In this document: positions 1-64,000 of the stretch, one piece after another | Numbering within the stretch: the first letter of the stretch is position 1 | How the letters are laid out: each line of letters opens with the position of its first letter | Source of the DNA: Geothrix paludis | Lineage (GTDB): Bacteria > Acidobacteriota > Holophagae > Holophagales > Holophagaceae | NCBI RefSeq assembly: GCF_022808815.1 | Contig: NZ_JAKZLC010000005.1 | Coordinates: 124,001 to 188,000, forward strand | Direction: 5' to 3' | Length of the DNA stretch: 64,000 bases | The notes under the pieces: generated by a model | Database searches by the model: none | Told to the model about the DNA's origin: nothing | The model's input: only the letters and a program-made list of their open reading frames with translations | Translations under genes and position numbers: made by a program

Positions 1-1
1 G

Positions 2-217
2 CGTCTCAGCGGCCAGTTCGACGTCTCCCGGCAGGCCATCACCAAGCACCTCGACGTGTTGGCCGAAGCGGGGCTCGTGAAGAGCAGCCGCCAGGGAAGA
101 GAGCGCATCTGGACCTTCGAGCCCAAGCGCCTCGAGGATGCCCACCAGTACCTGGAGCGCCTGTCCAGGGAGTGGGACGTCGCCCTGGGGCGGCTCAAGG
201 CCTTCGTCGAAACCTGA
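2..217 (+). CDS. ArsR-type transcriptional regulator, C-terminal part
   Basis: This is an open frame entering from the left edge and ending at TGA 215-217, giving 71 visible residues. The visible start reads as the recognition half of a winged helix-turn-helix: FDVSRQAITKHLDVLAEAGL, then a basic wing (SSRQGRERIW). The tail (YLERLSREWDVALGRLKAFV) matches the dimerisation helix of ArsR/SmtB-like repressors, in particular the kind that sits next to SRPBCC/AHSA1-type genes. The next gene is exactly such a protein, so the pair is probably a repressor and its partner. The N-terminus, and any metal-binding residues there, lie outside the window. Confidence 0.8.
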   Translation, partial: RLSGQFDVSRQAITKHLDVLAEAGLVKSSRQGRERIWTFEPKRLEDAHQYLERLSREWDVALGRLKAFVET

Positions 218-396
218 CATCCAGAGGAGGCCCATGCCCCAGTCCTGACCCTATGCAGCCCTTTTCGGGCTCGAGGGACCCGCTGATCGTGCCTGGCGTC
301 ATTCCCTTTTCATGTACTGAAATGAACTCGAAACCGATTGATCACCTGCAAATGCGGGTGGAGCGGGCTGTGTCCCGAAAACACAACGGAGGTTCT

Positions 397-855
397 ATGG
401 TCGACATCATTCATCGCGTGGGAATCAAGGCTTCACCGGAAAAGGTGTACTCCGCATTGACGACCCTCGAAGGCCTGGCGCACTGGTGGACTGAAGACAC
501 GGAAGGGAATGCGGCGCTTGGCGAAGCCATCAAGTTCTCCTTCCGGTCGCCCGCCGGGGATCTCATCGGAAAGATGGCGATGACGGTCCAGGAGCTCAAG
601 GCTCCCGACGAGGTGCGATGGCTCTGCACCGAGGGGCCTTCGGATTGGTTGGGAACCTTGATCACGTTCCAGCTTTCCCGGCAGGACAATCAGACCATCG
701 TCCTGTTCGGTCACCGGAACTGGGCTGAGTCGACCGAGTTCATGGCCCACTGCAGCATGAAGTGGGCGACCTTCCTCCTGAGCCTTCGCGCCTACGCGGA
801 GGCGGGTGCCGGAAAGCCCTCGCCCGGCGACCTGAAGATCGACAACTGGAATTGA
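397..855 (+). CDS. SRPBCC/AHSA1-like (START-fold) protein
   Basis: 152 residues. The ATG at 397 is preceded by GGAGG at 388-392, so I prefer it to the longer frame that opens at 172 inside the previous gene. The N-terminus (HRVGIKASPEKVYSALTTLE) followed by LAHWWTEDTEG is the typical opening of the Bet v1-like hydrophobic-ligand fold; MKWATFLLSLRAYAEAG near the end is the usual C-terminal helix. Members bind hydrophobic ligands or act in stress and toxicant responses, but no ligand can be read from the sequence. Its position after an ArsR-type regulator is a common arrangement for AHSA1-like genes and suggests co-regulation. Confidence 0.8.
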   Translation: MVDIIHRVGIKASPEKVYSALTTLEGLAHWWTEDTEGNAALGEAIKFSFRSPAGDLIGKMAMTVQELKAPDEVRWLCTEGPSDWLGTLITFQLSRQDNQTIVLFGHRNWAESTEFMAHCSMKWATFLLSLRAYAEAGAGKPSPGDLKIDNWN

Positions 856-970
856 GGGCGGCGAGTGGGGCGTTGAAACCCCGGAATCCGGTGCCGCGGA
901 ACCGGGCCCGATCTCTTGATCTGCTCCTACAATCACAAACAAGCCATCGAATCCTCTGGAGAGCAGAAAC

Positions 971-1366
971 CTGAACCTCACGCTCCGCCACAAGGCCCAG
1001 GCCATCCTCCGAGAGGCGGGATGGGAACTCGCGCCGCCACCTGTGATCTGGTCCCCGCGCATGGCACGGTGCGCGGGGCTCTTCGTGATCGAGAAGGACT
1101 CGCGTGGCAAGTGGCATCCGGAGATCCGCCTCAGCATCCCCCTGCTGCGCCGCCGGGACTGGCCCTGGCCCCAGCCGGTCTGCGGGATGAACTGCCACAC
1201 GCCCGACGACATCCAGCGGCGCATCCTCGAGCACGAACTGATTCACTTCAAGCTCTGGATGGACCGGGAGCGGGACTGGGGCCATACGGAGCGGTTCCGG
1301 CAGTTGGCCTGGGAGGTGTTCGGGCACCAGAGCATTACCCACGGCATCGGCTCGGAACCTGATTAG
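971..1366 (+). CDS. SprT-like zinc metalloprotein
   Basis: About 131 residues if it starts at CTG 971, which has GGAGAG just upstream (958-963); GTG 1043 is the first standard start but would remove a plausible N-terminal helix. The core HELIHFKLW is an HExxH zinc site, and GHTERFRQLAWE downstream gives the third ligand region, the layout of SprT-like domains. Family members act as DNA-protein crosslink proteases or unknown metalloproteins. The visible C-terminus (THGIGSEPD) lies at the edge of a repeat array, and a second copy of the THGIG coding sequence appears beyond the array, so the 3' end may have been remodelled. Confidence 0.65.
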   Translation: MNLTLRHKAQAILREAGWELAPPPVIWSPRMARCAGLFVIEKDSRGKWHPEIRLSIPLLRRRDWPWPQPVCGMNCHTPDDIQRRILEHELIHFKLWMDRERDWGHTERFRQLAWEVFGHQSITHGIGSEPD

Positions 1367-1605
1367 TCCAGCGCGCGAGTTCGGCATGATTCGCTCCTTG
1401 TGGGGGCCCCGCTCCGCAGGCTCCCCCGGAGCCTGCTCTGCGACCCACATGGTCAAACTCGCTCCCTGTGGGGCCCCGCTCTGCAGGCTCCCCCGGAGCC
1501 TGCTCCGCGACCCACATGGTCAAACTCGCTCCCTGTGGGGCCCCGCTCTGCAGGCTCCCCCGGAGCCTGCTCCGCGACCCACATGGTCGCGACCCACGGC
1601 ATCGG
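1337..1605. repeat. 67-bp tandem hairpin repeats flanked by 14-bp direct repeats
   Basis: About three copies of a 67-bp unit run from roughly 1386 to 1590, with matching points at 1449, 1516 and 1583; the first copy is about 4 bp shorter. Each unit carries a perfect inverted repeat GCAGGCTCC-CCC-GGAGCCTGC (one arm change in the first copy). The array is bracketed by the identical 14-mer ACCCACGGCATCGG at 1337-1350 (inside the end of the SprT-like gene) and 1592-1605. I see no gene in it; small frames across it are repeats of the same DNA in different frames. Confidence 0.8.
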
Positions 1606-1657
1606 GCACGAGTCGGGGTGAGGGCTGGGACCGGCCCGCCGGAGGATCCGGTCTTCC

Positions 1658-2506
1658 CTAGAGGTCGGCCGCCAGGCGGTAGAGCTCGGAGGCGGACACG
1701 CCCAGGTGCTTGGCCAGGGGCTTCACCGCTTCGCGGAGGGTCATGCCGCCTTCGCGAGCGGCGGCAAGGTAGGCCTTGGCCCAATCCGGCAGGGTGCCGT
1801 CGAACGTCGCCGGCTCGTCGTTGACGACCCGCTTGGCCCCGGCGCCCGCCAGCACCAGCACCATCTCGCCGCGGTCCTCGCGGCCCAGCTGGGCCTTCAC
1901 CTGGTCCGGCGTGCCGCGGTACCAGGTCTCGTGCAGCTTGGTCAGCTCGCGGCCCAGGGCCATCTCGCGGTCCGGCAGCAGCTCCGCCAGGTCGGACAGG
2001 GTCTCGTGGATGCGATGGGGCGTCTCGAAGACCACCACCGTCTCCTCCTCAGCGCCCAGCTTCTTCAGCAGGGTGCGCCGCGGCTCGCTGCGGTTGGGCA
2101 GGTAGCCCCAGAAGCTGAAGGCGTGGCTGGGCAGGCCCGAGGCCACCACCGCCAGCAACACGGCCGATGCACCGGGTAGCACGGTGACCTTGGCTCCGGC
2201 GGCCCGGGCGGCTCTGGCGATCTCGAAGCCGGGATCATTGATGCCGGGCATGCCCGCGTCGCTGCAGTAGGCCACGGTGCGGCCCGAGGCCAGCTCCAGG
2301 CCTATGCGCTCGTAGGCCGCGGCGCCCGCGTGATCGTCGAAGCGCAGCAGGGGCTTCTCGATCCCCAAATGCTTCAGCAGTCCACCGGTGCGGCGCGTGT
2401 CCTCGCAGGCCACCAGGTCGGCCTCCGCCAGGGCCTCCTTCGCGCGGTCCGTGAGGTCGCCGAGATTGCCAATGGGCGTGGGAACGAGGATGAGGTGGCC
2501 GGCCAT
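1658..2506 (-). CDS. rsmI: 16S rRNA (cytidine-1402-2'-O)-methyltransferase RsmI
   Basis: 282 residues, the normal length. The enzyme methylates the 2'-OH of C1402 in the decoding centre of 16S rRNA using SAM. The N-terminus has the tetrapyrrole-methylase-fold motif VPTPIGNLGDLT, then CEDTRRTGGLLKHLGI and SDAGMPGINDPG, all characteristic of RsmI. The C-terminal 40 residues (GMTLREAVKPLAKHLGVSAS) form the small helical tail also seen in the family. It is a single gene on the minus strand, with its stop about 50 bp beyond the SprT-linked repeat array. Confidence 0.95.
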   Translation of the reverse strand: MAGHLILVPTPIGNLGDLTDRAKEALAEADLVACEDTRRTGGLLKHLGIEKPLLRFDDHAGAAAYERIGLELASGRTVAYCSDAGMPGINDPGFEIARAARAAGAKVTVLPGASAVLLAVVASGLPSHAFSFWGYLPNRSEPRRTLLKKLGAEEETVVVFETPHRIHETLSDLAELLPDREMALGRELTKLHETWYRGTPDQVKAQLGREDRGEMVLVLAGAGAKRVVNDEPATFDGTLPDWAKAYLAAAREGGMTLREAVKPLAKHLGVSASELYRLAADL

Positions 2507-2578
2507 GGCTTCATTCTGGCAGGGCAGGCGGAGGGCGCCGCATCCGCAACGCCCCCCCTCCGGTCCGGTTTCCGAGAC

Positions 2579-3412
2579 CTACTTCGCTGCCGCCGCCTTG
2601 GGTACGGGCTTGGTCGCCCAGACCTTCCAGAACTCGGGGTCCGCGGCAAGGTCCCCGGCATCCGGGTAGCTCATCTTCGGATCCACGGCCAGCAGCTGGG
2701 CGTCCTCCCGCAGGAAGCAGTCGGCGACGAGCTTCGAAAGGCCCTTGAGCTCCTCGAGACCAGCGGATTTGGCCATCTTCTCGTCATCGGCCATGGTCGC
2801 ATCCGCGTCGGCCAGGCTGTGCAGCGGCACCACCCAGAGGAAAGTGGGGTTGGCGGTACCGGCCACGGCCTGGTACACGGCCCACCGGGGCTTCAGGCCC
2901 GCCTTCTCGTAGAGCTCGGCGTATTTCTTCGCGCCGGCCGTGAACTCGGCGTCGTGGCCCGGCTTCACCTGGATCGTGGAGGTCCAGTAGTAGCGGGGCG
3001 CCATGTTCCCGATCTCCCGGCTGAGGTCTCCGCGCAGCATGTAGGCCACGCTGCTGTAGGTCGTGATGTACTCGGCATCCTTGACGGCCAGCGCCTCGAC
3101 CTGGGCCTTGAGGGCCGGGTGCTTCTCCATGTAGGCCTGCTGCGCCTCCATGCCTGCCAGGGAATCGTAGAACCACACCCATGTGGCCTGATTCGCGCCG
3201 ACGACCGGCACCAGGCCCAGGAAGTGGTAGGGGCTCTTCGCCTGGGCGAAGACCTTGGACCAGGCGAACTCGTTCTTCTGGTGGGCGGCCTCCTTGCCGG
3301 GCTTCACGTCCTCCACGCCGATGCGCAGGACCTTGGGCCAGCTCGGGACCGGCGGTTCGCCAGCCACGAGGGTGGCGCCGAGGGAAAGGCAGAGCAGGAT
3401 CCGGGTGTCCAT
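2579..3412 (-). CDS. Secreted protein of unknown function
   Basis: 277 residues from ATG 3412, which has the strong ribosome site AAGGAGGA just upstream. The N-terminus (MDTRILLCLSLGATLVAG) is a short signal peptide, so the product is probably periplasmic. The mature part is mostly alpha-helical and mixed, with two similar stretches (PYHFLGLVPVVGANQATWVW and PTFLWVVPLHSLADADAT) that could be two copies of a ferredoxin-like dimeric-barrel fold such as NIPSNAP/ABM. That is only a shape-based guess; I do not recognise the family. It has its own good promoter at 3461-3490. Confidence 0.6.
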   Translation of the reverse strand: MDTRILLCLSLGATLVAGEPPVPSWPKVLRIGVEDVKPGKEAAHQKNEFAWSKVFAQAKSPYHFLGLVPVVGANQATWVWFYDSLAGMEAQQAYMEKHPALKAQVEALAVKDAEYITTYSSVAYMLRGDLSREIGNMAPRYYWTSTIQVKPGHDAEFTAGAKKYAELYEKAGLKPRWAVYQAVAGTANPTFLWVVPLHSLADADATMADDEKMAKSAGLEELKGLSKLVADCFLREDAQLLAVDPKMSYPDAGDLAADPEFWKVWATKPVPKAAAAK

Positions 3413-3460
3413 GGACTCCTCCTTGAGTGAGGCCCATGAGGCTACGCCAAAATGCTCACG

Positions 3461-3490
3461 AATATATCTTTTTTTAAGATACATTGTCAG
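3461..3490 (-). promoter_or_regulatory. Sigma-70-type promoter for the secreted unknown gene
   Basis: Read on the minus strand, CTGACA (3490-3485), an 18-bp spacer and TATATT (3466-3461) form a good -35/-10 pair in a short AT-rich patch. The start codon at 3412 lies about 42 bp beyond the expected transcription start. Confidence 0.55.
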
Positions 3491-3523
3491 CGCCTACACG
3501 CGATTCGTGCCAGCCAACCCGAA

Positions 3524-4225
3524 TTACGTTACACGCTTGAGTTGCCGGTCGCTGCGAATCAGGCGGCTGTAGAGCAGGCCCGTGTGGTACCAGTGCAGGA
3601 AGAAGGCCTCGAGGGCGGCCCGCCGCCACCACGCCGGGCTTCCGGGCGACGGGGGGCAGCCGGGCGCGGGGCTGCAGCGCACCGCCAGGCCCAGCCCCCG
3701 CGCCAGAGCCCCCGCCCGGGCCAAGTGCAGGCCGTCGGAGACCAGAAGGAGGCTCCTCCAGCTCTCGGCCCGCAGCGTCTCCCGCACATGGAACAGGTTC
3801 TCGAGGGTGTGCTGGCTCTGATCCTCGGTCCGGAGCGCCTCATCAGGGATTCCCCGGCTGCGCAGCCACGTGCAGCCCGCCTCGGCCTCGCTGATCCGCG
3901 CGCGTCCCGTCAGCCCGCCCGCCACGAGGATCCGCGGGGCGAGACCCCGCCGCCACAGGTCCGCGGCGTGGGCCAGCCGCGCTTCGAAGGTCTTCGTGGG
4001 GCAGTCCCGCTCCAGCCGCCGGCCCAGCACCAGGATGAGGTCCGAGGGCTCCACGGGATCGCCGCCCGCCCCCCGGAGCACGCGCCGCATCCGCCACCAG
4101 ACCGGCAGGCCCAGCAGCAGCACCGCCGAACCCGAGGCCAGGAGGAAGGACGCCAGTCCCCCCGGTCCCAACTTCTGCAGGAAGGTGGACCGGGGCGGAG
4201 CGGTGTAGGGACGGTCCGGCGCCAT
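3524..4225 (-). CDS. DUF218 / YdcF-ElyC-like membrane protein
   Basis: 233 residues. A single membrane helix near residues 24-43 (ASFLLASGSAVLLLGLPVWW) anchors a C-terminal DUF218 domain. Signature elements are LILVLGRRLERDCPT, then ILVAGGLTGRARISEAE, and SLLLVSDGLHLARAGALARG. DUF218 proteins (SanA, ElyC, YdcF) are linked to envelope and peptidoglycan or cell-surface polysaccharide physiology, with no agreed reaction. The stop lies about 110 bp from the next gene's start, so it is probably its own unit. Confidence 0.8.
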   Translation of the reverse strand: MAPDRPYTAPPRSTFLQKLGPGGLASFLLASGSAVLLLGLPVWWRMRRVLRGAGGDPVEPSDLILVLGRRLERDCPTKTFEARLAHAADLWRRGLAPRILVAGGLTGRARISEAEAGCTWLRSRGIPDEALRTEDQSQHTLENLFHVRETLRAESWRSLLLVSDGLHLARAGALARGLGLAVRCSPAPGCPPSPGSPAWWRRAALEAFFLHWYHTGLLYSRLIRSDRQLKRVT

Positions 4226-4257
4226 GCTTCAGGATGCCATCCCGGCCGGCGCCGGGG

Positions 4258-5679
4258 TCAGCGGCGGATGGTGGGCGCCACCACAGGAGGCGGCGCGGGG
4301 GCCGGCGCAGCGGGTGATGTGGTGGAACGCAGCGCCGGGGCGAGGGGACGCACCGCCTGAACCGGCTCCGGCCCCTTGAACAGGAGCTGAACCGGGACGC
4401 TCTTCGCCTTCCCCACCAGCAGGCTCACGGACAGGGGGCCGGGCGTGGCGCGGCGGTAGCGGTCCGGGATCGTGACGTGCAGCACCTTCTCGCCCGCCTG
4501 GAGGCTGGCGCCATCGTCGTCCGCGGTCCGGCCCGCGTCTTCGGCGGGAATGGCCATGGCCTCGTCCCCGTTGAACACCACCTTCGGCACCTCCGGCCCA
4601 AGGTGCCTGGCATATATCCGGATGCGGAAAGCTGCGGCCCGGTCGCCCACCTTCAGCTCCGTCGGGTTCAGGCGCGTGATCTGCGGCCCAGGGCCGATGA
4701 TCCCCGGAATCGTGGTGCCCGGATTCGCGGTCCCGGCCTGGGCACCGGGGGCCGCCGTCCGGGCAGCACTCACCGCGGCCGCCTGGGAGAGGGCGGGGAC
4801 CGCGGGCCGGGCCGAGGTGCGGACCGGGAGGCTGAAGGAGACCACCTTCTCCGGCGTGGCGCCGCTGTCGTCCATCACGGCGATCCGGAGCTGGCCGGGC
4901 TTGGCCAGGCGGTAGCGCTCCGGGATGGTCACGTGGATGAGGCCTTCGCCCCCCTTCGTGAAGCTGCCGTCATCGTCGTAGTAATGGACACGGTCCTCCG
5001 CAGGCACCGCGCCGTCGCGATCGCCGTTGAAGACCACCTTCAGCGCGTTGGGACTCAGGTGGGTGCCATAGACCTTCAGCCGGTAGGAGGCCTTGGCGTC
5101 ACCGATCTGGATGTCCGCGGGCACGATGCGCGTGAGGGCCGCCGGGGCGCTGGGCGGAGGCGTCACCACGGGCTTCACCGCGCCTGCCGGCGCCACGTCG
5201 ATGGTCTTGATGGCGGACCAGGGGCTGGCCATCTGGTGGGACCCGCTGGGATCGTCCGCTCCGTCCGCGCCGGCCGACACCCAGAGCTTCACCTGCAGGT
5301 GGCTGCCCGGTTCGCTGAGGAAGCGGGAGGGATCCACGCCCAGCAGGATGACCGTGTCGGTGCAGGCTCCGAGGACCCGGGCCCCGTTGTCCCAGACCGC
5401 CGGAACCCAGGGGGTCGCCACGTTCCTGGACGAGACACCGCGCACATAGATGTGCTGGTACCCGCCTTCGGGCCCGGCCGGGTGGCCCATGTCGCGGTCC
5501 GGGGGGCCCAGGTTCGCGCCTGTGAGGTAGATGAGCACGCGGCCGTACTCATCCAGCCAGCCCGGGGATCCGGGATAGACCATCTGGGGATCGGCCTTGG
5601 CGATGATGGGCATGGGCACCCCCTGGGCGGACCCCAGGGCGGAGAGGGCCAGACCGAGGAAAGCGGCGGCGAGGCGCAT
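4258..5679 (-). CDS. Secreted protein with two internal repeats, IPT/TIG-like
   Basis: 473 residues from ATG 5679, chosen because GGAGG lies just upstream and the first 18 residues (MRLAAAFLGLALSALGSA) form a signal peptide. Two repeats of about 90 residues can be aligned: one begins ADIQIGDAKASYRLKVYGTH and carries KVVFNGDRDGAVPAED, the other begins TELKVGDRAAAFRIRIYARH and carries KVVFNGDEAMAIPAED. Both end in HVTIP(E/D)RYR. Beta-rich repeats of this kind are typical of IPT/TIG-like surface domains. The C-terminus is Ala/Pro-rich. The function is unknown; an extracellular binding role is an inference. Confidence 0.6.
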   Translation of the reverse strand: MRLAAAFLGLALSALGSAQGVPMPIIAKADPQMVYPGSPGWLDEYGRVLIYLTGANLGPPDRDMGHPAGPEGGYQHIYVRGVSSRNVATPWVPAVWDNGARVLGACTDTVILLGVDPSRFLSEPGSHLQVKLWVSAGADGADDPSGSHQMASPWSAIKTIDVAPAGAVKPVVTPPPSAPAALTRIVPADIQIGDAKASYRLKVYGTHLSPNALKVVFNGDRDGAVPAEDRVHYYDDDGSFTKGGEGLIHVTIPERYRLAKPGQLRIAVMDDSGATPEKVVSFSLPVRTSARPAVPALSQAAAVSAARTAAPGAQAGTANPGTTIPGIIGPGPQITRLNPTELKVGDRAAAFRIRIYARHLGPEVPKVVFNGDEAMAIPAEDAGRTADDDGASLQAGEKVLHVTIPDRYRRATPGPLSVSLLVGKAKSVPVQLLFKGPEPVQAVRPLAPALRSTTSPAAPAPAPPPVVAPTIRR

Positions 5680-5770
5680 GGGGGGACCTCCGGGCCAGAA
5701 CGCGCCGGAAGGGGTTTGCCCCTCAGCCACGCTCCAGGAAAAAAGGGATGAGCCCTGGAGCATATACGGG

Positions 5771-5802
5771 AAGCGCCCCGGGACTCAAGCCCCGGGGCGC
5801 TT
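5771..5802. terminator. Terminator hairpin after typA
   Basis: A perfect 12-bp stem (AAGCGCCCCGGG with its complement) and an 8-nt loop sit 15 bp beyond the typA stop. The T-run is short on both strands, so termination strength is uncertain. Confidence 0.6.
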
Positions 5803-5816
5803 TAGGGTGCCTAATC

Positions 5817-7643
5817 TCAGGCCTCGGTGCGCTTTTCCGACTTCTTTCGCTCGTTCGTGTCCAGCACGCGCTTGCGCATGCGGATGAAGTTGGGGGTGAC
5901 TTCCACCAGCTCGTCGGCCTCGATGTACTCCAGGGCTTGCTCCAGGGTGTGCTCCCGGGGCGGGGTGAGGCGGGTGGCCTCGTCGCTGCCGCTGGCGCGC
6001 ATGTTCGACAGCTTCTTGCCCTTGGCCACGTTCACCACCAGGTCGTTCTCGCGGGCGTGCTCGCCAACGATCATGCCCTCGTAGCAGCGGGTGTTCGGGT
6101 GGATGAAGATGACGCCGCGCTCCTCCAGGTTCATGAGCGCGAAGCCCACGGCCTCGCACGACTCCATGCTGATGAGCACGCCGTTCTTGCGGCCCGGCAG
6201 CTCGCCCTTGTAGGGGCCGTAGTGGCTGAAGAGGCTGTGGAGGATGCCCTCGCCGCGGGTGTCGGTCATGAACTCGCTGCGGAAGCCGATGAGGCCCCTG
6301 GAGGGAATCTTGAAGTGCAGGCGCAGCCGGCCGCCTTCGTTGCCCATGTCCTGCATCTCGGCCTTGCGGTTGCCCATGTGCTCCATCACCACGCCCATGA
6401 AGGCCTCGGGGATGTCGATCGTCACGTCCTCGTAGGGTTCCAGCTTCTCGCCGGTCTCGGGATCCGTATGGAGGATCACCTCGGGGCGGCTCACGCAAAG
6501 CTCGAAGCCTTCGCGGCGCATGGTCTCGATGAGCACGGAGAGGTGCAGCTCGCCGCGGCCGCTCACCTTGAAGGAGTCGGGGCTGTCGGTGTCCTCCACG
6601 CGCAGGGCCACGTTGTGCTGCAGCTCCTTCTGGAGGCGCTCGCGGATGCGGCGGCTCTGCACGTGCTTGCCGTCCTGGCCCGCGAAGGGCCCGGCGTTCA
6701 CCATGAACATCATGGAGATGGTGGGCTCGTCGATGTCCACATAGGTCAGCGCCACGGGGCTCGCGGCGTCGGCGATGGTCTCGCCCACGCGGATGTCGGG
6801 GATGCCCGCCAGGGCCACGATCTCACCCGCGCTGGCTTCCGTCTGCTGGATGCGGGACAGGCCCTCGAAGCCGTAGAGCTGGGTGACCTTGTGCTGCTGG
6901 ACGCTGCCGTCGCGCTTCACCACCGCCACGGTCTCGCCCACCTTGAGGCGGCCGTTCACGATGCGGCCGATGCCGATCTGGCCGACGAAGTCGCTCCAAT
7001 CCATGAGGGTGACGAGCATCTGCAGCGGCGCGTCGGGGCTGCCCTGCGGATGGGGGCAGTGCTTGACGATGGTGTCGAAGAGGGGGTCCAGGTTCTCGCT
7101 GGCGTCGTTCATGTCCAGCATGGCGTAGCCCTGCTTGGCGCTGGCGAAGACGCAGGGGAAGTCCAGCTGCTCCTCCGTGGCGCCCAGCTCGATGAGCAGG
7201 TCGAAGACCTGGTCCTGGGACCAGAGGGGGCGGGCGCCGGGGCGGTCCACCTTGTTGATGACGACAATCGGGCGTAAACCGAGCGCCAGGGCCTTGCGGG
7301 TGACGAACTTGGTCTGGGGCATGGGGCCGTCGAAGGCATCCACCACCAGCAGGACGGAATCCACCATGGAGAGCACGCGCTCCACTTCGCCGCCGAAGTC
7401 GGCGTGGCCGGGGGTGTCCACGATGTTGAAGCGGTAGCCTCCCCAGTGCAGGGAGGTCGTCTTGGCCAGGATGGTGATGCCGCGCTCGCGCTCCTGGTCG
7501 TTGCTGTCCATGGCCCGTTCCTGGACCCGCTGGTTGTCCCGGAACATGTGGGCGCCTTTGAACAGGGCGTCCACGAGGGTGGTCTTGCCGTGATCGACGT
7601 GGGCGATGATGGCGATGTTGCGGATCTTCTCGAGCGAGGTCAT
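5817..7643 (-). CDS. typA: Ribosome-associated GTPase TypA/BipA
   Basis: 608 residues, full length. This translational GTPase binds the ribosome and aids 50S assembly and stress adaptation. The G1 motif AHVDHGKTT is at residues 14-22, with [14 protein letters not shown] (G3) and [11 protein letters not shown] (G4) following. The EF-G-like domains and the TypA C-terminal region ([20 protein letters not shown] and [12 protein letters not shown]) are intact. The gene is single and divergent from pilT. Confidence 0.97.
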
Positions 7644-7785
7644 CTGGCTCCCGGCAGCCCAGGCACAAGCCAGGCAGAACCTTTGATTTTACCAGACGCG
7701 AGGCCGATTTCCGAGCCCTGATTGCAACCCCTTCCATTGTCGCGCCAGGGGTCTAAGATAAGCGGACCCTCCTCGGGAGAACCCC

Positions 7786-9027
7786 ATGCATATCAACGAA
7801 CTGCTCACCGTGGTCTGCGAGCAGGGCGCCAGCGACCTCCACCTCAAGGTCGGCAACCACCCCATCGCCCGCATCAAGGGAAAACTCACGCCCATGACGC
7901 AGTTCAAGCGCCTGGTGCAGGAGGACACCATCGCCATGGCCTACGCCATCATGGCCAGCGACAAGCAGAAGGCGAAGTTCAAGGAGAACCTCGACCTCGA
8001 CATCGCCTATTCCGTTCCGAGCCTCGGCCGATTCCGCTGCAACATCTTCAACCAGCGCGGCACCGTGGGCCTCGTCCTCCGCGTGATCCCCCGGAAGATC
8101 TACACCATCGACGACCTGATGCTCCCCAAGGTCCTCAAGACCATCTGCCAGGAGCAGCGCGGTCTCGTGCTGGTGACGGGCACCACGGGATCGGGCAAGT
8201 CCACGACCCTGGCCGCCATGATCGACCTCATCAACGCCACCCGGTCCGAGCACATCCTCACCATCGAGGACCCCATCGAGTACCTGCACCGGGACAACCT
8301 CAGCATCGTGAACCAGCGCGAGGTGGAGGCGGACTGCAAGACCTTCGCCACGGCCCTGCGCGCCGCCCTCCGCCAGGACCCGGACGTGATCCTCGTGGGT
8401 GAGATGCGCGACCTGGAGACCATCGAGACGGCCCTGCACGCCGCCGAGACAGGCCATCTGGTCTTCAGCACCCTGCACACCCTGGATGCCACGGAGACCA
8501 TCAACCGCGTCATCTCCGTGTTCCCGCCCCACCACCAGAAGCAGATCCGCCTCCAGATGGCGGCTGTGCTCAAGGGCATCATCTCCCAGCGCCTGGTGCC
8601 CCGGGCCGACGGCCAGGGCCGTGTGCCCGCCGTGGAGGTCATGGTGGCCACCGAGACCGTCCGCACCTGCATCGAGGACAAGGACAAGACCAAGATGCTG
8701 AAGGACGTCATCGCCGCGGGCACGGCCCAGTACGGCATGCAGACCTTCGACCAGAGCCTCTACTTCCTGCTGCGCCAGGGTCTCATCACCGAGGAGGAGG
8801 CCCTGCTGCGCGCCACCAACGTGGGCGAGTTCAAGCTGCGGCTCGAAGGCGTCATGGCCACGGCGGACATGGCCCGGGCCAACATGGAGCGCGGCATGTC
8901 CATCGCCCAGGGCGGAGGCCGGGAATCCGGCGCGCCGTCGGCCCCGCCCCAGGTCCAGCCCCCCGCCCCGGGCATGCCCATGGCCATGCCTCCGGGCACC
9001 GACGTGAAAATCACCCTGGCACGCTGA
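7786..9027 (+). CDS. pilT: Type IV pilus retraction ATPase PilT
   Basis: 413 residues. The protein powers pilus retraction for twitching motility. Walker A is GTTGSGKST at residues 132-140, the Asp box is TIEDPIEY at 159-166, Walker B is VILVGEMRD near 201-209, and the His box TGHLVFSTLHT follows. The N-terminal PAS-like domain opens with MHINELLTVVCEQGASDLHL, the usual PilT start. The last 45 residues are Gly/Pro/Met-rich and longer than in most PilT proteins. A TAAGAT hexamer at 7754-7759 could be its -10 box. No other pilus gene is in the window. Confidence 0.95.
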   Translation: MHINELLTVVCEQGASDLHLKVGNHPIARIKGKLTPMTQFKRLVQEDTIAMAYAIMASDKQKAKFKENLDLDIAYSVPSLGRFRCNIFNQRGTVGLVLRVIPRKIYTIDDLMLPKVLKTICQEQRGLVLVTGTTGSGKSTTLAAMIDLINATRSEHILTIEDPIEYLHRDNLSIVNQREVEADCKTFATALRAALRQDPDVILVGEMRDLETIETALHAAETGHLVFSTLHTLDATETINRVISVFPPHHQKQIRLQMAAVLKGIISQRLVPRADGQGRVPAVEVMVATETVRTCIEDKDKTKMLKDVIAAGTAQYGMQTFDQSLYFLLRQGLITEEEALLRATNVGEFKLRLEGVMATADMARANMERGMSIAQGGGRESGAPSAPPQVQPPAPGMPMAMPPGTDVKITLAR

Positions 9028-9076
9028 CCGCCCTTCCCCTTATCCTGGCTCTCCCACCCCCGAACCGAGGTCGCCG

Positions 9077-9352
9077 ATGATCAAGATCGACATCGCCAAT
9101 TCGCTGATGAAGGTTCATCCCTGCTCCCGCGCCACCGCCCTCCAGGTGGTGGACCTCCTCACGGAGCGCCTCAAGGACGCCCTCCTGAACGGGCACCGCA
9201 TCGAGATCCGGGGCTTCGGCGTCTTCGAGCCCCGTCCCCGCAAGCGCGGCATGGGCCGGAACATCAAGACCGGCGCCAGCGTCCAGATCCCCAAGGGCAA
9301 GAGCATCCGCTTCAAGCCGGGAAAGGACCTGCGGGAGATCGAGGTCGGGTAG
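9077..9352 (+). CDS. HU/IHF-family DNA-binding protein with Ile at position 63
   Basis: 91 residues, the usual length. It has the two N-terminal helices, the IEIRGFGVFEPR strand and the basic arm, and ends IRFKPGKDLREIEVG. It is closest in shape to IHF-beta-like proteins. The arm reads GRNIKTGAS, whereas the family consensus is GRNPxTG; the Pro that intercalates between base pairs (position 63 in HU) is Ile here. This may change DNA bending. The gene follows pilT by 49 bp on the same strand. Confidence 0.93.
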   Translation: MIKIDIANSLMKVHPCSRATALQVVDLLTERLKDALLNGHRIEIRGFGVFEPRPRKRGMGRNIKTGASVQIPKGKSIRFKPGKDLREIEVG

Positions 9353-9675
9353 GCCGCCTTCCGGTGTAGCCCCTGGGGGCAGAAAAAGATCACCACGAAG
9401 GACACGAAGGCACCCTGCGGGCTCACACAGACCACGAATGGGTCTCGACACACCTTCGGCATCCCTTTGCGAGCGACAACCATGGCGGCCCTTCAAAGCC
9501 GCCTGGGGCCGCCGCCCGCAAAGCCGGTCGCGCTCCCGCGCGCCCGTGGGCGGCAGGCCCGGATGCCCCGTGCCGAAGCCCCGGAACAGACCTTCGTGCC
9601 CTCGGTTTTCGCTTCGTGCCCTTCGTGGAGACATTTGAAGGCCCGAACCGCCAGTGTCTGCAGATCAGCGAGGGT
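9353..9675. repeat. Intergenic inverted-iteron block
   Basis: No gene is seen. The left side carries CCACGAAGGACACGAAGG (about 9392-9410) and the right side the complementary series CTTCGTGCCC...GCTTCGTGCCCTTCGTGG (about 9594-9628). Between them is a GC-rich core containing CCATGGCGGCCC and GCCGCCGCCCGC, which recurs in the block at 59275-59737. Confidence 0.6.
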
Positions 9676-11115
9676 CTATCCAACCAGCTCGGAAGCCGCA
9701 GCCTGGAGGCGGTCCAGGGCTTCGTCCACTTGGTCCTTGTGGGTGCGGGCGGCGAGGATGGCCAGGCGCAAGTGGAAGGCGCCGTTCAGCTTGGTGCCGC
9801 TGAGGAAGACCCGGCCCTCGGCCGTCAGGCGCTGCAGCAGGGCCTGGTTGAAGGCATTGGCGTCGCCGGCCCTGGGCAGGAACCGGAAGGCCAGGACGCT
9901 GAGTTGGGGCGCGGGCCCCGGATCCACGCCGGTCATGCCCTGGAGCCGCTCGTAGGCGTACCGGGCCAGGAGGAGCTTCTCCTCCAGGGCGGCGCGGAAG
10001 GCCGCCACGCCATGCACCTGGAGGGGCAGCCACAGGCGCAGGGCCCGGGCGTGCTTGCTGAATTCGAGGGTGGTCTCCGAGGGGCTCAGTTCCTCCAGGT
10101 CCTCCGGCGGCGAGGGCAGGTAGTCCGCCTGGAAGGCGTGGGCTCGCCGCAGGGGCTCCAGGTGCCGCGTCAGCAGGGCCCCCAGGCCCAGGGGCGCGAA
10201 GAGGCCCTTGTGGGGGTCCAGCACCAGGCTGTCGCTGCGCTCCAGGCCCCGGAGAGCGGCCTTCCCCAGGTCCGTCAGAGCGAAGGAGGCCCCGTAGGCA
10301 CCGTCCGTGTGCATCCAGAGGCCGTGGCGGACGGCCAGGTCTGCGCAGGCTTCCAGCGGGTCCACGGCCCCCGTGTTGGTGGTGCCGGCGGTGGGTACCA
10401 GCAGCCAGGGGCGTAGCCCGGCCCGCAGGTCTGCCTGGATGGCGGCCTCCAGGACCTCGGGCCGCAGGCGGAAATAGGCATCCGTGGGGATCTCCCGCAC
10501 GAGCGCCTCGCCCATGCCGGCGACGCGAAGGGCCTTCACGAGGCAGTGGTGGGCCTGGTCCGACAGGTACACACAGGCCTTCGGATAATCCGCCGCCTTG
10601 AGGCCCGCAGCCTCCCGGGCCGTGCAGACGCCCACCAGGTGGGCCATGCTGCCCCCCGCGGCCAGGTTGCCCGAGCTGCCCTCGGGCAGGCCCATCTCCC
10701 GGGCCAGCCAGCCGAGAACCTGGTTCTCCATCCGCACGGCGCCGGGCCCCGCGAAGAAGTAGGCCGCATAGCGGTTGGTGAGGGCCGCCAGCAGGTCGCC
10801 CAGGGCTCCCGTGAAGAGGGAGGAGGGCGGGATGAAGGCCAGGTGGCGGCCGGAGGCCCCGTTGGCCCCCACGCCATCCACGTGCTCGCCCAAGGCGCTC
10901 AGCACCTGGGGGAAGGGGCGCCCCGCCTCGGGGATGGGGAAGTCCGCCAGGCCGGCCCCAGGCCGGTCCTTCTCCACGAACGCAGGGGCCTCCGGCAGGG
11001 CCCCGAGGAATCCCTCGGCATAGCCCCGGGCCGCCTCCCACAGCGCCGCCCGCGCCTCCGCTCCGGGGTCCAGCAGCCGCGACTGCGCTTCCAGGTCCTT
11101 CAGACGATCCAGCAC
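9676..11115 (-). CDS. PLP-dependent amino acid decarboxylase (group II, AADC/GAD-like)
   Basis: 479 residues from GTG 11115, preceded by GGAGG; the longer frame upstream runs into the divergent DUF493 gene and lacks homology-like sequence. Group II decarboxylases remove the alpha-carboxylate from aromatic amino acids, glutamate or similar substrates with PLP. The PLP lysine is in LDPHKGLFAPLG, and the preceding GLWMHTDGAYGASFAL supplies the Asp that contacts the PLP ring. AGGSMAHLVGVCTARE and LSDQAHHCLVKA are also typical. The substrate cannot be read from the sequence. Confidence 0.85.
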   Translation of the reverse strand: MLDRLKDLEAQSRLLDPGAEARAALWEAARGYAEGFLGALPEAPAFVEKDRPGAGLADFPIPEAGRPFPQVLSALGEHVDGVGANGASGRHLAFIPPSSLFTGALGDLLAALTNRYAAYFFAGPGAVRMENQVLGWLAREMGLPEGSSGNLAAGGSMAHLVGVCTAREAAGLKAADYPKACVYLSDQAHHCLVKALRVAGMGEALVREIPTDAYFRLRPEVLEAAIQADLRAGLRPWLLVPTAGTTNTGAVDPLEACADLAVRHGLWMHTDGAYGASFALTDLGKAALRGLERSDSLVLDPHKGLFAPLGLGALLTRHLEPLRRAHAFQADYLPSPPEDLEELSPSETTLEFSKHARALRLWLPLQVHGVAAFRAALEEKLLLARYAYERLQGMTGVDPGPAPQLSVLAFRFLPRAGDANAFNQALLQRLTAEGRVFLSGTKLNGAFHLRLAILAARTHKDQVDEALDRLQAAASELVG

Positions 11116-11160
11116 GGGGGGCCTCCGACCCTCCAGCCTACCAAGGGGTACAATGACGTC

Positions 11161-11430
11161 ATGGAAGCTTGCCGCCGCCCCGAAGTCACCTACCCCAACC
11201 GCATCCCCATGAAGATCATCGGGCGCCTGGAGGAACTGCGCCCCGACATGGTCATGGAGCTGATCCTCGCCCACCTGGGGCCCCAGGCCGACGGCGACGA
11301 GCAGCACACCGCCGCCTGCAAGGGCGCCTTCATCAGCTACACCTTCTGGGTCACCCTGCCCCACAGCCAAGCCGAGACGCCCCTGCGGGAGGCGATCCAG
11401 AAGCTTCCTGGCGTGGTCATGCAGTTGTGA
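11161..11430 (+). CDS. DUF493 / YbeD-like protein
   Basis: 89 residues from ATG 11161. The pattern YPNRIPMKIIGRLEEL, a central AFISYTFWVTL strand and a final LREAIQKLPGVVMQL matches the small YbeD-like ACT-fold family (DUF493). A regulatory ligand-binding role is often suggested but not established. It is divergent from the decarboxylase, whose start lies 45 bp away. Confidence 0.8.
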   Translation: MEACRRPEVTYPNRIPMKIIGRLEELRPDMVMELILAHLGPQADGDEQHTAACKGAFISYTFWVTLPHSQAETPLREAIQKLPGVVMQL

Positions 11431-11433
11431 GGG

Positions 11434-11554
11434 CAGTCCTCAGGGGTCAGTCCTCAGACCTCGGTGGCGTGGGCAGCGCCCGCGCCTGAAAACAAGAACG
11501 CGGCCGGAAGGCCGCATCCTTATTCCACTGAAGACTGAGGACTGAGGACTGAGG
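11434..11554. repeat. Inverted CTGAGGACTG iterons
   Basis: CAGTCCTCAG occurs twice at 11434-11443 and 11448-11457; the complementary ACTGAGG is repeated three times at 11534-11554. A small hairpin GCGGCC-GGAA-GGCCGC lies between them near 11500, and could end transcription of the DUF493 gene. No coding sequence is seen. Confidence 0.6.
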
Positions 11555-11613
11555 CCTACGGCCTCAACGTCCCCATCATGCGGGGATACGGAATGGTCTC
11601 CCGTGCATGCGGC
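11551..11613 (-). pseudogene. Relic of a second asnS 3' end
   Basis: About 53 of 63 positions match the end of asnS (11706-11768). Read on the minus strand it encodes [17 protein letters not shown] and a TAG stop, against [17 protein letters not shown] and TAG in the intact gene. Of the 18 codons, five differ silently and one changes Val to Ala. Upstream of these codons the match to asnS stops. Confidence 0.8.
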
Positions 11614-11710
11614 GAGGGAGGAAGCGGGGTCCCGCCGGCCCGAGTCGGAGCAGGGCCAAGTCCTGCGGAGGCTGCCGTCCGCGAGGAACGAGCGGTGTCG
11701 TGGCCGAGCG

Positions 11711-13012
11711 CTACGGCCTGAGCGTACCCATCATGCGGGGATAAGGGATGGTCTCCCTCACATGCGGCAGCTTGCAGATCCACGCCACGGCGCGCTCGAG
11801 GCCCATGCCGAAGCCGGCGTGGGGGACGCTGCCGTACTTGCGGACGTCCAGGTACCACTCGTAGTCGGCGCGACTGAGGCCCTCATGCTCGATCTGGTCT
11901 AGGAGGTACTGGAGGCTGGTGGCGCGCTCGCCGCCGCCAATGACCTCGCCGTAGCCCTCGGGGGCCAGCAGGTCGGCGCCCAGGGCCAGGCGGGGATCGA
12001 GAGGGTCCGGTTCCATGTAGAAGGCCTTGAAGGCTTTCGGGAAGCGATGCACCCACAGCGGCTTGTCCGTGGCGTTCATGAGCATGGTCTCGTCATCATT
12101 GCCGAAGTCCTCGCCCCAGTTGATGTCGCTGCCGAGCGTCTTCAGCTTCTCCACGGCCTCGGTGTAGGTCATGCGGTCGAAGGTGGTGTTCAGGGCCGTC
12201 TCCAGGGGCGCCGTGTCGCGCTCGAGGATCTTCAGCTCCTCCTGGCGGCCCTCCAGCACGCGCTGGATGAGGAACTTGGTCATGCGCTCGCCGAGCGCCA
12301 TCACGTCGTCCAGATGGGCGAAGGCCACTTCGGGCTCCACCATCCAGAACTCGGTGAGGTGGCGGCGGGTCTTGCTCTTCTCGGCGCGGAAGGTGGGGCC
12401 GAAGCAGTAGACCTTGCCGAAGGCGGCGATGCCGGGCTCCTGGTAGAGCTGGCCCGACTGGCTGAGGAAGGCCGTGCCCTCGTGGAAGTACTCGGTGCCG
12501 AACAGCGTGCTGGTGCCCTCGCAGGCGCTGGGCGTGAGGATGGGCGCGTCCAGCAGCGTGAAGCCGTCGCCGTCAAAGAAGTCGCGAATGCCCTTCACCA
12601 GGGTGTGGCGGATGCGGAGGATGGCCCACTGGCGCTTGCTGCGCAGCCAGAGGTGCCGGTTCTCCATGAGGAACTCGGTACCGTGCTCCTTGGGGGTGAT
12701 GGGGAAGTCCACGCTGCCGCCGACGAGCTCCAGCGACTTCACCAGCAGCTCCGGTTGGCCAGTCTTGGGGTGCTGCTGGACGACTCCGGTCACGATGATG
12801 GAGGATTCCTGCGTGAGCTTCCCGGCCAACTCGTAGCTCTCGGGGTCCACCTCGGCGGCGCCGACGACGCACTGGACGAAGCCGGAGCCGTCCCGCAGCT
12901 CGATGAAGCGGGTCTTGCTGGTGCGGGCATTGCGGACCCAGCCCCGCAGCCGGACAGTCTCGCCGACCTGGCCGGCGAGGAATCGGACTTCGGTGAAGGG
13001 CTGGCTGCTCAC
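11711..13012 (-). CDS. asnS: Asparagine--tRNA ligase
   Basis: 433 residues from GTG 13012, which has AGGAG upstream; the longer frame extends into the inverted-repeat element. It charges tRNA-Asn with asparagine. The N-terminal OB-fold anticodon domain ([20 protein letters not shown]) is followed by a class II catalytic core: motif 2 region [20 protein letters not shown] and motif 3 [13 protein letters not shown]. The form [11 protein letters not shown] fits AsnRS rather than AspRS. A short relic of a related 3' end lies about 95 bp downstream of the stop. Confidence 0.96.
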
Positions 13013-13072
13013 GGGGGCTCCTGGGCCTAAACCTCTATTGTGCCCGGGGAAAGGAGCCGGCTCCAGGGCCCC

Positions 13073-13344
13073 AGGGCCTGTTTTCAAAGTGGGACGCCGC
13101 CGCGACGCTGCCCAGCCGCGCTCATGGCAAGGCGACGGCCGAAGGGCGATGCGGGACATCGTTCGAGGCCGGCAACGCAGCCAGGGGTGCGGCTGGTCAG
13201 CGTCCCGGAGGGCAAGGGGCGGCGCCCGGCGCGATGCTGCGTCAAGCTCCTCGACGATGGACCCACCATCGCCTTCGTCACTTTCCTTGCCTCGCTTGGG
13301 CGGCGCCCCTTGCGCGGCCACGCCCCACGTTGAAAACAGGCCCT
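13073..13344. mobile_element. Short element with 24-bp terminal inverted repeats (MITE-like)
   Basis: The ends 13073-13096 and 13321-13344 are inverted copies: AGGGCCTGTTTTCAA is identical, followed by one mismatch, GTGGG identical, one mismatch, then CG. The 272-bp element is too short for a transposase and its small frames look non-coding. Its right end overlaps the stop codon of the neighbouring CheY-like gene. No target duplication could be identified with confidence. Confidence 0.65.
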
Positions 13345-13699
13345 AGCCCAACAAGGAGTCGATCTTCTCCCTGAGCGATTCCTGCGTGAACGGCTTCACC
13401 ACGTAGGTGCTCACGCCGGCCTCGAGGGCCTGGACGATGTCCTGGGTGGCGGCGTGCGTGGTGACCATGAGGATGGGCATGCTAGCGCCCCGGCCCCGCA
13501 CGGCCCGGGCGAACGCGATCCCGTCCATCTCCGGCATGTCCCAGTCGGTGATGATGAGGTCCACCCCGCCCCGATCCAGCTGCTCCAGCCCGGACCGGCC
13601 GTTTTCGCCCTCCACCACGTCCGTATGCCCCAGACGGGAGAGGTTGCCGATGATGATGCGCCGCATGGTCGGGGAATCGTCCACCACGAGGATCTTCAC
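13343..13699 (-). CDS. CheY-like single-domain response regulator
   Basis: 118 residues from GTG 13699. It is a bare receiver domain: acidic pair VVDDSPTMRR, phospho-acceptor Asp in LIITDWDMPEMDG, a switch threonine in ILMVTTHA and the Lys in YVVKPFT. CheY-like proteins pass a phosphate signal to the flagellar motor, pili or other partners; no kinase is next to it. The TAG stop (13345-13343) lies within the inverted repeat of the adjacent element, so the original C-terminus may have been trimmed by only a residue or so; the domain appears complete. Confidence 0.9.
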   Translation of the reverse strand: MKILVVDDSPTMRRIIIGNLSRLGHTDVVEGENGRSGLEQLDRGGVDLIITDWDMPEMDGIAFARAVRGRGASMPILMVTTHAATQDIVQALEAGVSTYVVKPFTQESLREKIDSLLG

Positions 13700-13867
13700 G
13701 GAGGCTCCAGGGAAGGGGAGGCGCCCGGGGCGCTCCCGGCATTGTCTCCCAATCAGAACGGTTTGGAACGTCGTCAAATCTGGCCCCAGCGGCCCCCGGT
13801 CCGGGATCGGGCTGGGATAGACTGGGTCCCGTGCGCGCGCCCCGCGGGGGCGCACCCCGGAGGTTCC

Positions 13868-14409
13868 ATGCCCGAAGCCCAAGGCCCCTGCCCCATGGAC
13901 CCCGGCCAGATGGACGCCACCCTCCGGCGGCTGGCCGCAGACCTGGTGACCCGCCTCCGCCCCGAGGAGGAAGTCGTCCTCCTGGGCATCCGCTCCCGGG
14001 GCCTGCCCCTGGCCGAGCGTCTGGCCACCCACCTCCGCGCCGCCACCGGGGCCGCGGTTCCCGTGGGCGCCCTGGACATCACCCTCTACCGGGACGATCT
14101 CACGGAGATGGTGGGCAGCCCCATCGTCCGGCCCACGGAGATCCCCTTCACCCTGAAGGAGCGCACGGTGGTGCTGGTGGACGATGTGCTCTACACGGGC
14201 CGCACGGTTCGGGCGGCGCTGGACGCCCTGCTGGACCACGGCCGGCCCCGCCGGGTGATGCTGCTGGTGCTGGCGGACCGCAGCGGCCGCGAGCTGCCCA
14301 TCCAGGCCGATCTGGCTGGCCTGCGGGTGGAGGTGCCGCCGGGCCACCGGGTGGCCGTGCGGCTGAAGGAAATCGATGGTGAAGACGGCGTGACCGTGGA
14401 GGCCTGCTG

Positions 14410-14410
<1 letters not shown>
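13868..14410 (+). CDS. pyrR: PyrR-type phosphoribosyltransferase / pyrimidine regulator
   Basis: 180 residues from ATG 13868, with GGAGG at 13859-13863. PyrR has uracil phosphoribosyltransferase activity and in some bacteria binds pyr mRNA. The PRPP-binding motif is VVLVDDVLYTGRTVRAALDA; the N-terminal LLGIRSRGLPLAERLA and the ALDITLYRDDL loop are typical. It heads an overlapping run with pyrB. A GC-rich imperfect hairpin (about 13831-13856) sits just upstream of the ribosome site, so translational or attenuation control is possible but not shown. Confidence 0.93.
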
Positions 14411-15368
<958 letters not shown>

Positions 15369-15369
<1 letters not shown>

Positions 15370-15863
15370 TGGCCGCCCCCGTCGAAATCCTCTCCCGCCT
15401 GCTCTGGGTCCGTGATGCCGCGGCCCTGCCGGACCAAGCCCTGGCGGATCAACTGGGGCTGGAGACCAAGGCCCTGGCGGCTCTGGTGACCACCCAGCCC
15501 GACCGCTTCCCAGAGGCCCTGGTTTTCCACCTGACCGCCGAAGAGCGCCAGCGCATCCCGGACGCGCCTGTGCTGGCCTTCACCGAGGCCGGGGCGGCTC
15601 TTCTGGCGGGCCTGGTGCCCGGCCACGAGCCGGCCCTGCTCAAGCTCCTGCCCGCCTTCGCCGAGGCCCGCCACGTGATCACCGCCCAAGCCGAGCTGTC
15701 CCTGCGCGTCACGGCCCTGGAGCAGAAGCTGGACACGCTCATCAAGGTCATCCAGGGCGAGGAAGTCGAAGGCGCCCCGAAGCAGCGGCCCATCGGCTTC
15801 GTCAACGAAGAAGACCTGCCCCATGGGCTGAAGACCCAGCAGCGCGACAGAAAGAAGGGATGA
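15369..15863 (+). CDS. ORF6N-like domain protein in the pyr operon
   Basis: 164 residues, start overlapping the pyrB stop (ATGA-type). Residues 12-60 (LWVRDAAALPDQALADQLGL, then ETKALAALVTTQPDRFPEAL) follow the ORF6N pattern, a DNA-associated domain best known from phage antirepressor-like proteins: a DxxLAxxLGVETKxLxxxVxxxxxRFPExxxFxLT consensus. A predicted coiled segment (LSLRVTALEQKLDTLIKVIQ) follows and the tail is basic. A fixed place between pyrB and gpmI suggests a chromosomal regulator rather than a phage remnant; the role is unknown. Confidence 0.65.
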
Positions 15864-17395
15864 AGCCCGCCATGATCCCCGGCCCCATCACCCTCCTCAT
15901 CCTTGACGGCTTCGGCGACGGGCCGAGGAACGCCTTCGACGCCACCTTCGTGGCGGCCATGCCGCTCTTCAATGAGTTGCGGAAGACCTACGCCACCACC
16001 CAGCTCTTCACGAGCGGCGAGGCCGTGGGCCTGCCCGACGGGCAGTTCGGCAACTCGGAAGTGGGGCACATGAACCTGGGCGCGGGCCGGGTGGTCTGGC
16101 AGGAACTCACCCGCATCGACGCCGCCATCCGGCGAGGCACCTTCCGGGAGAACGCGGCCATGGGCGCCTTGCTGGCCAGCCTCAAGACCTCCGGAAAGCG
16201 CCTGCATCTCATGGGTCTGGTGAGCGACGGCGGTGTCCACAGCCACCAGAACCACCTCGTGGCCCTGGCCCAGTGGGCCCAGGCCGAAGGCGTGCCCACC
16301 ACCATCCACGCCATCACGGACGGCCGGGACACGGGCCAGAAGAGCGCCGACGGCTACCTCCAGTGGCTGACCTTCCAGTTGCGGAACACCCCCTTGGTCA
16401 CCATTGGTTCCGTCTGCGGGCGCTACACGGCCATGGATCGCGACCAGCGCTGGGAGCGCACCGAGCAGGCCTGGAAGCTCTACGTGGACGGCGAGGCCCC
16501 CCAGGCCGCGCCGGACGCCCTGGCCGCCATCCAGGCCGCCTACGGCCGGGGCGAGACGGACGAGTTCGTGGCCCCCACGAAGCTAGACACGTTCCACCCC
16601 ATCGCCGACGGCGACGGCGTGCTGTGGTTCAACTTCCGGGCCGACCGAGCCCGCCAGATGTGCCATGCCCTCGTCCATCCGGGATTCAAGGGCTTCGCGC
16701 CGAAACACCGTCCGGCGGTGAAGCTGGTCACCTTCACGGCCTACGACATCGAGCTGGATCCGTACGTATCCGTGGCCTACCCGCCCCAGAGCCTCGAGCA
16801 CATCCTGGGCGAGCTCGTCAGCGCGCAGGGCTGGAAGCAGTTCCGCACGGCGGAGACGGAGAAGTACGCCCACGTCACCTACTTCTTCAACGGCGGCCGG
16901 GAGGCGCCCTTCGAGGGCGAGGAGCGGCGCCTGGTGCCCTCCCCCAAGGTGGCCACCTACGACCTGCTGCCGGAGATGAGCCTGCCGGACGTGAGCCAGG
17001 GGCTCGAGGCCGCCATCCGCTCCGGCCAGTACCGGTTCCTGGTCTGCAACCTGGCCAACCCCGACATGATCGGCCACACGGGCGACCTGAAGGCCGCCAT
17101 CACGGCCTGTGAGGCGGTGGACGCCGCCGTGGGCCGCATCGTGGATGCCACCCTGGCCGCGGGCGGGGCCCTCTTCATCACCGCCGACCACGGCAACTGC
17201 GAGTGCATGCGCGACGAAGGCGGCAACCCCCACACCTCGCACACCCTGAATCCGGTCCCCGCGGTCCTCGTGGCCCAGGGTTTCGAGGCCCGGCAGCTCC
17301 GCGGCGGCGGCGCCCTGAACGACGTGGCCCCCACCCTCCTGAAGCTGTTCGGCCTCTCCCAGCCCGAGGTCATGGACGGGAAGAGCCTGTTCTGA
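15860..17395 (+). CDS. gpmI: Cofactor-independent phosphoglycerate mutase
   Basis: 511 residues. It interconverts 3- and 2-phosphoglycerate with two Mn ions and a phosphoserine intermediate. ILDGFGDG supplies the first metal Asp, GQFGNSEVGHMNLGAGR contains the catalytic Ser66, AITDGRDTGQKSA is the substrate region and TADHGNCE gives C-terminal metal ligands. It overlaps the preceding gene by 4 bp, so is probably translated with it. Confidence 0.96.
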   Translation: MKPAMIPGPITLLILDGFGDGPRNAFDATFVAAMPLFNELRKTYATTQLFTSGEAVGLPDGQFGNSEVGHMNLGAGRVVWQELTRIDAAIRRGTFRENAAMGALLASLKTSGKRLHLMGLVSDGGVHSHQNHLVALAQWAQAEGVPTTIHAITDGRDTGQKSADGYLQWLTFQLRNTPLVTIGSVCGRYTAMDRDQRWERTEQAWKLYVDGEAPQAAPDALAAIQAAYGRGETDEFVAPTKLDTFHPIADGDGVLWFNFRADRARQMCHALVHPGFKGFAPKHRPAVKLVTFTAYDIELDPYVSVAYPPQSLEHILGELVSAQGWKQFRTAETEKYAHVTYFFNGGREAPFEGEERRLVPSPKVATYDLLPEMSLPDVSQGLEAAIRSGQYRFLVCNLANPDMIGHTGDLKAAITACEAVDAAVGRIVDATLAAGGALFITADHGNCECMRDEGGNPHTSHTLNPVPAVLVAQGFEARQLRGGGALNDVAPTLLKLFGLSQPEVMDGKSLF

Positions 17396-17404
17396 CGAAA
17401 CCGC

Positions 17405-19021
17405 ATGACGGATCAGCTGCGTCCTCCCCGGCTCACGCCTCCGACCTTCATCAAGGCCATGGGGGCGCTGCTGGGCCTGTTCAACCTGGTGGCCCTGGTC
17501 GCCGCAGTATGGCTGCTGACAATGAACCGCCGCCACCAGGTGGAGCGCGCGGAGTCGGCCACCCGGAACCTCGCAGAGGTCCTGGAAGACAATGTGGCGG
17601 ACACCATCCAGCGCATCGACCTGGCCCTCCAGGCAGTCCGGGATGAGGAGCGCCACGACCCCACCCATCGGCGGCTGGGGCCTCTGGTCCTGACGCAGTT
17701 CCGACGGGTGGAGCTGCTCGCCTCCCTCCAGATGGCCGACGCCGAGGGGAGGGTCCTCCACGCGGCTCCGGCCGGGGCCGGACGGAGCGTGGGCGACCAG
17801 CCCTTCTTCCTCAGGCTCAGGGCCGGGACCGGCGACGATCTGGTCATCTCGCCGCCCGTGCGGAGCTCCTCGGGCGCCTGGGTCATCGTGCTGGCCCGCC
17901 GGGTGGTCCGCGAAGACGGGCAGTTCACGGGCGTGGTCTTCGCCCAGCTCCCCACCGAACAGCTGGCCCGGGCCATGTCCCGGCTGGACGTGGGCCGGCA
18001 TGGATCGGTCTCCCTGCGGGGCGCGGACCTGAGCCTCCTGGCCCGCTATCCCGACTTCGAAGGCCAGCAGCGGATGACCGGCGAGACCCAGATCCAGGGG
18101 GCCTATCTTGAGGCCGTACGAAGCGGGGCCACCACCTACCACTTCTCCGAGCGCTCGATCCTGGATGGCACCCGCCGCATCTACACCCTGCGCCGCACCG
18201 ACGATCCCCGGTTTTTCATCCTGGTGGGCCTGGCGGAATCGGAGTACCTCCGGATCTGGCGCCACCAAGTCATCTTCGCGGTGGCCTCGGTCCTGGGCCT
18301 GGCCGCCCTCACCCTGGCCCTGGGCTGGCAGGCCCGGGCCTCCTGGATCCGGCAACTGGCGGACCAGGAGCGCCTGGTCGCCCAGGAGGCCCGCTACCGC
18401 CTGCTGGCCGAGAACGCCACGGATGTCATCTGGTCCATGGATCCGGATGGCCGCCTCACCTACGTCAGCCCATCCATCCTCCGCCAGCGCGGCTGGACGC
18501 CCGAGGAGTTCATGGCGCTCGCCCCCGAGAACCGGGCCCTCTCCCGAAAGGGCAGCGAGATCTTCCGGGAACGGATGGACAAGGCGCGCCAGCTTCCCCC
18601 CGGCTCCCAGCCCTTCGAGCAGGACCTGCTCCAGTCGGCCGTGACGCGCAAGGATGGCCGGGAGATCCAGGTGGAAGCCCAGTGGCGAATCGTCTGGAGC
18701 AAGGAGGGCCGCCTGCTCGGCTTCCAGGGCGTCACCCGGGACATCACCGAACGCAAGCGCCTGGAGGTGGAGCGCGAGCGCCTGATCCAGGACCTCACCC
18801 ATGCGCTGGCCGACGTGAAGCAGCTCAGCGGCATGCTGCCCATCTGCAGCAACTGCAAGAAGGTACGCGACGATCACGGCTACTGGAGCCAGATCGAGAC
18901 CTACCTGTCCGAGCACACCGAAGCCACCTTCACCCACGGCGTCTGCCCCGAGTGCGCCCAGAAGTTTCGGGAAGAGATCCAGGCGCGCCGCGCCCAGAGG
19001 ACGGAAGGGGACGAGCTTTGA
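17405..19021 (+). CDS. Membrane PAS sensor with a Cys-rich C-terminal module
   Basis: 538 residues. A first membrane helix (about 17-40) and a second (about 288-308) enclose a roughly 245-residue periplasmic sensor region of PDC/Cache type. A cytoplasmic PAS domain follows (ENATDVIWSMDPDGRLTYVS to FQGVTRDITERK), then a short coiled linker. The end is not a kinase or GGDEF but a module of about 45 residues with CSNCKKVRDDHGYW and CPECAQKF, i.e. two CxxC pairs. Similar modules end some PAS and receiver proteins; their job is not known. It starts 9 bp after gpmI and overlaps the next gene by 4 bp. Confidence 0.8.
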   Translation: MTDQLRPPRLTPPTFIKAMGALLGLFNLVALVAAVWLLTMNRRHQVERAESATRNLAEVLEDNVADTIQRIDLALQAVRDEERHDPTHRRLGPLVLTQFRRVELLASLQMADAEGRVLHAAPAGAGRSVGDQPFFLRLRAGTGDDLVISPPVRSSSGAWVIVLARRVVREDGQFTGVVFAQLPTEQLARAMSRLDVGRHGSVSLRGADLSLLARYPDFEGQQRMTGETQIQGAYLEAVRSGATTYHFSERSILDGTRRIYTLRRTDDPRFFILVGLAESEYLRIWRHQVIFAVASVLGLAALTLALGWQARASWIRQLADQERLVAQEARYRLLAENATDVIWSMDPDGRLTYVSPSILRQRGWTPEEFMALAPENRALSRKGSEIFRERMDKARQLPPGSQPFEQDLLQSAVTRKDGREIQVEAQWRIVWSKEGRLLGFQGVTRDITERKRLEVERERLIQDLTHALADVKQLSGMLPICSNCKKVRDDHGYWSQIETYLSEHTEATFTHGVCPECAQKFREEIQARRAQRTEGDEL

Positions 19022-19566
19022 AGATCGCCTTCATCGGCACCCACGGCGTGGGGAAGACCACCCTCTGCTACGAGCTGGCCGCGGCCCTCAAGCGGGACGG
19101 CGTCCACGTGGACATCGTGAAGGAGGTGGCGCGCCTCTCGCCCCTGCCCATCAACCAGAAGACCTCGCTGGAAGCCCAGACCTGGATCTTCTTCACGCAG
19201 ATGGCGGAGGAGATCCGGTCCGGCAGCCAGCATGATGTCGTGGTGTGCGACCGCAGCGTGCTGGACAACTACGCCTACATGATGCTGGCCTTCGGCCGCC
19301 AGCTCGCCATCGAGCGCTTCATGCACCACTGGATGAAGAGCTACGACCTGCTCTTCAAGGTCCCCTTCTCCGGCCACCTGGCGGCGGATGGCGTGCGCGA
19401 CACGGACACGTTCTTCGCCGAGTCCATCGACAAGCTGGTGGACCGGCTCCTGGACGAGCGGAACCTAGTCCACGAGCGCCTGGATCCCAAGGATCGGCCG
19501 GGCTGGATCCATCGGGTCAAGGAGGTCGTCCTGAGCCATCCCAAGGGCCAGAAACGGCTGTTTTAG
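19018..19566 (+). CDS. P-loop NTPase, AAA_28-like
   Basis: 182 residues from TTG 19018, overlapping the previous stop as TTGA and preceded by GGAAGGGG. The start gives MKIAFIGTHGVGKTTLCYEL with a clean Walker A (GTHGVGKTT). VVVCDRSVLDNYAYM resembles the substrate-binding Asp-Arg of nucleoside or nicotinamide riboside kinase-like P-loop proteins. The family includes NadR-like and uncharacterised ATP-binding proteins. The overlap suggests co-expression with the PAS sensor; the substrate is unknown. Confidence 0.75.
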   Translation: MKIAFIGTHGVGKTTLCYELAAALKRDGVHVDIVKEVARLSPLPINQKTSLEAQTWIFFTQMAEEIRSGSQHDVVVCDRSVLDNYAYMMLAFGRQLAIERFMHHWMKSYDLLFKVPFSGHLAADGVRDTDTFFAESIDKLVDRLLDERNLVHERLDPKDRPGWIHRVKEVVLSHPKGQKRLF

Positions 19567-19648
19567 GGAGAATGTGACCCAGGTCCCCCATTCCTGCCTG
19601 GAGGGCCCCTGACTCCGGGTAGATGATCAGGAGGTCGGGAGGTCCGTT

Positions 19649-21394
19649 ATGGCCGAGACCAGCATCCTGTCCGTGCGCGGCGGCAGTTTCATGTTCCACC
19701 CCGCGGGCACCCTGCCCCAGTTCACCGCCGAGGAGAGCAGCGAGGAGGCCCTCGCCATCGCCGAGGCCGCCCGCGACTTCGTCAGCGGCGAGGTCATGCC
19801 GCGCGACGAGGAGATCGATCACCTGGACCTGGAGCTGAACCGCGAGTTGCTGCGCAAGGCCGGTGAGCTGGGCATCCTCGGCATCGAGATCCCCGAAGCC
19901 TACGGCGGCCTGGATCTGGACAAGAAGACCGCCCTCCTGGTGCTGGAGGAGATGGCCAAGCAGGCCAGCTTCTCCACCAGCTATGGCGCCCACACCAGCA
20001 TCGGCACCCTGCCCATCGTCTACTTCGGCAACCACGCGCAGAAGGCGAAGTACCTGCCCAGGCTGGCCAGCGGCGAATGGGTGGCGGCCTACGCGCTGAC
20101 CGAGGCCGGCAGCGGCTCCGACGCCCTCGGCGCCAAAGCCACGGCCGTGCTGGAGGATGGCCACTGGGTGCTGAACGGCACCAAGGCCTGGATCACCAAC
20201 GCCGGCTTCGCGGATGTTTTCGTGGTGTTCGCCAAGGTCAACGGCACCCACCTCAGCGCCTTCATCGTCGAGAAGACCGACCCCGGCGTGAGCACCGGCG
20301 CCGAGGAGAAGAAGCTGGGCATCAAGGGCAGCTCCACCCGCACCGTCATCCTCGACAACTGCCGCATCCCCGCAGACCGCATCCTGGGCGGCAAGGGCAA
20401 GGGCGCCCGCATCGCCTTCGGCATCCTGAACGTGGGCCGCTTCAAGCTGGGCGCCAGCTCCGCCGGGGCCGGCAAGCGGGTACTGGAATACACCCTGAAA
20501 TACGCCGGGGAGCGCACCCAGTTCGGCAAGCCCCTCACCGCCTTCGGCCTCATCCAGCAGAAGCTGGCCAACATGGCTGTGCGGATCTTCGTGGGCGAGA
20601 GCATGAACTTCCGCACCATCGGCTACCTGGACGAGGCCCTGGCCCACACCAGCTGGGAGAGCGAGACCGGCGGCGCCGACAAAATGAAGGCCATCGAGGA
20701 GTATTCGGTGGAGGCCTCCATGGCCAAGGTCTGGGGCAGCGAGGCCCTCTTCGCCACGGCCGACGACGCCCTCCAGACCTTCGGCGGGGCGGGCTTCAGC
20801 GCCGAGTACCCGGCCGAGAAGATCTACCGGGACTGCCGCATCAACCGCATCTTCGAGGGCACCAACGAGATCAACCGCCTCCTCGTCGCCGGCACCTTCC
20901 TCAAGCGCTGCGGCGGCACGGAGGGGCTGCCCCTGGCCGAGGCCGCGGCGGCGGACCTGGACCTGCCCGCGGATCCCCTCCTGGCCACCGTGGCCCTGGC
21001 CAAGGCCCGTGCCCTGAAGGTCATCGCCCGGGCCCAGGCCGAGCAGGGGCCGAAGATCCTCGACAACCAGGAGGCCGCGGCCCACATCGCGAACCTGCTG
21101 GTGGAGCTCTACGCCATGGAGTCCGCCGCGGTGCGGGCGGGGAAGATGGCCGCCGCCGGCCACCGCTGGGCCCCCCTGGCCCGGGACCTGGCCGAGGTCT
21201 ACGCCCAGGAGGCCTGGAACCGCGTCCAGTCCGAAGCCCGCATGCTGGCGGGCGAGCTGGCCTCCGGCGCGGCCCTGGACGCCCTCATGGCGGACCTGCT
21301 CGCCATGCGCGCCCCGGCCCCGGCGCCCCTCTCCGTCCTGCGGAACCGCATCGCCCTGGCCCTCATGGACCAGGGGCGCTACCCCATCGGATAG
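19649..21394 (+). CDS. Long acyl-CoA dehydrogenase, paralog 1
   Basis: 581 residues. It probably performs the first, FAD-dependent step of fatty acid beta-oxidation. The length (about 200 residues more than standard enzymes) fits the VLCAD/ACAD9 or bacillar long-form group with an extra C-terminal domain. ALTEAGSGSDALGAKATA is the FAD/substrate loop, and the expected catalytic Glu is in RIFEGTNEI (residue 403). Very similar to the gene at 22223-24007, including shared stretches such as TGAEEKK(L/M)GIKGSSTRT. Its TAG stop abuts the menG stop with no base between. Confidence 0.93.
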   Translation: MAETSILSVRGGSFMFHPAGTLPQFTAEESSEEALAIAEAARDFVSGEVMPRDEEIDHLDLELNRELLRKAGELGILGIEIPEAYGGLDLDKKTALLVLEEMAKQASFSTSYGAHTSIGTLPIVYFGNHAQKAKYLPRLASGEWVAAYALTEAGSGSDALGAKATAVLEDGHWVLNGTKAWITNAGFADVFVVFAKVNGTHLSAFIVEKTDPGVSTGAEEKKLGIKGSSTRTVILDNCRIPADRILGGKGKGARIAFGILNVGRFKLGASSAGAGKRVLEYTLKYAGERTQFGKPLTAFGLIQQKLANMAVRIFVGESMNFRTIGYLDEALAHTSWESETGGADKMKAIEEYSVEASMAKVWGSEALFATADDALQTFGGAGFSAEYPAEKIYRDCRINRIFEGTNEINRLLVAGTFLKRCGGTEGLPLAEAAAADLDLPADPLLATVALAKARALKVIARAQAEQGPKILDNQEAAAHIANLLVELYAMESAAVRAGKMAAAGHRWAPLARDLAEVYAQEAWNRVQSEARMLAGELASGAALDALMADLLAMRAPAPAPLSVLRNRIALALMDQGRYPIG

Positions 21395-22087
21395 CTAGCG
21401 AATCCCCGTGTGCAGGGCGGCGATGCCGCCCGTGAGGTTCGTCCAGCCCACCTGCCGGAAGCCCGCGGTCTCCAGCTCGGCGGCCAGGGCCCGCTGGTCC
21501 GGGAAGCCGCGGATGCTCTCGGGGAGGTAGGTGTAGGCCGAGGCGTCGCCGCTGATCCAGGCGCCGATGCGGGGCAGCACCCGCAGGCTGTACCAGTCGT
21601 AGACTGCCTTCAGCCCAGGCACCACCGGCGTGCTGAACTCCAGGATGGTGAGCTGACCGCCGGGCCTCAGCACCCGCAGGAACTCCCCGTAGGCCAGGGG
21701 CCGGACCTCCACGTTGCGGATGCCGTAGCAGATGGTGATCCCGTCGAAAGTGGAGTCCTTGAAGGGCAGCCGCTGGGCATCCGCGTCGCTGGAGGCCCAG
21801 ATCCGGTCCGCCAGGCCCTTGCGCCGGAACTTGGCCGGTCCCAGGCGCAGCATGGCGTGGGTGAAGTCCGTGCTCACCACCTCGGCGCCGCGACGGGCCA
21901 GGGCCACGCTGGAATCCCCGGTACCGGCTGCCACGTCCAGGAAGCGCTTCCCCGGCGCGGCCCCGGCGCGGCGGGCCATGCGCCACCACCACCAGAAGTC
22001 CACGCCGCCCGACAGCACGTGGTTCAGGAGGTCGTACTTCCCGGCGATGGCCGAAAACATCTGCTGCACATGACGGCCTTCCGGCAT
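21395..22087 (-). CDS. menG: Demethylmenaquinone methyltransferase
   Basis: 230 residues, UbiE/MenG family; it adds the ring methyl group in menaquinone (or ubiquinone) synthesis with SAM. FLDVAAGTGDSSVALA is SAM motif I, GITICYGIRNV is the family signature, and LTILEFSTPVVPG follows. Menaquinone is the likely product, given the quinol-linked molybdoenzyme in the window, but this is inferred. It converges head-on with the first acyl-CoA dehydrogenase and is divergent from the second. Confidence 0.93.
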   Translation of the reverse strand: MPEGRHVQQMFSAIAGKYDLLNHVLSGGVDFWWWWRMARRAGAAPGKRFLDVAAGTGDSSVALARRGAEVVSTDFTHAMLRLGPAKFRRKGLADRIWASSDADAQRLPFKDSTFDGITICYGIRNVEVRPLAYGEFLRVLRPGGQLTILEFSTPVVPGLKAVYDWYSLRVLPRIGAWISGDASAYTYLPESIRGFPDQRALAAELETAGFRQVGWTNLTGGIAALHTGIR

Positions 22088-22222
22088 CCAACCTCCTGGG
22101 AACCTCCATTGAACCAGAGAGGGGACCTACCTGAGGTATCCCAGGCGTTGACCGAGGGTAGAGGCTAGCCAAGAGCCCTGCGGGCCCCCATCGTGGTCCC
22201 TACCCCAATCTGGAGGACAGAG

Positions 22223-24007
22223 ATGAGCACCGCCGCTGCAGAGCAGGTCAAGGGAGGCAGTTTCCTGTTGACCCCCATTGGGGCGCTGCCCCAGTTCACC
22301 GCCGAGGAATTCGGCGATGACGCCAAGGAGTTCGCCCGGGCCGCCCGGGACTTCATCGAGGGCGAGGTCATCCCCAAGGACGAGGCCATCGACAAGCTCG
22401 ACCTCCCCCTCACCATCGAGCTCATGAAGAAGGCCGGCGAGCTGGGCCTGCTGGGCCTGGAGATCCCCGAGGCCTACGAGGGCATGGACGTGGACAAGCG
22501 CACCGCCATGCTCGTGCTCGAGGAGATGAGCAAGCAGGGCAGCTTCGCGGTGAGCTACAGCGCCAACACGGGTATCGGCACCCTGCCCATCGTGTACTTC
22601 GGCACCGAGGCCCAGAAGAAGGCCTACCTGCCCAAGCTGGCCACCGGCGAGTGGCTGGCGGCCTACGCGCTGACCGAGGCCGGCAGTGGTTCCGACGCAC
22701 TCGGAGCAAAGGCCACGGCCGTGCTGGACGGGGACACCTGGGTGCTGAACGGCACCAAGATGTGGATCACCAACGCCGGCTTCGCCGATGTCTTCGTGAT
22801 CTTCGCGAAGGTGGACGGCAAGGACTTCAGCGCCTTCATCGTCGAGAAGACGGATCCCGGCGTGAGCACCGGCGCCGAAGAGAAGAAGATGGGCATCAAG
22901 GGCAGCTCCACCCGCACCGTCATCCTCGAGAACTGCCGCATCCCCAAGGACCGCCTGCTGGGTGAGATCGGCAAGGGCCACAAGATTGCCTTCGGCATCC
23001 TGAACATCGGCCGGTTCAAGCTGGGCGTGGGCAGCCAGGGCGGCATGAAGCGGATCCTGGAGTACACGATCAAGTACACCGGCGAGCGCTTCCAGTTCGG
23101 CAAGCCCATCAACTCTTTCGGGCTCATCCAGCAGAAGCTCGCGGATATGGCCACCAAGATCTTCGTGGCCGAGGCCTTGAACTTCCGCACCATCGGCTAC
23201 CTGGACGACGCCCTTCATGCCACCAGCTGGGACAGCCCCACGGCCGGCGCCGACAAGATGGCCGCCATCGACGAGTACGCCATCGAGTGCAGCATCTCGA
23301 AGGTGTGGGCCAGCGAGGCCCTGTTCAACGTGGCGGACGAGGCCGTGCAGGCCTTCGGCGGCTACGGGTTCAGCGCCGAGTACCCGCCCGAGAAGGCCCA
23401 GCGCGACTGCCGCATCAACCGCATCTTCGAGGGCACCAACGAGATCAACCGCCTCCTCATCGCCGGCACGCTGCTCAAGCGCGCCATGAAGGGCGAGCTG
23501 CCCCTCATGCAGTTCGGCCAGCAGGTGGCCAAGGAGATCTCCAATCCCATCAAGGCCGAGAGCTTCACGGGCCCCCTGGCCCGCCTCAAGCACGGCGTGG
23601 AGCTCAGCAAGCGCCAGTGCATGCTGGCCGCGGGCCTGGCGGTGCAGGTGCTGGGCCAGAAGCTCGTGGACAACCAGGAGGTCATGGCCCGCATGAGCAA
23701 CATGCTCATGGAGATCTACGCCATGGAGAGCGCCGTGGTGCGCGCCGAGCGCATGGTGGAGTCTGGCCACCGCTGGGCCCAGATCGCCCGCGACATGACC
23801 GAGCTCTACGTCAACGAGAGCTGGCACAAGGTCCACGGGGACGCCCGCATGCTCTGCGCGGACGTGGTCGAGGGCGAGGCTCTGCGCCACGCCCTGGCGG
23901 GCGTGAAGGCCTTCACCGAGTTCCACCCCACCAGCAGCGCTCGCCTGCGGGGCCGCATCGCCAGCGAGCTGATTCAGAAAGGCTGCTACCCGGTCGAAGT
24001 CATCTGA
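22223..24007 (+). CDS. Long acyl-CoA dehydrogenase, paralog 2
   Basis: 594 residues from ATG 22223, with TGGAGGA at 22211-22217; the frame opens 30 bp earlier without a ribosome site. Same architecture as the gene at 19649-21394: FAD/substrate loop ALTEAGSGSDALGAKATA, catalytic Glu in RIFEGTNEI, and a long C-terminal domain (MLMEIYAMESAVVRAERM). The two paralogs may have different chain-length ranges or may form a heteromeric enzyme; neither is shown. Confidence 0.93.
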   Translation: MSTAAAEQVKGGSFLLTPIGALPQFTAEEFGDDAKEFARAARDFIEGEVIPKDEAIDKLDLPLTIELMKKAGELGLLGLEIPEAYEGMDVDKRTAMLVLEEMSKQGSFAVSYSANTGIGTLPIVYFGTEAQKKAYLPKLATGEWLAAYALTEAGSGSDALGAKATAVLDGDTWVLNGTKMWITNAGFADVFVIFAKVDGKDFSAFIVEKTDPGVSTGAEEKKMGIKGSSTRTVILENCRIPKDRLLGEIGKGHKIAFGILNIGRFKLGVGSQGGMKRILEYTIKYTGERFQFGKPINSFGLIQQKLADMATKIFVAEALNFRTIGYLDDALHATSWDSPTAGADKMAAIDEYAIECSISKVWASEALFNVADEAVQAFGGYGFSAEYPPEKAQRDCRINRIFEGTNEINRLLIAGTLLKRAMKGELPLMQFGQQVAKEISNPIKAESFTGPLARLKHGVELSKRQCMLAAGLAVQVLGQKLVDNQEVMARMSNMLMEIYAMESAVVRAERMVESGHRWAQIARDMTELYVNESWHKVHGDARMLCADVVEGEALRHALAGVKAFTEFHPTSSARLRGRIASELIQKGCYPVEVI

Positions 24008-24028
24008 ACCAGCGTAGCGGCAGACACG

Positions 24029-24053
24029 GAATGGGCCCCATCGGGGCCCATTC
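24029..24053. terminator. Bidirectional terminator hairpin
   Basis: GAATGGGCCCC-ATC-GGGGCCCATTC is a perfect 11-bp stem with a 3-nt loop, 22 bp after the second acyl-CoA dehydrogenase and 19 bp before the converging gene's end. There is no long T-run. Confidence 0.65.
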
Positions 24054-24071
24054 TGCATTCAGGATGTCGGT

Positions 24072-26096
24072 TCAGCGCCGGACCTCGCGGCCGCCGCCCC
24101 GTCCTTCACCGCCGGAAGGCCGGGAGGGCGCCTGGGTGGGGCGGGACTCGGGAGCCGACTCTCGGCGTTCTTCTCGGGGCGGATCGACCCGCGGCGCGGG
24201 GCGGGACTCCCGCTCTGCGGGCCGAGGCGAAGGGTCCGGGCGGCGTTCCTCGCGCTCGATCCGAGGCCGGGGTTCCGCGGGGCGCTCCCGGGGGGCGGCC
24301 TCCGGGCGGCGGTCCGGGGCGGAAGGGCGGGACTCGTAGCCGCGTTCCCGGGGCTGGGTTTCCCGAGGCTGGGATTCCCGGGGCTGGGGGTCCTGGCGCC
24401 GTTCCTCCACGCGGGGCCTGGGTTCCGCAGGGCGTTCCCGCGTGACGGGCTCCTGGCGCCGATCCTCCGTGCGTCCGCGGGGGTCCGCACCGCGCTCCCT
24501 GGGAGCGGGATCAGCCTTGCGGTCCTGGGTGGCGGGCAGCTCGCGCGCCCGGTCCCTCGGCCGATCCTCGAAGCCCCGTTCGCGGGGGGAGGCGGCGGGG
24601 CGATCGGCGCCCTGCTGGACCCTCCGGCCGCGGTCCTCGAAGGGCACGCGGGTTACGGCCGCTCCCGGAGCCCCGGGGGCGCCAGCGGTACCAGCGGTGC
24701 CCGGTCGGGCCCCGGCCGCGGCGGGGGGCAGCTCCCGGCGGATGATGGTCCGGCCGGTGGTGGCCTGGGCCTGGCGCTCATAAGCCGCGAGGCGCTGGCG
24801 GTTCACGTCGCGCTGGAAGACTGGCTGGATCTGGGCCGGGTTGCGGAACTCGGTCGGAGACACCACCAGCGGGGACCGCTGCCAGGGCGCCCGGAGGTCC
24901 CGGCCGCCACCGGTCCAGGTGGTACCGCCGGTGGGGCCGTTGAATGTCCGGAGGACGTTGGCGTCGGAGTAGATGCGCCCGCGGACGTTCACGACATTGA
25001 TGTAGTTCACGGACACCACGTTCCAGGCGTAGCCGCCGCCCCAGGCGCCATAGCCCCAGTGGCAGGGGGTGTTGTAGTAGCCCAGGGGCGCCCAGCCGTA
25101 GTAGCCCGGCGTGTAGTTCCAGGCGACCCAGGCGGGACTGTAGTAGATGCCGGGGATCCAGAACCAGCCCACGCCGAGGCTCCAGTGCCAGCGGCCGTGG
25201 TGGTAGGCCACGTAGGCCCAGGGCTCGTCGGAAACCCAGGTCATGCCGCCGGAGTAGGGCGCCCAGCGGCCATCGTAGTAGGGCCGCCAGTCCTCGGCCA
25301 CGCCGGCCGGCTGCCAGACCCAGCCGAACTCGTCGGAGTGGACCCAGCGGCCGTGGTCGTCCAGCTCGTCGGCGTAGTAGCGGATCTCCGGGGGCACCCG
25401 GTCCCAGCTCTCGCCGCGCCGGATGACCACGGCCCGCTCGCTCCAGCGGTCGAAGTCGTCGCCGTCATAAGTGTTGAAGTCGCGGATGCGGTCCAGGCGG
25501 TCCTGGGGGCTGTACACGGTCAGGCGCTCGCCGGCGGCGATCCGGTTCTCGTCCCGCTCGTTGGCGAAGGAGACGCGGCCGCTGTGGACCTTGAGCCGCA
25601 CCACGTTGTCACGCTCGGCCTCGATGGTGAAGGAGCCGCTGTCGAAGCAGGTGGCCGTGCCAGAAGGCGTGTCCACCCGGAAGCGCGCATCGGACTGGCC
25701 GCCCAGCAGCACGCGCATCCGGCCGTAGTCCAGGCGCAGCAACACCTGCTTCTCACCCTTCTGATTGGTGAAGAGGGCCGCAACGGTGAACCGGGTGGCG
25801 CCTCCGAAGGCGATGCGGGTGCCATCGCCCAGTTGCAGAACGCCACGACCGCGGCTTTCCACGACATCGCCCTCTCCGACGGGCGTGCCGCGGCTCAGGG
25901 TCTCGTCCACGTCACCCTTGCGGATGTGGACTTCGCCTTCCAGGGCCCGGACCATGGCATAGCGTTCAGGAGCCTCGCCCTGGTAGGTTTCATCGTCCAC
26001 CGGATTCTGATTGGCGGCCTGCGGAGCGGCGCTGAGGAGGGCGGCAGGAAGCAACAGGGCCGCGGCGTAACGGGAATGGGTGAAGGACGCGTTCAT
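24072..26096 (-). CDS. FecR-domain / DUF6600-like secreted protein with charged repeat tail
   Basis: 674 residues from ATG 26096. A signal peptide (AAALLLPAALLSAAPQAA) leads to a FecR-like domain (about 45-200; GEVHIRKGDVDETLSRGTPV, LDYGRMRVLLGG). The middle (about 220-400) is rich in Trp, Tyr and Gly (WRPYYDGRWAPYSGG, YYGWAPLGYY), the DUF6600-like signature. The last 230 residues are Pro/Arg/Glu-rich with reiterated RERPAEPRPR and ERRQDP motifs and are probably disordered. Proteins of this type are exported; a cell-wall or matrix role is inferred. Confidence 0.75.
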   Translation of the reverse strand: MNASFTHSRYAAALLLPAALLSAAPQAANQNPVDDETYQGEAPERYAMVRALEGEVHIRKGDVDETLSRGTPVGEGDVVESRGRGVLQLGDGTRIAFGGATRFTVAALFTNQKGEKQVLLRLDYGRMRVLLGGQSDARFRVDTPSGTATCFDSGSFTIEAERDNVVRLKVHSGRVSFANERDENRIAAGERLTVYSPQDRLDRIRDFNTYDGDDFDRWSERAVVIRRGESWDRVPPEIRYYADELDDHGRWVHSDEFGWVWQPAGVAEDWRPYYDGRWAPYSGGMTWVSDEPWAYVAYHHGRWHWSLGVGWFWIPGIYYSPAWVAWNYTPGYYGWAPLGYYNTPCHWGYGAWGGGYAWNVVSVNYINVVNVRGRIYSDANVLRTFNGPTGGTTWTGGGRDLRAPWQRSPLVVSPTEFRNPAQIQPVFQRDVNRQRLAAYERQAQATTGRTIIRRELPPAAAGARPGTAGTAGAPGAPGAAVTRVPFEDRGRRVQQGADRPAASPRERGFEDRPRDRARELPATQDRKADPAPRERGADPRGRTEDRRQEPVTRERPAEPRPRVEERRQDPQPRESQPRETQPRERGYESRPSAPDRRPEAAPRERPAEPRPRIEREERRPDPSPRPAERESRPAPRVDPPREERRESAPESRPTQAPSRPSGGEGRGGGREVRR

Positions 26097-26197
26097 GGGA
26101 CCTCCGCTGGATTGGATGCCGACTCCCATAGGGTCGGTTCCGGGGGCTACTGAGCCAGGGGCGTGCCAGTTTTGAAAGCCCGACTCTTTTCAGGTTT

Positions 26198-26893
26198 TCA
26201 ATCCTTGGGGAAGGGAGCCAGGGCCGTGCCCAGCTTGGGAGCTTCGGCATGGGGTCCCAGGGCCGCCAGCCTCGGCAGCAGGCCCATCCAGGGGATGGAC
26301 CACTGGCGCGGGGCGCCCTTCTCCACGTCCCCGGCGGCCACCTCGAGGCGATCCGGGAGGAACCGGATCCGCAGGTCGCGCCCCGGCGGCAGGGGCAGAT
26401 GGACGACCCGGGCCGTGGCGGGATGCACCACGGTCAGGAAGCCTTCGCCGTCCTCCAGCACCCAGAGCAGGCCCCGCAGGAAGGGGCGGAAGTCATCGGC
26501 GGCCCAGCGGAGCCCGCCCAGCCCCTGGGTTAGCGGGGAATCCGTGGGAAAGCCCCAGACGCCCCAGGCCGAGGCGAGCGGCACGCCGCCATCCCGCCAG
26601 GCCCGCAGGGGTCGCCCGGGCAGCCCCGCCTGTAGGAGGATCAGGCCCCGGGCGTCGCTGACCCGCAGGGTGCCGTCCCCGCTCAGGTGAACGGTCATGG
26701 GTCCCTGCGAGGCCGCGGGAACGCCCGGTACATCCGCCGGCGGTGCCCAGGGTTCCGCCTGCCAGGCAAGGGGGGAGGCCTGCTCCCAGGGCAGGCGCGG
26801 GTGGCTCTGCGCTCCCAGGGCGGCGGCGGGAGGAAGCTGAGGGGTGGCGGCGGCCAGTGCCGCGCCGGTCAGGAAGAGGGCGCCCAGCCGCAC
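26198..26893 (-). CDS. Secreted protein of unknown function
   Basis: 231 residues from GTG 26893, which has GGAGG five bases upstream inside the tatD 3' end. The start gives a signal peptide (MRLGALFLTGAALAAATPQ). The mature part is Pro/Leu/Trp-rich with no recognised motif. It overlaps the tatD 3' end by 25 bp, suggesting translation coupled to tatD. An imperfect TTGAAA/TTTCAA hairpin lies beyond its stop. Confidence 0.6.
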   Translation of the reverse strand: MRLGALFLTGAALAAATPQLPPAAALGAQSHPRLPWEQASPLAWQAEPWAPPADVPGVPAASQGPMTVHLSGDGTLRVSDARGLILLQAGLPGRPLRAWRDGGVPLASAWGVWGFPTDSPLTQGLGGLRWAADDFRPFLRGLLWVLEDGEGFLTVVHPATARVVHLPLPPGRDLRIRFLPDRLEVAAGDVEKGAPRQWSIPWMGLLPRLAALGPHAEAPKLGTALAPFPKD

Positions 26894-27648
26894 AGGGCCT
26901 CCAGGTTACGGGTGGTCAGTTCAGCCAGCTTCAGGGAGGAGATCCCGCGCAGGCCGGCCACGGCCTCGGCGGTGAAGCGCACGAAGCCCGGTTCATTCGG
27001 CTTGCCCCGGTAGGGGACCGGCGCCAGGAAGGGCGCGTCCGTCTCCACCAGGATGCGGTCCGCCGGGGCCCAGGCCGCCACGTCCCGCACCGCCTCGGCC
27101 TTCCTGAACGTGGCGATGCCCGAGAAGCTCAGGTAGAAGCCCAGGTCCAGGGCCTTCGCGGCGAAGGGCCGGTCCTCGCTGAAACAGTGGATGATGCCCC
27201 GCACGGCGTCGGCGCCCTCCTCTTCCAGGATCCTCAGCGTGGCCTCGGGAGCCGAACGGGTGTGGATCATGAGGGGCTTCCGAAGCGCCTTCGCCAGGCG
27301 GATCTGGGCGCGGAACACCGCCTCCTGCTCGTCCCTGGGGCTCAGGTCGTAATGCCAGTCCAGGCCCGTCTCGCCCACAAAGCGCACGGCGGGGTCGGCC
27401 GCCAGGGCCGCCAGGGCCGGTTCCGTATCCTGAGACCACGTCTTGGCCTCGTGGGGATGCACGCCCAGGCTGGCCTGGACGCCTGGAAGGCGCCGCGCGA
27501 GGTCGAGCACCGCGCGGGAATCCTCCAAATCGGTGCCAACGGCGATGAAGCCGGTTACCCCCTCCGCACGTGCCCGGGCCAGGGTGGCCTCCACCTGGCC
27601 CTCGGCCAGGTGGGTTCCCGTGAGATGGCAGTGGGCGTCCACAAGCAT
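26869..27648 (-). CDS. tatD: TatD-family metal-dependent hydrolase
   Basis: 259 residues from ATG 27648, giving the usual start MLVDAHCHLT with the HxH metal pair; an ATG 21 bp upstream is possible. Further ligands are in FVGETGLDWHYD (Glu), PLMIHTRSA (His), GIIHCFSED (His) and ILVETDAPFL (Asp). TatD proteins are Mg-dependent nucleases with roles in DNA repair and quality control. It is divergent from the large sensor kinase. Confidence 0.93.
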   Translation of the reverse strand: MLVDAHCHLTGTHLAEGQVEATLARARAEGVTGFIAVGTDLEDSRAVLDLARRLPGVQASLGVHPHEAKTWSQDTEPALAALAADPAVRFVGETGLDWHYDLSPRDEQEAVFRAQIRLAKALRKPLMIHTRSAPEATLRILEEEGADAVRGIIHCFSEDRPFAAKALDLGFYLSFSGIATFRKAEAVRDVAAWAPADRILVETDAPFLAPVPYRGKPNEPGFVRFTAEAVAGLRGISSLKLAELTTRNLEALCGWAPSS

Positions 27649-27722
27649 GCTTTCATAGTCCCATGCCATCCAAGAATCACGTTGCGCGCTTCCGCGCCGA
27701 TGACTCTCTTGGCCTCGGTTTC

Positions 27723-30700
27723 ATGCGCTCAACACCCCTCGTATTCATCGCCTGGCTCTGGCTGGGACTGGTCGGAGCCATCCTGCCCCTGGCGGGACAG
27801 CAGCCCGCGTTCCGGCGTTTCGGGCTGCGGGATGGCCTGCCGCAGAGCCAGGTGACGGCGCTGATCGAGGACCAGCACGGATTCCTGTGGGTGGGCACCA
27901 ACACCGGTGGCGTCGCCCGGCTGGGCGCCTCGGGCTTCCGGACCTTCGCGGCGCCGCAGGGACTCAAGGCCCTGTTCATCTACGCCCTCATGGAATCCCC
28001 CTCCGGAAGCATCTGGGTGGGCAGCCAGGAAGGGGTCTCCGAGATCCGCGGCGACACGGTCCTGAACTACGGCCTCCCCGAAGGAGAAGGCGTCTTCGAG
28101 GGTCTGGCCCTCGGCCTGGATGACCGGGATCGCGTCCTGGTGGGCAACCGCCAGGGGCTGTTCCGGCTGGAGGAGGGGAAGTTCCTTCCGGTCCAGCTGC
28201 CGGCGCCCTGGCCCGGTGGACCGATCCGGCGCCTGGCCCGGGACCACGCCAAGGGCATCTGGATCCTCGGCAAGGACGGCGCCGTGGCCCGCTGGGACCC
28301 GCAGGGCCTCCGCATGTATTCCCTGTCCCCCAAGCATCCAGGCGGCCGGGTCCGCGACCTCCAGGTGGATGTCCGCGGACAGGCCTGGGTGCTGCTCGAC
28401 GGCGCGCTGCTCCGCATGGACCGGGGCCGGTGGGTGAACGAGCCGCTGACCGGTCTTCCCCGCGTTCCCCGCATGGTCAGCCTCCGGTTCAATGCCCAGG
28501 GCGAGGGGTTCCAGATCTCCCTGGGCGGCGATGGCGTGATGGTGCGGGAACCCGATGGGCGCACCCGCATCCTCACCTCCGACACCGGCCTTCCCCGGGA
28601 CCGGATCTTCGTCGCCATGCGCGACCACCGAGGCGTGCTCTGGGTCGGTTCCGACGGCGACGGGCTGGCGGCCCAGGCGCTGCCGGAGCTGCTGACCCTC
28701 GACAGCTCCAGCGTGATCCTGGGCAAGGATCTGGCCGCGGTCTCGGGCATCCTCGAGCTCGATCCCCAGAGGTACCTCCTCGCCGCCAGCACCGGCGTCT
28801 ACCTGGTCGAGGATGGCCGCAACATCACCGCCCACTGGACCCAGCGCGACGGCCTCCCCGCCACGGAGACATGGGGCATGCTCGCCGATGGCGCCGGCGG
28901 TGCCTGGGTGGGCACGGATCGCGGCCTCGCCCGCTGGAGGAACGGCCGGGTGTCGCCCGCGGGCCCGGCGCAGATGTCCAAGGCGGCGGTGCTGACCCTG
29001 GTGAAGAACGGCTCCGGCATCCTGGCGGGCACCGACCAGGGCCTGTTCGAGCTGGATGGCCAGGGGCGCCTGCTGGCCCACCACCGCCTGCCCCCCGAGG
29101 CCGGCAACGAGACCGTCTCGAACATCCTGCGGTACCAGGGCCGCCTCCTGCTGGCCACGGGCTACGGGCTGTGGGAACTGGCCGGTGGAAAGCTCCAGCG
29201 GGCCTTCCCCGACGCGCCCTTCGCCAGTTCCACCGTCACGGCCATGGCCATCGATTCCCGGGGACGGCTCTGGATCGGGACCATGAAGGGCCTCCATCTG
29301 TGGCGGGACGACCTGTGGACGAGCTTCGGGCTCAACGAGGGCCTGCCGGACGAGGGGATCAATTTCATCGCCGACGTGGGACGCGGGCACATGGCCTTCG
29401 GCCACAACAAGGGCGTGACCCTGCTGGAGGGTCGGAACCTCCACCACCTGAGCCGCAGCCAGGGCCTGATCTCCGAGGAGACCAACCACGACGGCTTCCT
29501 GCTGGATTCCAAGGGCCGCCTGTGGATCGGCATGATCGGGGGCGTCTGCATCCTGCAGGACGCCCTGGCGTTCCACAACACGCCCCTGCGGCCCCCCACC
29601 CTTCTCGACGTGCGGTGGCCCGGGGGTTCCCAGGCGCTTCCGGACGAAGCGACCGTCCCCCCGCGCCCGGATTATCTGGACCTCAGCTTCGACACCGGCG
29701 ACCCGCTGGTGCCCTCCCAGCTCCACTACCAGGCCTGCCTCCAGGGCGTGGACGACGGCTGGCAGCCCGTGAACCAGGGCCTCACGCTCCAGTACCGGAA
29801 CCTCCGGGCGGGCCACTACGAGTTCTACCTGCGCGCCTCCAGCGATGGCGTGACCTGGGCCGAGGCGGCGCCGGTCTCCATCGAAGTCCGTCCCGCCTGG
29901 TACGAGCGCTGGCTGATGCGGGGGCTGATCGCCCTGGCCCTGATCGGCCTGCTCGCCTGGGTGCTCTGGTGGCGCGGCCACAGCCTCGCCATGCGCTCCC
30001 GCGAGCTCGAGGAGACCATCGAGAACCGGACTCTCATGCTGGACCGGCAGAACCGCGCCCTGGAGCACGCCCACCAGCAGATCAAGCGCAGCCTCGAAAG
30101 CCGGCTGAAGCTGCTGGACATGGTCACGCACGACCTCCGCTCGCCCCTCACCACCATCCTCCTCACCCTGGACCGCCTGCGCGAGCTGATCCCCCGCGCC
30201 AACCTGAACCTGCTCGACGTGATGGAGCGGGAGGCGAACCGCATCGAGACGCTCCTGCGGAACCTCCTGGACCAGAGCCGCTCCGAGGCGTTGCTGCAGA
30301 GCCTCAAGCTGGTGCCCACGGTCCCCTCCGAGGTCACCGAGGGCTTCGAGGATGTGCTGCGCCTGAAGGCCGAGGCCAGGGGCCTCACCTTCCACCTCGA
30401 GGTCTCCCCGGACGCCGGGCGGGCGCACATCCTCGCCGATACGGCCACCCTCCACCAGATCCTGCTGAACCTCTTCGAGAACGCCCTCAAGTTCACCCCG
30501 GCGGGGGGCGCGGTGGGCGTCAGGTCCTCAGTGGACTGGGAGGCCCGGATCTGGCGCCTCGAGGTCTGGGACACCGGGCGCGGGCTGGATGTCTCGAAGG
30601 TCGAGGAGCTGCTCATGCCCTTCCGCCAGACCCAGGCCGGCGACGCCGCCCATGGATGGGGGCTCGGCCTCTTCATCTGCCGGAGCCTCATCGACGCGCA

Positions 30701-30779
30701 CCGGGGCGAGATGAAGATCGACAGCGAGCCCGGCCGGGGCGCCCGCTTCATGGTGGAGCTCCCGCTGCAGGAATCCTGA
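27723..30779 (+). CDS. Two-component propeller / Y_Y_Y sensor histidine kinase
   Basis: 1018 residues from ATG 27723, which gives a signal peptide (STPLVFIAWLWLGLVGAILP). Residues about 30-630 are propeller blades with Reg_prop-like repeats (GLPQSQVTALIEDQHGFLWV; DSRGRLWIGTMKGLHLW). A Y_Y_Y domain follows (LQYRNLRAGHYEFYLRASS), then one membrane helix (LIALALIGLLAWVLWW), a HisKA helix with the phospho-His in MVTHDLRSPLTT, and an HATPase domain (LFENALKFTP; WDTGRGLD; HGWGLGLFICRSLID). There is no receiver or DNA-binding domain, so it needs a partner regulator; none is adjacent. Confidence 0.93.
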   Translation: MRSTPLVFIAWLWLGLVGAILPLAGQQPAFRRFGLRDGLPQSQVTALIEDQHGFLWVGTNTGGVARLGASGFRTFAAPQGLKALFIYALMESPSGSIWVGSQEGVSEIRGDTVLNYGLPEGEGVFEGLALGLDDRDRVLVGNRQGLFRLEEGKFLPVQLPAPWPGGPIRRLARDHAKGIWILGKDGAVARWDPQGLRMYSLSPKHPGGRVRDLQVDVRGQAWVLLDGALLRMDRGRWVNEPLTGLPRVPRMVSLRFNAQGEGFQISLGGDGVMVREPDGRTRILTSDTGLPRDRIFVAMRDHRGVLWVGSDGDGLAAQALPELLTLDSSSVILGKDLAAVSGILELDPQRYLLAASTGVYLVEDGRNITAHWTQRDGLPATETWGMLADGAGGAWVGTDRGLARWRNGRVSPAGPAQMSKAAVLTLVKNGSGILAGTDQGLFELDGQGRLLAHHRLPPEAGNETVSNILRYQGRLLLATGYGLWELAGGKLQRAFPDAPFASSTVTAMAIDSRGRLWIGTMKGLHLWRDDLWTSFGLNEGLPDEGINFIADVGRGHMAFGHNKGVTLLEGRNLHHLSRSQGLISEETNHDGFLLDSKGRLWIGMIGGVCILQDALAFHNTPLRPPTLLDVRWPGGSQALPDEATVPPRPDYLDLSFDTGDPLVPSQLHYQACLQGVDDGWQPVNQGLTLQYRNLRAGHYEFYLRASSDGVTWAEAAPVSIEVRPAWYERWLMRGLIALALIGLLAWVLWWRGHSLAMRSRELEETIENRTLMLDRQNRALEHAHQQIKRSLESRLKLLDMVTHDLRSPLTTILLTLDRLRELIPRANLNLLDVMEREANRIETLLRNLLDQSRSEALLQSLKLVPTVPSEVTEGFEDVLRLKAEARGLTFHLEVSPDAGRAHILADTATLHQILLNLFENALKFTPAGGAVGVRSSVDWEARIWRLEVWDTGRGLDVSKVEELLMPFRQTQAGDAAHGWGLGLFICRSLIDAHRGEMKIDSEPGRGARFMVELPLQES

Positions 30780-30870
30780 CCCTGTGACCGAGGGCATAAA
30801 CCCCAGGCACGTCGGGGCCGTTCCGCGCATCCTGGGTGGACCCGGAGACTTTGTGCCCCCCTCTTTCCCC

Positions 30871-31899
30871 ATGCCGATGAACAGCCAGCCCCCCCGGATG
30901 CTCAGGCTGAAGGACGGCCTCAAGGATGGCCTGGGCCGGGCCATCACCTACCTGCGGATCTCAGTGACCGAGCAGTGCAACCTGGCCTGCGTCTACTGCA
31001 AGCCGAGGACCGGAGCCCAGGAGCGCGCCGAACCCCCGGCCATGAGCCGGAACGAGCTGGTGCAGATCGCCCAGGTCTTCACCAGCCTGGGCATCCGCAA
31101 GGTGCGCCTCACGGGCGGCGAGCCCCTGATGCGCCGGGATCTGGAGACCATCGTCGCGGGCATCAGCCCGGAGGTGGAGGGCCGGGTGCACCTCACCACC
31201 AACGGCATCCACCTGGCCCGCCGGGCCCGGGGCCTGCGGGACGCCGGCCTGTGCGGCGTGAACGTAAGCCTGGACGCCGCGGAGCGCGGCTCCTTCGAGC
31301 GCCTCACCCGCAAGGATGGCCTGTCCCGCGTGCTGGCCGGGATCGAGGCCGCCCGGTCCGCGGGCCTCAAGACCAAGCTGAACGCGGTGGTCCTGAAGGG
31401 CTGGAACGAAGACCAGATCGCCCCCCTCGCCCGGCTGGCCCAGGCGGAGGGCATCCAGGTGCGCTTCATCGAGTTCATGCCCTACCAGGGCAATGGCTGG
31501 GGGCGGGACCAGTTCATGCCCGCCGGCGAGATCCTGCAAGCCGTCCAGGAAGGCCTCGGGACCTCCCTGGAGGAAGAGCCGGTGGTGGGCCTGGAGGAAG
31601 GCCCTGCGCGGATCTTCAAGCTGGCGGGGAGCGAAGGCAAGGTCGGCGTCATCTCGACCCTCAGCGCGGACTTCTGCGACCGCTGCAACCGCGTGCGGCT
31701 CACCAGCCGCGGCGAGCTGAAGGCCTGCCTCTTCGGGAACAGGCCCGTGGATCTCCTGGAACCCCTGCGGAACCACGCCTCGCACGAGGATCTCGCGCGG
31801 CTCGTCCGCCAGGCCCTCACCGAGAAGCTGGATTGCCACCCCATGCGCCGCGGGGAGGCCCCGGTCCTCTCGAGCGGCATGTGGCAGGTGGGTGGATGA
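30871..31899 (+). CDS. moaA: GTP 3',8-cyclase MoaA
   Basis: About 342 residues from ATG 30871; GTG 30853 (with GGAG upstream) and ATG 30898 are alternatives. MoaA is a radical SAM enzyme that starts molybdopterin synthesis. The radical SAM cluster is in CNLACVYCK, the second cluster in FCDRCNRVRLTSRGELKACL, and the C-terminus ends in Gly-Gly (MWQVGG), as MoaA requires. The adjacent mobA and the molybdoenzyme downstream make a coherent cofactor-enzyme unit. Confidence 0.95.
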   Translation: MPMNSQPPRMLRLKDGLKDGLGRAITYLRISVTEQCNLACVYCKPRTGAQERAEPPAMSRNELVQIAQVFTSLGIRKVRLTGGEPLMRRDLETIVAGISPEVEGRVHLTTNGIHLARRARGLRDAGLCGVNVSLDAAERGSFERLTRKDGLSRVLAGIEAARSAGLKTKLNAVVLKGWNEDQIAPLARLAQAEGIQVRFIEFMPYQGNGWGRDQFMPAGEILQAVQEGLGTSLEEEPVVGLEEGPARIFKLAGSEGKVGVISTLSADFCDRCNRVRLTSRGELKACLFGNRPVDLLEPLRNHASHEDLARLVRQALTEKLDCHPMRRGEAPVLSSGMWQVGG

Positions 31900-32471
31900 G
31901 GTCCACGCGCGCCGGCCTGCTGCTCCTGAGCGGCGGCCAGGGCCGCAGGATGGGCGAGGCCAAGCACGCCCTGGCCCACCCGGCCGGCGGCTCCTGGGGG
32001 GCGCGCCTCGTCCAGGTCTTCGAAGCCGTGTTCCCCGGGGCGCCCATCCAGGTGCTGGGGGAGCCTTTGCCCGACCGCCCGGACCTGGCGGTGGTGGAGG
32101 ATCGCCGCGAGGGTCCGGCCGCGGCCCTCCGGGCCTGGGCCGCGGGGGAGGCGCCTGCCGCCCGCCGCTGGTGGGTGCTGGCCTGCGACCAGGTGCGCTG
32201 GACACCGGAGCGCCTGGAGGACTGGATCCGCCGCGCCGAGGCCGCTGACCCCCGGGCCCTCCAATGGGTGATGGCGCGCCACCGCGGCCACCTCCAGCCC
32301 CTGGGCGGCTGGGTCGCCAGCGCGCTCCGCCCGGCCATCGCCGCCGCGACGTCCCGCTCGCTCATTGCCCTGGCGGAGTCCCTCCCGCACCTGGTCCTGC
32401 CCGCCGAGGGCCCCGAGTGGCTGGACGTGGACACGCCGGAAGAGCGGCGCGCCTTCGAGGATGAGAGCTAA
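31896..32471 (+). CDS. mobA: Molybdenum cofactor guanylyltransferase-like (MobA)
   Basis: 191 residues, starting 4 bp before the moaA stop (ATGA). The N-terminal nucleotide motif LLLSGGQGRRMGEAKHAL, CDQVRWTPERLEDWI and the final WLDVDTPEE match MobA-like nucleotidyltransferases, which attach GMP to Mo-molybdopterin to give the bis-MGD used by DMSO-reductase-type enzymes. Such an enzyme is encoded at 35330-37516, which supports the assignment. Confidence 0.85.
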   Translation: MRSTRAGLLLLSGGQGRRMGEAKHALAHPAGGSWGARLVQVFEAVFPGAPIQVLGEPLPDRPDLAVVEDRREGPAAALRAWAAGEAPAARRWWVLACDQVRWTPERLEDWIRRAEAADPRALQWVMARHRGHLQPLGGWVASALRPAIAAATSRSLIALAESLPHLVLPAEGPEWLDVDTPEERRAFEDES

Positions 32472-32511
32472 GACTAGGGCTAAGGCTAGGGGCTGGTGAC
32501 CGCGAAAACGC

Positions 32512-32889
32512 TCAGCCCAGGCGCTTGCGCACCAGGCGCTCCACGGGCACGCCGCCCTTGAGGTGGCTCTCGATGATCTCGGGCACCTCGGCGGGCGTGA
32601 CGTGGGCGTACCAGATGCCGTCCGGATACACGAGCACCGCCGGGCCGATGGCGCAGAAGCCCACGGAGCCGCAGTGGATGCACTGCACCTCGCCTTCCCG
32701 GTTGCCCTTGTAGAACAGCAGGTTCTCCTCAATCAGGTGGGCCTTGAAAGCCTCCAGGACCGCCTCGGAACCATTGGCCGTACAGCTCTTGCCGGTACAG
32801 ACCAGCACCTGCCGCTTCAATGCGGGCCCCATCACCGGGGTCACGGCGGCGTCCTGCTCGGGGGTGGGGAGGGGACGGGATGCATCCAT
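32512..32889 (-). CDS. Thioredoxin-like [2Fe-2S] ferredoxin
   Basis: 125 residues from ATG 32889, with GAGG upstream. The four ligands sit as CTGKSC at the first strand and CIHCGSVGFC further on, the pattern of thioredoxin-fold [2Fe-2S] ferredoxins and NuoE-like domains. AVLVYPDGIWYAHVTPAEVP continues the fold. It is convergent with mobA. An electron-transfer role near the molybdoenzyme is plausible but not demonstrated. Confidence 0.85.
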   Translation of the reverse strand: MDASRPLPTPEQDAAVTPVMGPALKRQVLVCTGKSCTANGSEAVLEAFKAHLIEENLLFYKGNREGEVQCIHCGSVGFCAIGPAVLVYPDGIWYAHVTPAEVPEIIESHLKGGVPVERLVRKRLG

Positions 32890-33001
32890 GGGGGCCTCGC
32901 AACCCTCAAGATAACAGTCCATTCCAGCTTCAATGGCCAGGTTCCAGATCCATGCCAATCGAAGGTTTCGAATCAAATTACTTAGTGGTTATTTAATTAT
33001 T

Positions 33002-33017
33002 GGTGACCATAGTCACG
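33002..33017. promoter_or_regulatory. CRP/FNR-type operator candidate
   Basis: GGTGA-N6-TCACG contains the perfect palindrome GTGAC-CATA-GTCAC (33003-33016) in an AT-rich patch between the divergent ferredoxin and cytochrome genes. It resembles the TGTGA-N6-TCACA site of CRP/FNR regulators. It lies about 160 bp upstream of the cytochrome start. Confidence 0.4.
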
Positions 33018-33175
33018 TACGACTTGACCTCGTTAATCACCCGTTCATCCTCTATTCAGCGGCGCTCCCATCCGCGCCCGTAGCAAGCTCCCACAGGATC
33101 CCCGGGATCCGGTGCCTTCGGCCTGCCTGGCCAGGCGCCATCCCTTCCTCACCCACTCCAGAAAGGACGTGCTCC

Positions 33176-33496
33176 ATGCGGAACACCCTGAAGCTCCTCG
33201 CCGTGTTCGCGGCGCTCACGGTGCCCCTCGCCGCTCAGGGCGGCAGCGACACCAAGGGCAAATTCTTCTTCAAGAAGACCTGCAAGTCCTGCCACACCCC
33301 CGGCAGCGCCGCCAAGGAGATCACCCCCCTCTCCAAGACCCAGGCCCAGTGGAAGGCCTACTTCGCCGCCGGCAAGCACAAGAAGGGCGCCGAGAAGATC
33401 GACTCCGTCGTGAAGCCCGAGCAGGTCAAGGACATCCAGACCTTCCTCGTGAACCACGCCTCGGATTCCCCCCAGCCCGAAACCTGCGGCGGCTGA
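33176..33496 (+). CDS. Small periplasmic monoheme cytochrome c
   Basis: 106 residues from ATG 33176, with GAAAGGA upstream. A signal peptide (MRNTLKLLAVFAALTVPLAA) precedes a single CKSCH heme site; the region around PLSKTQAQWKAYFAAGKHKK is likely to contain the distal ligand. The C-terminus carries one extra Cys (ETCGG). It opens the respiratory gene run and probably passes electrons in the periplasm between the quinol subunit, the molybdoenzyme and other partners. Confidence 0.85.
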   Translation: MRNTLKLLAVFAALTVPLAAQGGSDTKGKFFFKKTCKSCHTPGSAAKEITPLSKTQAQWKAYFAAGKHKKGAEKIDSVVKPEQVKDIQTFLVNHASDSPQPETCGG

Positions 33497-33560
33497 TCCC
33501 CGTCCATCCAGCGTTCCTCAGACCCCTACCTCTCAACCCCCCACCCCGGAGACACACACC

Positions 33561-35249
33561 ATGAACTCCAGAATCGCGCTCGCCCTGGTCGCCATGCTGG
33601 CGCCCGCGGCCCTCAGCGCCCAGTCCGCCCAGGACCTGCAGAAGCAGATCGAGCAGTTGAAGGTCCAGTTGAAGGCCGTCGAAGAGAAGGCCGCCGCCGC
33701 CCAGGAAGTGGACACCCGCCTGACCAAGGTCGAGACCAAGGTCGCCGGCGACAACATCCAGTGGGGCGGAGAACTCCGCACCCGCTTCGACAGCACGCAG
33801 CAGCACTTCAAGCCCTACACCCAGTTCATGGGGTTCATGCAGAACACCCCCAGCGCCTCCAATCCGTACCCCTTCGCGCCCATCGCCCAGCCGGTGGGTG
33901 CGCAGGATTGGACCAACTCCGTCCAGTGGTCCACCCGACTCCGCCTGAACATGGGCATCACCATCAACGAGAACGCCAAGATCATGGGCCGCCTCGTGAT
34001 GTACAAGGTCCATGGCGGCGCCGACGTGCCCACCTTCAACGGCACGCCCAACACCATCGCCACGTCCTTCACCACCGGCCAGACGCCCGCTACGGACGCG
34101 CTGCGGGTGGAGCGGGCCAGCCTGGTCTACCACTTCAACTCGGTCGCCAGCATCCTGTCCATCGGTCGTCAGAACACCTCCGATGGCCCGCCGTTCGAAG
34201 TCCGCGAGGGCGGCGAGCGTCAGGCCACCCCGCAGGCCCTGGCCGTGAACGCCACCATCGACGGCATCGGTTGGAAGTTCCAGCTCGAAAAGATCGGCTT
34301 CCCTGAAGGCACCCTGCTGGGATTCTGCTACGGCGTGGGCTACGAGAGCGGGTTCGGCGGCGGCGGCAACGTCAAGTCCAACCAGACCATCGTGGGCATG
34401 AACTTCACCAACTTCAACGGGACGAACCCCTCGGCCATCACGCCGGTGGTGGGCAACATCGGGCCTCTGAAGGACACCACGGTGCTGGGCGCCATGTTCG
34501 ACATGCCCCTGCTCTTCCAGATCGGGGACTCGGTCCAGAGCGCGAACCTGTACCTGGGCTACAACCGCATGGGCAACATGACCGACATCCCCTTCGGGAA
34601 CACCATCAACTTCCCGATCCCCGGCCAGACGCCTTCGACCCAGTACGTCACCGCCACGGCCAACCTCGGCGACATGGATCAGTTCACGGCCACCTGGAAG
34701 CACAAGATCGGTGACACCTTCACCTACTTCGTGAGCGGCGGATATCTCAAGAGCCACCCGAACGGCCAGGTTTCGCAGTACGGCGCCTACTGGACCATGC
34801 CGGCCTCCATGGGCGGCAACACCGTGCAGCTGTCCGGCTTCGGCGGCCTGATGGGCGACCCGGTCAACAGCCAGACCGCCACGGCCTATTACGCCGGCGT
34901 GCGCTATGACCCCACCCCGACCTTCGGCGTGGGCGTGGAGTTCAACCACGGCTCCCCGCGCTGGTGGACCTACACCCCCGCCACCGGCGAGTACACCGAC
35001 AAGCTCGGCGCCCGCGGCGACGTGTGGGAAGGCTACATCCAGTGGCGGTTCGCCCACAACGCCGCCCTCCGCCTGGGCTACATCGACTACAAGTACACCA
35101 CTGCGATGAGCGGCTGGCAGATCGGCCCCTCCGTGCAGCCCGGCCAGGACTGGGTGTCCGCCATGAACCTGGGCAACAACCCCATGCTCCAGTACGCCTA
35201 CCCGGAGACGGTCAAGAACCTCTACGCCTCCATCGAAGTGCATTTCTAG
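33561..35249 (+). CDS. Outer-membrane beta-barrel, porin-like (possibly DUF3373)
   Basis: 562 residues. Signal peptide (MNSRIALALVAMLAPAALSA), then a short coiled coil (about 22-60; QDLQKQIEQLKVQLKAVEEK) and a long beta-rich part with alternating strands (WGGELRTRFDS; GVRYDPTPTFGVGVEFN) ending on F at the C-terminus (IEVHF), as outer-membrane barrels do. The coil-plus-barrel layout resembles DUF3373 and related porins. It lies 64 bp after the cytochrome and 80 bp before the molybdoenzyme, suggesting uptake of the substrate or exit of product. Confidence 0.75.
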   Translation: MNSRIALALVAMLAPAALSAQSAQDLQKQIEQLKVQLKAVEEKAAAAQEVDTRLTKVETKVAGDNIQWGGELRTRFDSTQQHFKPYTQFMGFMQNTPSASNPYPFAPIAQPVGAQDWTNSVQWSTRLRLNMGITINENAKIMGRLVMYKVHGGADVPTFNGTPNTIATSFTTGQTPATDALRVERASLVYHFNSVASILSIGRQNTSDGPPFEVREGGERQATPQALAVNATIDGIGWKFQLEKIGFPEGTLLGFCYGVGYESGFGGGGNVKSNQTIVGMNFTNFNGTNPSAITPVVGNIGPLKDTTVLGAMFDMPLLFQIGDSVQSANLYLGYNRMGNMTDIPFGNTINFPIPGQTPSTQYVTATANLGDMDQFTATWKHKIGDTFTYFVSGGYLKSHPNGQVSQYGAYWTMPASMGGNTVQLSGFGGLMGDPVNSQTATAYYAGVRYDPTPTFGVGVEFNHGSPRWWTYTPATGEYTDKLGARGDVWEGYIQWRFAHNAALRLGYIDYKYTTAMSGWQIGPSVQPGQDWVSAMNLGNNPMLQYAYPETVKNLYASIEVHF

Positions 35250-35329
35250 CACCTGAACCACCCGGGCCGGGGAGGCGACTCCCCGGCCCTTCCTCCACCA
35301 CCCTTCCTCGCATCACCAGGGAGACCACG

Positions 35330-37516
35330 ATGGGAACGATTCGCATGGATCGCCGGCTGTTCCTGAAAAGCGCGGGCGCCACCGCGGGGGCCGTCGCCGC
35401 CACACAGGTGGGATGCCTCAGATACTTCAAGAAGGGGCGCAGCTCCGCCGCAGAAACGAAGGAGATCCCGACGACCTGCGAACTGTGCCCGAACAAGTGT
35501 TCGGCCATCGCCGTGGTCGAGGGCGGCTTCGTCAAGAAGCTGAACCCCAACCCCGAGAACCCCAAATCCCGTGACATGCTGTGCGCGCGCGGCAATGCGG
35601 CCATCAAGCAGGTCTACGACCCCGACCGCATCAAGCAGCCCATGATCCGCGTGGGCGCCCGCGGCGAGGGCAAGTGGAAGCCCGTGAGCTGGGACGAGGC
35701 CTTCGACTTCGCGGCCAAGAAGCTGTCCGAGGTGAAGGACAAGTACGGCCCGCAGGGCACCCTCTGGTCCTCCACCGAGGGCTTCCAGGAGGTCTTCTTC
35801 AAGAACCTGGGCCTGGCCTTCGGCTCTCCCAACCTCGTGCGCCACCCGACGCTGTGCCTCGCCTCGGTGAACCTGGCCTACAGCGCCACTTTCGGCACTG
35901 TCCCCAGCTTCGACCTGCTGAACAGCAAGTTCGTCATCATGTCCGGCGCCAACCGCTTCGAGAGCATCATCACGCCCGACACCATGGACCTCATCGGCGG
36001 GGTGATGGAGCGCAAGGCCAAGCTGGTCTACCTCGATCCCCGCTTCACCGTGACGGCCGCCAAGGCCGACGAGTGGTACCCCATCAAGCCCGGCAGCGAC
36101 CTCGCCTTCATCCTGGCCATGATCCACGTGATCATCAAGGAGGGCCGCCACAGCAAGGACTTCGTCGCCACCTACACCACCGGCTTCGACCAGCTCGCCG
36201 AGCACGTGAAGCAGTACACGCCGGAGTGGGCTGAGAAGGAGACGGAGATCCCCGCCGCGGACATCGTCCGCATCGCCCGCGAGTTCGCCGATGCCGGCGC
36301 CCGGGCCCTCTACTACGCGGGCCGCCGGTCCTCGTGGTACCAGAACGACTTCCAGATGCGCCGCGCCCAGGCCATCCTCAACGCCATCGTGGGCAACTGG
36401 GACCAGATGGGCGGCATGGTGCCCAACGCCAAGCTGCCGAAGGGCGAGTTCTTGTTCATGCCCTGGGACGAGCCCAAGGCCCCCCGGGTAGACGAGATCG
36501 AGACCGCCTTCCCCCTCGCCGCCAAGGGCGACGGTGTCTACCTCAAGCTCCGCGAGAACGTGCTCAGCGGGAAGCCTTACCCCGTGAAGGGCTGGATGGT
36601 CTACAAGCAGGACCCCATGAACTCCCTGCCCGACCAGGCCAAGACGATGAAGATGATCGACCAGATGGACTTCATCGGCGTCATCGACGTCCAGATGAGC
36701 GACATGGCCTGGTATGCGGACGTGGTCTTCCCCGAGAGCGCCTACCTGGAGCGCACGGACCCCGTGGAGGTGATGCCGGGCATCTGGCCCGCCGTGGTCT
36801 TCCGGCAGCAGGTGGTGAAGCCCATCCACGACACCAAGCCGAACCTGGAGATCGTCCAGGGTATCGCCAAGCGCCTGGGCCTCAGCGACTACTTCGACTA
36901 CACCATCGACCAGTGGGTCGAGGCGGAGTTCAAGGACCTGCCCATCCCCATGGCCGCCGAGCACATGAAGAAGCACGGTGTCTGGGCCGCCAGCGGCCAG
37001 CCCAGCTATGGGAAGACCCTGAACTCGGACCACCGCTTCGTCACCAAGACCGGCAAGATCGAGCTCTTCTCGGAGCGCCTCCAGGAGGCCGGCCACGACC
37101 CGCTGCCCGTCTACACGGCACAGCCCCAGCCCCGGAACGACCAGTTCCGGCTCATCCTGGGCCGCGTGGGCTACTTCACCCACGCCAACCAGTCCAACAA
37201 CGTCTGGCTGCACGAGTTCGTGAAGGAGAACGACCTCTGGATCAACCCGAAGCCGGCGGAACGCCTGGGCATCCGGGACGGGGCCTACGTGAACGTCAGT
37301 AGCAGCGTGGGCAGCGTGAAGCTCAAGGCCCGCGTCACCGAGGAGATCCGCCCGGACTGCGTGTTCATGCTCCACGGCTTCGGCAAGAAGTCGAAGATGC
37401 AGAGCCTCGTCTACAACGTGGGCGCCAGCGATGCCGTGATCCTCGAAACCGCCTGGGACAAGGTCTCCGGGAACGCGGCCTTCCACGAAACCTTCGTCAA
37501 AGTCGCGAACGCGTAG
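35330..37516 (+). CDS. Tat-exported molybdopterin oxidoreductase, PsrA/PhsA-type catalytic subunit
   Basis: 728 residues from ATG 35330. A twin-Arg signal (MDRRLFLKSAGA) leads to a [4Fe-4S] motif with Cys50, Cys53, Cys57 and Cys85. The likely Mo ligand is Cys176 in HPTLCLASV, at about the position of the Cys ligand in PsrA; this favours the polysulfide/thiosulfate/tetrathionate/arsenate reductase branch over Ser or Asp types. The rest is the four-domain bis-MGD fold, ending in VSSSVGSVKLKARVTEEI. The gene order with PsrB-like and NrfD-like subunits fits PsrABC/PhsABC. The substrate cannot be read from sequence. Confidence 0.9.
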   Translation: MGTIRMDRRLFLKSAGATAGAVAATQVGCLRYFKKGRSSAAETKEIPTTCELCPNKCSAIAVVEGGFVKKLNPNPENPKSRDMLCARGNAAIKQVYDPDRIKQPMIRVGARGEGKWKPVSWDEAFDFAAKKLSEVKDKYGPQGTLWSSTEGFQEVFFKNLGLAFGSPNLVRHPTLCLASVNLAYSATFGTVPSFDLLNSKFVIMSGANRFESIITPDTMDLIGGVMERKAKLVYLDPRFTVTAAKADEWYPIKPGSDLAFILAMIHVIIKEGRHSKDFVATYTTGFDQLAEHVKQYTPEWAEKETEIPAADIVRIAREFADAGARALYYAGRRSSWYQNDFQMRRAQAILNAIVGNWDQMGGMVPNAKLPKGEFLFMPWDEPKAPRVDEIETAFPLAAKGDGVYLKLRENVLSGKPYPVKGWMVYKQDPMNSLPDQAKTMKMIDQMDFIGVIDVQMSDMAWYADVVFPESAYLERTDPVEVMPGIWPAVVFRQQVVKPIHDTKPNLEIVQGIAKRLGLSDYFDYTIDQWVEAEFKDLPIPMAAEHMKKHGVWAASGQPSYGKTLNSDHRFVTKTGKIELFSERLQEAGHDPLPVYTAQPQPRNDQFRLILGRVGYFTHANQSNNVWLHEFVKENDLWINPKPAERLGIRDGAYVNVSSSVGSVKLKARVTEEIRPDCVFMLHGFGKKSKMQSLVYNVGASDAVILETAWDKVSGNAAFHETFVKVANA

Positions 37517-37525
37517 GAGCGAGCC

Positions 37526-38077
37526 ATGGCCATCAAGAAGAAGCGCTACGCCCTGGTCATCGACTCCAGGAAATGCATCAACTGCAAGGCCTGCGTCGTC
37601 GCCTGCAAGGCCGAAAACAAGGTCCCCGTGGGGAACTTCCGGAACCGCATCAACGAGGAGCGGAAGGGCGAGTACCCCAAGCTGAGCATCAACTTCGAGC
37701 CCGAGCAGTGCCATCACTGCGCGGATCCCTCCTGCGTCCGCGTGTGCCCCACCGGGGCCTCCTGGCAGCGCAAGGACGGCATCGTCCTCGTGAACTACGA
37801 CGAATGCATCGGCTGCCGCTACTGCATGGTCGCCTGCCCCTACGACGCCCGCTACTTCAACGAGGAGGAGGGCGTGGTGGACAAGTGCACCTTCTGCAGC
37901 CACCGCGTGGACAAGGGCGACATCCCGGCCTGCGTCGAGACCTGCCCCTCCAAGGTGCGCGTCTTCGGCGACCTGGAGGATCCCACCGCCCGGATCCACG
38001 AGCTGCTCTCCACGCGACGCTATCGCGTGAAGGAACCCCAGACGGGCAACGGCCCCCAACTCTATTACCTGCTCTAG
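37526..38077 (+). CDS. Four-cluster Fe-S electron-transfer subunit, PsrB-like
   Basis: 183 residues, 9 bp after the catalytic subunit. Sixteen cysteines in four groups: CINCKACVVAC (17-27), CHHC...CVRVC (62-74), CIGCRYCMVAC (94-104) and CTFC...CVETC (121-140), enough for four [4Fe-4S] clusters. This is the PsrB/PhsB/DmsB pattern. It carries electrons from the NrfD-type membrane subunit to the catalytic subunit. It has no export signal of its own, so it likely rides through Tat with its partner. Confidence 0.93.
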   Translation: MAIKKKRYALVIDSRKCINCKACVVACKAENKVPVGNFRNRINEERKGEYPKLSINFEPEQCHHCADPSCVRVCPTGASWQRKDGIVLVNYDECIGCRYCMVACPYDARYFNEEEGVVDKCTFCSHRVDKGDIPACVETCPSKVRVFGDLEDPTARIHELLSTRRYRVKEPQTGNGPQLYYLL

Positions 38078-38086
38078 GAGGAAGCC

Positions 38087-39067
38087 ATGCACGAGTTCAA
38101 TTGGGGTCTCCTCATTGTCGTCTACCTGTTCCTGGGTGGCCTTTCCGCGGGGCTCTTCTTCGCCGCGGGCCTGGCGAACTACCTGACCGTCGACGACAAG
38201 CCCGTCTACGCCAAGGTCGCCCGCATGGGCGCCCTGCTGGCCCCCTGGCCCGTGGCCATCGGCTCCGGCTTGCTCATCCTCGACCTGGGGAACTGGTACC
38301 GCTTCTACAAGCTGTTCCTGCACTTCCGCTGGCAGAGCCCGATGTCCATCGGCTCCTACCTGCTGACCATCTTCACCCTCATCGCCTTCGTCTACCTCTT
38401 CGCCTGGCTTAAGGAGGATGAGCGCAAGTGGATCTTCAGCAAGATCCCCGCGACCTGGAAGCAGGTGCACCGCCTGAACGTGGACATCTCCTCCTGGCGC
38501 GAGAAGATCGCTATGGTGGGCTTCCCCTTCTCCATCGGCGTGGGCATCTACACCGGCGTACTGCTGGGAGCCGTCTCGGCCCGGCCGTTCTGGAACACCA
38601 ACCTGGTGGCCCAGATGTTCCTGTTCTCCGCCCTCTCCAGCGGCTCCGCGGCCCTGCTGCTCGCCATGCTGCTGGACCGGAAGAACCCCGTCGAGAAGCA
38701 CGAGACCAAGTTCCTGGTGACCCTGGACGTGGTGTTCATCTCCCTGGAGCTGTTCATCATCCTGCCCTACATCATCCACGGGCAGCTCTCCTCCCAGGCC
38801 GTGAAGGACGCCCTGACCCTCATCCTGGGCGGCCCCTACACCGTGGTCTTCTGGGTGTTCTTCCTCTTCCTGGGTCTGTTGGTGCCCCTGGCCATCGAGG
38901 TCTACGAGCTCTTCCCCAGCATCTTCAAGGGCCGCGAGTTCCACGGCAGCCGCCGCATGGCCCTGACCGCCGCGGGCCTCGTGCTCTTCGGAGGCTTCCT
39001 GCTCCGGTACATCTTCGTCTACGCTGGCCAAGTGAGCAGCTTCCATCGGATGGGGCTGCTGCGCTGA
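38087..39067 (+). CDS. NrfD/PsrC-type integral membrane quinol oxidase subunit
   Basis: 326 residues, mostly hydrophobic, with about eight to nine membrane segments (LLIVVYLFLGGLSAGLFFAA; VMFISLELF-like helix; FWVFFLFLGLLVPLAIEVYE). The N-terminal EFNWGLLIVVYLFLGGLSAG is the NrfD opening. It oxidises menaquinol and feeds electrons to the Fe-S subunit, completing a three-subunit enzyme. It starts 9 bp after the Fe-S subunit gene. Confidence 0.9.
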   Translation: MHEFNWGLLIVVYLFLGGLSAGLFFAAGLANYLTVDDKPVYAKVARMGALLAPWPVAIGSGLLILDLGNWYRFYKLFLHFRWQSPMSIGSYLLTIFTLIAFVYLFAWLKEDERKWIFSKIPATWKQVHRLNVDISSWREKIAMVGFPFSIGVGIYTGVLLGAVSARPFWNTNLVAQMFLFSALSSGSAALLLAMLLDRKNPVEKHETKFLVTLDVVFISLELFIILPYIIHGQLSSQAVKDALTLILGGPYTVVFWVFFLFLGLLVPLAIEVYELFPSIFKGREFHGSRRMALTAAGLVLFGGFLLRYIFVYAGQVSSFHRMGLLR

Positions 39068-39098
39068 GGCACGGCTACTGCGTTCAAAGCAACTGATC

Positions 39099-39170
39099 AC
39101 CACCAAGCCGCCAAGACACCAAGAACTGCCATTACCTTCGTCCTTCTTGGTGCCTTGGTGTCTTGGTGGT
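39099..39170. repeat. Intergenic CACCAAG inverted-iteron hairpin
   Basis: Arms of 27 bp (39099-39125 and 39144-39170) pair at 24 positions and are made of CACCAAG-like iterations. The 18-nt loop is ordinary sequence. It lies between the quinol subunit and the chaperone gene and could act as a terminator or mRNA stabiliser. Confidence 0.75.
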
Positions 39171-39217
39171 AAATCTTTCTACCCGCTGATTCTGCGTGCT
39201 TCAGGAGGAACCTCGAC

Positions 39218-39805
39218 ATGTCGCTCGCGCTCCTGGCGGACCTCGCCCAGATCCTCGCCGAAGCCTTCCTGGAGCCCGACGCCGACCTCAAGGAGGGACT
39301 GCAGCAGCTGCTGGACGGCTGCGCCAGCCCCTCCCTGGCCTCGCCCCTGGGCCGGATGGCGTCTTCCGTCCTCTCCGCCCAGGACCAGCCCGTGGAATAC
39401 GCCCGGCTCTTCCTCCACGCCAAGGACACGGATACGGTCCACCTCTTCGAGTCCGTCCAGGCCCGGGGCCACCACATGGCCCCCGAGGTGCTGGAGCCCC
39501 TCAAGGCCATCTATGACGAGGCCGACATCAGCCTCCAGGAGGATCTCGGCATCCCACCCGACCACCTGGGCCTGGAGCTTTCCTGCCTCAGCTACCTCCT
39601 GGCCCAGGTGATCGAAGGCGACCTGGCGGAGCGCGACCGGTACGTGGAACTGGCCCAGCGCCTGATTCAGGAGCACCTGCGCCCCTTCACGGCGGTGGTG
39701 GCCGAGCAGCTGCCCCAGGTGCAGGCCCATCCGTACTACCTGGCCGCTTCGGAATTGGCCGCGGCCCTGCTGCCTGAAACCGGGAAGGCACTGGCGGAAA
39801 TCTAG
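39218..39805 (+). CDS. TorD/DmsD-type molybdoenzyme chaperone
   Basis: 195 residues, mostly helical. The family signature (E-Y-x-R-L-F) appears in QPVEYARLFLHAKDTD, and LGLELSCLSYLLAQV follows. TorD-like chaperones bind the Tat signal and apo-form of a molybdoenzyme and assist cofactor loading. Its position after the PsrABC-like genes fits that role. A 150-bp gap with an inverted-iteron hairpin separates it from the structural genes. Confidence 0.8.
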   Translation: MSLALLADLAQILAEAFLEPDADLKEGLQQLLDGCASPSLASPLGRMASSVLSAQDQPVEYARLFLHAKDTDTVHLFESVQARGHHMAPEVLEPLKAIYDEADISLQEDLGIPPDHLGLELSCLSYLLAQVIEGDLAERDRYVELAQRLIQEHLRPFTAVVAEQLPQVQAHPYYLAASELAAALLPETGKALAEI

Positions 39806-39817
39806 GCAACCCCCTGC

Positions 39818-39832
39818 TGGACAAAGGCTTGC
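39818..39832 (+). promoter_or_regulatory. Sigma-54-like -24/-12 motif
   Basis: TGGACA-N5-TTGC has the required GG-N10-GC spacing, just upstream of an NtrC-type gene. The leader to the ATG at 39853 would be only about 9 nt, so this may be chance. Confidence 0.25.
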
Positions 39833-39852
39833 CCCGCGTCCAGCATGGAGCC

Positions 39853-41232
39853 ATGACTGTCCCCACGACCATCCTCCTGGTGGATGACGAGCCGGGCATC
39901 CGGCGGTCCCTGGGCGAAGCCCTCAAGGACGAGGGCTACCACGTGGTGAAGGCCGAGCGGGGCGAGCAGGCCATCGACCTGCTCCACAACCCGGATGGCG
40001 AGGGCATCCAGCTCATGCTGCTCGATGTCTGGCTGCCGGGCCAGGACGGCCTGGAGACCCTGAAGCAGGCCAAGCAGATCCGCCCCGACCTGCCCGTGGT
40101 AATGATCTCCGGCCACGCCAGCATCGACACGGCCCTCCAGGCCACCAAGCTGGGCGCCTTCGACTTCCTCGAGAAGCCCATCGACCTGGACCGCCTCCTG
40201 CTGGTGACCGGCAATGCCCTGCGGCAGTCCCGGCTGGAGCAGGAGAACCAGCGGCTGCATGCCGCGGTCGAGGGCGGGCGCTTCTTCCTGGCGGACAGCC
40301 CCGCCATGAAGCGCCTCATGGCCGACGTGGCCCTGGTGGCGCCCACGGAGGGCCGCGTGCTGCTCACGGGCGAGAACGGCAGCGGCAAGGAGGAGGTGGC
40401 CCGCCTCATCCACCAGCAGAGCGCCCGCAAAGAGGCCCCCTTCGTGGAGGTGAACTGCGCGGCCATCCCCGAGGAGCTCATCGAGAGCGAGCTGTTCGGC
40501 CACCAGAAGGGCGCCTTCACGGGCGCCGTCCGTGACCAGAAGGGCAAGTTTCGCGAGGCCGACGGCGGCACGCTGTTCCTCGACGAGGTCGGCGACATGT
40601 CGCTCAAGACCCAGGCCAAGGTCCTGCGCGCCCTCCAGGAGGGCCGCGTGGAGCCCGTGGGCGGCGGCGGCGCCGTGGGCGTGGATGTGCGCGTCATCGC
40701 CGCCACCAACAAGGACCTGGCCGGTGAGATCACCAAGGGCCGCTTCCGCGAGGACCTCTACTTCCGGCTGGCCGTGGTGCCCCTGCGCATCCCGCCCCTG
40801 CGCGAGCGCCCCGAGGACATCCTGCCGCTGGCGGAAGCCTTCATCAGCCGCATCGGCCGCCAGTATGGGCGCCCGCCCCGGCACCTGGGCCCCGAGGCCA
40901 AGGACACCCTGCTGCGCCACGACTGGCCCGGCAACGTCCGCGAGCTGAAGAACCTCATGGAGCGCGCCGTCATCCTGGGCCGCGGCGCCGAGATCGGCCC
41001 CCGCGACCTGGGTGCCCTGGCCGCCCGGCATCTGGCCGAGACCGATCCCTTCTCCTTCCCCGAGTTCCCCAGCCTCAGGGAGGCCCGCGACTGGTTCGAG
41101 GCCCAGTACCTGCAGCGGGAGATGAAGCTCCAGAGCGGCAACATGACCCGCGTGGCCGAGCGCGTGGGCGTGGATCGCTCCAACCTGTACAAGCGCCTCA
41201 AGGCCCTGGGCATCGAGCCCAGGGAGAGCTAG
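39853..41232 (+). CDS. NtrC/NtrX-type sigma-54-dependent response regulator
   Basis: 459 residues from ATG 39853, with GGAG close upstream. A receiver domain (LLVDDEPGIRR; Asp in MLLDVWLPGQDG; Lys in FLEKPIDL) joins an AAA+ domain with Walker A GENGSGKEEVA, the sigma-54 contact loop GAFTGA, and Walker B GGTLFLDEVGDM. A Fis-type helix-turn-helix ends it (NMTRVAERVGVDRSNLYKRL). It resembles NtrX more than NtrC. The NtrY-like kinase at 60874-62967 could be its partner although far away. Confidence 0.93.
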   Translation: MTVPTTILLVDDEPGIRRSLGEALKDEGYHVVKAERGEQAIDLLHNPDGEGIQLMLLDVWLPGQDGLETLKQAKQIRPDLPVVMISGHASIDTALQATKLGAFDFLEKPIDLDRLLLVTGNALRQSRLEQENQRLHAAVEGGRFFLADSPAMKRLMADVALVAPTEGRVLLTGENGSGKEEVARLIHQQSARKEAPFVEVNCAAIPEELIESELFGHQKGAFTGAVRDQKGKFREADGGTLFLDEVGDMSLKTQAKVLRALQEGRVEPVGGGGAVGVDVRVIAATNKDLAGEITKGRFREDLYFRLAVVPLRIPPLRERPEDILPLAEAFISRIGRQYGRPPRHLGPEAKDTLLRHDWPGNVRELKNLMERAVILGRGAEIGPRDLGALAARHLAETDPFSFPEFPSLREARDWFEAQYLQREMKLQSGNMTRVAERVGVDRSNLYKRLKALGIEPRES

Positions 41233-41243
41233 GCAGGGTCCCG

Positions 41244-41645
41244 ATGGCGGACAAGAAGTGGTTCAAGATCGGTGAAGCCGCCCTACTCATCGGCGTCGGC
41301 CCCAAGGACCTGCGCTACTGGGAAGACGTCATCCCCGACATCAAGCCCCGCCGCAGCAAGGGCAACCTCCGCTACTACCACGTGGACGAGCTGCCCCGCC
41401 TGAGGCGCATCAAGGCCTGGCTGGCCGAAGGCCTCACCGTGGCTGACTGCGCCGAGTTGCTGGCCCACGGCCACCTCGTGCAGCGCCTCGACCTCGGCCT
41501 CGACGCAGAGGAGCTTCCCGCAGCCCCCGCCGTGAGGCCCAAGCCCACCATCCCCCGGCTTCTGCGGACCAGCTCCGACCTCCAGCCCATCCTCAAGTCC
41601 GTGCGCGCCCTGCACGAACGGCTGTCCCATCCAGTCAAACCTTGA
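41244..41645 (+). CDS. MerR-like regulator
   Basis: 133 residues. The N-terminal winged helix ([20 protein letters not shown] then [19 protein letters not shown]) is MerR-like, with the effector part short and without Cys residues. It lies 11 bp after the NtrX-like gene. MerR-type proteins of this short kind often act as plain DNA binders; the target is unknown. Confidence 0.8.
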
Positions 41646-41670
41646 CCTGAGGCCCCACCCGGTCTAGAGT
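41642..41670 (+). promoter_or_regulatory. Promoter of tRNA-Pro
   Basis: TTGACC (41642-41647), a 17-bp spacer and TAGAGT (41665-41670) precede the tRNA by about 10 bp. The -35 box overlaps the stop of the MerR-like gene. Confidence 0.7.
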
Positions 41671-41680
41671 CAATGATTCA

Positions 41681-41757
<77 letters not shown>

Positions 41758-41760
41758 AAA

Positions 41761-41800
41761 CACCAGAGGGGCCCTCGAAAGAGGGCCCTTCTGGTGTTTT
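41761..41800 (+). terminator. Rho-independent terminator of tRNA-Pro
   Basis: CACCAGAGGGGCCCTC-GAAA-GAGGGCCCTTCTGGTG is a 16-bp stem with one mismatch and a GAAA tetraloop, followed by TTTTG. Confidence 0.9.
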
Positions 41801-42153
41801 GTCCCGTCGGGGCGCGTGGGTTCGAACCTCCGAGTGGGATCGTGGAGGCGCCACTAGATGTGGCGCCGGAGCGAGACCGGCGACTGGCGCAGCCAGGCGC
41901 AGTTCGAATCCCGCCCCGATGGGTCGATCCCAACAACGGAGCACGGCCCACCTCCGTGTGGGACCGCCCGAGGCGTGCCTTGATGGCACGCCGAAGCGGG
42001 ACCGGCGACTGGCGCAGCCAGGCGCAGTTCGAATCTCGCCCCGATGGGTCGATCTCAAATACGGAGCAAGGCCCACCTCCGAGTGGGATCGCGGAGACAG
42101 CCCGTGCGCACGCCGGAGCGGGTCCGCCGCAGCCAGACGCAGTTCGAATCCAA
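41801..42153 (+). repeat. Tandem tRNA-like hairpin repeats downstream of tRNA-Pro
   Basis: Three units with matching points at 41826, 41950 and 42075 (periods 124 and 125 bp); the third is shortened. Each has, in order, ACCTCCG(A/T)GTGGGA, a variable hairpin, ACTGGCGCAGCCAGGCGCAG-like sequence (CTGG-CGCAG-CCAG stem), and the T-arm-like GCAGTTCGAATC followed by GCCCCGATGGGTCGAT in the first two. Variable hairpins: GGCGCCAC-TAGAT-GTGGCGCC at 41847-41867 and GGCGTGCC-TTGAT-GGCACGCC at 41972-41992, which differ by three compensated base pairs. The period is not constant modulo 3, so it is not coding. Confidence 0.75.
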
Positions 42154-42176
42154 CTGGGGATATCCTGGGGACCGGT

Positions 42177-42842
42177 ATGGAACCCAAAACCTCAGACACG
42201 CGCACATCGCTGCTCCAGGCTGCCCTGGTGTGCTTCGCCGACCACGGATTCGACGGCACGAGCATGCGGATGATCGCGGAGAAGGCGGGCCGGCCCCTTT
42301 CGCTCCTTTCCCATCACTTCGGGAACAAGGAGGGGCTGTACCTGGAGGTGTTCAAGCACATCTTCGAAACCTCCGCGCCGCAGCTCCCGAATCCCGCGCT
42401 GTCCTCGGGCCTGGAGCAGCGGGACCCGCAGGCGGCCATCCGCCTGCTGCGGGAGCAGATCCACTTCATGTATCAGCAGGCGGCTCCGGATGCGGTCGCG
42501 GCCAGGCCTCTCCAGGACCATCGGGCCCGCCTCTGGCTGCGGGAGTTCCGCTCCCCCCGAGCCAGCCTCCGTCCGCTCATCCAGCAGTACCTGGGCCCCG
42601 CCACCAACCTGATCCGAGACTGCATCCAGGTGCTCCGCCCCGAGCTGAACGCCGCGCAGGTGGCCTTCCTCGGCGCCACGATCATGGGCCAGGTGGCCGG
42701 CCACGGGACGATGTCGGGCCTCAACAAGGTGCTGTGGGGCGAGTACCCACCCTTCGGCAGCCACTTCCAGGAGGCGGAGCTGCTGGTGGATTTCTGTCTG
42801 CACGGCCTGGGGACCAGCCTCACGATCTCCCGCGAAGGGTGA
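42177..42842 (+). CDS. TetR-family regulator (CecR/DUF1956-like)
   Basis: 221 residues from ATG 42177, with GGGGA upstream; the long frame upstream runs through the hairpin repeats and is not real. The helix-turn-helix is TSMRMIAEKAGRPLSLLSHH, followed by FGNKEGLYLEVFKHIF, typical of TetR. The C-terminal ligand domain is of the CecR type. It is a paralog of the regulator at 43183-43842 that precedes an efflux operon. Its own target is not clear. Confidence 0.88.
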   Translation: MEPKTSDTRTSLLQAALVCFADHGFDGTSMRMIAEKAGRPLSLLSHHFGNKEGLYLEVFKHIFETSAPQLPNPALSSGLEQRDPQAAIRLLREQIHFMYQQAAPDAVAARPLQDHRARLWLREFRSPRASLRPLIQQYLGPATNLIRDCIQVLRPELNAAQVAFLGATIMGQVAGHGTMSGLNKVLWGEYPPFGSHFQEAELLVDFCLHGLGTSLTISREG

Positions 42843-43182
42843 TGAAGCGCCGCACCCGGCGTCCGGGGTGCCATCCGCGCTTTCCTGGACAGGCCGTGTC
42901 GACCTTCGCCATACCGAGGCTGTTCCGGTTCCGATGGAAAGCGGATCTCCGGCCAGCCACGCAGGCTGGCTGGCTGGTAGGTAGAGGTAGTTCAGGCCAT
43001 CATTCGATTTAGCAGTACGATTGATCAACATTCATTATTGCATTTATCAATACCATGCAATTTTATTTTAATTTACAAATATATTTATTTATTGAATTGA
43101 ACGTTTTTAAAAATCGGACTTGCCAAAATTGATCAATCGGTTGATTCTATTGGTCGGTCGAACGACTAAGGGTAAATGCCGC
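42843..43182. other. Intergenic region with a sharp AT-rich island
   Basis: No gene seen. A weak hairpin (GCACCC/GGGGTGC, about 42852-42871) may end the TetR gene. From about 43010 to 43135 the sequence becomes very AT-rich, unlike the rest of the window, and carries TTGATCAA at 43021-43028 and 43129-43136. Confidence 0.7.
43129..43145. promoter_or_regulatory. Candidate TetR operator
   Basis: TTGATCAA overlaps the palindrome ATCAA-TCGG-TTGAT (43132-43145), about 40 bp upstream of the second TetR gene. Autoregulation and control of the efflux operon are inferred from position. Confidence 0.35.
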
Positions 43183-43842
43183 ATGTGCCCCTCCGATGCC
43201 ACCCCATCCCCCGACACCCGCGATGCCCTGATCGAGGCGGCCCTGGCCTGCTTCGCCAAGTACGGCTACGAAGCCACCTCCATCCGGCTCGTGGCCTCCA
43301 TGGCCGGAAAGAACTCCTCGCTCATCTCCTACTACTTCAAGAGCAAGGAGGGCCTGTACCGGGAGGTCTTCCGCTATGTGCTGGCCCACTTCGCCGCCAA
43401 GACGGGCGACGGGGGGCCCCAGGACGCGGATCCAGCCACGGTGGACCCCCGGGATGGGCGGGCACGGCTCCGCGCCCACATCCAGAGGGTCCTCCACGAC
43501 GTGGACGCCCACTTCGACACCTCGGATCCGCTGCGGGAACCGGCCTGCCGCCTGTGGATGAACGAGCTGCAGGCCCCCCGGCACGAGGTCAAGGACCTCC
43601 TCCAGGCGCGCATGGAGCCCTACGTCCGCGAAGCCCGGGCCTGCCTCCGCGCCATCCGCCCCGACCTGTCCCCCGAGGAGATCGACTTCTGGGGCATCGC
43701 CCTCCATGGCAGCTGCATCCACCAGACGCTGATGCACGAGATCAAGCACCTGGCCTGGACGTCGGCCGACCCCTCGCTGACCCTCGAGGTCATGGCCGAC
43801 CGCCTGGCTGATTTCACTTATCACGGCCTCCGTCAGCGTTGA
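43183..43842 (+). CDS. TetR-family regulator of the adjacent RND efflux operon
   Basis: 219 residues from ATG 43183; the frame opens 63 bp earlier at TTG. The helix-turn-helix is TSIRLVASMAGKNSSLISYY with FKSKEGLYREVFRYVL after it. It is similar in layout to the previous TetR gene, suggesting a duplication. It lies 72 bp before the efflux operon on the same strand, the common repressor-pump arrangement. Confidence 0.9.
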   Translation: MCPSDATPSPDTRDALIEAALACFAKYGYEATSIRLVASMAGKNSSLISYYFKSKEGLYREVFRYVLAHFAAKTGDGGPQDADPATVDPRDGRARLRAHIQRVLHDVDAHFDTSDPLREPACRLWMNELQAPRHEVKDLLQARMEPYVREARACLRAIRPDLSPEEIDFWGIALHGSCIHQTLMHEIKHLAWTSADPSLTLEVMADRLADFTYHGLRQR

Positions 43843-43914
43843 TACTGACGATCCGCCGTTCCTGATTCCCCCTCAGGCAACCAGATTTTTCTCAGCCCTT
43901 CCTGGAGCACTCCC

Positions 43915-45081
43915 ATGCAGACTCCCTATCGAGGTGGAATGATCGTCGTCGCCGGCGCCCTGGTGGCAGGTGCGCTGACCATCGGTTGCGGCAAGAAGGA
44001 GCAGGCGAAGGCCACGCCCGAGGTCTCCGTGGTGACCCTGCAGCCGGAAAAGGTCGCGATCACCTCCGAGCTGCCGGGACGGACGTCCGCGTTCCTCGTG
44101 GCCGAGGTCCATCCCCAGGTGAACGGCATCGTCCAGCAGCGGCTCTTCACCGAGGGGGCCGACGTGAAGCAGGGCGACGTGCTCTACCAGATCGACCCGA
44201 GGCCCTACCAGGCCGCCTACGACACGGCCGCCGCCGCACTCGCCCGGGCCGAGGCCAACCTGCCCGCCATCCGGAAGCGCGCCGAGCGGTTCAAGGAACT
44301 GCTCGCGGTCCACGCCGTGGGCCAGCAGGACTACGATGACGCCTCCGCCGCCCTCAAGCAGTCCGAGGCCGAGGTCCAGTCCCTGAAGGCCGGCGTCGAG
44401 TCCGCCCGCATCAACCTCGGCTACACCCGCATCACCGCGCCGATCTCCGGGCGCACGGGCAAGTCCAGCGTGACGCCCGGCGCCCTGGCCGCGGCCTACC
44501 AGGGCGCGGCCTTCACCACCATCCAGCAGCTGGACCAGGTCTACGTGGATTCGCCCCAGTCCAGCGCCATCCTGCTCGGCATCCAGCGGAACCTGGCCGC
44601 CAACCGCATCAAGGGCAGCGCGGATTCCGCCCGCGTGAAGCTGCTGCTGGAGGACGGCACGCCCTATCCCCAGACGGGGATCCTGAAGTTCTCGGACGTG
44701 ACCGTGGATCCCAGCACGGGCTCCCAGCTCCTGCGCATGGTCTTCCCGAACCCCCGCCATGTCCTGCTGCCGGGCATGTACGTGCGCGCCATCGTCGAGG
44801 AGGGCGTGGCCGAGCAGGCCATCCTGGTGCCCCAGCAGGGCGTCACCCGCGATCCCAAGGGGAACGCCATCGCCATGGTGGTGAACCCGTCCAACAAGAT
44901 CGAACAGCGGACCCTCAAGGTGGACCGCGCCATCGGCCCGAAGTGGCTGGTCCTTGAAGGACTCGCCGCCGGGGACCGCGTGGTCGTGGAAGGCCTGCAG
45001 AAGATCCGCCCGGGCAGCGCCGTGAAGGTCGTGCCCGCGTCGACCTCCACATCGGCCACCGCCCCCGCGGCTGGCAAGTAA
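43915..45081 (+). CDS. RND efflux periplasmic adaptor, AcrA/MexA-type lipoprotein
   Basis: 388 residues. The lipobox LTIGC places the lipid-bearing Cys at 25. The biotinyl-like domain (VHPQVNGIVQQRLFTEGADV, YQIDPRPYQAAYD), a helical hairpin (about 100-160), the second lipoyl half (LGYTRITAPISGRTGKSSVT) and beta-barrel domains follow. It links the inner-membrane pump to the outer channel. First gene of the operon. Confidence 0.95.
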   Translation: MQTPYRGGMIVVAGALVAGALTIGCGKKEQAKATPEVSVVTLQPEKVAITSELPGRTSAFLVAEVHPQVNGIVQQRLFTEGADVKQGDVLYQIDPRPYQAAYDTAAAALARAEANLPAIRKRAERFKELLAVHAVGQQDYDDASAALKQSEAEVQSLKAGVESARINLGYTRITAPISGRTGKSSVTPGALAAAYQGAAFTTIQQLDQVYVDSPQSSAILLGIQRNLAANRIKGSADSARVKLLLEDGTPYPQTGILKFSDVTVDPSTGSQLLRMVFPNPRHVLLPGMYVRAIVEEGVAEQAILVPQQGVTRDPKGNAIAMVVNPSNKIEQRTLKVDRAIGPKWLVLEGLAAGDRVVVEGLQKIRPGSAVKVVPASTSTSATAPAAGK

Positions 45082-45093
45082 GAGGAGCCGTCC

Positions 45094-48000
45094 ATGGTCA
45101 ATTTCTTCATCGACCGGCCGATCTTCGCCTGGGTGGTGGCCATCGTCATGATGCTGGCGGGCCTCCTGGCCATCAAGACCTTGCCCATCTCCCAGTACCC
45201 GCCCGTGGCTCCGCCCTCCATCTCCGTGGATGCCTTCTATCCCGGCGCCTCCGCGAAGACCGTGGAGAACACCGTCACCCAGATCATCGAGCAGAAGATG
45301 ACGGGCCTGGACCGCCTGCTCTACATGTCCGCCTCCAGCGACTCGGCGGGCCACGGCAGCGTCACGCTCACCTTCCAGCCCGGCACCGATCCCGATGCCG
45401 CCTGGGCCAAGGTCCAGAACAAGCTGGAGCTGGCCAAGCCCCTGATGCCCCAGGTCGTGCAGCAGATGGGCATCGCGGTCACGAAATCCACCAAGAACAT
45501 CTTCATGATCCTGTCCATCACCTCGACGGACGGCAGCATGAACGCCGAGGACCTGCGCGACTACCTGGCCTCGAACGTGGAGAACGTCATCAGCCGCGTG
45601 GAGGGCGTCGGCGAGGTGCTGTCCTTCGGCACCCAGTACGCCATGCGCATCTGGCTGAACCCCGACAAGATGGTGGGCTACCACATCGCCCCCGACGACA
45701 TCCGGCAGGCCGTGAAGGCCTACAACGCCCAGATCTCCGCCGGCCAGGCGGGCGGCCTGCCGGCCGTCAAGGGCCAGCGCCTGAACGTGACCGTGAACGT
45801 GCAGGAGCTCCTCCAGACGCCCGAGCAGTTCGCGGCCATCCCCCTGCGCATCAACCCCGACGGCTCCACCATCCGCCTGCGGGACGTGGCCCGCACCGAG
45901 CTGGGCACCGAATCCTACGAGAGCGACACGCGGCTCGACGGCCAGCCCGCCGCCGGCATGCTCATCCGCCTGGCCTCGGGCGCCAACGCGCTGGACACCT
46001 CGAAGCTCATCAAGGCCAAGCTCAACGAGCTCTCCCCCTATTTCCCGCCGGGCGTGAAAGTCGACTACCCCTACGAGACGACCCCCTTCGTGTCCGTGGC
46101 CATCAACGAAGTGGTGAAGACCCTCATCGAGGCCGTGATCCTCGTCTTCCTGGTGATGCTGCTCTTCCTGGGGAACTTCCGCGCCACCTTGATCCCCACC
46201 ATCGCGGTCCCCGTGGTGCTCCTGGGCACCTTCGCCATCCTCCAGTACGTGGGCATGTCCATCAACATGCTCACGATGTTCGCCATGGTGCTGGCCATCG
46301 GCCTCCTGGTGGACGACGCCATCGTCGTCGTCGAGAACGTCGAGCGCATCATGCACGAGGAGGGCCTGTCTCCCCTGGCGGCCACCCGGAAGTCCATGGG
46401 CCAGATCACCAGCGCCCTGGTGGGCATCGGCCTAGTACTGTCCGCCGTGTTCGGCCCCATGGCCTTCTTCGGCGGGTCCACGGGCATCATCTTCCGCCAG
46501 TTCTCCTTCACCCTCATCACCGCCATGATGCTGTCTGTGGTGGTGGCCCTGGTCCTCACGCCCTCCCTCTGCGTCACCTTCCTCAAGCCCGTCGAGAAGG
46601 GCCACGAGGCCGCCGAAAAGGGGTGGAAGGTCACCCGGCCCTTCTTCCTGTGGTTCGACCGGGTCTACTACCAGCTCAACCACATCTTCGTGGGCCAGCT
46701 GGAGCGGGTGCTCTCCAAATGGGGCCGCTACGTCGTCATCTACGGCGTGATCGTGGCCGGCATGGGCGTGCTGTTCCTGCGCCTGCCCACCGCCTTCCTG
46801 CCGGAGGAGGACCAGGGCATCATCATGACCCTCGTCCAGCTTCCCGCCGGATCCACGCTGGAGCAGACCCAGAAGGTCATGTCCGAGGTCCAGCACTACT
46901 TCCAGGACGACGAGAAGGAGGCGGTGGCCTCCTGCCTGACCGTGGGCGGGTTCAGCGTGGCCGGCCGCGGCCAGAACAATGGCATGGCCTTCGTCAAGCT
47001 CAAGGACTGGCACCTCCGGGACCGCTCCGAGCTGAAGGCGGAGGCCGTCATCCGCCGGGCCATGCGCACCTTCTCCTCGCGCCGGGACTCCATGGTCTTC
47101 GCCGTGGCCCCCCCCGCCATCCTGGAGCTCGGCAACGCCACGGGCTTCGACTTCCAGTTGCAGGATCGCGCGGGCGTCGGCCACGCCAAGCTCATGGAGG
47201 CCCGCAACCAGCTGCTGGGCCTGACGGCCCAGGATCCCAACCTCAAGGCCGTGCGCCCCAATGGGCTGGACGACCAGCCCGAGTACAACGTCAAGCTCAA
47301 CCAGGACCGGGCCGGCGCGCTGGGTGTCCCCCTGCCGGTCATCAGCGATACCCTCGCCAGCGCCTGGGGCGGTTCCTACGTGAACGACTTCATCAACCGC
47401 GGCCGGGTCAAGCGCGTCTACATGCAGGCCGACGCGCCCTTCCGCATGCAGCTGGAGGACCTGAACAAGCTCTACGTCAGGAACACCGCCGGTGCGATGG
47501 TGCCGTTCTCGGCCTTCTCCGCCGGGGAATGGAGCTACGGATCCCCCAACCTCCAGCGCTACAACAGCTTCCCGTCCGTGAACATCCAGGGTGAGCCCGC
47601 CGCGGGCAAGAGCACCGGCGACGCCATGCTGGCCATGGAATCGCTCGCCAAGAAGCTCCCCGCCGGCATCGGCTTCGAATGGACGGGCCTCTCCTACCAG
47701 GAGCGCCAGGCCGGCGCCCAGGCCCCCGCCCTCTACGCGGTCTCGATCCTGGTGATCTTCCTGTGCCTCGCGGCCCTCTACGAGAGCTGGACGATCCCCT
47801 TCTCGATCCTGCTGATCCTGCCCCTGGGCATCTTCGGCGCCGTCCTGGCCACCTGGTCCCGCGGCATGTCCAGCGATGTCTATTTCCAGATCGGCCTGCT
47901 GACCACGCTGGGCCTCACCGCCAAGAACGCCATCCTCATCGTGCAGTTCGCCGAGGAGCAGATCGCCCAGGGCGCCGGTCTCCTCGAGGCGGCCATGGAA

Positions 48001-48264
48001 GCCTCCCGCCTGCGGCTCCGGCCCATCCTGATGACCTCCCTGGCCTTCACCTTCGGCGTGCTGCCCATGGCCCTCACCCGGGGCGCCGGCGCGGCGGCCC
48101 AGAACGCCATCGGAACCGGCGTGGTGGGCGGCATGCTGTCGGCCACCTTCATCGCCATCTTCTACATCCCCCTGTCCTTCGTCCTGGTGAGCCAGCTGTT
48201 CAGGAAGAAGGCCCAGGAGCCCGCCCCGGCGCAGGCCGCGGTTTCCGAGGAGGGACAGCCATGA
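45094..48264 (+). CDS. RND multidrug efflux transporter, HAE1 (AcrB/MexB-type)
   Basis: 1056 residues, full length with 12 membrane helices. The start MVNFFIDRPIFAWVVAIVMM is the HAE1 signature. The proton-relay Asp pair is in GLLVDDAIVVVENVER and the Lys in LTAKNAILIVQFAEE. It exports hydrophobic or amphipathic drugs using proton motive force. It starts 12 bp after the adaptor gene. The substrate range cannot be read. Confidence 0.97.
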   Translation: MVNFFIDRPIFAWVVAIVMMLAGLLAIKTLPISQYPPVAPPSISVDAFYPGASAKTVENTVTQIIEQKMTGLDRLLYMSASSDSAGHGSVTLTFQPGTDPDAAWAKVQNKLELAKPLMPQVVQQMGIAVTKSTKNIFMILSITSTDGSMNAEDLRDYLASNVENVISRVEGVGEVLSFGTQYAMRIWLNPDKMVGYHIAPDDIRQAVKAYNAQISAGQAGGLPAVKGQRLNVTVNVQELLQTPEQFAAIPLRINPDGSTIRLRDVARTELGTESYESDTRLDGQPAAGMLIRLASGANALDTSKLIKAKLNELSPYFPPGVKVDYPYETTPFVSVAINEVVKTLIEAVILVFLVMLLFLGNFRATLIPTIAVPVVLLGTFAILQYVGMSINMLTMFAMVLAIGLLVDDAIVVVENVERIMHEEGLSPLAATRKSMGQITSALVGIGLVLSAVFGPMAFFGGSTGIIFRQFSFTLITAMMLSVVVALVLTPSLCVTFLKPVEKGHEAAEKGWKVTRPFFLWFDRVYYQLNHIFVGQLERVLSKWGRYVVIYGVIVAGMGVLFLRLPTAFLPEEDQGIIMTLVQLPAGSTLEQTQKVMSEVQHYFQDDEKEAVASCLTVGGFSVAGRGQNNGMAFVKLKDWHLRDRSELKAEAVIRRAMRTFSSRRDSMVFAVAPPAILELGNATGFDFQLQDRAGVGHAKLMEARNQLLGLTAQDPNLKAVRPNGLDDQPEYNVKLNQDRAGALGVPLPVISDTLASAWGGSYVNDFINRGRVKRVYMQADAPFRMQLEDLNKLYVRNTAGAMVPFSAFSAGEWSYGSPNLQRYNSFPSVNIQGEPAAGKSTGDAMLAMESLAKKLPAGIGFEWTGLSYQERQAGAQAPALYAVSILVIFLCLAALYESWTIPFSILLILPLGIFGAVLATWSRGMSSDVYFQIGLLTTLGLTAKNAILIVQFAEEQIAQGAGLLEAAMEASRLRLRPILMTSLAFTFGVLPMALTRGAGAAAQNAIGTGVVGGMLSATFIAIFYIPLSFVLVSQLFRKKAQEPAPAQAAVSEEGQP

Positions 48265-49718
48265 TGTCGCCCAAAGCCTGGTCCATGCTTCCCCTCGCCC
48301 TGGCCATGACCGGGTGCGTCTCCATGGCCCCGCGCTACCGGACGCCGGAGCCGCCCGTGCCGAAGGCCTGGCCGGAGGGCCCCGCCTACAAGGGCGCCAC
48401 CTCGTCAGGCCAGCCGGCCGCGGACCTCCCCTGGCAGGCCTTCTTCGCGGATGAGCGGCTGCGGAAGGTGCTCGACCTCGCCCTGCGCAACAACCGGGAC
48501 CTCCGGATCGCGGCCCTGAACACCGAGAAGGCGCGGGCCTACTACCGGATCCAGCGGGCCGAGCTGTTTCCCACGGTCAACGCGGTCGGCTACGGGAACC
48601 GCCAGCGGCTGCCCGCCAGTGTCTCGGGCACCGGCCAGCGGATCGTGGCCGAGCAGTACGCCGCCAACGTGGGCATCAGCGCCTGGGAGCTGGATTTCTT
48701 CGGGCGCGTCCGGAGCCTGAAGAACCGGGCCCTGGAGCAGTACCTCGCCACGGAGCAGGCCCGCAACAGCGCCCAGGTCTCCCTGCTGGCGGAAGTGGCC
48801 AACGTGTACCTCGCCCTCGCGGCGGATCGCGAGAGCCTGAAGCTCGCCCAGGAGACCCTCGCGAACCAGGAGGCGGCCTACCGGCTCGTCCGCCGGCAGT
48901 TCGACGTGGGCGTCGTCTCCGAGATCGACTCGTACCGCGCCCAGGTGAGTGTGGAGACCGCGCGGGGCGACATGGCCCGGTACACCCGCACCGTGGCCAT
49001 GGACCAGAACGCCCTGCAGCTTTTGGTGGGCTCGTCGGTGCCCGCGGAATGGCTGCCCGACGCGCTGGGCAGCGTGACCGCCCTGGCCGACGTCGCCCCT
49101 GACCTACCCTCCGAGGTGCTGGCCCGCCGGCCCGACATCCTCATGGCCGAGAACCAGCTCAAGGCCGCCAACGCCAACATCGGCGCGGCCCGGGCGGCCT
49201 TCTTCCCCCGGATCTCGCTCACCACGAACGTCGGCACCATGGACCGCCAGCTCTCCGGGCTGTTCCAGTCCGGCTCCGATGCCTGGACCTTCTCGCCCCA
49301 GATCGTCCTCCCGATCTTCGACACGGGCGCGCGGCGGGCCAACCTCAAGGCGGCGAACGCCGACCGCGACATCGCCCTGGCCCAGTACGAGAAGGCCATC
49401 CAGGTGGCGTTCCGGGAAGTGGCCGACGCCCTGGCCCAGCGGGGCACCCTCGACGACCAGCTGGCGGCCCAGGAATCGCTCACACAGGCCCTGGAGGGCA
49501 CCTACCGCCTCGCCCAGGCCCGCTACACCGCGGGCATCGACGGCTACCTGGGGGTCCTGGACGCCCAGCGGTCCTACTACGCCGCGCAGCGGGGCCTCAT
49601 CGCCCTCCGGCAAGCCAAGTACGGCAACCTCGTCAGCCTCTACAAGGTCCTGGGCGGCGGCTGGGACCGCCCCGGCCGGCCCGCGCCCGCAAAGGCTCCC
49701 GCGACGCCAGGCTCCTGA
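48261..49718 (+). CDS. Outer-membrane efflux lipoprotein, OprM/NodT-type
   Basis: 485 residues, starting 4 bp before the pump stop (ATGATG). The lipobox LAMTGC gives Cys19. Two OEP repeats are visible (RLRKVLDLALRNNRDLRIAA; EVLARRPDILMAENQLKAAN), as in TolC-like trimers. It completes the tripartite pump. The last 15 residues are Pro/Ala-rich. Confidence 0.95.
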   Translation: MMSPKAWSMLPLALAMTGCVSMAPRYRTPEPPVPKAWPEGPAYKGATSSGQPAADLPWQAFFADERLRKVLDLALRNNRDLRIAALNTEKARAYYRIQRAELFPTVNAVGYGNRQRLPASVSGTGQRIVAEQYAANVGISAWELDFFGRVRSLKNRALEQYLATEQARNSAQVSLLAEVANVYLALAADRESLKLAQETLANQEAAYRLVRRQFDVGVVSEIDSYRAQVSVETARGDMARYTRTVAMDQNALQLLVGSSVPAEWLPDALGSVTALADVAPDLPSEVLARRPDILMAENQLKAANANIGAARAAFFPRISLTTNVGTMDRQLSGLFQSGSDAWTFSPQIVLPIFDTGARRANLKAANADRDIALAQYEKAIQVAFREVADALAQRGTLDDQLAAQESLTQALEGTYRLAQARYTAGIDGYLGVLDAQRSYYAAQRGLIALRQAKYGNLVSLYKVLGGGWDRPGRPAPAKAPATPGS

Positions 49719-49734
49719 AGCGCTCGCCTCAAGC

Positions 49735-49777
49735 CCAAGGCCCCCACGAACCCGACCGGGAACCGTGGGGGCCTTGG
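49735..49777. terminator. Bidirectional terminator between efflux operon and trpB
   Basis: CCAAGGCCCCCACG (49735-49748) and its exact complement (49764-49777) form a 14-bp stem with a 15-nt loop between the converging genes. The T-run is short. Confidence 0.8.
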
Positions 49778-49790
49778 CCGGAAGGCGTCC

Positions 49791-51164
49791 TCAGAAGGCC
49801 GCGGGCCGCGGCAGGCCCTCCAGGCAGGCCAGGCTGCGGGCCATCTCCGCGTCGGAGAGGGCGTGGTCCGAGAGCTTGCCGTCGAGGAAGTCGGCGTAGC
49901 CGTTCAGGTCCATGAGGCCGTGGCCGCTGAGGTTGAAGAGGATGACCCGCTCCTTGCCCTCCTCGCGGGCCTGCTCAGCTTCGCGGATGGCCTGAGCGAT
50001 GGCGTGGCTGGATTCGGGCGCGGGGATGATGCCCTCGGTGCGGGCGAAACGCACGGCGGCATCGAAGCACTCCAGCTGCTGGATGGCCACCGCCCGGGTG
50101 AGGCCCTCCACCACCGTCTGGCTCACCAGGGGCGCCATGCCGTGGTAGCGCAGGCCGCCGGCGTGGATGCCCGGCGGCATGAAGGTGTGGCCGAGGCTGT
50201 GCATGGCCATCAGGGGCGTCATCTTCGCCACGTCGCCGTGGTCGTACACGTAGGGCGCGCGGGTGAGCGTGGGGCAGGAAGCCGGTTCCACGGCGATGAT
50301 GTCGATGTCCGCGCCCGCGATCTTCTCCTTCACGAAGGGGAAGCTGAGACCGGCGAAGTTGCTGCCACCGCCCACACAGCCGATGACCTTGTCGACCTTC
50401 CTCTCGCCCAGGGCGGCGAGCTGCTTCTGGGCCTCCAGGCCGATGATGGTCTGATGCAGCAGCACATGATTGAGCACGCTGCCCAGGGTGTAGCGCGTCT
50501 GGCCCGTGGGATCTGTCACGGCGGCCTCCACGGCCTCGCTGATGGCGATGCCCAGCGAGCCGCGGCAGTCGGGATCCTCCGCCAGGATGGCGCGCCCCGC
50601 CGCGGTCTCGGGGCTGGGGCTGGCCACGCAGTCCGCGCCCCAGGTGCGCATCATCATCTTGCGGAAGGGCTTCTGGTCGAAGCTCACGCGCACCATGTAG
50701 ACCTTGCACTCCAGGCCGAACTGGCCGCAGGCGAAGGCGATGGAGCTGCCCCACTGGCCCGCGCCGGTTTCGGAGGTGATGCGGCGGATGCCGGCCACCT
50801 TGTTGTAGTAGGCCTGGGCGATGGCGGTGTTCACCTTGTGGCTGCCCGCGGGGCTCACGCTCTCGTTCTTGTAGTAGATCCGGGCGGGCGTCTTTAGCGC
50901 CGTCTCCAGGGCCCGGGCGCGGTGCAGGGGCGTGGGGCGGTAGCGCAGCAGGATCTCCAGCACCTCGTCCGGGATGCTGATCCAGCGCTCCTGGCTCATC
51001 TCCTGCTCGATGAGGTTCATGGGGAACACGGCCGCCAGGGCCTCCGGGGCCACGGGCTGCCCGTCCGGTCCCAGAGGCGGCAGCGGCGCGTGGGGCAGGT
51101 CCGCCGCGAGGTTGTACCACTGGCGGGGGATGTCCTGGTCGGAAAGAATGGCGCGGCTTGACAC
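49791..51164 (-). CDS. trpB: Tryptophan synthase beta chain, TrpB2 type
   Basis: 457 residues from GTG 51164, with AGGAG upstream. The longer N-terminus and the form of YRPTPLHRARALE and NESVSPAGSHKVNTAIAQAY (PLP-Lys110) identify the TrpB2 branch, which often works without TrpA, condensing indole and serine. GCVGGGSNFAGL binds the PLP phosphate. No trpA or other trp gene is nearby; trpR is 27 bp upstream on the same strand, so indole salvage under tryptophan control is a reasonable inference. Confidence 0.93.
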   Translation of the reverse strand: MSSRAILSDQDIPRQWYNLAADLPHAPLPPLGPDGQPVAPEALAAVFPMNLIEQEMSQERWISIPDEVLEILLRYRPTPLHRARALETALKTPARIYYKNESVSPAGSHKVNTAIAQAYYNKVAGIRRITSETGAGQWGSSIAFACGQFGLECKVYMVRVSFDQKPFRKMMMRTWGADCVASPSPETAAGRAILAEDPDCRGSLGIAISEAVEAAVTDPTGQTRYTLGSVLNHVLLHQTIIGLEAQKQLAALGERKVDKVIGCVGGGSNFAGLSFPFVKEKIAGADIDIIAVEPASCPTLTRAPYVYDHGDVAKMTPLMAMHSLGHTFMPPGIHAGGLRYHGMAPLVSQTVVEGLTRAVAIQQLECFDAAVRFARTEGIIPAPESSHAIAQAIREAEQAREEGKERVILFNLSGHGLMDLNGYADFLDGKLSDHALSDAEMARSLACLEGLPRPAAF

Positions 51165-51191
51165 GGGGTGCTCCTTGAACGGGAACGGGAC

Positions 51192-51482
51192 TCAGCCCTG
51201 ACGTCGGTGGCGGTCCAGCATGGCCCGCAGGGCCGAACCGGGTTTCTTCAGCTCCCGGGATCCCCGGGTGATCTTGCATAGGCTCAGGCCGAGCTCCGCG
51301 GCGATGGCGCGCTGGCTTTCGCCTTCGTCCAGCCGCTTCACCAGTTCCCAGCGGGAGCTGATGCCGTGGATCTCCGAGGGCGTGAGGATCTCCCGCAGGA
51401 ACTGCTCGACGAGGCGCGGATCCCGCGCCTCGTCGAAGAGCGAGGCCAGCTCCGGCAGACGGTCCAGACTGTTTCTATGCAT
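51192..51482 (-). CDS. trpR: Trp repressor TrpR-like
   Basis: 96 residues. The pattern LTPSEIHGISSRWELVKRL followed by EGESQRAIAAELGLSLCKIT and RGSRELKKP matches TrpR, which represses trp genes when bound to tryptophan. The helix-turn-helix (RAIAAELGLSLCKITRGS) is intact. The ATG lies at the centre of a 24-bp palindrome and no ribosome site precedes it, so a downstream start cannot be excluded. It lies between pcm and trpB on the minus strand. Confidence 0.85.
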   Translation of the reverse strand: MHRNSLDRLPELASLFDEARDPRLVEQFLREILTPSEIHGISSRWELVKRLDEGESQRAIAAELGLSLCKITRGSRELKKPGSALRAMLDRHRRQG

Positions 51483-51491
51483 AGAAACAGT
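51468..51491. promoter_or_regulatory. 24-bp perfect palindrome over the trpR start, likely operator
   Basis: ACTGTTTCTATG and its complement CATAGAAACAGT form an uninterrupted palindrome centred on the ATG of trpR. It lies 22 bp from the pcm stop and about 300 bp upstream of trpB. Autoregulation by TrpR is the simplest reading. Confidence 0.6.
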
Positions 51492-51513
51492 TCATCAGAC
51501 GATGGCGGCCTCG

Positions 51514-52233
51514 TCAATGGCCTTTCACCATCGGCACGAACCGCACCGGCAGCACCCCCTGGCGCCTCAGCCCCGTGGCCGTCTTCCGCAGCAGGTACAG
51601 CTCCTGGGCCCCCCACTGGGAACCCACGGGGATGATCATGCGGCCGCCCACCTTGAGCTGGTCCACCAGCGGCTGGGGCACGTCTTCGGGCGCGCAGGTG
51701 ACGATGATGGCGTCGAAGGGCGCCGCCTCGGGCCAGCCGAGATGGCCATCCCCGGCACGGACCTTCACATTGGCGTAGCCGAGGCGCTTGAGGTCGGCTT
51801 CGGCACGCTGGGCCAGCGGCTCCACGATCTCCATGGTGTAGACCTCGGCCACCAGGCCCGCCAGCACGGCGGCCTGGTACCCCGAGCCCGTGCCGATCTC
51901 CAGCACCCGGTCCCCGGGCCGCGGCGCCAGCGCCGCCGTCATGAAGGCCACGATGTAGGGCTGGGAGATGGTCTGGCCGTAGCCGATGGCCAGAGGCCAG
52001 TCCTCATAGGCCTGGCTGCGCACGGCGGCCGGGACGAATTCGTGCCGGGGCACCCGGCCCATGGCTTCGAGCACCCGGGGATCGGCGACGCCCCGGGCCA
52101 CGATCTGCTCGCGCACCATGCGCATCCGTGCCTGCGCGAGCGCCGCATCCGCCACTGGAACAGCGGGCCGGGCGGGTTCCGGGTCACAGCCCCCGAGGGT
52201 CAGCATCAAGGTCACTCCCAGATGCCATCGCAT
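51514..52233 (-). CDS. pcm: Protein-L-isoaspartate O-methyltransferase, lipoprotein form
   Basis: 239 residues from ATG 52233. It methylates isoaspartyl residues in aged proteins so they can revert to aspartate. [17 protein letters not shown] is SAM motif [21 protein letters not shown] and [20 protein letters not shown] are family signatures. Unusually, the N-terminus ([13 protein letters not shown]) is a lipoprotein signal with Cys20, so the enzyme would sit in the periplasm, where SAM is not normally found. Confidence 0.92.
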
Positions 52234-52316
52234 GGTTCGAAGGTATCCCGTACGGGGGTCTGCGCCAGCGCGCATCCCGGGCAGTCCCGGGATGCGCGTA
52301 GGTCGAAGGTTTGATA

Positions 52317-54695
52317 TCAGCCGAGGGTGAGCTCGAGCTGCCCGGCCAGGCCGCCGGTCCAGCTCCGCAGGCGCCAGGCCAGGATCAGGGCCTTGGCTTT
52401 CGCGGCCCCCGGGAAGGGCTGGCTGAAGGTCACGGCGGTCACCTGCCCGGAGGCGTCCACCTTGAGCTCCAGGTCCGTGGCGGAGGGAAGGCTGGCCAGG
52501 GCCGCCGCCAGGGCCGGATCCATCAGCCGGGCCTCCAGTTCGCCCCGCAGAGAGCGTGGATCCGACGTCCCCGTGAGGCCCGAGAAGGCCAGGATGCGGA
52601 GCCGGGGTGCGGCCTTGACCCCCTTGGCCCGCTCGCGCCGGGCCTGATCCTGGGCCACGACTTCCGCCGCCGCGGCGGCGGGCGCCTCCAGGGACATCAT
52701 CCGCGGCGCCGGAGCGTAGGCCATGGTCTTGGTGGCCACGCCGCCCATGCTGCCCACGGCCGCGTCGGACACACCTTCCGGCAGGGGCAGGGGCTGGGTG
52801 ACGGTGGTGGACGTACCGTTCGCGTTGCGCACCTGAGTGTCCACCGCCACGAAGGAGGTGTAGGCCGTGAGGAGGTTGTAGGCCAGGCCCAGCCGCGTGA
52901 CCTCGGCCTTGCGGCCTTCGTCCGCGCCGAACTGGTCGTAGTCCGACAGGGCCTGGATGCGCTGGCGGGCCCAGAGCTGGCGCAGGGCGCCGTGGTCACG
53001 GTCCTTCACCTTCCCCACTTCGAAGGTCTGGCTCCAGGGTCCGGCCGCGGTCATGCCCGAGAGTGTGACCGTGCCCTTGGCTTCGCCGGTCCACTTGCCC
53101 AGGCAGATGACGGGCCGGTCCGCCAGCACATCAGGAAGCTGCAGGGGTTCGAGGTCCTGGATGTGGAACCCGTTCGTGGTGAGCTTCACATTCGTGAGCA
53201 CCGGCGACGAGACATAGGCGCGGAAGCGCTCCGCCTCGGCCGCGGCCTGCTCGGGCCTGGTGATGACGAAGGCCTCGCCCTGCCCCGCGTGAGCCATGCC
53301 CTCGATGAGGTGGCGGTTCACGGAGCTGCCGATGCCGAAGGCGAAGAGGTTCGCGGCGCCCAGGTTCTTGCGGATGAGGTCGAAGACCTGGCCGTCGGCG
53401 CTGATGTAGCCGTCCGTGGACACCACGAAGGTGCGCGAGATGCCGGGCACCCGGGGCAGGCCCAGGGCCTTGCGCAGCGCGCTGCCCAGCTCCGTGCCTC
53501 CGCCGCCGTGCTGGGAGCCCACGAAGGCGAGCGCCTGCGCCGCGGCTTCGGGCGTGGCGTGCTGGGACCCCTTGGGCGACCAGAAGGCCGAGGTGCCCTC
53601 GAAGACCATCACGTTGAAGAGATCCTGGGGCCGCAGGCCCTGGATCATCTCCTTCATGAGCACCTTGGAGACTTCGATGGGAAAGCCCATCTGGCTTCCA
53701 GAGACGTCCATGATGAAGACGTACTCGCGGGGCGGCAGATCCTTCGGCGTCACGCGCTTGGGCGGCTGGGCCATGAGCAGGAAGGTGTTCTCGTCCCGGC
53801 CCTCACGGTGGCCTTGATCCAGCAGGAGTCCCGACTGCACGGCGTTTCCGGCCAGCTGGTACTTCACGATGACGTCGCGGTTGCCGCCGTGGGCCTCGCT
53901 GGGATCGAGCTTCAGCGTGGCCTCGGCCCTGCTGTCGTAAGCGATGGACGTCTTGTGCGTGTCGCAGGCCATGCGCTGGATGGGCAGGCCCGCCGACAGC
54001 TTCACCTCCAGGTCGAAGGTGGTGGCGGGCTTCTCGCCGGCGTGGGTATAGGGATTGGCCACCCAGGGCTCGCCCGTGGACGAATCCGTGCCCGCCTTGC
54101 CGGCGTAGCGCGGGCCCACCACCGTGGGATAGACGAAGCTGTAGGTGCCGTCCGTGGGCGCCAGCAGCTCGGTGTAGCGCAGCTCCACGCGGATCTCGTC
54201 GCCGGGCAGGATGTTCGCCACGTTCATCTGGAAGACATTGGGCCGGTGCTGCTCCAGCAGGGAGGCGCTGCGGCCCTGGGCCTTGGCCTGCTCGTAGTCC
54301 GCCCGGGCCTGCCCGCGCTCCTTGATCTGGGCCTTCAGCAACCGCTCGCCGATGCGCATGGTCATGCCGTAGACCGCCGAGCGCGTGGAGCCCGGGAACA
54401 CGTAGAGGGCCTCCAGCGGCTTCGTGCCGGTGTTGCGGTAGACCTGGGTCACCGTCACGTCGGCGATGACGCCCGCGATGGCCACCTTGGCGGAGGTGGA
54501 TTTGAGAGGCAGCCGATCCAGGGCGGCATCCTCGCCCTTCACGAAGAAGTAGGGCGAGAGGGTGCGGTCCGCGGAAGCCTCGCCCTGGGGGTCGGGGCGG
54601 AAGGCCGAGGGGTTCAAGGGACGGCTGCGGGCGCAGGCCAGGGGCGTCAGCCCCGTCCAGCAGGCGAGCATGAAGGCGGTGGCGCGGTGCGACAT
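52317..54695 (-). CDS. VIT and von Willebrand A domain protein
   Basis: 792 residues. An N-terminal export signal ([18 protein letters not shown]) with a possible lipobox leads to a VIT domain (about 50-180; [20 protein letters not shown]). A VWA domain (about 330-510) has the MIDAS motif DVSGSQMG. A long C-terminal part is Ala-rich. VIT-VWA proteins often sit in stress operons under an ECF sigma and anti-sigma pair, as here: the gene lies 66 bp after the anti-sigma-like gene. Substrate and partner are unknown. Confidence 0.9.
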
Positions 54696-54761
54696 GGGAT
54701 CCTCCCGGTGGCCGCGCGACAGCGCGGTTCAGGAGGGAATGCCGCCTCCGTCAGATCCCTT

Positions 54762-55823
54762 TCACGGAACAGGATCTTTTTTCTCGGCGGGGAAGATGCG
54801 CGCCCGGAAGCCCGCCACGGGGCCCGTCTCCGGCAGCTTCGCGGGGTCCGCGACGGGATGGGTCAGCACATAGAGGTCCAGGGCGTCCCCCGCGTTCAGC
54901 CGCACCTGGTAACGCCGCTGGGCCTCCCGGACCTCCTTGAACGCCACGGCGCGGTCCGGGAGGACTTCCACGCCCCCGCCCCCGCGCTTGAGGAGCCACA
55001 CCTGCGTCTGGGGCGGGGCGGTGACGGTCACCAGGGTGGTCCCGTCCGGCTGGGGCGTGAGGGTCCAGGTGGGGGGCTCCGGGACCGGGGCGCCGGTGAG
55101 CCGGCCTTCGGCCTTGGCGGCCTTGGCCCGGGCCGGGGCCTGGGAGGCGGTGGACCGGACCTCCATCAGCACCTGCGGAGCCAGGCGATCCTGCAGGGCC
55201 CCGGCCGGCCCCTGGGCGTTGCCCTGGACCACTGGAACCGGGCGTGGGGCGGGTGCGGCCACCGGCACCGGTACGGGCACGGGCGGGGGCGGCGGTGCTG
55301 CGGGCGCGGAGGCGGCATCCGCGGAGATGCCAGCGGCCGGCGGGGGTGCGGCCTCTGGCTCAGTGGCTTTCTTCGGGGCCGGAGGTGTCGGCGCACGTCG
55401 CTCGAGTTTCGGTTCCGCGGGCGCCTCCGGGGAAGCCTCGAAGGGCAGGGCCTTCGGGCTCGCGGGCGCCTGCCGGGCCGGAGGTGGCGCCTGCCGGGCC
55501 GGAGATGGCGCCTGGGGATTCCGCAGCCAGGTCAGGCCCGCCAGGGAGGCCATCAGCACCCCGGCCGCCGCACCCAGCACGCCGGGCCGCTTCCAGAAGG
55601 GCACGACCTTCGCCGAAGCCGGATTCGGGGCCGCGAGGGCGGCGAGCACCTGGGCCCGGGCCGCGGGATCTGCCAGCAGCTCCCTCAGGGCCTCCTCGTC
55701 GGCCAGGGCGTCAAAGAGGTCCTGGTGCGCCAGGGCCGCCTCGAACAGCGTGCGCCGCTCCTCGGCGGTGAGGGTGCCGGTGGCGTAGCCGCCCAGGAGC
55801 TTCTCGGCCGTGGCGCGCTTCAC
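54762..55823 (-). CDS. Anti-sigma factor-like membrane protein
   Basis: 353 residues from GTG 55823, overlapping the sigma gene's stop as GTGA, with GGAGG upstream. The N-terminal 70 residues are helical (KLLGGYATGTLTAEERRTLF, ALADEEALRELLA), like the sigma-binding domain of anti-sigma factors but without the zinc motif. One membrane helix follows (GVLGAAAGVLMASLAGLTWL), then a long Pro/Ala-rich linker and a C-terminal beta-rich domain. The overlap with the sigma gene supports the assignment. Confidence 0.7.
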   Translation of the reverse strand: MKRATAEKLLGGYATGTLTAEERRTLFEAALAHQDLFDALADEEALRELLADPAARAQVLAALAAPNPASAKVVPFWKRPGVLGAAAGVLMASLAGLTWLRNPQAPSPARQAPPPARQAPASPKALPFEASPEAPAEPKLERRAPTPPAPKKATEPEAAPPPAAGISADAASAPAAPPPPPVPVPVPVAAPAPRPVPVVQGNAQGPAGALQDRLAPQVLMEVRSTASQAPARAKAAKAEGRLTGAPVPEPPTWTLTPQPDGTTLVTVTAPPQTQVWLLKRGGGGVEVLPDRAVAFKEVREAQRRYQVRLNAGDALDLYVLTHPVADPAKLPETGPVAGFRARIFPAEKKDPVP

Positions 55824-56407
55824 GACGCCCCCCTCCCCGGCCCTTCCCACCGGCCGCCCAGGGCTTCGAGCAGCTGTTTCCGGCAGCGGTGGTCCCAGGT
55901 GTAGACGGTGTTGAGGGTGGCGGCGCCCATCAGGCCTTGGATCTCGGGGAAGCTCCGCCCCTCCAGCTTCAGCCGGAACAGCTCCCGGCAGCGCTCGCCC
56001 AGGCGGGAGATGCCGCCCATGAGCCGGGTGAGCAGCTCCTTCCGCTCCAGCATGGCCGCGGGATCCGGCGCGTTCGAGGCGGGCGGGAAGGCATCCACGT
56101 CCACGGCGTCGAACTCGCCCCGGCGGGCCGCCTTGCGGAAGTGGGCCCCCAGCTTGAAGCGCAGGATCTGGAAGGCCAGGGGCACCAGGTCCTCCGCCCG
56201 CTCCAGATGGCCGTACTTCGTGTGGATGAGCACCAGCACCTCCTGCGCCAGGTCCTCCGCATGGGCGCCTGCACCCCGGGATGCCGCGAAGGCGACGATC
56301 CTTTCACGGAGGCGGGCCAGGACCTCGAGCCGCCCCGGCGCCGCCACGTCCCCAGCCTCCCCGTCGGGGATCGGGAGGGCGGAGGTCATCGGGAGGTCGG
56401 GATCCAT
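55820..56407 (-). CDS. ECF-type RNA polymerase sigma factor
   Basis: About 195 residues from ATG 56407; ATG 56389 is also possible. Region 2 is visible as RIVAFAASRGAGAHAEDLAQ followed by EVLVLIHTKY, and region 4 as RLGERCRELFRLKLEGRSFP followed by EIQGLMGAATLNTVYTWDHR. The spacing and the linked membrane protein support an ECF sigma that controls this operon, including the VIT/VWA gene. The target promoter is unknown. Confidence 0.85.
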   Translation of the reverse strand: MDPDLPMTSALPIPDGEAGDVAAPGRLEVLARLRERIVAFAASRGAGAHAEDLAQEVLVLIHTKYGHLERAEDLVPLAFQILRFKLGAHFRKAARRGEFDAVDVDAFPPASNAPDPAAMLERKELLTRLMGGISRLGERCRELFRLKLEGRSFPEIQGLMGAATLNTVYTWDHRCRKQLLEALGGRWEGPGRGAS

Positions 56408-56545
56408 GGCGGGGATGGGGCGCGCTCCATCCTGGCAGGAAAACCGCCAAGGCTGACTGGCCTGGGCAGGGGTGCGGACGGCAAGATGGATACGAGCCGG
56501 TCCTGATCCGAGAATGACCCGTCCCCGCCCCACTCCGAGAATCCC

Positions 56546-57679
56546 ATGCCCCTGGCACTGTCGATCTTCGTGGTCCTCCTCGCCTCCGTCCTCTCCGGGC
56601 TGCTGGGCGCCCTGGCCGCGCGCCTGTGGTACCGGCGGCGGCACCGGCCGGCGGATCTGATCGATCCCGACTGCCAGCACCAGCTGGAGGCCATGGCCCG
56701 GGCCCGGGAGGCCAGCGAACGGGCGAACGCCGAGCTCCGGCGGGCGCTGGACCAGCTGGAGCGCACGGCCGCCACAGACCGCCTCACCGGGACCTGGAAC
56801 CGCCGCTGGCTCGAGGACGGCGCCGCCCAGCTCGTCGCCGCCGCCGGTCGCGGCGAGGCGCCCATCAGCCTCATCCTGTACGACCTGGACCACTTCAAGC
56901 GCGTGAACGACTCCTTCGGCCACGAGGTGGGCGACGAGGTGCTCAGGTCCGTCACGGAGGCTGTCCGCGGCCAGCTTCGCGCCTCGGACGCGCTGGCGCG
57001 CTGGGGCGGCGAGGAGTTCATCGCGCTATGCCCGGCCACCACCCTGGCGGGGGCCACCATCCTGGCCGAGAAGATCCGCCAGGCCGTGGAGGCCCGCGTC
57101 ACCCCGCAGGTCGGCGTGGTGACCATCAGCCTGGGCGTGGCCCAGCGCCAGGAGAATGAACCGCTGGAAGGCTGGATCCGCCGCGCCGACGAGGCCCTCT
57201 ATCGAGCCAAGGGCCGGGGCCGGAACCAGACCGAGGCCTCCCTCGACGTGGGCGTGGCCGACGGGGAGGACCGGCCATCCTTCCTGACCCTCGTTTGGGA
57301 TCCGGTGCTGGCCTGCGGCGAGGCCCTGATCGACCACCAGCACCAGGAGCTCTACCGCCTCTCCAACGGCCTCCTGGCCTCCATCAACCAGGGCCGGTAC
57401 CCCGAGGAAACGAAGCTCCACATGCAGCTCCTCATCGCCCACGTGGCCCAGCATTTCCACGACGAGGAGGCCATCCTGGCCCGGGTGGGGTACCCGGAGT
57501 TCACCGCCCACGCCCAGGAGCACGGCCGCCTCCTCGCCAAGGCCAAGACCCTCCAGCAGCAGATGGGAGGCGATAGCGCGGACCTGCCGGCCATCCTCGG
57601 GTTCCTGGCCCTCGACCTGGTGAAGGGGCACATCCTCGGCTCGGACCGGGATTACCACAAATACCTGGCCCAGGACTGA
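56546..57679 (+). CDS. Membrane diguanylate cyclase with bacteriohemerythrin domain
   Basis: 377 residues. An N-terminal membrane helix (about 5-28), a short coil, then a GGDEF domain (about 76-225) with active site RWGGEEF (GGEEF 154-158) and an intact inhibitory site RASD at 145-148. The C-terminal about 130 residues are a bacteriohemerythrin: HQHQEL, HVAQHFHDEE and HAQEH carry His and Glu ligands and HILGSDRDY the last His and Asp. It probably makes cyclic di-GMP in response to oxygen or another gas bound at the di-iron site. Confidence 0.93.
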   Translation: MPLALSIFVVLLASVLSGLLGALAARLWYRRRHRPADLIDPDCQHQLEAMARAREASERANAELRRALDQLERTAATDRLTGTWNRRWLEDGAAQLVAAAGRGEAPISLILYDLDHFKRVNDSFGHEVGDEVLRSVTEAVRGQLRASDALARWGGEEFIALCPATTLAGATILAEKIRQAVEARVTPQVGVVTISLGVAQRQENEPLEGWIRRADEALYRAKGRGRNQTEASLDVGVADGEDRPSFLTLVWDPVLACGEALIDHQHQELYRLSNGLLASINQGRYPEETKLHMQLLIAHVAQHFHDEEAILARVGYPEFTAHAQEHGRLLAKAKTLQQQMGGDSADLPAILGFLALDLVKGHILGSDRDYHKYLAQD

Positions 57680-57708
57680 AGCCTCGGCCCGGCGGGTACA
57701 CTGGTTCC

Positions 57709-58470
57709 ATGTCCGAACGCCTGATCCTGCTCACCAACGACGATGGCCTCTGGGCTCCGGGGCTGGCGGTCCTGGCCCGGGTGGCGTCCCGCTTCGGCCG
57801 GGTGGTCACCGTGGCCCCCGACCGCAACCGCTCGGCCATCTCCTCCGCCCTGAGCCTGCACAACATCCTCCGCTTGCACGAGATCGGACCCGACCGCCAC
57901 GCCTGCGACGGCACCCCCGTGGACTGCGTGCTGCTGGGCGTCTGCGAGGTGCTGGACCGCCGCCCCGACTGGGTGCTCTCCGGCATCAACCACGGCTTCA
58001 ACCTGGGCGAGGACGTGTTCTACTCCGGCACCGTGGGCGCGGCCTTCGAAGGCCGCCTCCAGGGCGCGCGCGCCGCGGCCTTCTCCATCGATCCCCGGGG
58101 CTCCCTGGAGCAGGCGGAGCCCTGGATCGGCCGCTTCCTCGAACGCTGGGAAACCATGGACCTGCCGGCCAACCGCATCTGGAACGTGAACTTCCCCAAG
58201 GGCGAGCCCCAGGGCTTCCGCCTCACGGGCCAGGACAGCCGCGCCTACCACGACCTGGTGGAGCGCCGGGCCGATCCCCGGAACACCCCCTACTTCTGGA
58301 TCGGCGGCGACGCGGGCCCCACCTACGCCAAGGCCCCCGGAAGCGACGCCGAGGCCGTGTTCGAGGGCTGGGCCAGCGTCACGCCCCTGCGCCTGGACCT
58401 GGGCTGCCCCGAGACCCTGGCGCGGCAGGCCGACTTCGACTCGGCCTTCAATGGGCCGACGGGGGACTAG
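57709..58470 (+). CDS. surE: 5'/3'-nucleotidase SurE
   Basis: 253 residues. SurE hydrolyses nucleoside monophosphates and aids stationary-phase survival. ILLTNDDGLWAPGL holds the metal Asp pair, VAPDRNRSAISSALSL follows, and LSGINHGFNLGEDVFYSGTV is the family core. It overlaps no gene but is followed by acyP after 4 bp. Confidence 0.95.
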   Translation: MSERLILLTNDDGLWAPGLAVLARVASRFGRVVTVAPDRNRSAISSALSLHNILRLHEIGPDRHACDGTPVDCVLLGVCEVLDRRPDWVLSGINHGFNLGEDVFYSGTVGAAFEGRLQGARAAAFSIDPRGSLEQAEPWIGRFLERWETMDLPANRIWNVNFPKGEPQGFRLTGQDSRAYHDLVERRADPRNTPYFWIGGDAGPTYAKAPGSDAEAVFEGWASVTPLRLDLGCPETLARQADFDSAFNGPTGD

Positions 58471-58474
58471 TCCC

Positions 58475-58747
58475 GTGCCCATTCGCTTCCGCGTCCACGG
58501 CGCCGTCCAGGGCGTGGGCTACCGTCGCTTCGCCGAGCGGGAGGCCCGGGCCCTCGACCTCGCGGGCTGGGTGCGCAACGAGCTGGATGGATCGGTGAGC
58601 GGCGAAGTGGAAGGCCCCGAGGCCGCCCTGGCGGCCTTCCGCGCCCGCCTGGCGGAAGGCCCGGCCTTCTCGGCCGTGGGGCGGCTGGACTGGGAGGCCC
58701 TGGATGTGCGATCCTCGCTTCCCCTTCCTTTCCAGATCATCAGGTAG
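58475..58747 (+). CDS. acyP: Acylphosphatase
   Basis: 90 residues from GTG 58475, with GGGGGA upstream; an ATG at 58451 would overlap surE. The N-terminal signature RFRVHGAVQGVGYRRFAERE has the catalytic Arg, and WVRNELDGSVSGEVEG the Asn. It hydrolyses acyl phosphates such as carbamoyl phosphate. It lies between surE and apt, all on the same strand. Confidence 0.93.
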   Translation: MPIRFRVHGAVQGVGYRRFAEREARALDLAGWVRNELDGSVSGEVEGPEAALAAFRARLAEGPAFSAVGRLDWEALDVRSSLPLPFQIIR

Positions 58748-58749
58748 CC

Positions 58750-59274
58750 ATGACCCTCACGACTCCCCTCACTGCCTTCGTCCGCGATGTCCCGGACTTT
58801 CCGAAAGCCGGGATCCTCTTCCGGGATATCACGCCCCTGCTCTCCCACGCCGAGGCGTTCGGGGAGGCCGTGGAGGCCATGTCCCAGCCCGTGCTCACCC
58901 TCCAGCCCACCCACGTGCTGGGCCTGGAATCTCGGGGCTTCATCTTCGGCAGCGCCCTGGCCCAGAAGCTGGGCGTGGGCTTCGTGCCCGCCCGCAAGCC
59001 CGGCAAGCTGCCCATGCCCACCCACAAGGAGGCCTACGGCCTCGAGTACGGCAGCGATGCCCTGGAGATCCACAAGGATGCCTTCGGCCCCGGCGACCGG
59101 GTGCTCATCGTCGACGACGTCATGGCCACGGGCGGCACCGCCGCCGCCGCCCAGCGCCTCGTGAACCGCACCGGCGCCCAGCCCGTGGCGCTCACGGTCT
59201 TCATCGAGCTGACCTCCCTGCCCGGCCGCGAGAAGGTCGAGGGGCTGCCGGTGTTCAGCGTGCTGCGGTACTGA
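58750..59274 (+). CDS. apt: Adenine phosphoribosyltransferase
   Basis: 174 residues. It salvages adenine to AMP with PRPP. RDVPDFPKAGILFRDITPLL is the family opening and VLIVDDVMATGGTAAAAQRL the PRPP site. It starts 2 bp after acyP. Together with surE it suggests a nucleotide salvage operon. Confidence 0.95.
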   Translation: MTLTTPLTAFVRDVPDFPKAGILFRDITPLLSHAEAFGEAVEAMSQPVLTLQPTHVLGLESRGFIFGSALAQKLGVGFVPARKPGKLPMPTHKEAYGLEYGSDALEIHKDAFGPGDRVLIVDDVMATGGTAAAAQRLVNRTGAQPVALTVFIELTSLPGREKVEGLPVFSVLRY

Positions 59275-59737
59275 GGAAAAGGCAGAACGCGAAGCGCGCG
59301 AAGAACAGCGCGAAGACCGCGAATGGATGCTCGGTTCAAATAGGACATCCTGGCCATCGGCTTGCCTCCGCCTGAAAGTCTGAAGCCGCATGTGTCGCAG
59401 ATGGGCGCAGAAAAGGCATCCATAAGCGGAGGTTTGCGGAGGAGCCGAGGACAGCGGAGGAAAGAGCATGCACCGGGCGCTCCAGCCAGGGCATCCGGGC
59501 CTCCGGCCCCAGGTCGCGCTTCGCGCGGCCTGCTTCGCGGGCGGCGGCCATGGCGGCCCCTGGAAGCCGCCCGGAGCCGCCGCCCGCGAAGGGATGCCCA
59601 CGATGGGTTGTGCCCCTTCTGCGCCCTCCGTGTGTGCCCAACGGGCGCTTCTGTGCCTTCCGTGTCCCTGCTTTTCCGGTTGAGGCTCGCCGATAACCAG
59701 GTACAAGGAAAGACACCCTTCAACCTTCGCGCTTTTC
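59275..59737. repeat. Nested inverted-iteron intergenic block
   Basis: No gene seen. The outer arms carry GCGAAG iterations (59288-59325 and, complementary, about 59728-59760); an inner pair carries GGGCGCAGAA and its complement. The core has CCATGGCGGCCCCTGGAAGC and GCCGCCGCCCGCG, close to the core at 9480-9525. It is probably an intergenic repeat family rather than a gene. Confidence 0.6.
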
Positions 59738-60688
59738 TTAGCGCCCTTCGCGTTCCGCAGTTGTCTTTTCCCCTGGCGGGCTTCCACCCATCAGCCCCAT
59801 CTCCTCCAGGCTGTCCCGGATGCCGGCCTCCGGCCCGCGGGGCGTCACACCCAGGTCACGCACCAGGCGCGGGGTGAGCACCCGCCGGGACTCCCGCAGG
59901 AAGGCCAGGAGGCCCGGGCTCATGGTGCCCTGGGCCTCCGCCCAAGTGACTTCCCGGGGGGCGGGCAGGCCCACCAGGGCCGCCACCCGCGCGGTGAAGG
60001 CGGCCATGCCCTCCGGGCAGCCGTCCGCCACGTTGACCACGCCCGCCACCGGCCGCGCCAGGGCTGCCTGGCAGGCCGACACCAGGTCGTCCACGTGGAT
60101 GCGGTTGCCGGGACCCGAGTCCTCGGCCCGGAGCACCGGCTCGCCGCGGCGCAGGCGGTCCAGGGGCAGGCGGTGGGGCCCGTAGATGGCCGCCACGCGC
60201 AGGATCACGCAGCGGGCATCCCGCGCCTCGCACCAGCGCCGGGCCTGACCTTCCGCGTGCAGTCGCTGGCGCGCGCGGTCATCCGCAGGCGCCGGCGGGG
60301 TGGACTCATCCACCGCCGCGCCGCCCGTGTCTCCGTACACGCCGGTGGTGCTCACGTACACGAGCACCCGGGGCCTGGCCGGGCCGAGGGCCGACAGGAA
60401 GCGCCGGACCCGCGCGTCCTCGCCGTCCGGTCCGGCCGGGGGGGCCAGGTAGACCACGGCCGAGAGGTCCGGCGGAACGGGGAACGCCGCCGTCCCGTCG
60501 AAATCCGTCGGAACGGCCTGGATGCCCTCGCAGGCCAGGGCTGCGGCGGAGGCCGCCGACCTCACGAGGGCCAGCACCGGGCCCTGGCCGACCAGATGCC
60601 CGGCCAGGCTCCGGGCCAGGCGCGCTCCCGTGTAGCCGCAACCCGCGATGAGGCAGGTTCCCGCCGATCCAGCCAGTCCATGCGTCAT
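59738..60688 (-). CDS. NAD-dependent epimerase/dehydratase-like (YeeZ type)
   Basis: 316 residues from ATG 60688. The start ILAGCGYTG-like motif LIAGCGYTGARLARSL is the Rossmann glycine loop; STTGVYGDTGG holds the Ser/Thr-Tyr region and RVAAIYGPHRLPL continues the SDR fold. The overall shape fits the YeeZ/atypical SDR group. The substrate is unknown. The gene is single on the minus strand. Confidence 0.8.
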   Translation of the reverse strand: MTHGLAGSAGTCLIAGCGYTGARLARSLAGHLVGQGPVLALVRSAASAAALACEGIQAVPTDFDGTAAFPVPPDLSAVVYLAPPAGPDGEDARVRRFLSALGPARPRVLVYVSTTGVYGDTGGAAVDESTPPAPADDRARQRLHAEGQARRWCEARDARCVILRVAAIYGPHRLPLDRLRRGEPVLRAEDSGPGNRIHVDDLVSACQAALARPVAGVVNVADGCPEGMAAFTARVAALVGLPAPREVTWAEAQGTMSPGLLAFLRESRRVLTPRLVRDLGVTPRGPEAGIRDSLEEMGLMGGSPPGEKTTAEREGR

Positions 60689-60751
60689 CCGGCCAGCATA
60701 CCCGTCCGTCGTGAGAGGCTGGTCGGGGCCTCGCCCCCATTCGGAGTCCCA

Positions 60752-60844
60752 GTGTCCCCCCTGTTCAAGATGGTCGTGCTGGCCTGGCTGGTGATCGGTC
60801 CCGTGGGGCTCTGGCTGCGGCGCCGCCACCGGCGGACCACCTGA
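60752..60844 (+). CDS. Possible small single-helix membrane protein
   Basis: 30 residues from GTG 60752, with GGAG at 60743-60746. It encodes a short hydrophobic helix (FKMVVLAWLVIGPVGLWL) and a very basic end (RRRHRRTT), typical of small membrane proteins, but this could be chance. It lies between the two converging-strand genes on either side. Confidence 0.3.
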   Translation: MSPLFKMVVLAWLVIGPVGLWLRRRHRRTT

Positions 60845-60873
60845 CCCGGCGAGGCCGCCTCGGGGCCAGTACC

Positions 60874-62967
60874 TCAGAGCTGGGGCGGCAGGGCCAGGCT
60901 GAAGCGGCTGCCCCGAGCCAGGGGCTCGTACCAGGCGTCCCCGCCGTGGTCGTGGGCGATGCGGCGCACGATGGCCAGGCCCAGGCCCGTGCCCTTCCAC
61001 TTGGTGGAGAAGTAGGGCTCGAAGAGCCGGTCCCGCTCCGCCTCGGCCACGCCGGCCCCATCGTCCTCCACGTCGAAGCGCAGCCGCCCATCCGTATCGG
61101 TGAGCGACATTGAGACGTGGCCCTGGCCCTCGACGGCGGCCACGGCGTTGTCCACCAGGTTGATGAGGGCCCGCTTCACCATGTCCGCGTCCCAGAAGGC
61201 CTCCCGGGGGCCCTGGGGGAAGGTCAGGGTCCAGCGGATGCCCGGCTGGTTGGGCTCGTAGAGGGCCAGCACCTGGCGCAGCAGCTCCGCCGGATCGCAG
61301 GGCGCGAACTGGGGCGAGGGCAGGCGGGCAAACCGGCTGAAGCTGTCCACCAGGCGCGAGAGGCTGGCGACTTCCGCCAGGATGGTCTCCGCGCCTTCCT
61401 GCACGGCTTCGGGATCCAGGCGCCCTTCGCGGGTGCGCCGCAGCAGCCGCTGGGCCGTGAGCTGGATGGGCGTGAGGGGGTTCTTCACCTCGTGGGCCAT
61501 GCGCCGGGCCACCTCCTGCCAGGCCGCGCGCTTCTCGGCCTGGGCCAGCAGGGAGAGGTCCTCCAGCACGGCCAGGACGCCGCCGCCCTCCAGCGGCTCG
61601 AGGATGGCGCGCACGGGGCGGCCCTCGCCCTCGCCGCCGAGGCGCAGCTCCTCCTGCACGCCTCGGCCGGATTCGCGGACCGCCGCCAGCAGCTCGGGCA
61701 GGCGGCCCAGCCGCGGCAGGGCCGCCACGGAACCCCAGCTCTCCTCCGAGGGATCGAAGGACTCGAGGCCCATCCAGGTCTTGGCCGCGGCGTTGAAGGT
61801 GCGCAGCTCGCCGTCCGCCCGCCAGCTCATGACGCCCACGGGCAGGGCCGCCAGGATCTGGCCCAGGTAGGCCCGCTGCTGCTCGATGCGGCTCGCCTGG
61901 GCCTCGATGGCCGCCCGGCTGGTCTTGAGGTCGCGGATCATGGCGTTGAAGGTACGGGCCAGGAAGGCCAGCTCATCCTCACCCATCTCCGGGATCTGCA
62001 CCTCCAGGTCCCCGCTGCCCACGCGCTGGGCGGCCTTGGCCAGGGCGCGGATGGGCTCGCTCAGGGACTTGGCCAGGGCCAGGCCCGACCACACGGCGAA
62101 GAACAGCGTCAGCAGGGTGAGGAAGAGGAAGGTGCTCTGGGGCAGGGTCTGGAGCGTGGCGCGGGCGGCCCGGATCTGCTGGCTCTCCCGGTAGCGCTGC
62201 TCCAGGGCCAGCACCCGCTCGAGGGTCTCCCGCGGCATGAGGATGCCCACGGCCCAGGTCCCGTCGCCCCGGGGCACGGTGCGCAGCAGCCAGAGGCCCG
62301 CGCCCGTCTCGCGCGCGCCCTCAGCCCCCAGGCCGGCCAAGTCCGGCGGCTCAAGGCCGGCGCGCAGGTCCATGGCCTTCACGCCGCCCTCGCTCCCCTT
62401 CCCGCCTTCGCCGGCCCTGGGCCCGAGGAAGGCCACCAGGTCGAGGTCGGTCGCGGTGCGGAGGGCGGGCGCCTCCGCCGAAGGGGATTCCAGCAGGCGG
62501 CCCGCGCCGAAGTCCAAGCGGGCCTCGGCGGCGGCGCGGAGGTCGCCGGCCACCTTCTGGCCGTCGCGGATGGCCACCTCCGTTTCGGGGCTGAACCAGC
62601 GCTCCACGTTCTTGTTGATGAAGTTCCGGCCCACCAGGAAGAGGATCAGGCTGGGCACGATGCCCACGATGAAGAGGGTCAGCACCATGCGGGTGCGCAG
62701 GCGGGAGCCCAGGATGCCGCTCTTGCGCTCGAAGTAGAGCTTGGCCAGGCTGCGGGCCACGATGAAGAGCAGGGTCCCGATGGCCAGCACGTTGGCCAGG
62801 CCCAGGGCGATGAGGGCCCAGCGCGAGGGCGCGTCCAGCCCGCCCTCTGCCACGCGGTTCCCCACGGCCTTGTAGCTGAGGATGATCATGACGATCAGCA
62901 CGCCCAGTCCCACCGCCACGTAGAGTCGGGTCAGCTCGGGGTGGCGCTTGGGCGGCTTGGGGACCAT
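60874..62967 (-). CDS. NtrY-like sensor histidine kinase
   Basis: 697 residues. Three to four membrane helices (about 15-115 and near residue 290) enclose a periplasmic sensor region. A HAMP domain (LAKSLSEPIRALAKAAQRVG), a PAS domain (ILAALPVGVMSWRADGELRT) and a kinase core follow, with His in RRMAHEVKNPLTPIQLTA, N box INLVDNAVAAVE and G box TGLGLAIVRRIAHDHGG. This is the NtrY layout. Its natural partner would be an NtrX-type regulator; one is at 39853-41232. Confidence 0.93.
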   Translation of the reverse strand: MVPKPPKRHPELTRLYVAVGLGVLIVMIILSYKAVGNRVAEGGLDAPSRWALIALGLANVLAIGTLLFIVARSLAKLYFERKSGILGSRLRTRMVLTLFIVGIVPSLILFLVGRNFINKNVERWFSPETEVAIRDGQKVAGDLRAAAEARLDFGAGRLLESPSAEAPALRTATDLDLVAFLGPRAGEGGKGSEGGVKAMDLRAGLEPPDLAGLGAEGARETGAGLWLLRTVPRGDGTWAVGILMPRETLERVLALEQRYRESQQIRAARATLQTLPQSTFLFLTLLTLFFAVWSGLALAKSLSEPIRALAKAAQRVGSGDLEVQIPEMGEDELAFLARTFNAMIRDLKTSRAAIEAQASRIEQQRAYLGQILAALPVGVMSWRADGELRTFNAAAKTWMGLESFDPSEESWGSVAALPRLGRLPELLAAVRESGRGVQEELRLGGEGEGRPVRAILEPLEGGGVLAVLEDLSLLAQAEKRAAWQEVARRMAHEVKNPLTPIQLTAQRLLRRTREGRLDPEAVQEGAETILAEVASLSRLVDSFSRFARLPSPQFAPCDPAELLRQVLALYEPNQPGIRWTLTFPQGPREAFWDADMVKRALINLVDNAVAAVEGQGHVSMSLTDTDGRLRFDVEDDGAGVAEAERDRLFEPYFSTKWKGTGLGLAIVRRIAHDHGGDAWYEPLARGSRFSLALPPQL

Positions 62968-63005
62968 GCCAGCAGGCTATCCTGGTTGATCAGGGAAGGG
63001 CAGGG

Positions 63006-64000
63006 ATGGAGAAGGAGACAGCCGCGAGCAGGGCCTTCCTGGCCGACCTCGCCCCGGTGGAGGACGCGGCCTGGGACGAGGTGGAGACGGCCTCCGGCCG
63101 GCGTCCCCGCCTTTCGGCCGAGTTCTGGACCTCCCGCCAGCGGCAGGCCGCCAACCTCCACGAGATCTCGTACCGGGCCTGCTACAAGCCCCAGCTGCCC
63201 CGCCACTTCATCGAGCGCCTCACCCTGCCCGGCGAGCGTGTCTACGATCCCTTCAGCGGCCGGGGCACCACCGCGCTGGAGGCGGCCCTCATGGGACGCC
63301 GCGTGGCCGCCAACGACCTCAACCCCCTGTCCCGGATGCTGGCGGAGCCCCGCCTCACGCCACCCGAGCCCGCCGCCGTGGCTGCGCGCCTGGCGGACAT
63401 CCCCCGCGCCGGCGCCTCCGGCGGGCTGGACCTGTCCATGTTCTTCCATGCCGACACCGAGGCCGAGGTCTGCGGCCTGCGGACCTGGTGCCTGGCGCGC
63501 GAGACCGCGGGCGAGCTGGATGCCCTGGACGCCTGGATCCGCATGGTGGCCACCAACCGCCTCACGGGCCACAGCCCCGGCTTCTTCTCCGTCTACACCC
63601 TGCCCCCCAACCAGGCCGTCAGCGCCGAGAAGCAGCGCCAGATCAACGCGAAGCGCCAGCAGGTGCCCCCCTACCGGGACACCCACGCGCTCATCCTGAA
63701 GAAGACGCGGCAGCTCCTCTCCGGCCTCGACACCCTGGCCCTGCGGAACCTCGCCACCGCGGCGCAGGACGCACGGTTCCTCACCGGCGAGGCCCGGTCC
63801 ACGCCGGACCTGGCGGACGGCTCCGTGACCCTCACCGTCACCTCGCCGCCCTTCCTCGATGTGGTCGACTACGTGGGCGACAACTGGCTGCGCTGCTGGT
63901 TCAACGGCCTGGACGCCCAGGCCATCGGCCGGGGCCTCAGCACCCACCGCACGGTGGAGGGCTGGTCGCAGGCCATGGGCGAGGTCTTCGCCGAGCTGTT
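63006..64000 (+). CDS. DNA methyltransferase, N-terminal part
   Basis: At least 331 residues, running off the right edge, from ATG 63006 (AAGGGCAGGG upstream). DPFSGRGTTALEAALMGRRV is a SAM motif I (FxGxG) and TSPPFLDVVDYV a motif IV of SPPF form, so this is an amino-methyltransferase acting on DNA (N6-adenine or N4-cytosine). Motif I precedes motif IV, unlike beta-class enzymes. No restriction gene is in view, so it may be a solitary methylase; the C-terminus is missing. Confidence 0.75.
   Translation, partial: MEKETAASRAFLADLAPVEDAAWDEVETASGRRPRLSAEFWTSRQRQAANLHEISYRACYKPQLPRHFIERLTLPGERVYDPFSGRGTTALEAALMGRRVAANDLNPLSRMLAEPRLTPPEPAAVAARLADIPRAGASGGLDLSMFFHADTEAEVCGLRTWCLARETAGELDALDAWIRMVATNRLTGHSPGFFSVYTLPPNQAVSAEKQRQINAKRQQVPPYRDTHALILKKTRQLLSGLDTLALRNLATAAQDARFLTGEARSTPDLADGSVTLTVTSPPFLDVVDYVGDNWLRCWFNGLDAQAIGRGLSTHRTVEGWSQAMGEVFAEL

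Follow-up and report, generated by a model that had tools for sequence, protein, structure and literature searches.

The stretch of DNA analysed here (the window) comprises 64,000 nucleotides of a Geothrix paludis contig; its genome is designated G000. The window includes asnS, coding for asparaginyl-tRNA synthetase, and a SprT-like gene, each followed by a second copy of its own 3' end (Table 1). Behind asnS, positions 11551-11613 and 11706-11768 form the longest direct repeat within 8000-15000 (63 nt, 84%). Read on the minus strand, the far copy is in register with the end of the gene, as 18 codons followed by TAG, and the two copies differ at 8 nt over 57 nt, which amounts to five silently changed codons and a single replacement, Val to Ala. 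The second asnS 3' end that an initial annotation of this DNA had placed downstream of the gene is thus confirmed. In a search of the genome, the match between the copies is far beyond chance (E = 5.3e-13), and no third copy was reported. The spacer between the copies is only 98 nt long because its central hairpin, about 37 nt, has been lost in this genome. It represents a shortened form of the spacer found conserved among related species, with 86% identity to the one of G015 over query positions 3-93, and the sister genome G006 carries a different deletion in it. The far copy is probably the older end of asnS, displaced by a cassette.

Table 1. Features of the window at the SprT-like gene and at asnS.
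Feature	Position	Strand	Basis
SprT-like gene, second cassette at 3' end	971..1366	+	G000:C5:124971-125363 = 971-1363, plus stop
Hairpin copy 1	1387..1458	+	Model R1, 84.3 bits
Hairpin copy 2	1455..1525	+	Model R1, 81.3 bits
Hairpin copy 3	1522..1592	+	Model R1, 84.6 bits
Far copy of SprT-like gene end (HGIGHESG + stop)	1593..1621	+	Sequence comparison
Far copy of asnS 3' end (18 codons + stop)	11556..11612	-	Sequence comparison
Spacer (cassette tail + decayed hairpin)	11613..11710	-	Alignment; central hairpin deleted
asnS (asparaginyl-tRNA synthetase)	11711..13012	-	Pfam tRNA-synt_2, 236 bits
Near copy of asnS end (last 57 nt of gene)	11711-11767	-	

Other repeats are found in the vicinity of asnS. 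Just upstream of the gene, an inverted repeat at 13073-13344 with 32-nt arms (AGGGCCTGTTTTCAA...), 88% complementary and 208 nt apart, resembles a small transposable element. Units of the type TCAGTCCTCAG are clustered as inverted arms at 11434-11551, between the asnS relic and a small gene at 11160-11431, and strings similar to these clusters follow asnS at loci L018 and L030. Palindromic intergenic repeats of the CACGAAGGACACGAAG type are present at 9385-9636 of the window and, at L006, L010 and L011, downstream of asnS.

The end of asnS across Geothrix

The asnS gene was located in 60 genomes and its 3' side was read at 31 Geothrix loci (30 of these genomes plus L271). One or two extra asnS ends lie 3' of the gene at 10 of the 31 loci, those of G002 and G013 being degenerate. 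The copies are separated by a GC-rich and hairpin-rich spacer of about 140 nt which is common to several species. Across the 15 pairs formed by six genomes in which the spacer is complete (excluding G013), this spacer diverges by 3.6-12.9% versus 13-26% at the third codon positions of asnS in the same genomes; such conservation of non-coding sequence might be due to a constraint on structure and not to recent transfer. In G006 and G030 (L002, L025), asnS is separated from its usual neighbour by similar extra sequence, and the 3' side of asnS may therefore be a wider insertion spot.

Copies adjacent to the gene tend to be close to the host's own gene (0, 1 and 2 differences per 57 nt in G015, G001 and G025, respectively), and distal copies are further from it (8 in G000, 9 in G025 and 12 in G060). 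Only the Leu-Arg codons separate groups of asnS ends. Near the end, the Leu codon reads TTG in all six distal relics still in register (G000, G006, G018, G025, G060 and G026), in none of the 10 gene ends at filled loci, that is, those carrying extra ends, and in 8 of 20 empty ones; the four other distal relics are either degenerate (three) or, in G015, identical to the gene. A CTCAGG signature is found at the end of seven of the 10 relic-bearing asnS genes, including that of the window. This codon pattern is suggestive of a native far copy. It falls short of proof because eight of the ten filled loci belong to one clade, so that shared ancestry with losses is possible. As for the comparison with related species that the initial annotation had proposed, it gives a mixed answer at this locus: the relic is not clearly nearer to any one species, with 7 differences over 57 nt to five other species and 8 to its own gene, and the Leu-Arg codons alone set the groups apart. 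Hence these short distances leave the native copy at asnS undecided, and it is at the SprT-like gene that a native far end was observed. The G015 relic, with 0 of 57 positions different from its own gene, indicates that local duplication or conversion appears to occur as well.

A family of dispersed hairpins

Part of the asnS spacer matched other sites in genomes of the genus, and its core proved to be a member of a dispersed family of 71-nt hairpins. Copies were retrieved in 21 of 47 genus genomes with a sequence pattern, and an alignment (A1) and a covariance model (R1) were built from 23 sequences. In the model, 17 base pairs are formed, with 96.7% of cells paired versus 86.6% in shuffles, and compensatory change is apparent from 37 cells altered on both sides versus 12.3 in shuffles. 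The hairpin is conserved at its centre and not at its ends, which are mostly TTCGCTC and GGTCGCGA. With R1 and a threshold of E = 0.1, matches were obtained in 60 of 77 Holophagaceae genomes, with up to 24 copies per genome. At E up to 0.001, a class-wide run matched 57 of 93 genomes, all of them Holophagaceae, and none of the 16 genomes from two other families of the class. A cmscan of L096, L091, L102, L031, L059 and L104 against Rfam returned no family over the hairpin, and among nine further loci it returned only SRP RNA and tmRNA genes; in the loci scanned, the family is absent from Rfam.

To describe the surroundings of the hairpin, 160 nt on the left of 92 matches were compared with 130 nt on the right, 90 of them being usable. 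For 46 of these 90 hairpins, a duplicate begins no more than 3 nt from the right base, versus 5 of 1000 unrelated flank pairs; the other 44 have no anchored duplicate by this test. The polarity is fixed: the hairpin always has the gene body on its left, and the far copy begins at its right base. None of 63 over-threshold alignments is anchored at the left junction alone, barring two SRP RNA loci at which full-length copies begin 4 nt from the right junction. The near copy starts at a median distance of 51 nt ahead of the hairpin (range 28-153 nt; 44-57 nt in 29 of 56). Hairpin arrays terminate in a gene end and not in a spacer, and tandem arrays of near-identical units occur at L154, L191, L219 and L225. 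The identical 53-bp duplication of G010 (L096) had been a candidate founder; set against the empty locus of G060, it looks by eye more like two units, of which the second has no hairpin.

The genes concerned are diverse. Profiles identified GroEL, a XerD-type recombinase, ElbB, 4-hydroxyphenylpyruvate dioxygenase, asparaginase, glutaredoxin and SprT-like proteins, as well as MutS and MiaB, which are hit at their starts; several of these matches fall short of the curated cut-off, the proteins having been truncated. Among RNA genes, SRP RNA and, at its 5' end, tmRNA are affected. Moreover, further targets are, as we presume from reading their sequences, a MacB-like permease, queA and a MerR-like gene. 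The asnS relic is thus no lone relic and belongs to a recurring family of cassettes.

Silent and non-silent differences were counted, in reading frames set by hand, at 34 of the 92 hairpins, namely those whose duplicate exceeded the threshold and could be read in frame. Over 371 codons, 46 differences are silent and 37 non-silent, whereas random single changes are expected to be silent in 23.5% of cases (p = 6e-10, an optimistic value because the loci are not all independent). Moreover, 31 of the 34 far copies stop in frame near the expected place, the exceptions being L146, L167 and L191. Silent-biased divergence as the sign of a coding history, proposed by the initial annotation for asnS, holds as a rule of the hairpin family.

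Filled and empty alleles at the SprT-like gene

The segment 971-1621 of the window, with three tandem hairpins and a far copy, is a better preserved example of the cassette than asnS. The orthologue in G025 matches Pfam SprT-like with 36 bits, and 11 of 30 orthologous loci are filled. In the filled G009, the near copy ends in HGIGSEPD, with a tail common to distant species, while the far end, HGIGHEG, and the sequence downstream are those of the empty G066. Filled G025 and empty G015 follow the same pattern. In these two pairs, the far copy at the SprT-like gene is the native end and the near copy arrived with the hairpin. On the left of the insertion, divergence in the two pairs amounts to 7-15% in the first three 100-nt segments, versus 2-15% on the right; beyond these segments the sequences fail to align, and the aligned part contains no long foreign tract. 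Between filled genomes (G064 being left out for its length), the tail and hairpin differ by 5-22% and third codon positions by 16-39%. The near and far coding copies are identical in G063 and G014 and not in G009 and G025; the near copy can therefore be the host's own sequence. Partial SprT-like copies, covering residues 1-97 or part of them, are also found at G007:C3:658351-658644, G008:C12:109429-109713 and G018:C7:132404-132646.

Proposed origin of the second gene ends

Established are the anatomy of the unit, its recurrence at many genes, its polarity, the silent bias and the native far ends at the SprT-like gene. The model that we propose is that of a cassette of about 120-200 bp, in which a copy of a host gene end (frequently about 50 nt, tail included) precedes an imperfect hairpin of about 71 nt. 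Such a unit would enter inside the end of a conserved gene, which would then end in the copy brought by the cassette and stay functional, the original end being pushed behind the hairpin. The hairpin would be what is recognized at the original insertion. Cassettes would then pass from one Geothrix species to another, the simplest route being homologous recombination or homing between filled and empty alleles. We infer that the focal asnS copy arose by such an insertion, and we consider it likely that the block behind asnS is the older 3' end of the gene, displaced beyond a gene-end cassette that has since decayed.

The initial annotation had explained the relic by homologous replacement of asnS with a foreign allele. 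A replacement of the whole gene, with the old end left behind and the spacer as a bystander, agrees with the silent divergence between the two ends and with the codon signature of the relics. It leaves unexplained, however, the fixed junction as well as the spacer and hairpin shared by 10 of the 31 asnS loci and by other genes, where the unit is about 120-200 bp, and at the SprT-like gene divergence in the two pairs is alike on the left and on the right of the insertion. We consider this explanation very improbable. The earlier reading is hence right in its core, an old end left behind, as the native far copy at the SprT-like gene illustrates and the 57-nt distances at asnS leave undecided, and wrong in scale and agent. 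An ancient local tandem duplication of gene end and spacer, persisting through slippage and gene conversion and involving no mobile unit, would account for the arrays of near-identical units and for the within-genome likeness of asnS copies in G001, G015 and G025. However, one hairpin core is found at many unrelated genes with a single polarity, arrays finish with a gene end and not with a spacer, and at the SprT-like gene the far copy matches sister species and the near copy distant ones, making such an origin improbable.

In 29 of 56 cases the near copy starts 44-57 nt ahead of the hairpin, which is also what a miniature element transposing with a long target-site duplication, about 50 bp, would leave, the gene end being duplicated without horizontal spread, and in some genomes the copies are identical. 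Were the far copy to decay neutrally, replacements would be expected to predominate, whereas silent changes are in excess, and a polarity towards the gene body is unexpected of a symmetrical insertion. When the flanking copies were compared at the SprT-like gene, they were identical in G063 and G014 and not in G009 and G025, with one polarity throughout, and the near copy of G009 is no duplicate of the native end. We regard this scenario as unlikely. Returning to the cassette model, a more specific version of it is conceivable, if somewhat doubtful: the hairpin, devoid of any open reading frame, might be a new kind of bacterial selfish DNA in Holophagaceae which homes into conserved gene ends and carries a functional substitute for them, the hairpin, as folded DNA or RNA, being recognized by an enzyme acting in trans and the gene-end copy providing the homology for aiming. 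If true, it would be nature's equivalent of a homing drive that has a rescue copy built in.

Candidate mobilizing systems were searched across the 47 genus genomes, and no fitting enzyme was found among Y1 transposases, RVT_1 reverse transcriptases and the integron integrase/attC system. Y1 transposases of the REP-RAYT type (PF01797) are present in only 5 genomes and absent from G006, G018 and G001, which contain 22-24 hairpin copies. Reverse transcriptases (RVT_1, PF00078) are found in 15 genomes and missing from several element-rich ones, with no match in G000, G001, G008, G018 and G025. A diversity-generating retroelement was rejected, the changes between copies, read by eye, extending beyond adenines and G000 having no RVT_1 match. 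Integron integrases exceed the curated cut-off in 29 genomes (e.g., G000:C2:579331-580275), and long attC-like sites with GCCTAAC...GTTAGGC ends lie near intI in several of them. The two ends of attC sites carry the consensus boxes RYYYAAC and GTTRRRY, which the hairpin ends lack, and the sites near intI differ from the hairpin in sequence; 10 intI regions together contain a single full-length match to R1 (L359, 66 bits).

The replacement of bacterial gene ends in a unit without its own enzyme points either to an enzyme acting in trans or to an unexpected ability of short hairpins to spread by recombination. The sites so affected include the ends of groEL, mutS, asnS, SRP RNA and tmRNA, and the final residues of conserved bacterial proteins may differ in history from the rest of their gene. 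Filled and empty alleles within Geothrix species make the cassette model directly testable.

Comparison with known systems

Bacterial integrative elements are known to restore the end of the gene that they enter, as SCC does at rlmH. Like the cassette, such elements provide a substitute gene end, displace the old one to their far side and can accrete in tandem; unlike them, the cassette has no recombinase gene and no cargo, and one hairpin core serves many target genes. Integron cassettes, like the Geothrix unit, are small, bear a hairpin on the right and form tandem arrays oriented in one direction, but the Geothrix hairpin differs from attC in sequence and is conserved in its centre instead of its ends. 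REP, RU/ERIC and MITE sequences are likewise short, hairpin-forming, enzyme-less and dispersed near genes, whereas a gene-end duplicate with fixed polarity, as seen in Geothrix, is not mentioned for them in the sections of these sources that were available (PMC2229807, PMC2759123, PMC3733652). In the literature searched, whose coverage was partial, no description of such a bacterial element was found.

The nearest anatomy described in the literature searched is that of fungal mitochondrial mobile ORFs (mORFs). These mobile ORFs bring a replacement C-terminus to atp6 in Allomyces and to atp6, atp9, cox2 and nad3 in Glomus, a homing endonuclease being held to drive the process (PMC3630166). Both systems have in common a gene body followed by a foreign C-terminal part, a mobile sequence and the native part downstream, and in both the native part is nearest to the sister species and divergence is largely synonymous (PMC3630166). 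Indeed, a foreign near end with a far end equal to the empty allele of the sister is what was found at the SprT-like gene in G009/G066 and G025/G015. The mitochondrial insert includes a gene for a homing endonuclease, hundreds of bp long (PMC3630166), whereas the Geothrix unit of 120-200 bp, with its hairpin, is too short for an endonuclease reading frame. Finally, unlike the mitochondrial mORFs as described there, the Geothrix cassette resides in bacterial chromosomes and also enters gene starts, SRP RNA and tmRNA.

Follow-up and report, generated by a model that had tools for sequence, protein, structure and literature searches.

The tandem repeats behind the tRNA-Pro(GGG) gene of Geothrix paludis belong to an undescribed family of structured repeats in the Holophagaceae, which are bounded by tRNA 3′ ends and resemble the RtT repeats of Escherichia coli in architecture. 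Members of the family lie directly behind tRNA genes, their fold is kept by covarying stems, and an inverted copy of the tRNA T arm at their head follows the sequence of the tRNA to which it is attached. Our tentative reading, held at a little under even confidence, is that the unit is part of a read-through RNA and would work as a cis switch on the pre-tRNA. The first-pass annotation, which had called the array its best candidate for an undescribed element, was right about the family, but the architecture has a known precedent in RtT. It missed this parallel, and it also missed the most distinctive feature, namely the inverted T-arm copy that matches the local tRNA.

The window, that is, the whole stretch of 64,000 nucleotides that was analysed, contains the array on its forward strand. 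The host tRNA-Pro(GGG), which is the source of the tRNA pieces in the units, was located at 41681–41757 (+) by ARAGORN and by the Rfam model RF00005 (60.8 bits). A consensus scan predicts a sigma-70-like promoter, TTGACC-17-TAGAGT, before the tRNA (41642–41670, +), and this is the only promoter-like site that the scan gave between 41550 and 42300. The tRNA is followed by a hairpin (41756–41801, no strand assigned) with 21-nt arms that are 95% complementary, and this is presumed to be the tRNA terminator. The first-pass annotation had called it a terminator; it is a strong hairpin, but it has no canonical T-run and was not scored as a canonical terminator by a T-run scan.

Two kinds of tRNA sequence mark the units: T′ is the inverted copy of the tRNA end, and T is the direct T-loop copy that closes each unit. 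T′ of unit 1 (41806–41833, +) is 28 nt long, is 86% complementary to the 3′ part of tRNA-Pro and pairs with 41728–41755; its best-conserved block is 41818–41833, GGGTTCGAACCTCCGA. The core of unit 1, the body of a three-way junction, occupies 41834–41901 (+) and contains the hairpins HP1 (41847–41867, +; GGCGCCAC-TAGAT-GTGGCGCC) and P3 (41880–41900, +; GCG-A-CTGGC-GCA-GCCAG-G-CGC). It is followed by T (41902–41911, +; GTTCGAATCC), and the pairing of T with T′, named P1, closes the junction. In unit 2, only a remnant of T′ is left (41949–41957, +; CACCTCCGT), from which the T-loop part is gone, and the core including T extends over 41958–42036 (+), with HP1 at 41972–41992, P3 at 42005–42025 and T at 42027–42036. 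Unit 3 (42074–42151, +) is degenerate and shortened, and consists of a T′ remnant (42074–42082), a core (42083–42141) and T (42142–42151). The tandem units begin at about 41818, with a register spacing of 125 and then of 115–125, and units 1 and 2 are 87% identical. The array had been described as three units of 124–125 bp; the tandem array is real, but the third unit does not keep this length. Likewise, the CTGG-CGCAG-CCAG stem that had been ascribed to every unit is present in units 1 and 2 but not in unit 3. What had been taken for a T-arm-like motif is a T-loop-like GTTCGAATC(C/T), which ends all three units but is not an intact T arm, and its best-supported pairing partner is the inverted copy, T′.

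Several known classes of repeats were considered for this array and rejected. In the window, tRNA alone reaches the Rfam gathering score and no other RNA family does; an array of tRNA genes or pseudogenes does not fit, since ARAGORN and RF00005 detect the host tRNA alone. An integron attC array is rejected because the GTTCGAN of T does not fit GTTRRRY and no genes lie in the spacing. The first-pass annotation had excluded a protein repeat from the period, and indeed only spurious ORFs run across the array, the “GARGFEPP” peptides being antisense tRNA sequence. Elsewhere in the window (1391–1588), there is a 67-bp tandem repeat of 2.9 copies, each with a 21-nt near-palindrome, GCAGGCTCCCCCGGAGCCTGC; by eye, it is unrelated to the tRNA arrays.

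A DNA search found further copies of the unit in the G. paludis genome and in congeneric genomes. A covariance model, for which 28 first units had been aligned, found 5–18 copies per genome in most well-assembled Geothrix genomes and further copies in three other genera of the Holophagaceae (g19, g20 and g21), while two other families of the class gave no model matches. The unit is also present in the cultured species G. campi. A search for the T-hairpin-T′ arrangement in 297 Acidobacteriota genomes gave 26 positives, nearly all of them from Holophagaceae. The link to tRNA genes is tight: six genomes gave 53 model matches, of which 52 directly follow a tRNA gene, or a 3′ fragment of one, on the same strand, and the single exception (in G002) lies 2.6 kb off tRNA-Pro(TGG), with no tRNA fragment seen. 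Host tRNAs number about nine, namely Pro (GGG, CGG and TGG), Thr (CGT), Arg (CCG and TCT), His, Met and Asp, and in the G. paludis genome a minority of the 46 tRNAs carry a unit. The first-pass annotation had proposed to seek the units in the genomes of relatives; they do occur behind tRNAs across Geothrix, and its idea of a tRNA-derived, structured tandem element with covarying stems is supported by these homologues throughout the genus.

Arrays are also found with tRNA 3′ fragments (L023, L045, L079, L153, L155 and L158). These fragments look like the right ends of islands integrated in tRNA genes, and this resemblance suggests that an array moves together with the tRNA 3′ end to which it is attached. 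The islands measure about 3 to 40 kb and are integrated in host tRNAs at L045 and L079 (Thr), L023, L153 and L158 (Pro), L155 and L156 (His), and L135 (Arg). Their crossover is mostly in the anticodon loop and, at L023, in the T loop, and repeats of the GGTGCTCGTAAGT type beside the left end are common to several islands (L088, L097 and L104). In G. paludis, tRNA-Ser(CGA) is followed by a terminator and a T′-like inverted copy with no recognisable core (L195, G000:C1:1082200-1083000). In another family of Acidobacteriota (L201 in G053 and L202 in G121), tRNA-Ser(CGA) is followed by an inverted T-arm copy and then a short hairpin, and these elements are possibly a third RtT-like lineage. At G009:C40 of a metagenome assembly (L196, 17300–19600), an apparent perfect inverted double array forms part of a perfect palindrome that is longer than 2.1 kb and has a tRNA terminator at its centre; the palindrome is probably an assembly artefact, and the locus was set aside.

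The first unit is ordered as hairpin/terminator, T′, conserved three-way-junction core and T. The RNAalifold consensus is a three-way junction on the tRNA strand, in which P1 is formed by T′ and T, the stem P2 contains a tandem G-A step and leads to the variable hairpin HP1, and P3 is a CTGGC-NNA-GCCAG hairpin. Pairing is kept in 96.7% of 857 cells, and double changes occur in 13 of 31 pairs. None of 500 shuffles reached either this percentage or the covariation score, and slid structures gave at most 38%, relatedness among the sequences being left in these comparisons. In the set of 118 copies, HP1 has 29 distinct stems, with full pairing in 99 of 107 rows. The two HP1 hairpins of the window (41847–41867 and 41972–41992) differ by exactly the three compensated pairs that the first-pass annotation had described. 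These are two of many stem types that recur across species, so covariation should be judged family-wide, and there the covariance model that it had proposed bears it out. The unpaired purines of the internal loops are near-invariant (columns 41, 60, 160, 162, 163, 167, 168 and 183, mostly 85–99%), whereas stem columns vary. Fixed unpaired bases together with variable paired stems point to selection on the folded strand. As for which strand, G-U outnumbers A-C in P1 by 70 to 13, which favours RNA of the tRNA strand, although these counts are not independent events. The same ratio gives no preference in P2 (11:10), HP1 (12:8) or P3 (8:4); thus the core may fold on either strand, possibly as single-stranded DNA. 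Variants of the unit were also seen. A GGCCACG..CGTGGCC hairpin module followed by AGGATCCAGCGTCGAG lies between T′ and the core at L003, L005 and L009 of G. paludis and at other loci, and occurs at Asp, Pro(TGG) and His tRNAs; the HP1 loop carries a long insertion at L038, L043, L131 and L134.

T′ follows its own tRNA. When T′ is compared with the reverse complement of the T arm of its own tRNA, 15.3 of 17 positions agree (87 loci), whereas shuffled tRNAs give 12.4 (maximum of 500 shuffles, 12.9). At 48 loci of orthologous tRNAs whose T arms differ between species (His, Arg CCG, Pro TGG and Thr), the own arm was the best match at 41, tied at 6 and worse at 1. tRNAs without arrays show no T′ (mean match, 9.9/17). 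The complementarity of T′ is 0.76–0.99 over tRNA positions about 47–62 but 0.3–0.6 in the acceptor part, whose complement lies closer to the hairpin and yet matches worse. This drop near the hairpin argues against simple copying. If hairpin-templated copying were the only cause, the acceptor part should match best; it therefore seems that complementarity to the tRNA itself has been maintained. Maintenance of T′ solely through P1 pairing was considered and rejected, because positions 24–29 of T′ track the tRNA and are absent from T, which matches just GTTCGANTCC of the tRNA, and no other partner for them was found inside the unit. When the tRNA and the unit are folded together in silico, T′ pairs with the T arm of the tRNA at 80 of 81 loci; these minimum-energy folds take no account of folding during transcription, when the tRNA would be the first to fold. 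T′ is mostly decayed in later units.

Since 1991, a single enterobacterial tRNA operon has been known to carry RtT repeats, which to our knowledge have no settled role. In the tyrT-tyrV operon of E. coli (RtT/rttR, RF00391), tandem units likewise stand directly behind a tRNA, and in the rttR unit behind tyrV, part of the tRNA 3′ end in inverted orientation (GGGGAAGGAU) is followed by a hairpin body and then by a direct tRNA 3′ end (AUCCUUCCCCCACCACCA). The Rfam consensus of RtT closes by a T′/T helix, as the Geothrix units do through P1. Both hold tRNA 3′-end sequence, which in Geothrix is mostly a T of about 10 nt and at some loci the whole end. On the other hand, RtT belongs to a Tyr tRNA and the Geothrix family to about nine others (of Pro, Thr, Arg, His, Met and Asp); T′ covers tRNA positions about 47–62, whereas the inverted piece of RtT is the 3′ T stem/acceptor; and, unlike RtT, the Geothrix unit is usually preceded by a hairpin/terminator and has a T′ that varies with each tRNA. 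The best RF00391 score in the G. paludis genome is 22.4 bits (cut-off 45), away from the arrays, and the array loci gave no match at E ≤ 0.1. With no detectable sequence relation, the Geothrix family is not a member of RF00391 but is alike in layout. In the account of RtT in PMC2965389 that cites Bosl and Kersten (1991), it is a transcribed by-product for which a link to the stringent response is suggested. RtT-like sequence is also present inside BIMEs (PMC2965389). The Geothrix units share with REP and BIME elements that they are intergenic, dispersed and hairpin-forming, but they are tied to tRNA 3′ ends in one orientation, at 5–18 copies per genome and with tRNA-specific ends. Movement by a RAYT/Y1 transposase, as for REP, was rejected, since 52 of the 53 matches in six genomes are tRNA-linked and the single Y1 gene of the G. 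paludis genome has no flanking units. Like islands that integrate into tRNA genes, the units rebuild the tRNA 3′ end, add a terminator and use the same tRNAs; unlike islands, they are about 125–200 bp long, gene-free, and have an inverted T arm and a conserved folded core.

The chief rival explanation, a live one although we consider it somewhat unlikely, is that the unit is a very small, non-autonomous insertion element, comparable to an island reduced to its attachment site. It would integrate at the T arm of tRNA genes, rebuild the tRNA 3′ end and be mobilised by a recombinase in trans. Units are repeated one to four times per locus, and the direct repeat of the tRNA end is mostly the 10-nt T only. 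At five loci, however, a complete tRNA 3′ end and a second terminator follow the core (Arg L130 and L136, His L089 and L155, and Met L197, the last in another genus, G076, and L155 in G006), in line with insertion. So are the occurrence of at least two unrelated core types in one slot, the stacking at L155 of two units with another core and terminator before a standard unit, and the use of the same tRNAs by islands whose right ends are a tRNA fragment plus array. The second core type, seen at L155 (tRNA-His) and L197 (tRNA-Met), has a CTCCAGTGGAG hairpin in the same T-terminator-T′-core slot, and its repeats each hold a complete tRNA 3′ end. Against insertion, cores cluster by tRNA: nearest neighbours share the tRNA across genomes in 61 cases, against 23 after shuffling, and share the genome but not the tRNA in 2, against 2.7 by chance. 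Thus, there has been no recent movement between tRNAs. The units spread over about nine tRNAs long ago and have since descended locus by locus, with duplication or insertion taking place locally; genome-wide homogenisation of units is rejected by these counts. In addition, collections of phages, plasmids and viral contigs contain no copy of the unit, no recombinase is tied to the units, and double-stranded attachment sites need no covarying stems with conserved mismatches.

Neutral origin appears improbable. In this scenario, terminator hairpins and T-loop palindromes would cause template switching or slippage and leave inverted and direct copies, with hairpins that are perfect without selection. 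T-hairpin-T′ is in fact an extended palindrome, TTCGAA is palindromic too, paired changes would arise through hairpin-templated correction, and tandem expansion between T copies needs no enzyme. However, such correction should erase the tandem G-A mismatches and favour the acceptor part beside the hairpin, and the opposite is seen. One core body in one orientation, at nine tRNAs and in four genera, is also unexpected from independent accidents, and tRNAs without arrays have no T′. It is very improbable that the unit works as folded single-stranded DNA, a cruciform read by a structure-specific DNA protein in the control of replication or recombination at tRNA genes. The absence of strand bias in P2 and P3 would agree with this, as would the role of tRNA genes as recombination sites in these genomes, but the orientation to the tRNA is fixed in all matches and, with the G-U bias of P1, favours RNA of the tRNA strand. 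No candidate for the protein was found, and the single Y1 transposase of the genome is not flanked by a unit.

The reading that we prefer is a read-through RNA acting in cis on the pre-tRNA. The element probably acts as RNA read through from the tRNA promoter, the only promoter-like site nearby. After read-through of the tRNA terminator, the unit would form a trailer at the 3′ end of the pre-tRNA. Pairing of T′ with the unit's own T would then give a closed, RtT-like RNA that could be released, and pairing with the T arm of the tRNA itself would give a misfolded pre-tRNA. The unit would thus act in cis as a switch that decides what becomes of read-through pre-tRNA, and would also be the source of a small structured RNA. 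The strong hairpin between tRNA and unit counts against a read-through RNA, and so does the decay of T′ in later units. A further proposal, which we regard as unlikely, is that selection maintains T′ as an antisense to the tRNA from which it derives, and that a tRNA-encoded, tRNA-sensing switch arose independently in Acidobacteriota and, as RtT, in enterobacteria. T′ would then capture the tRNA T arm in read-through transcripts unless the core and T sequester it, and the switch would destroy or rescue the read-through pre-tRNA.

With an unrelated family of the same layout at about nine tRNAs and in dozens of species, RtT is no longer a curiosity but an instance of a recurrent design, and the family supplies natural covariation for testing. 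It is unusual for an inverted T-arm copy to keep following its tRNA as the tRNA evolves. This rule allows precise predictions, open to test, on the maturation of tRNAs or on recombination at their genes.
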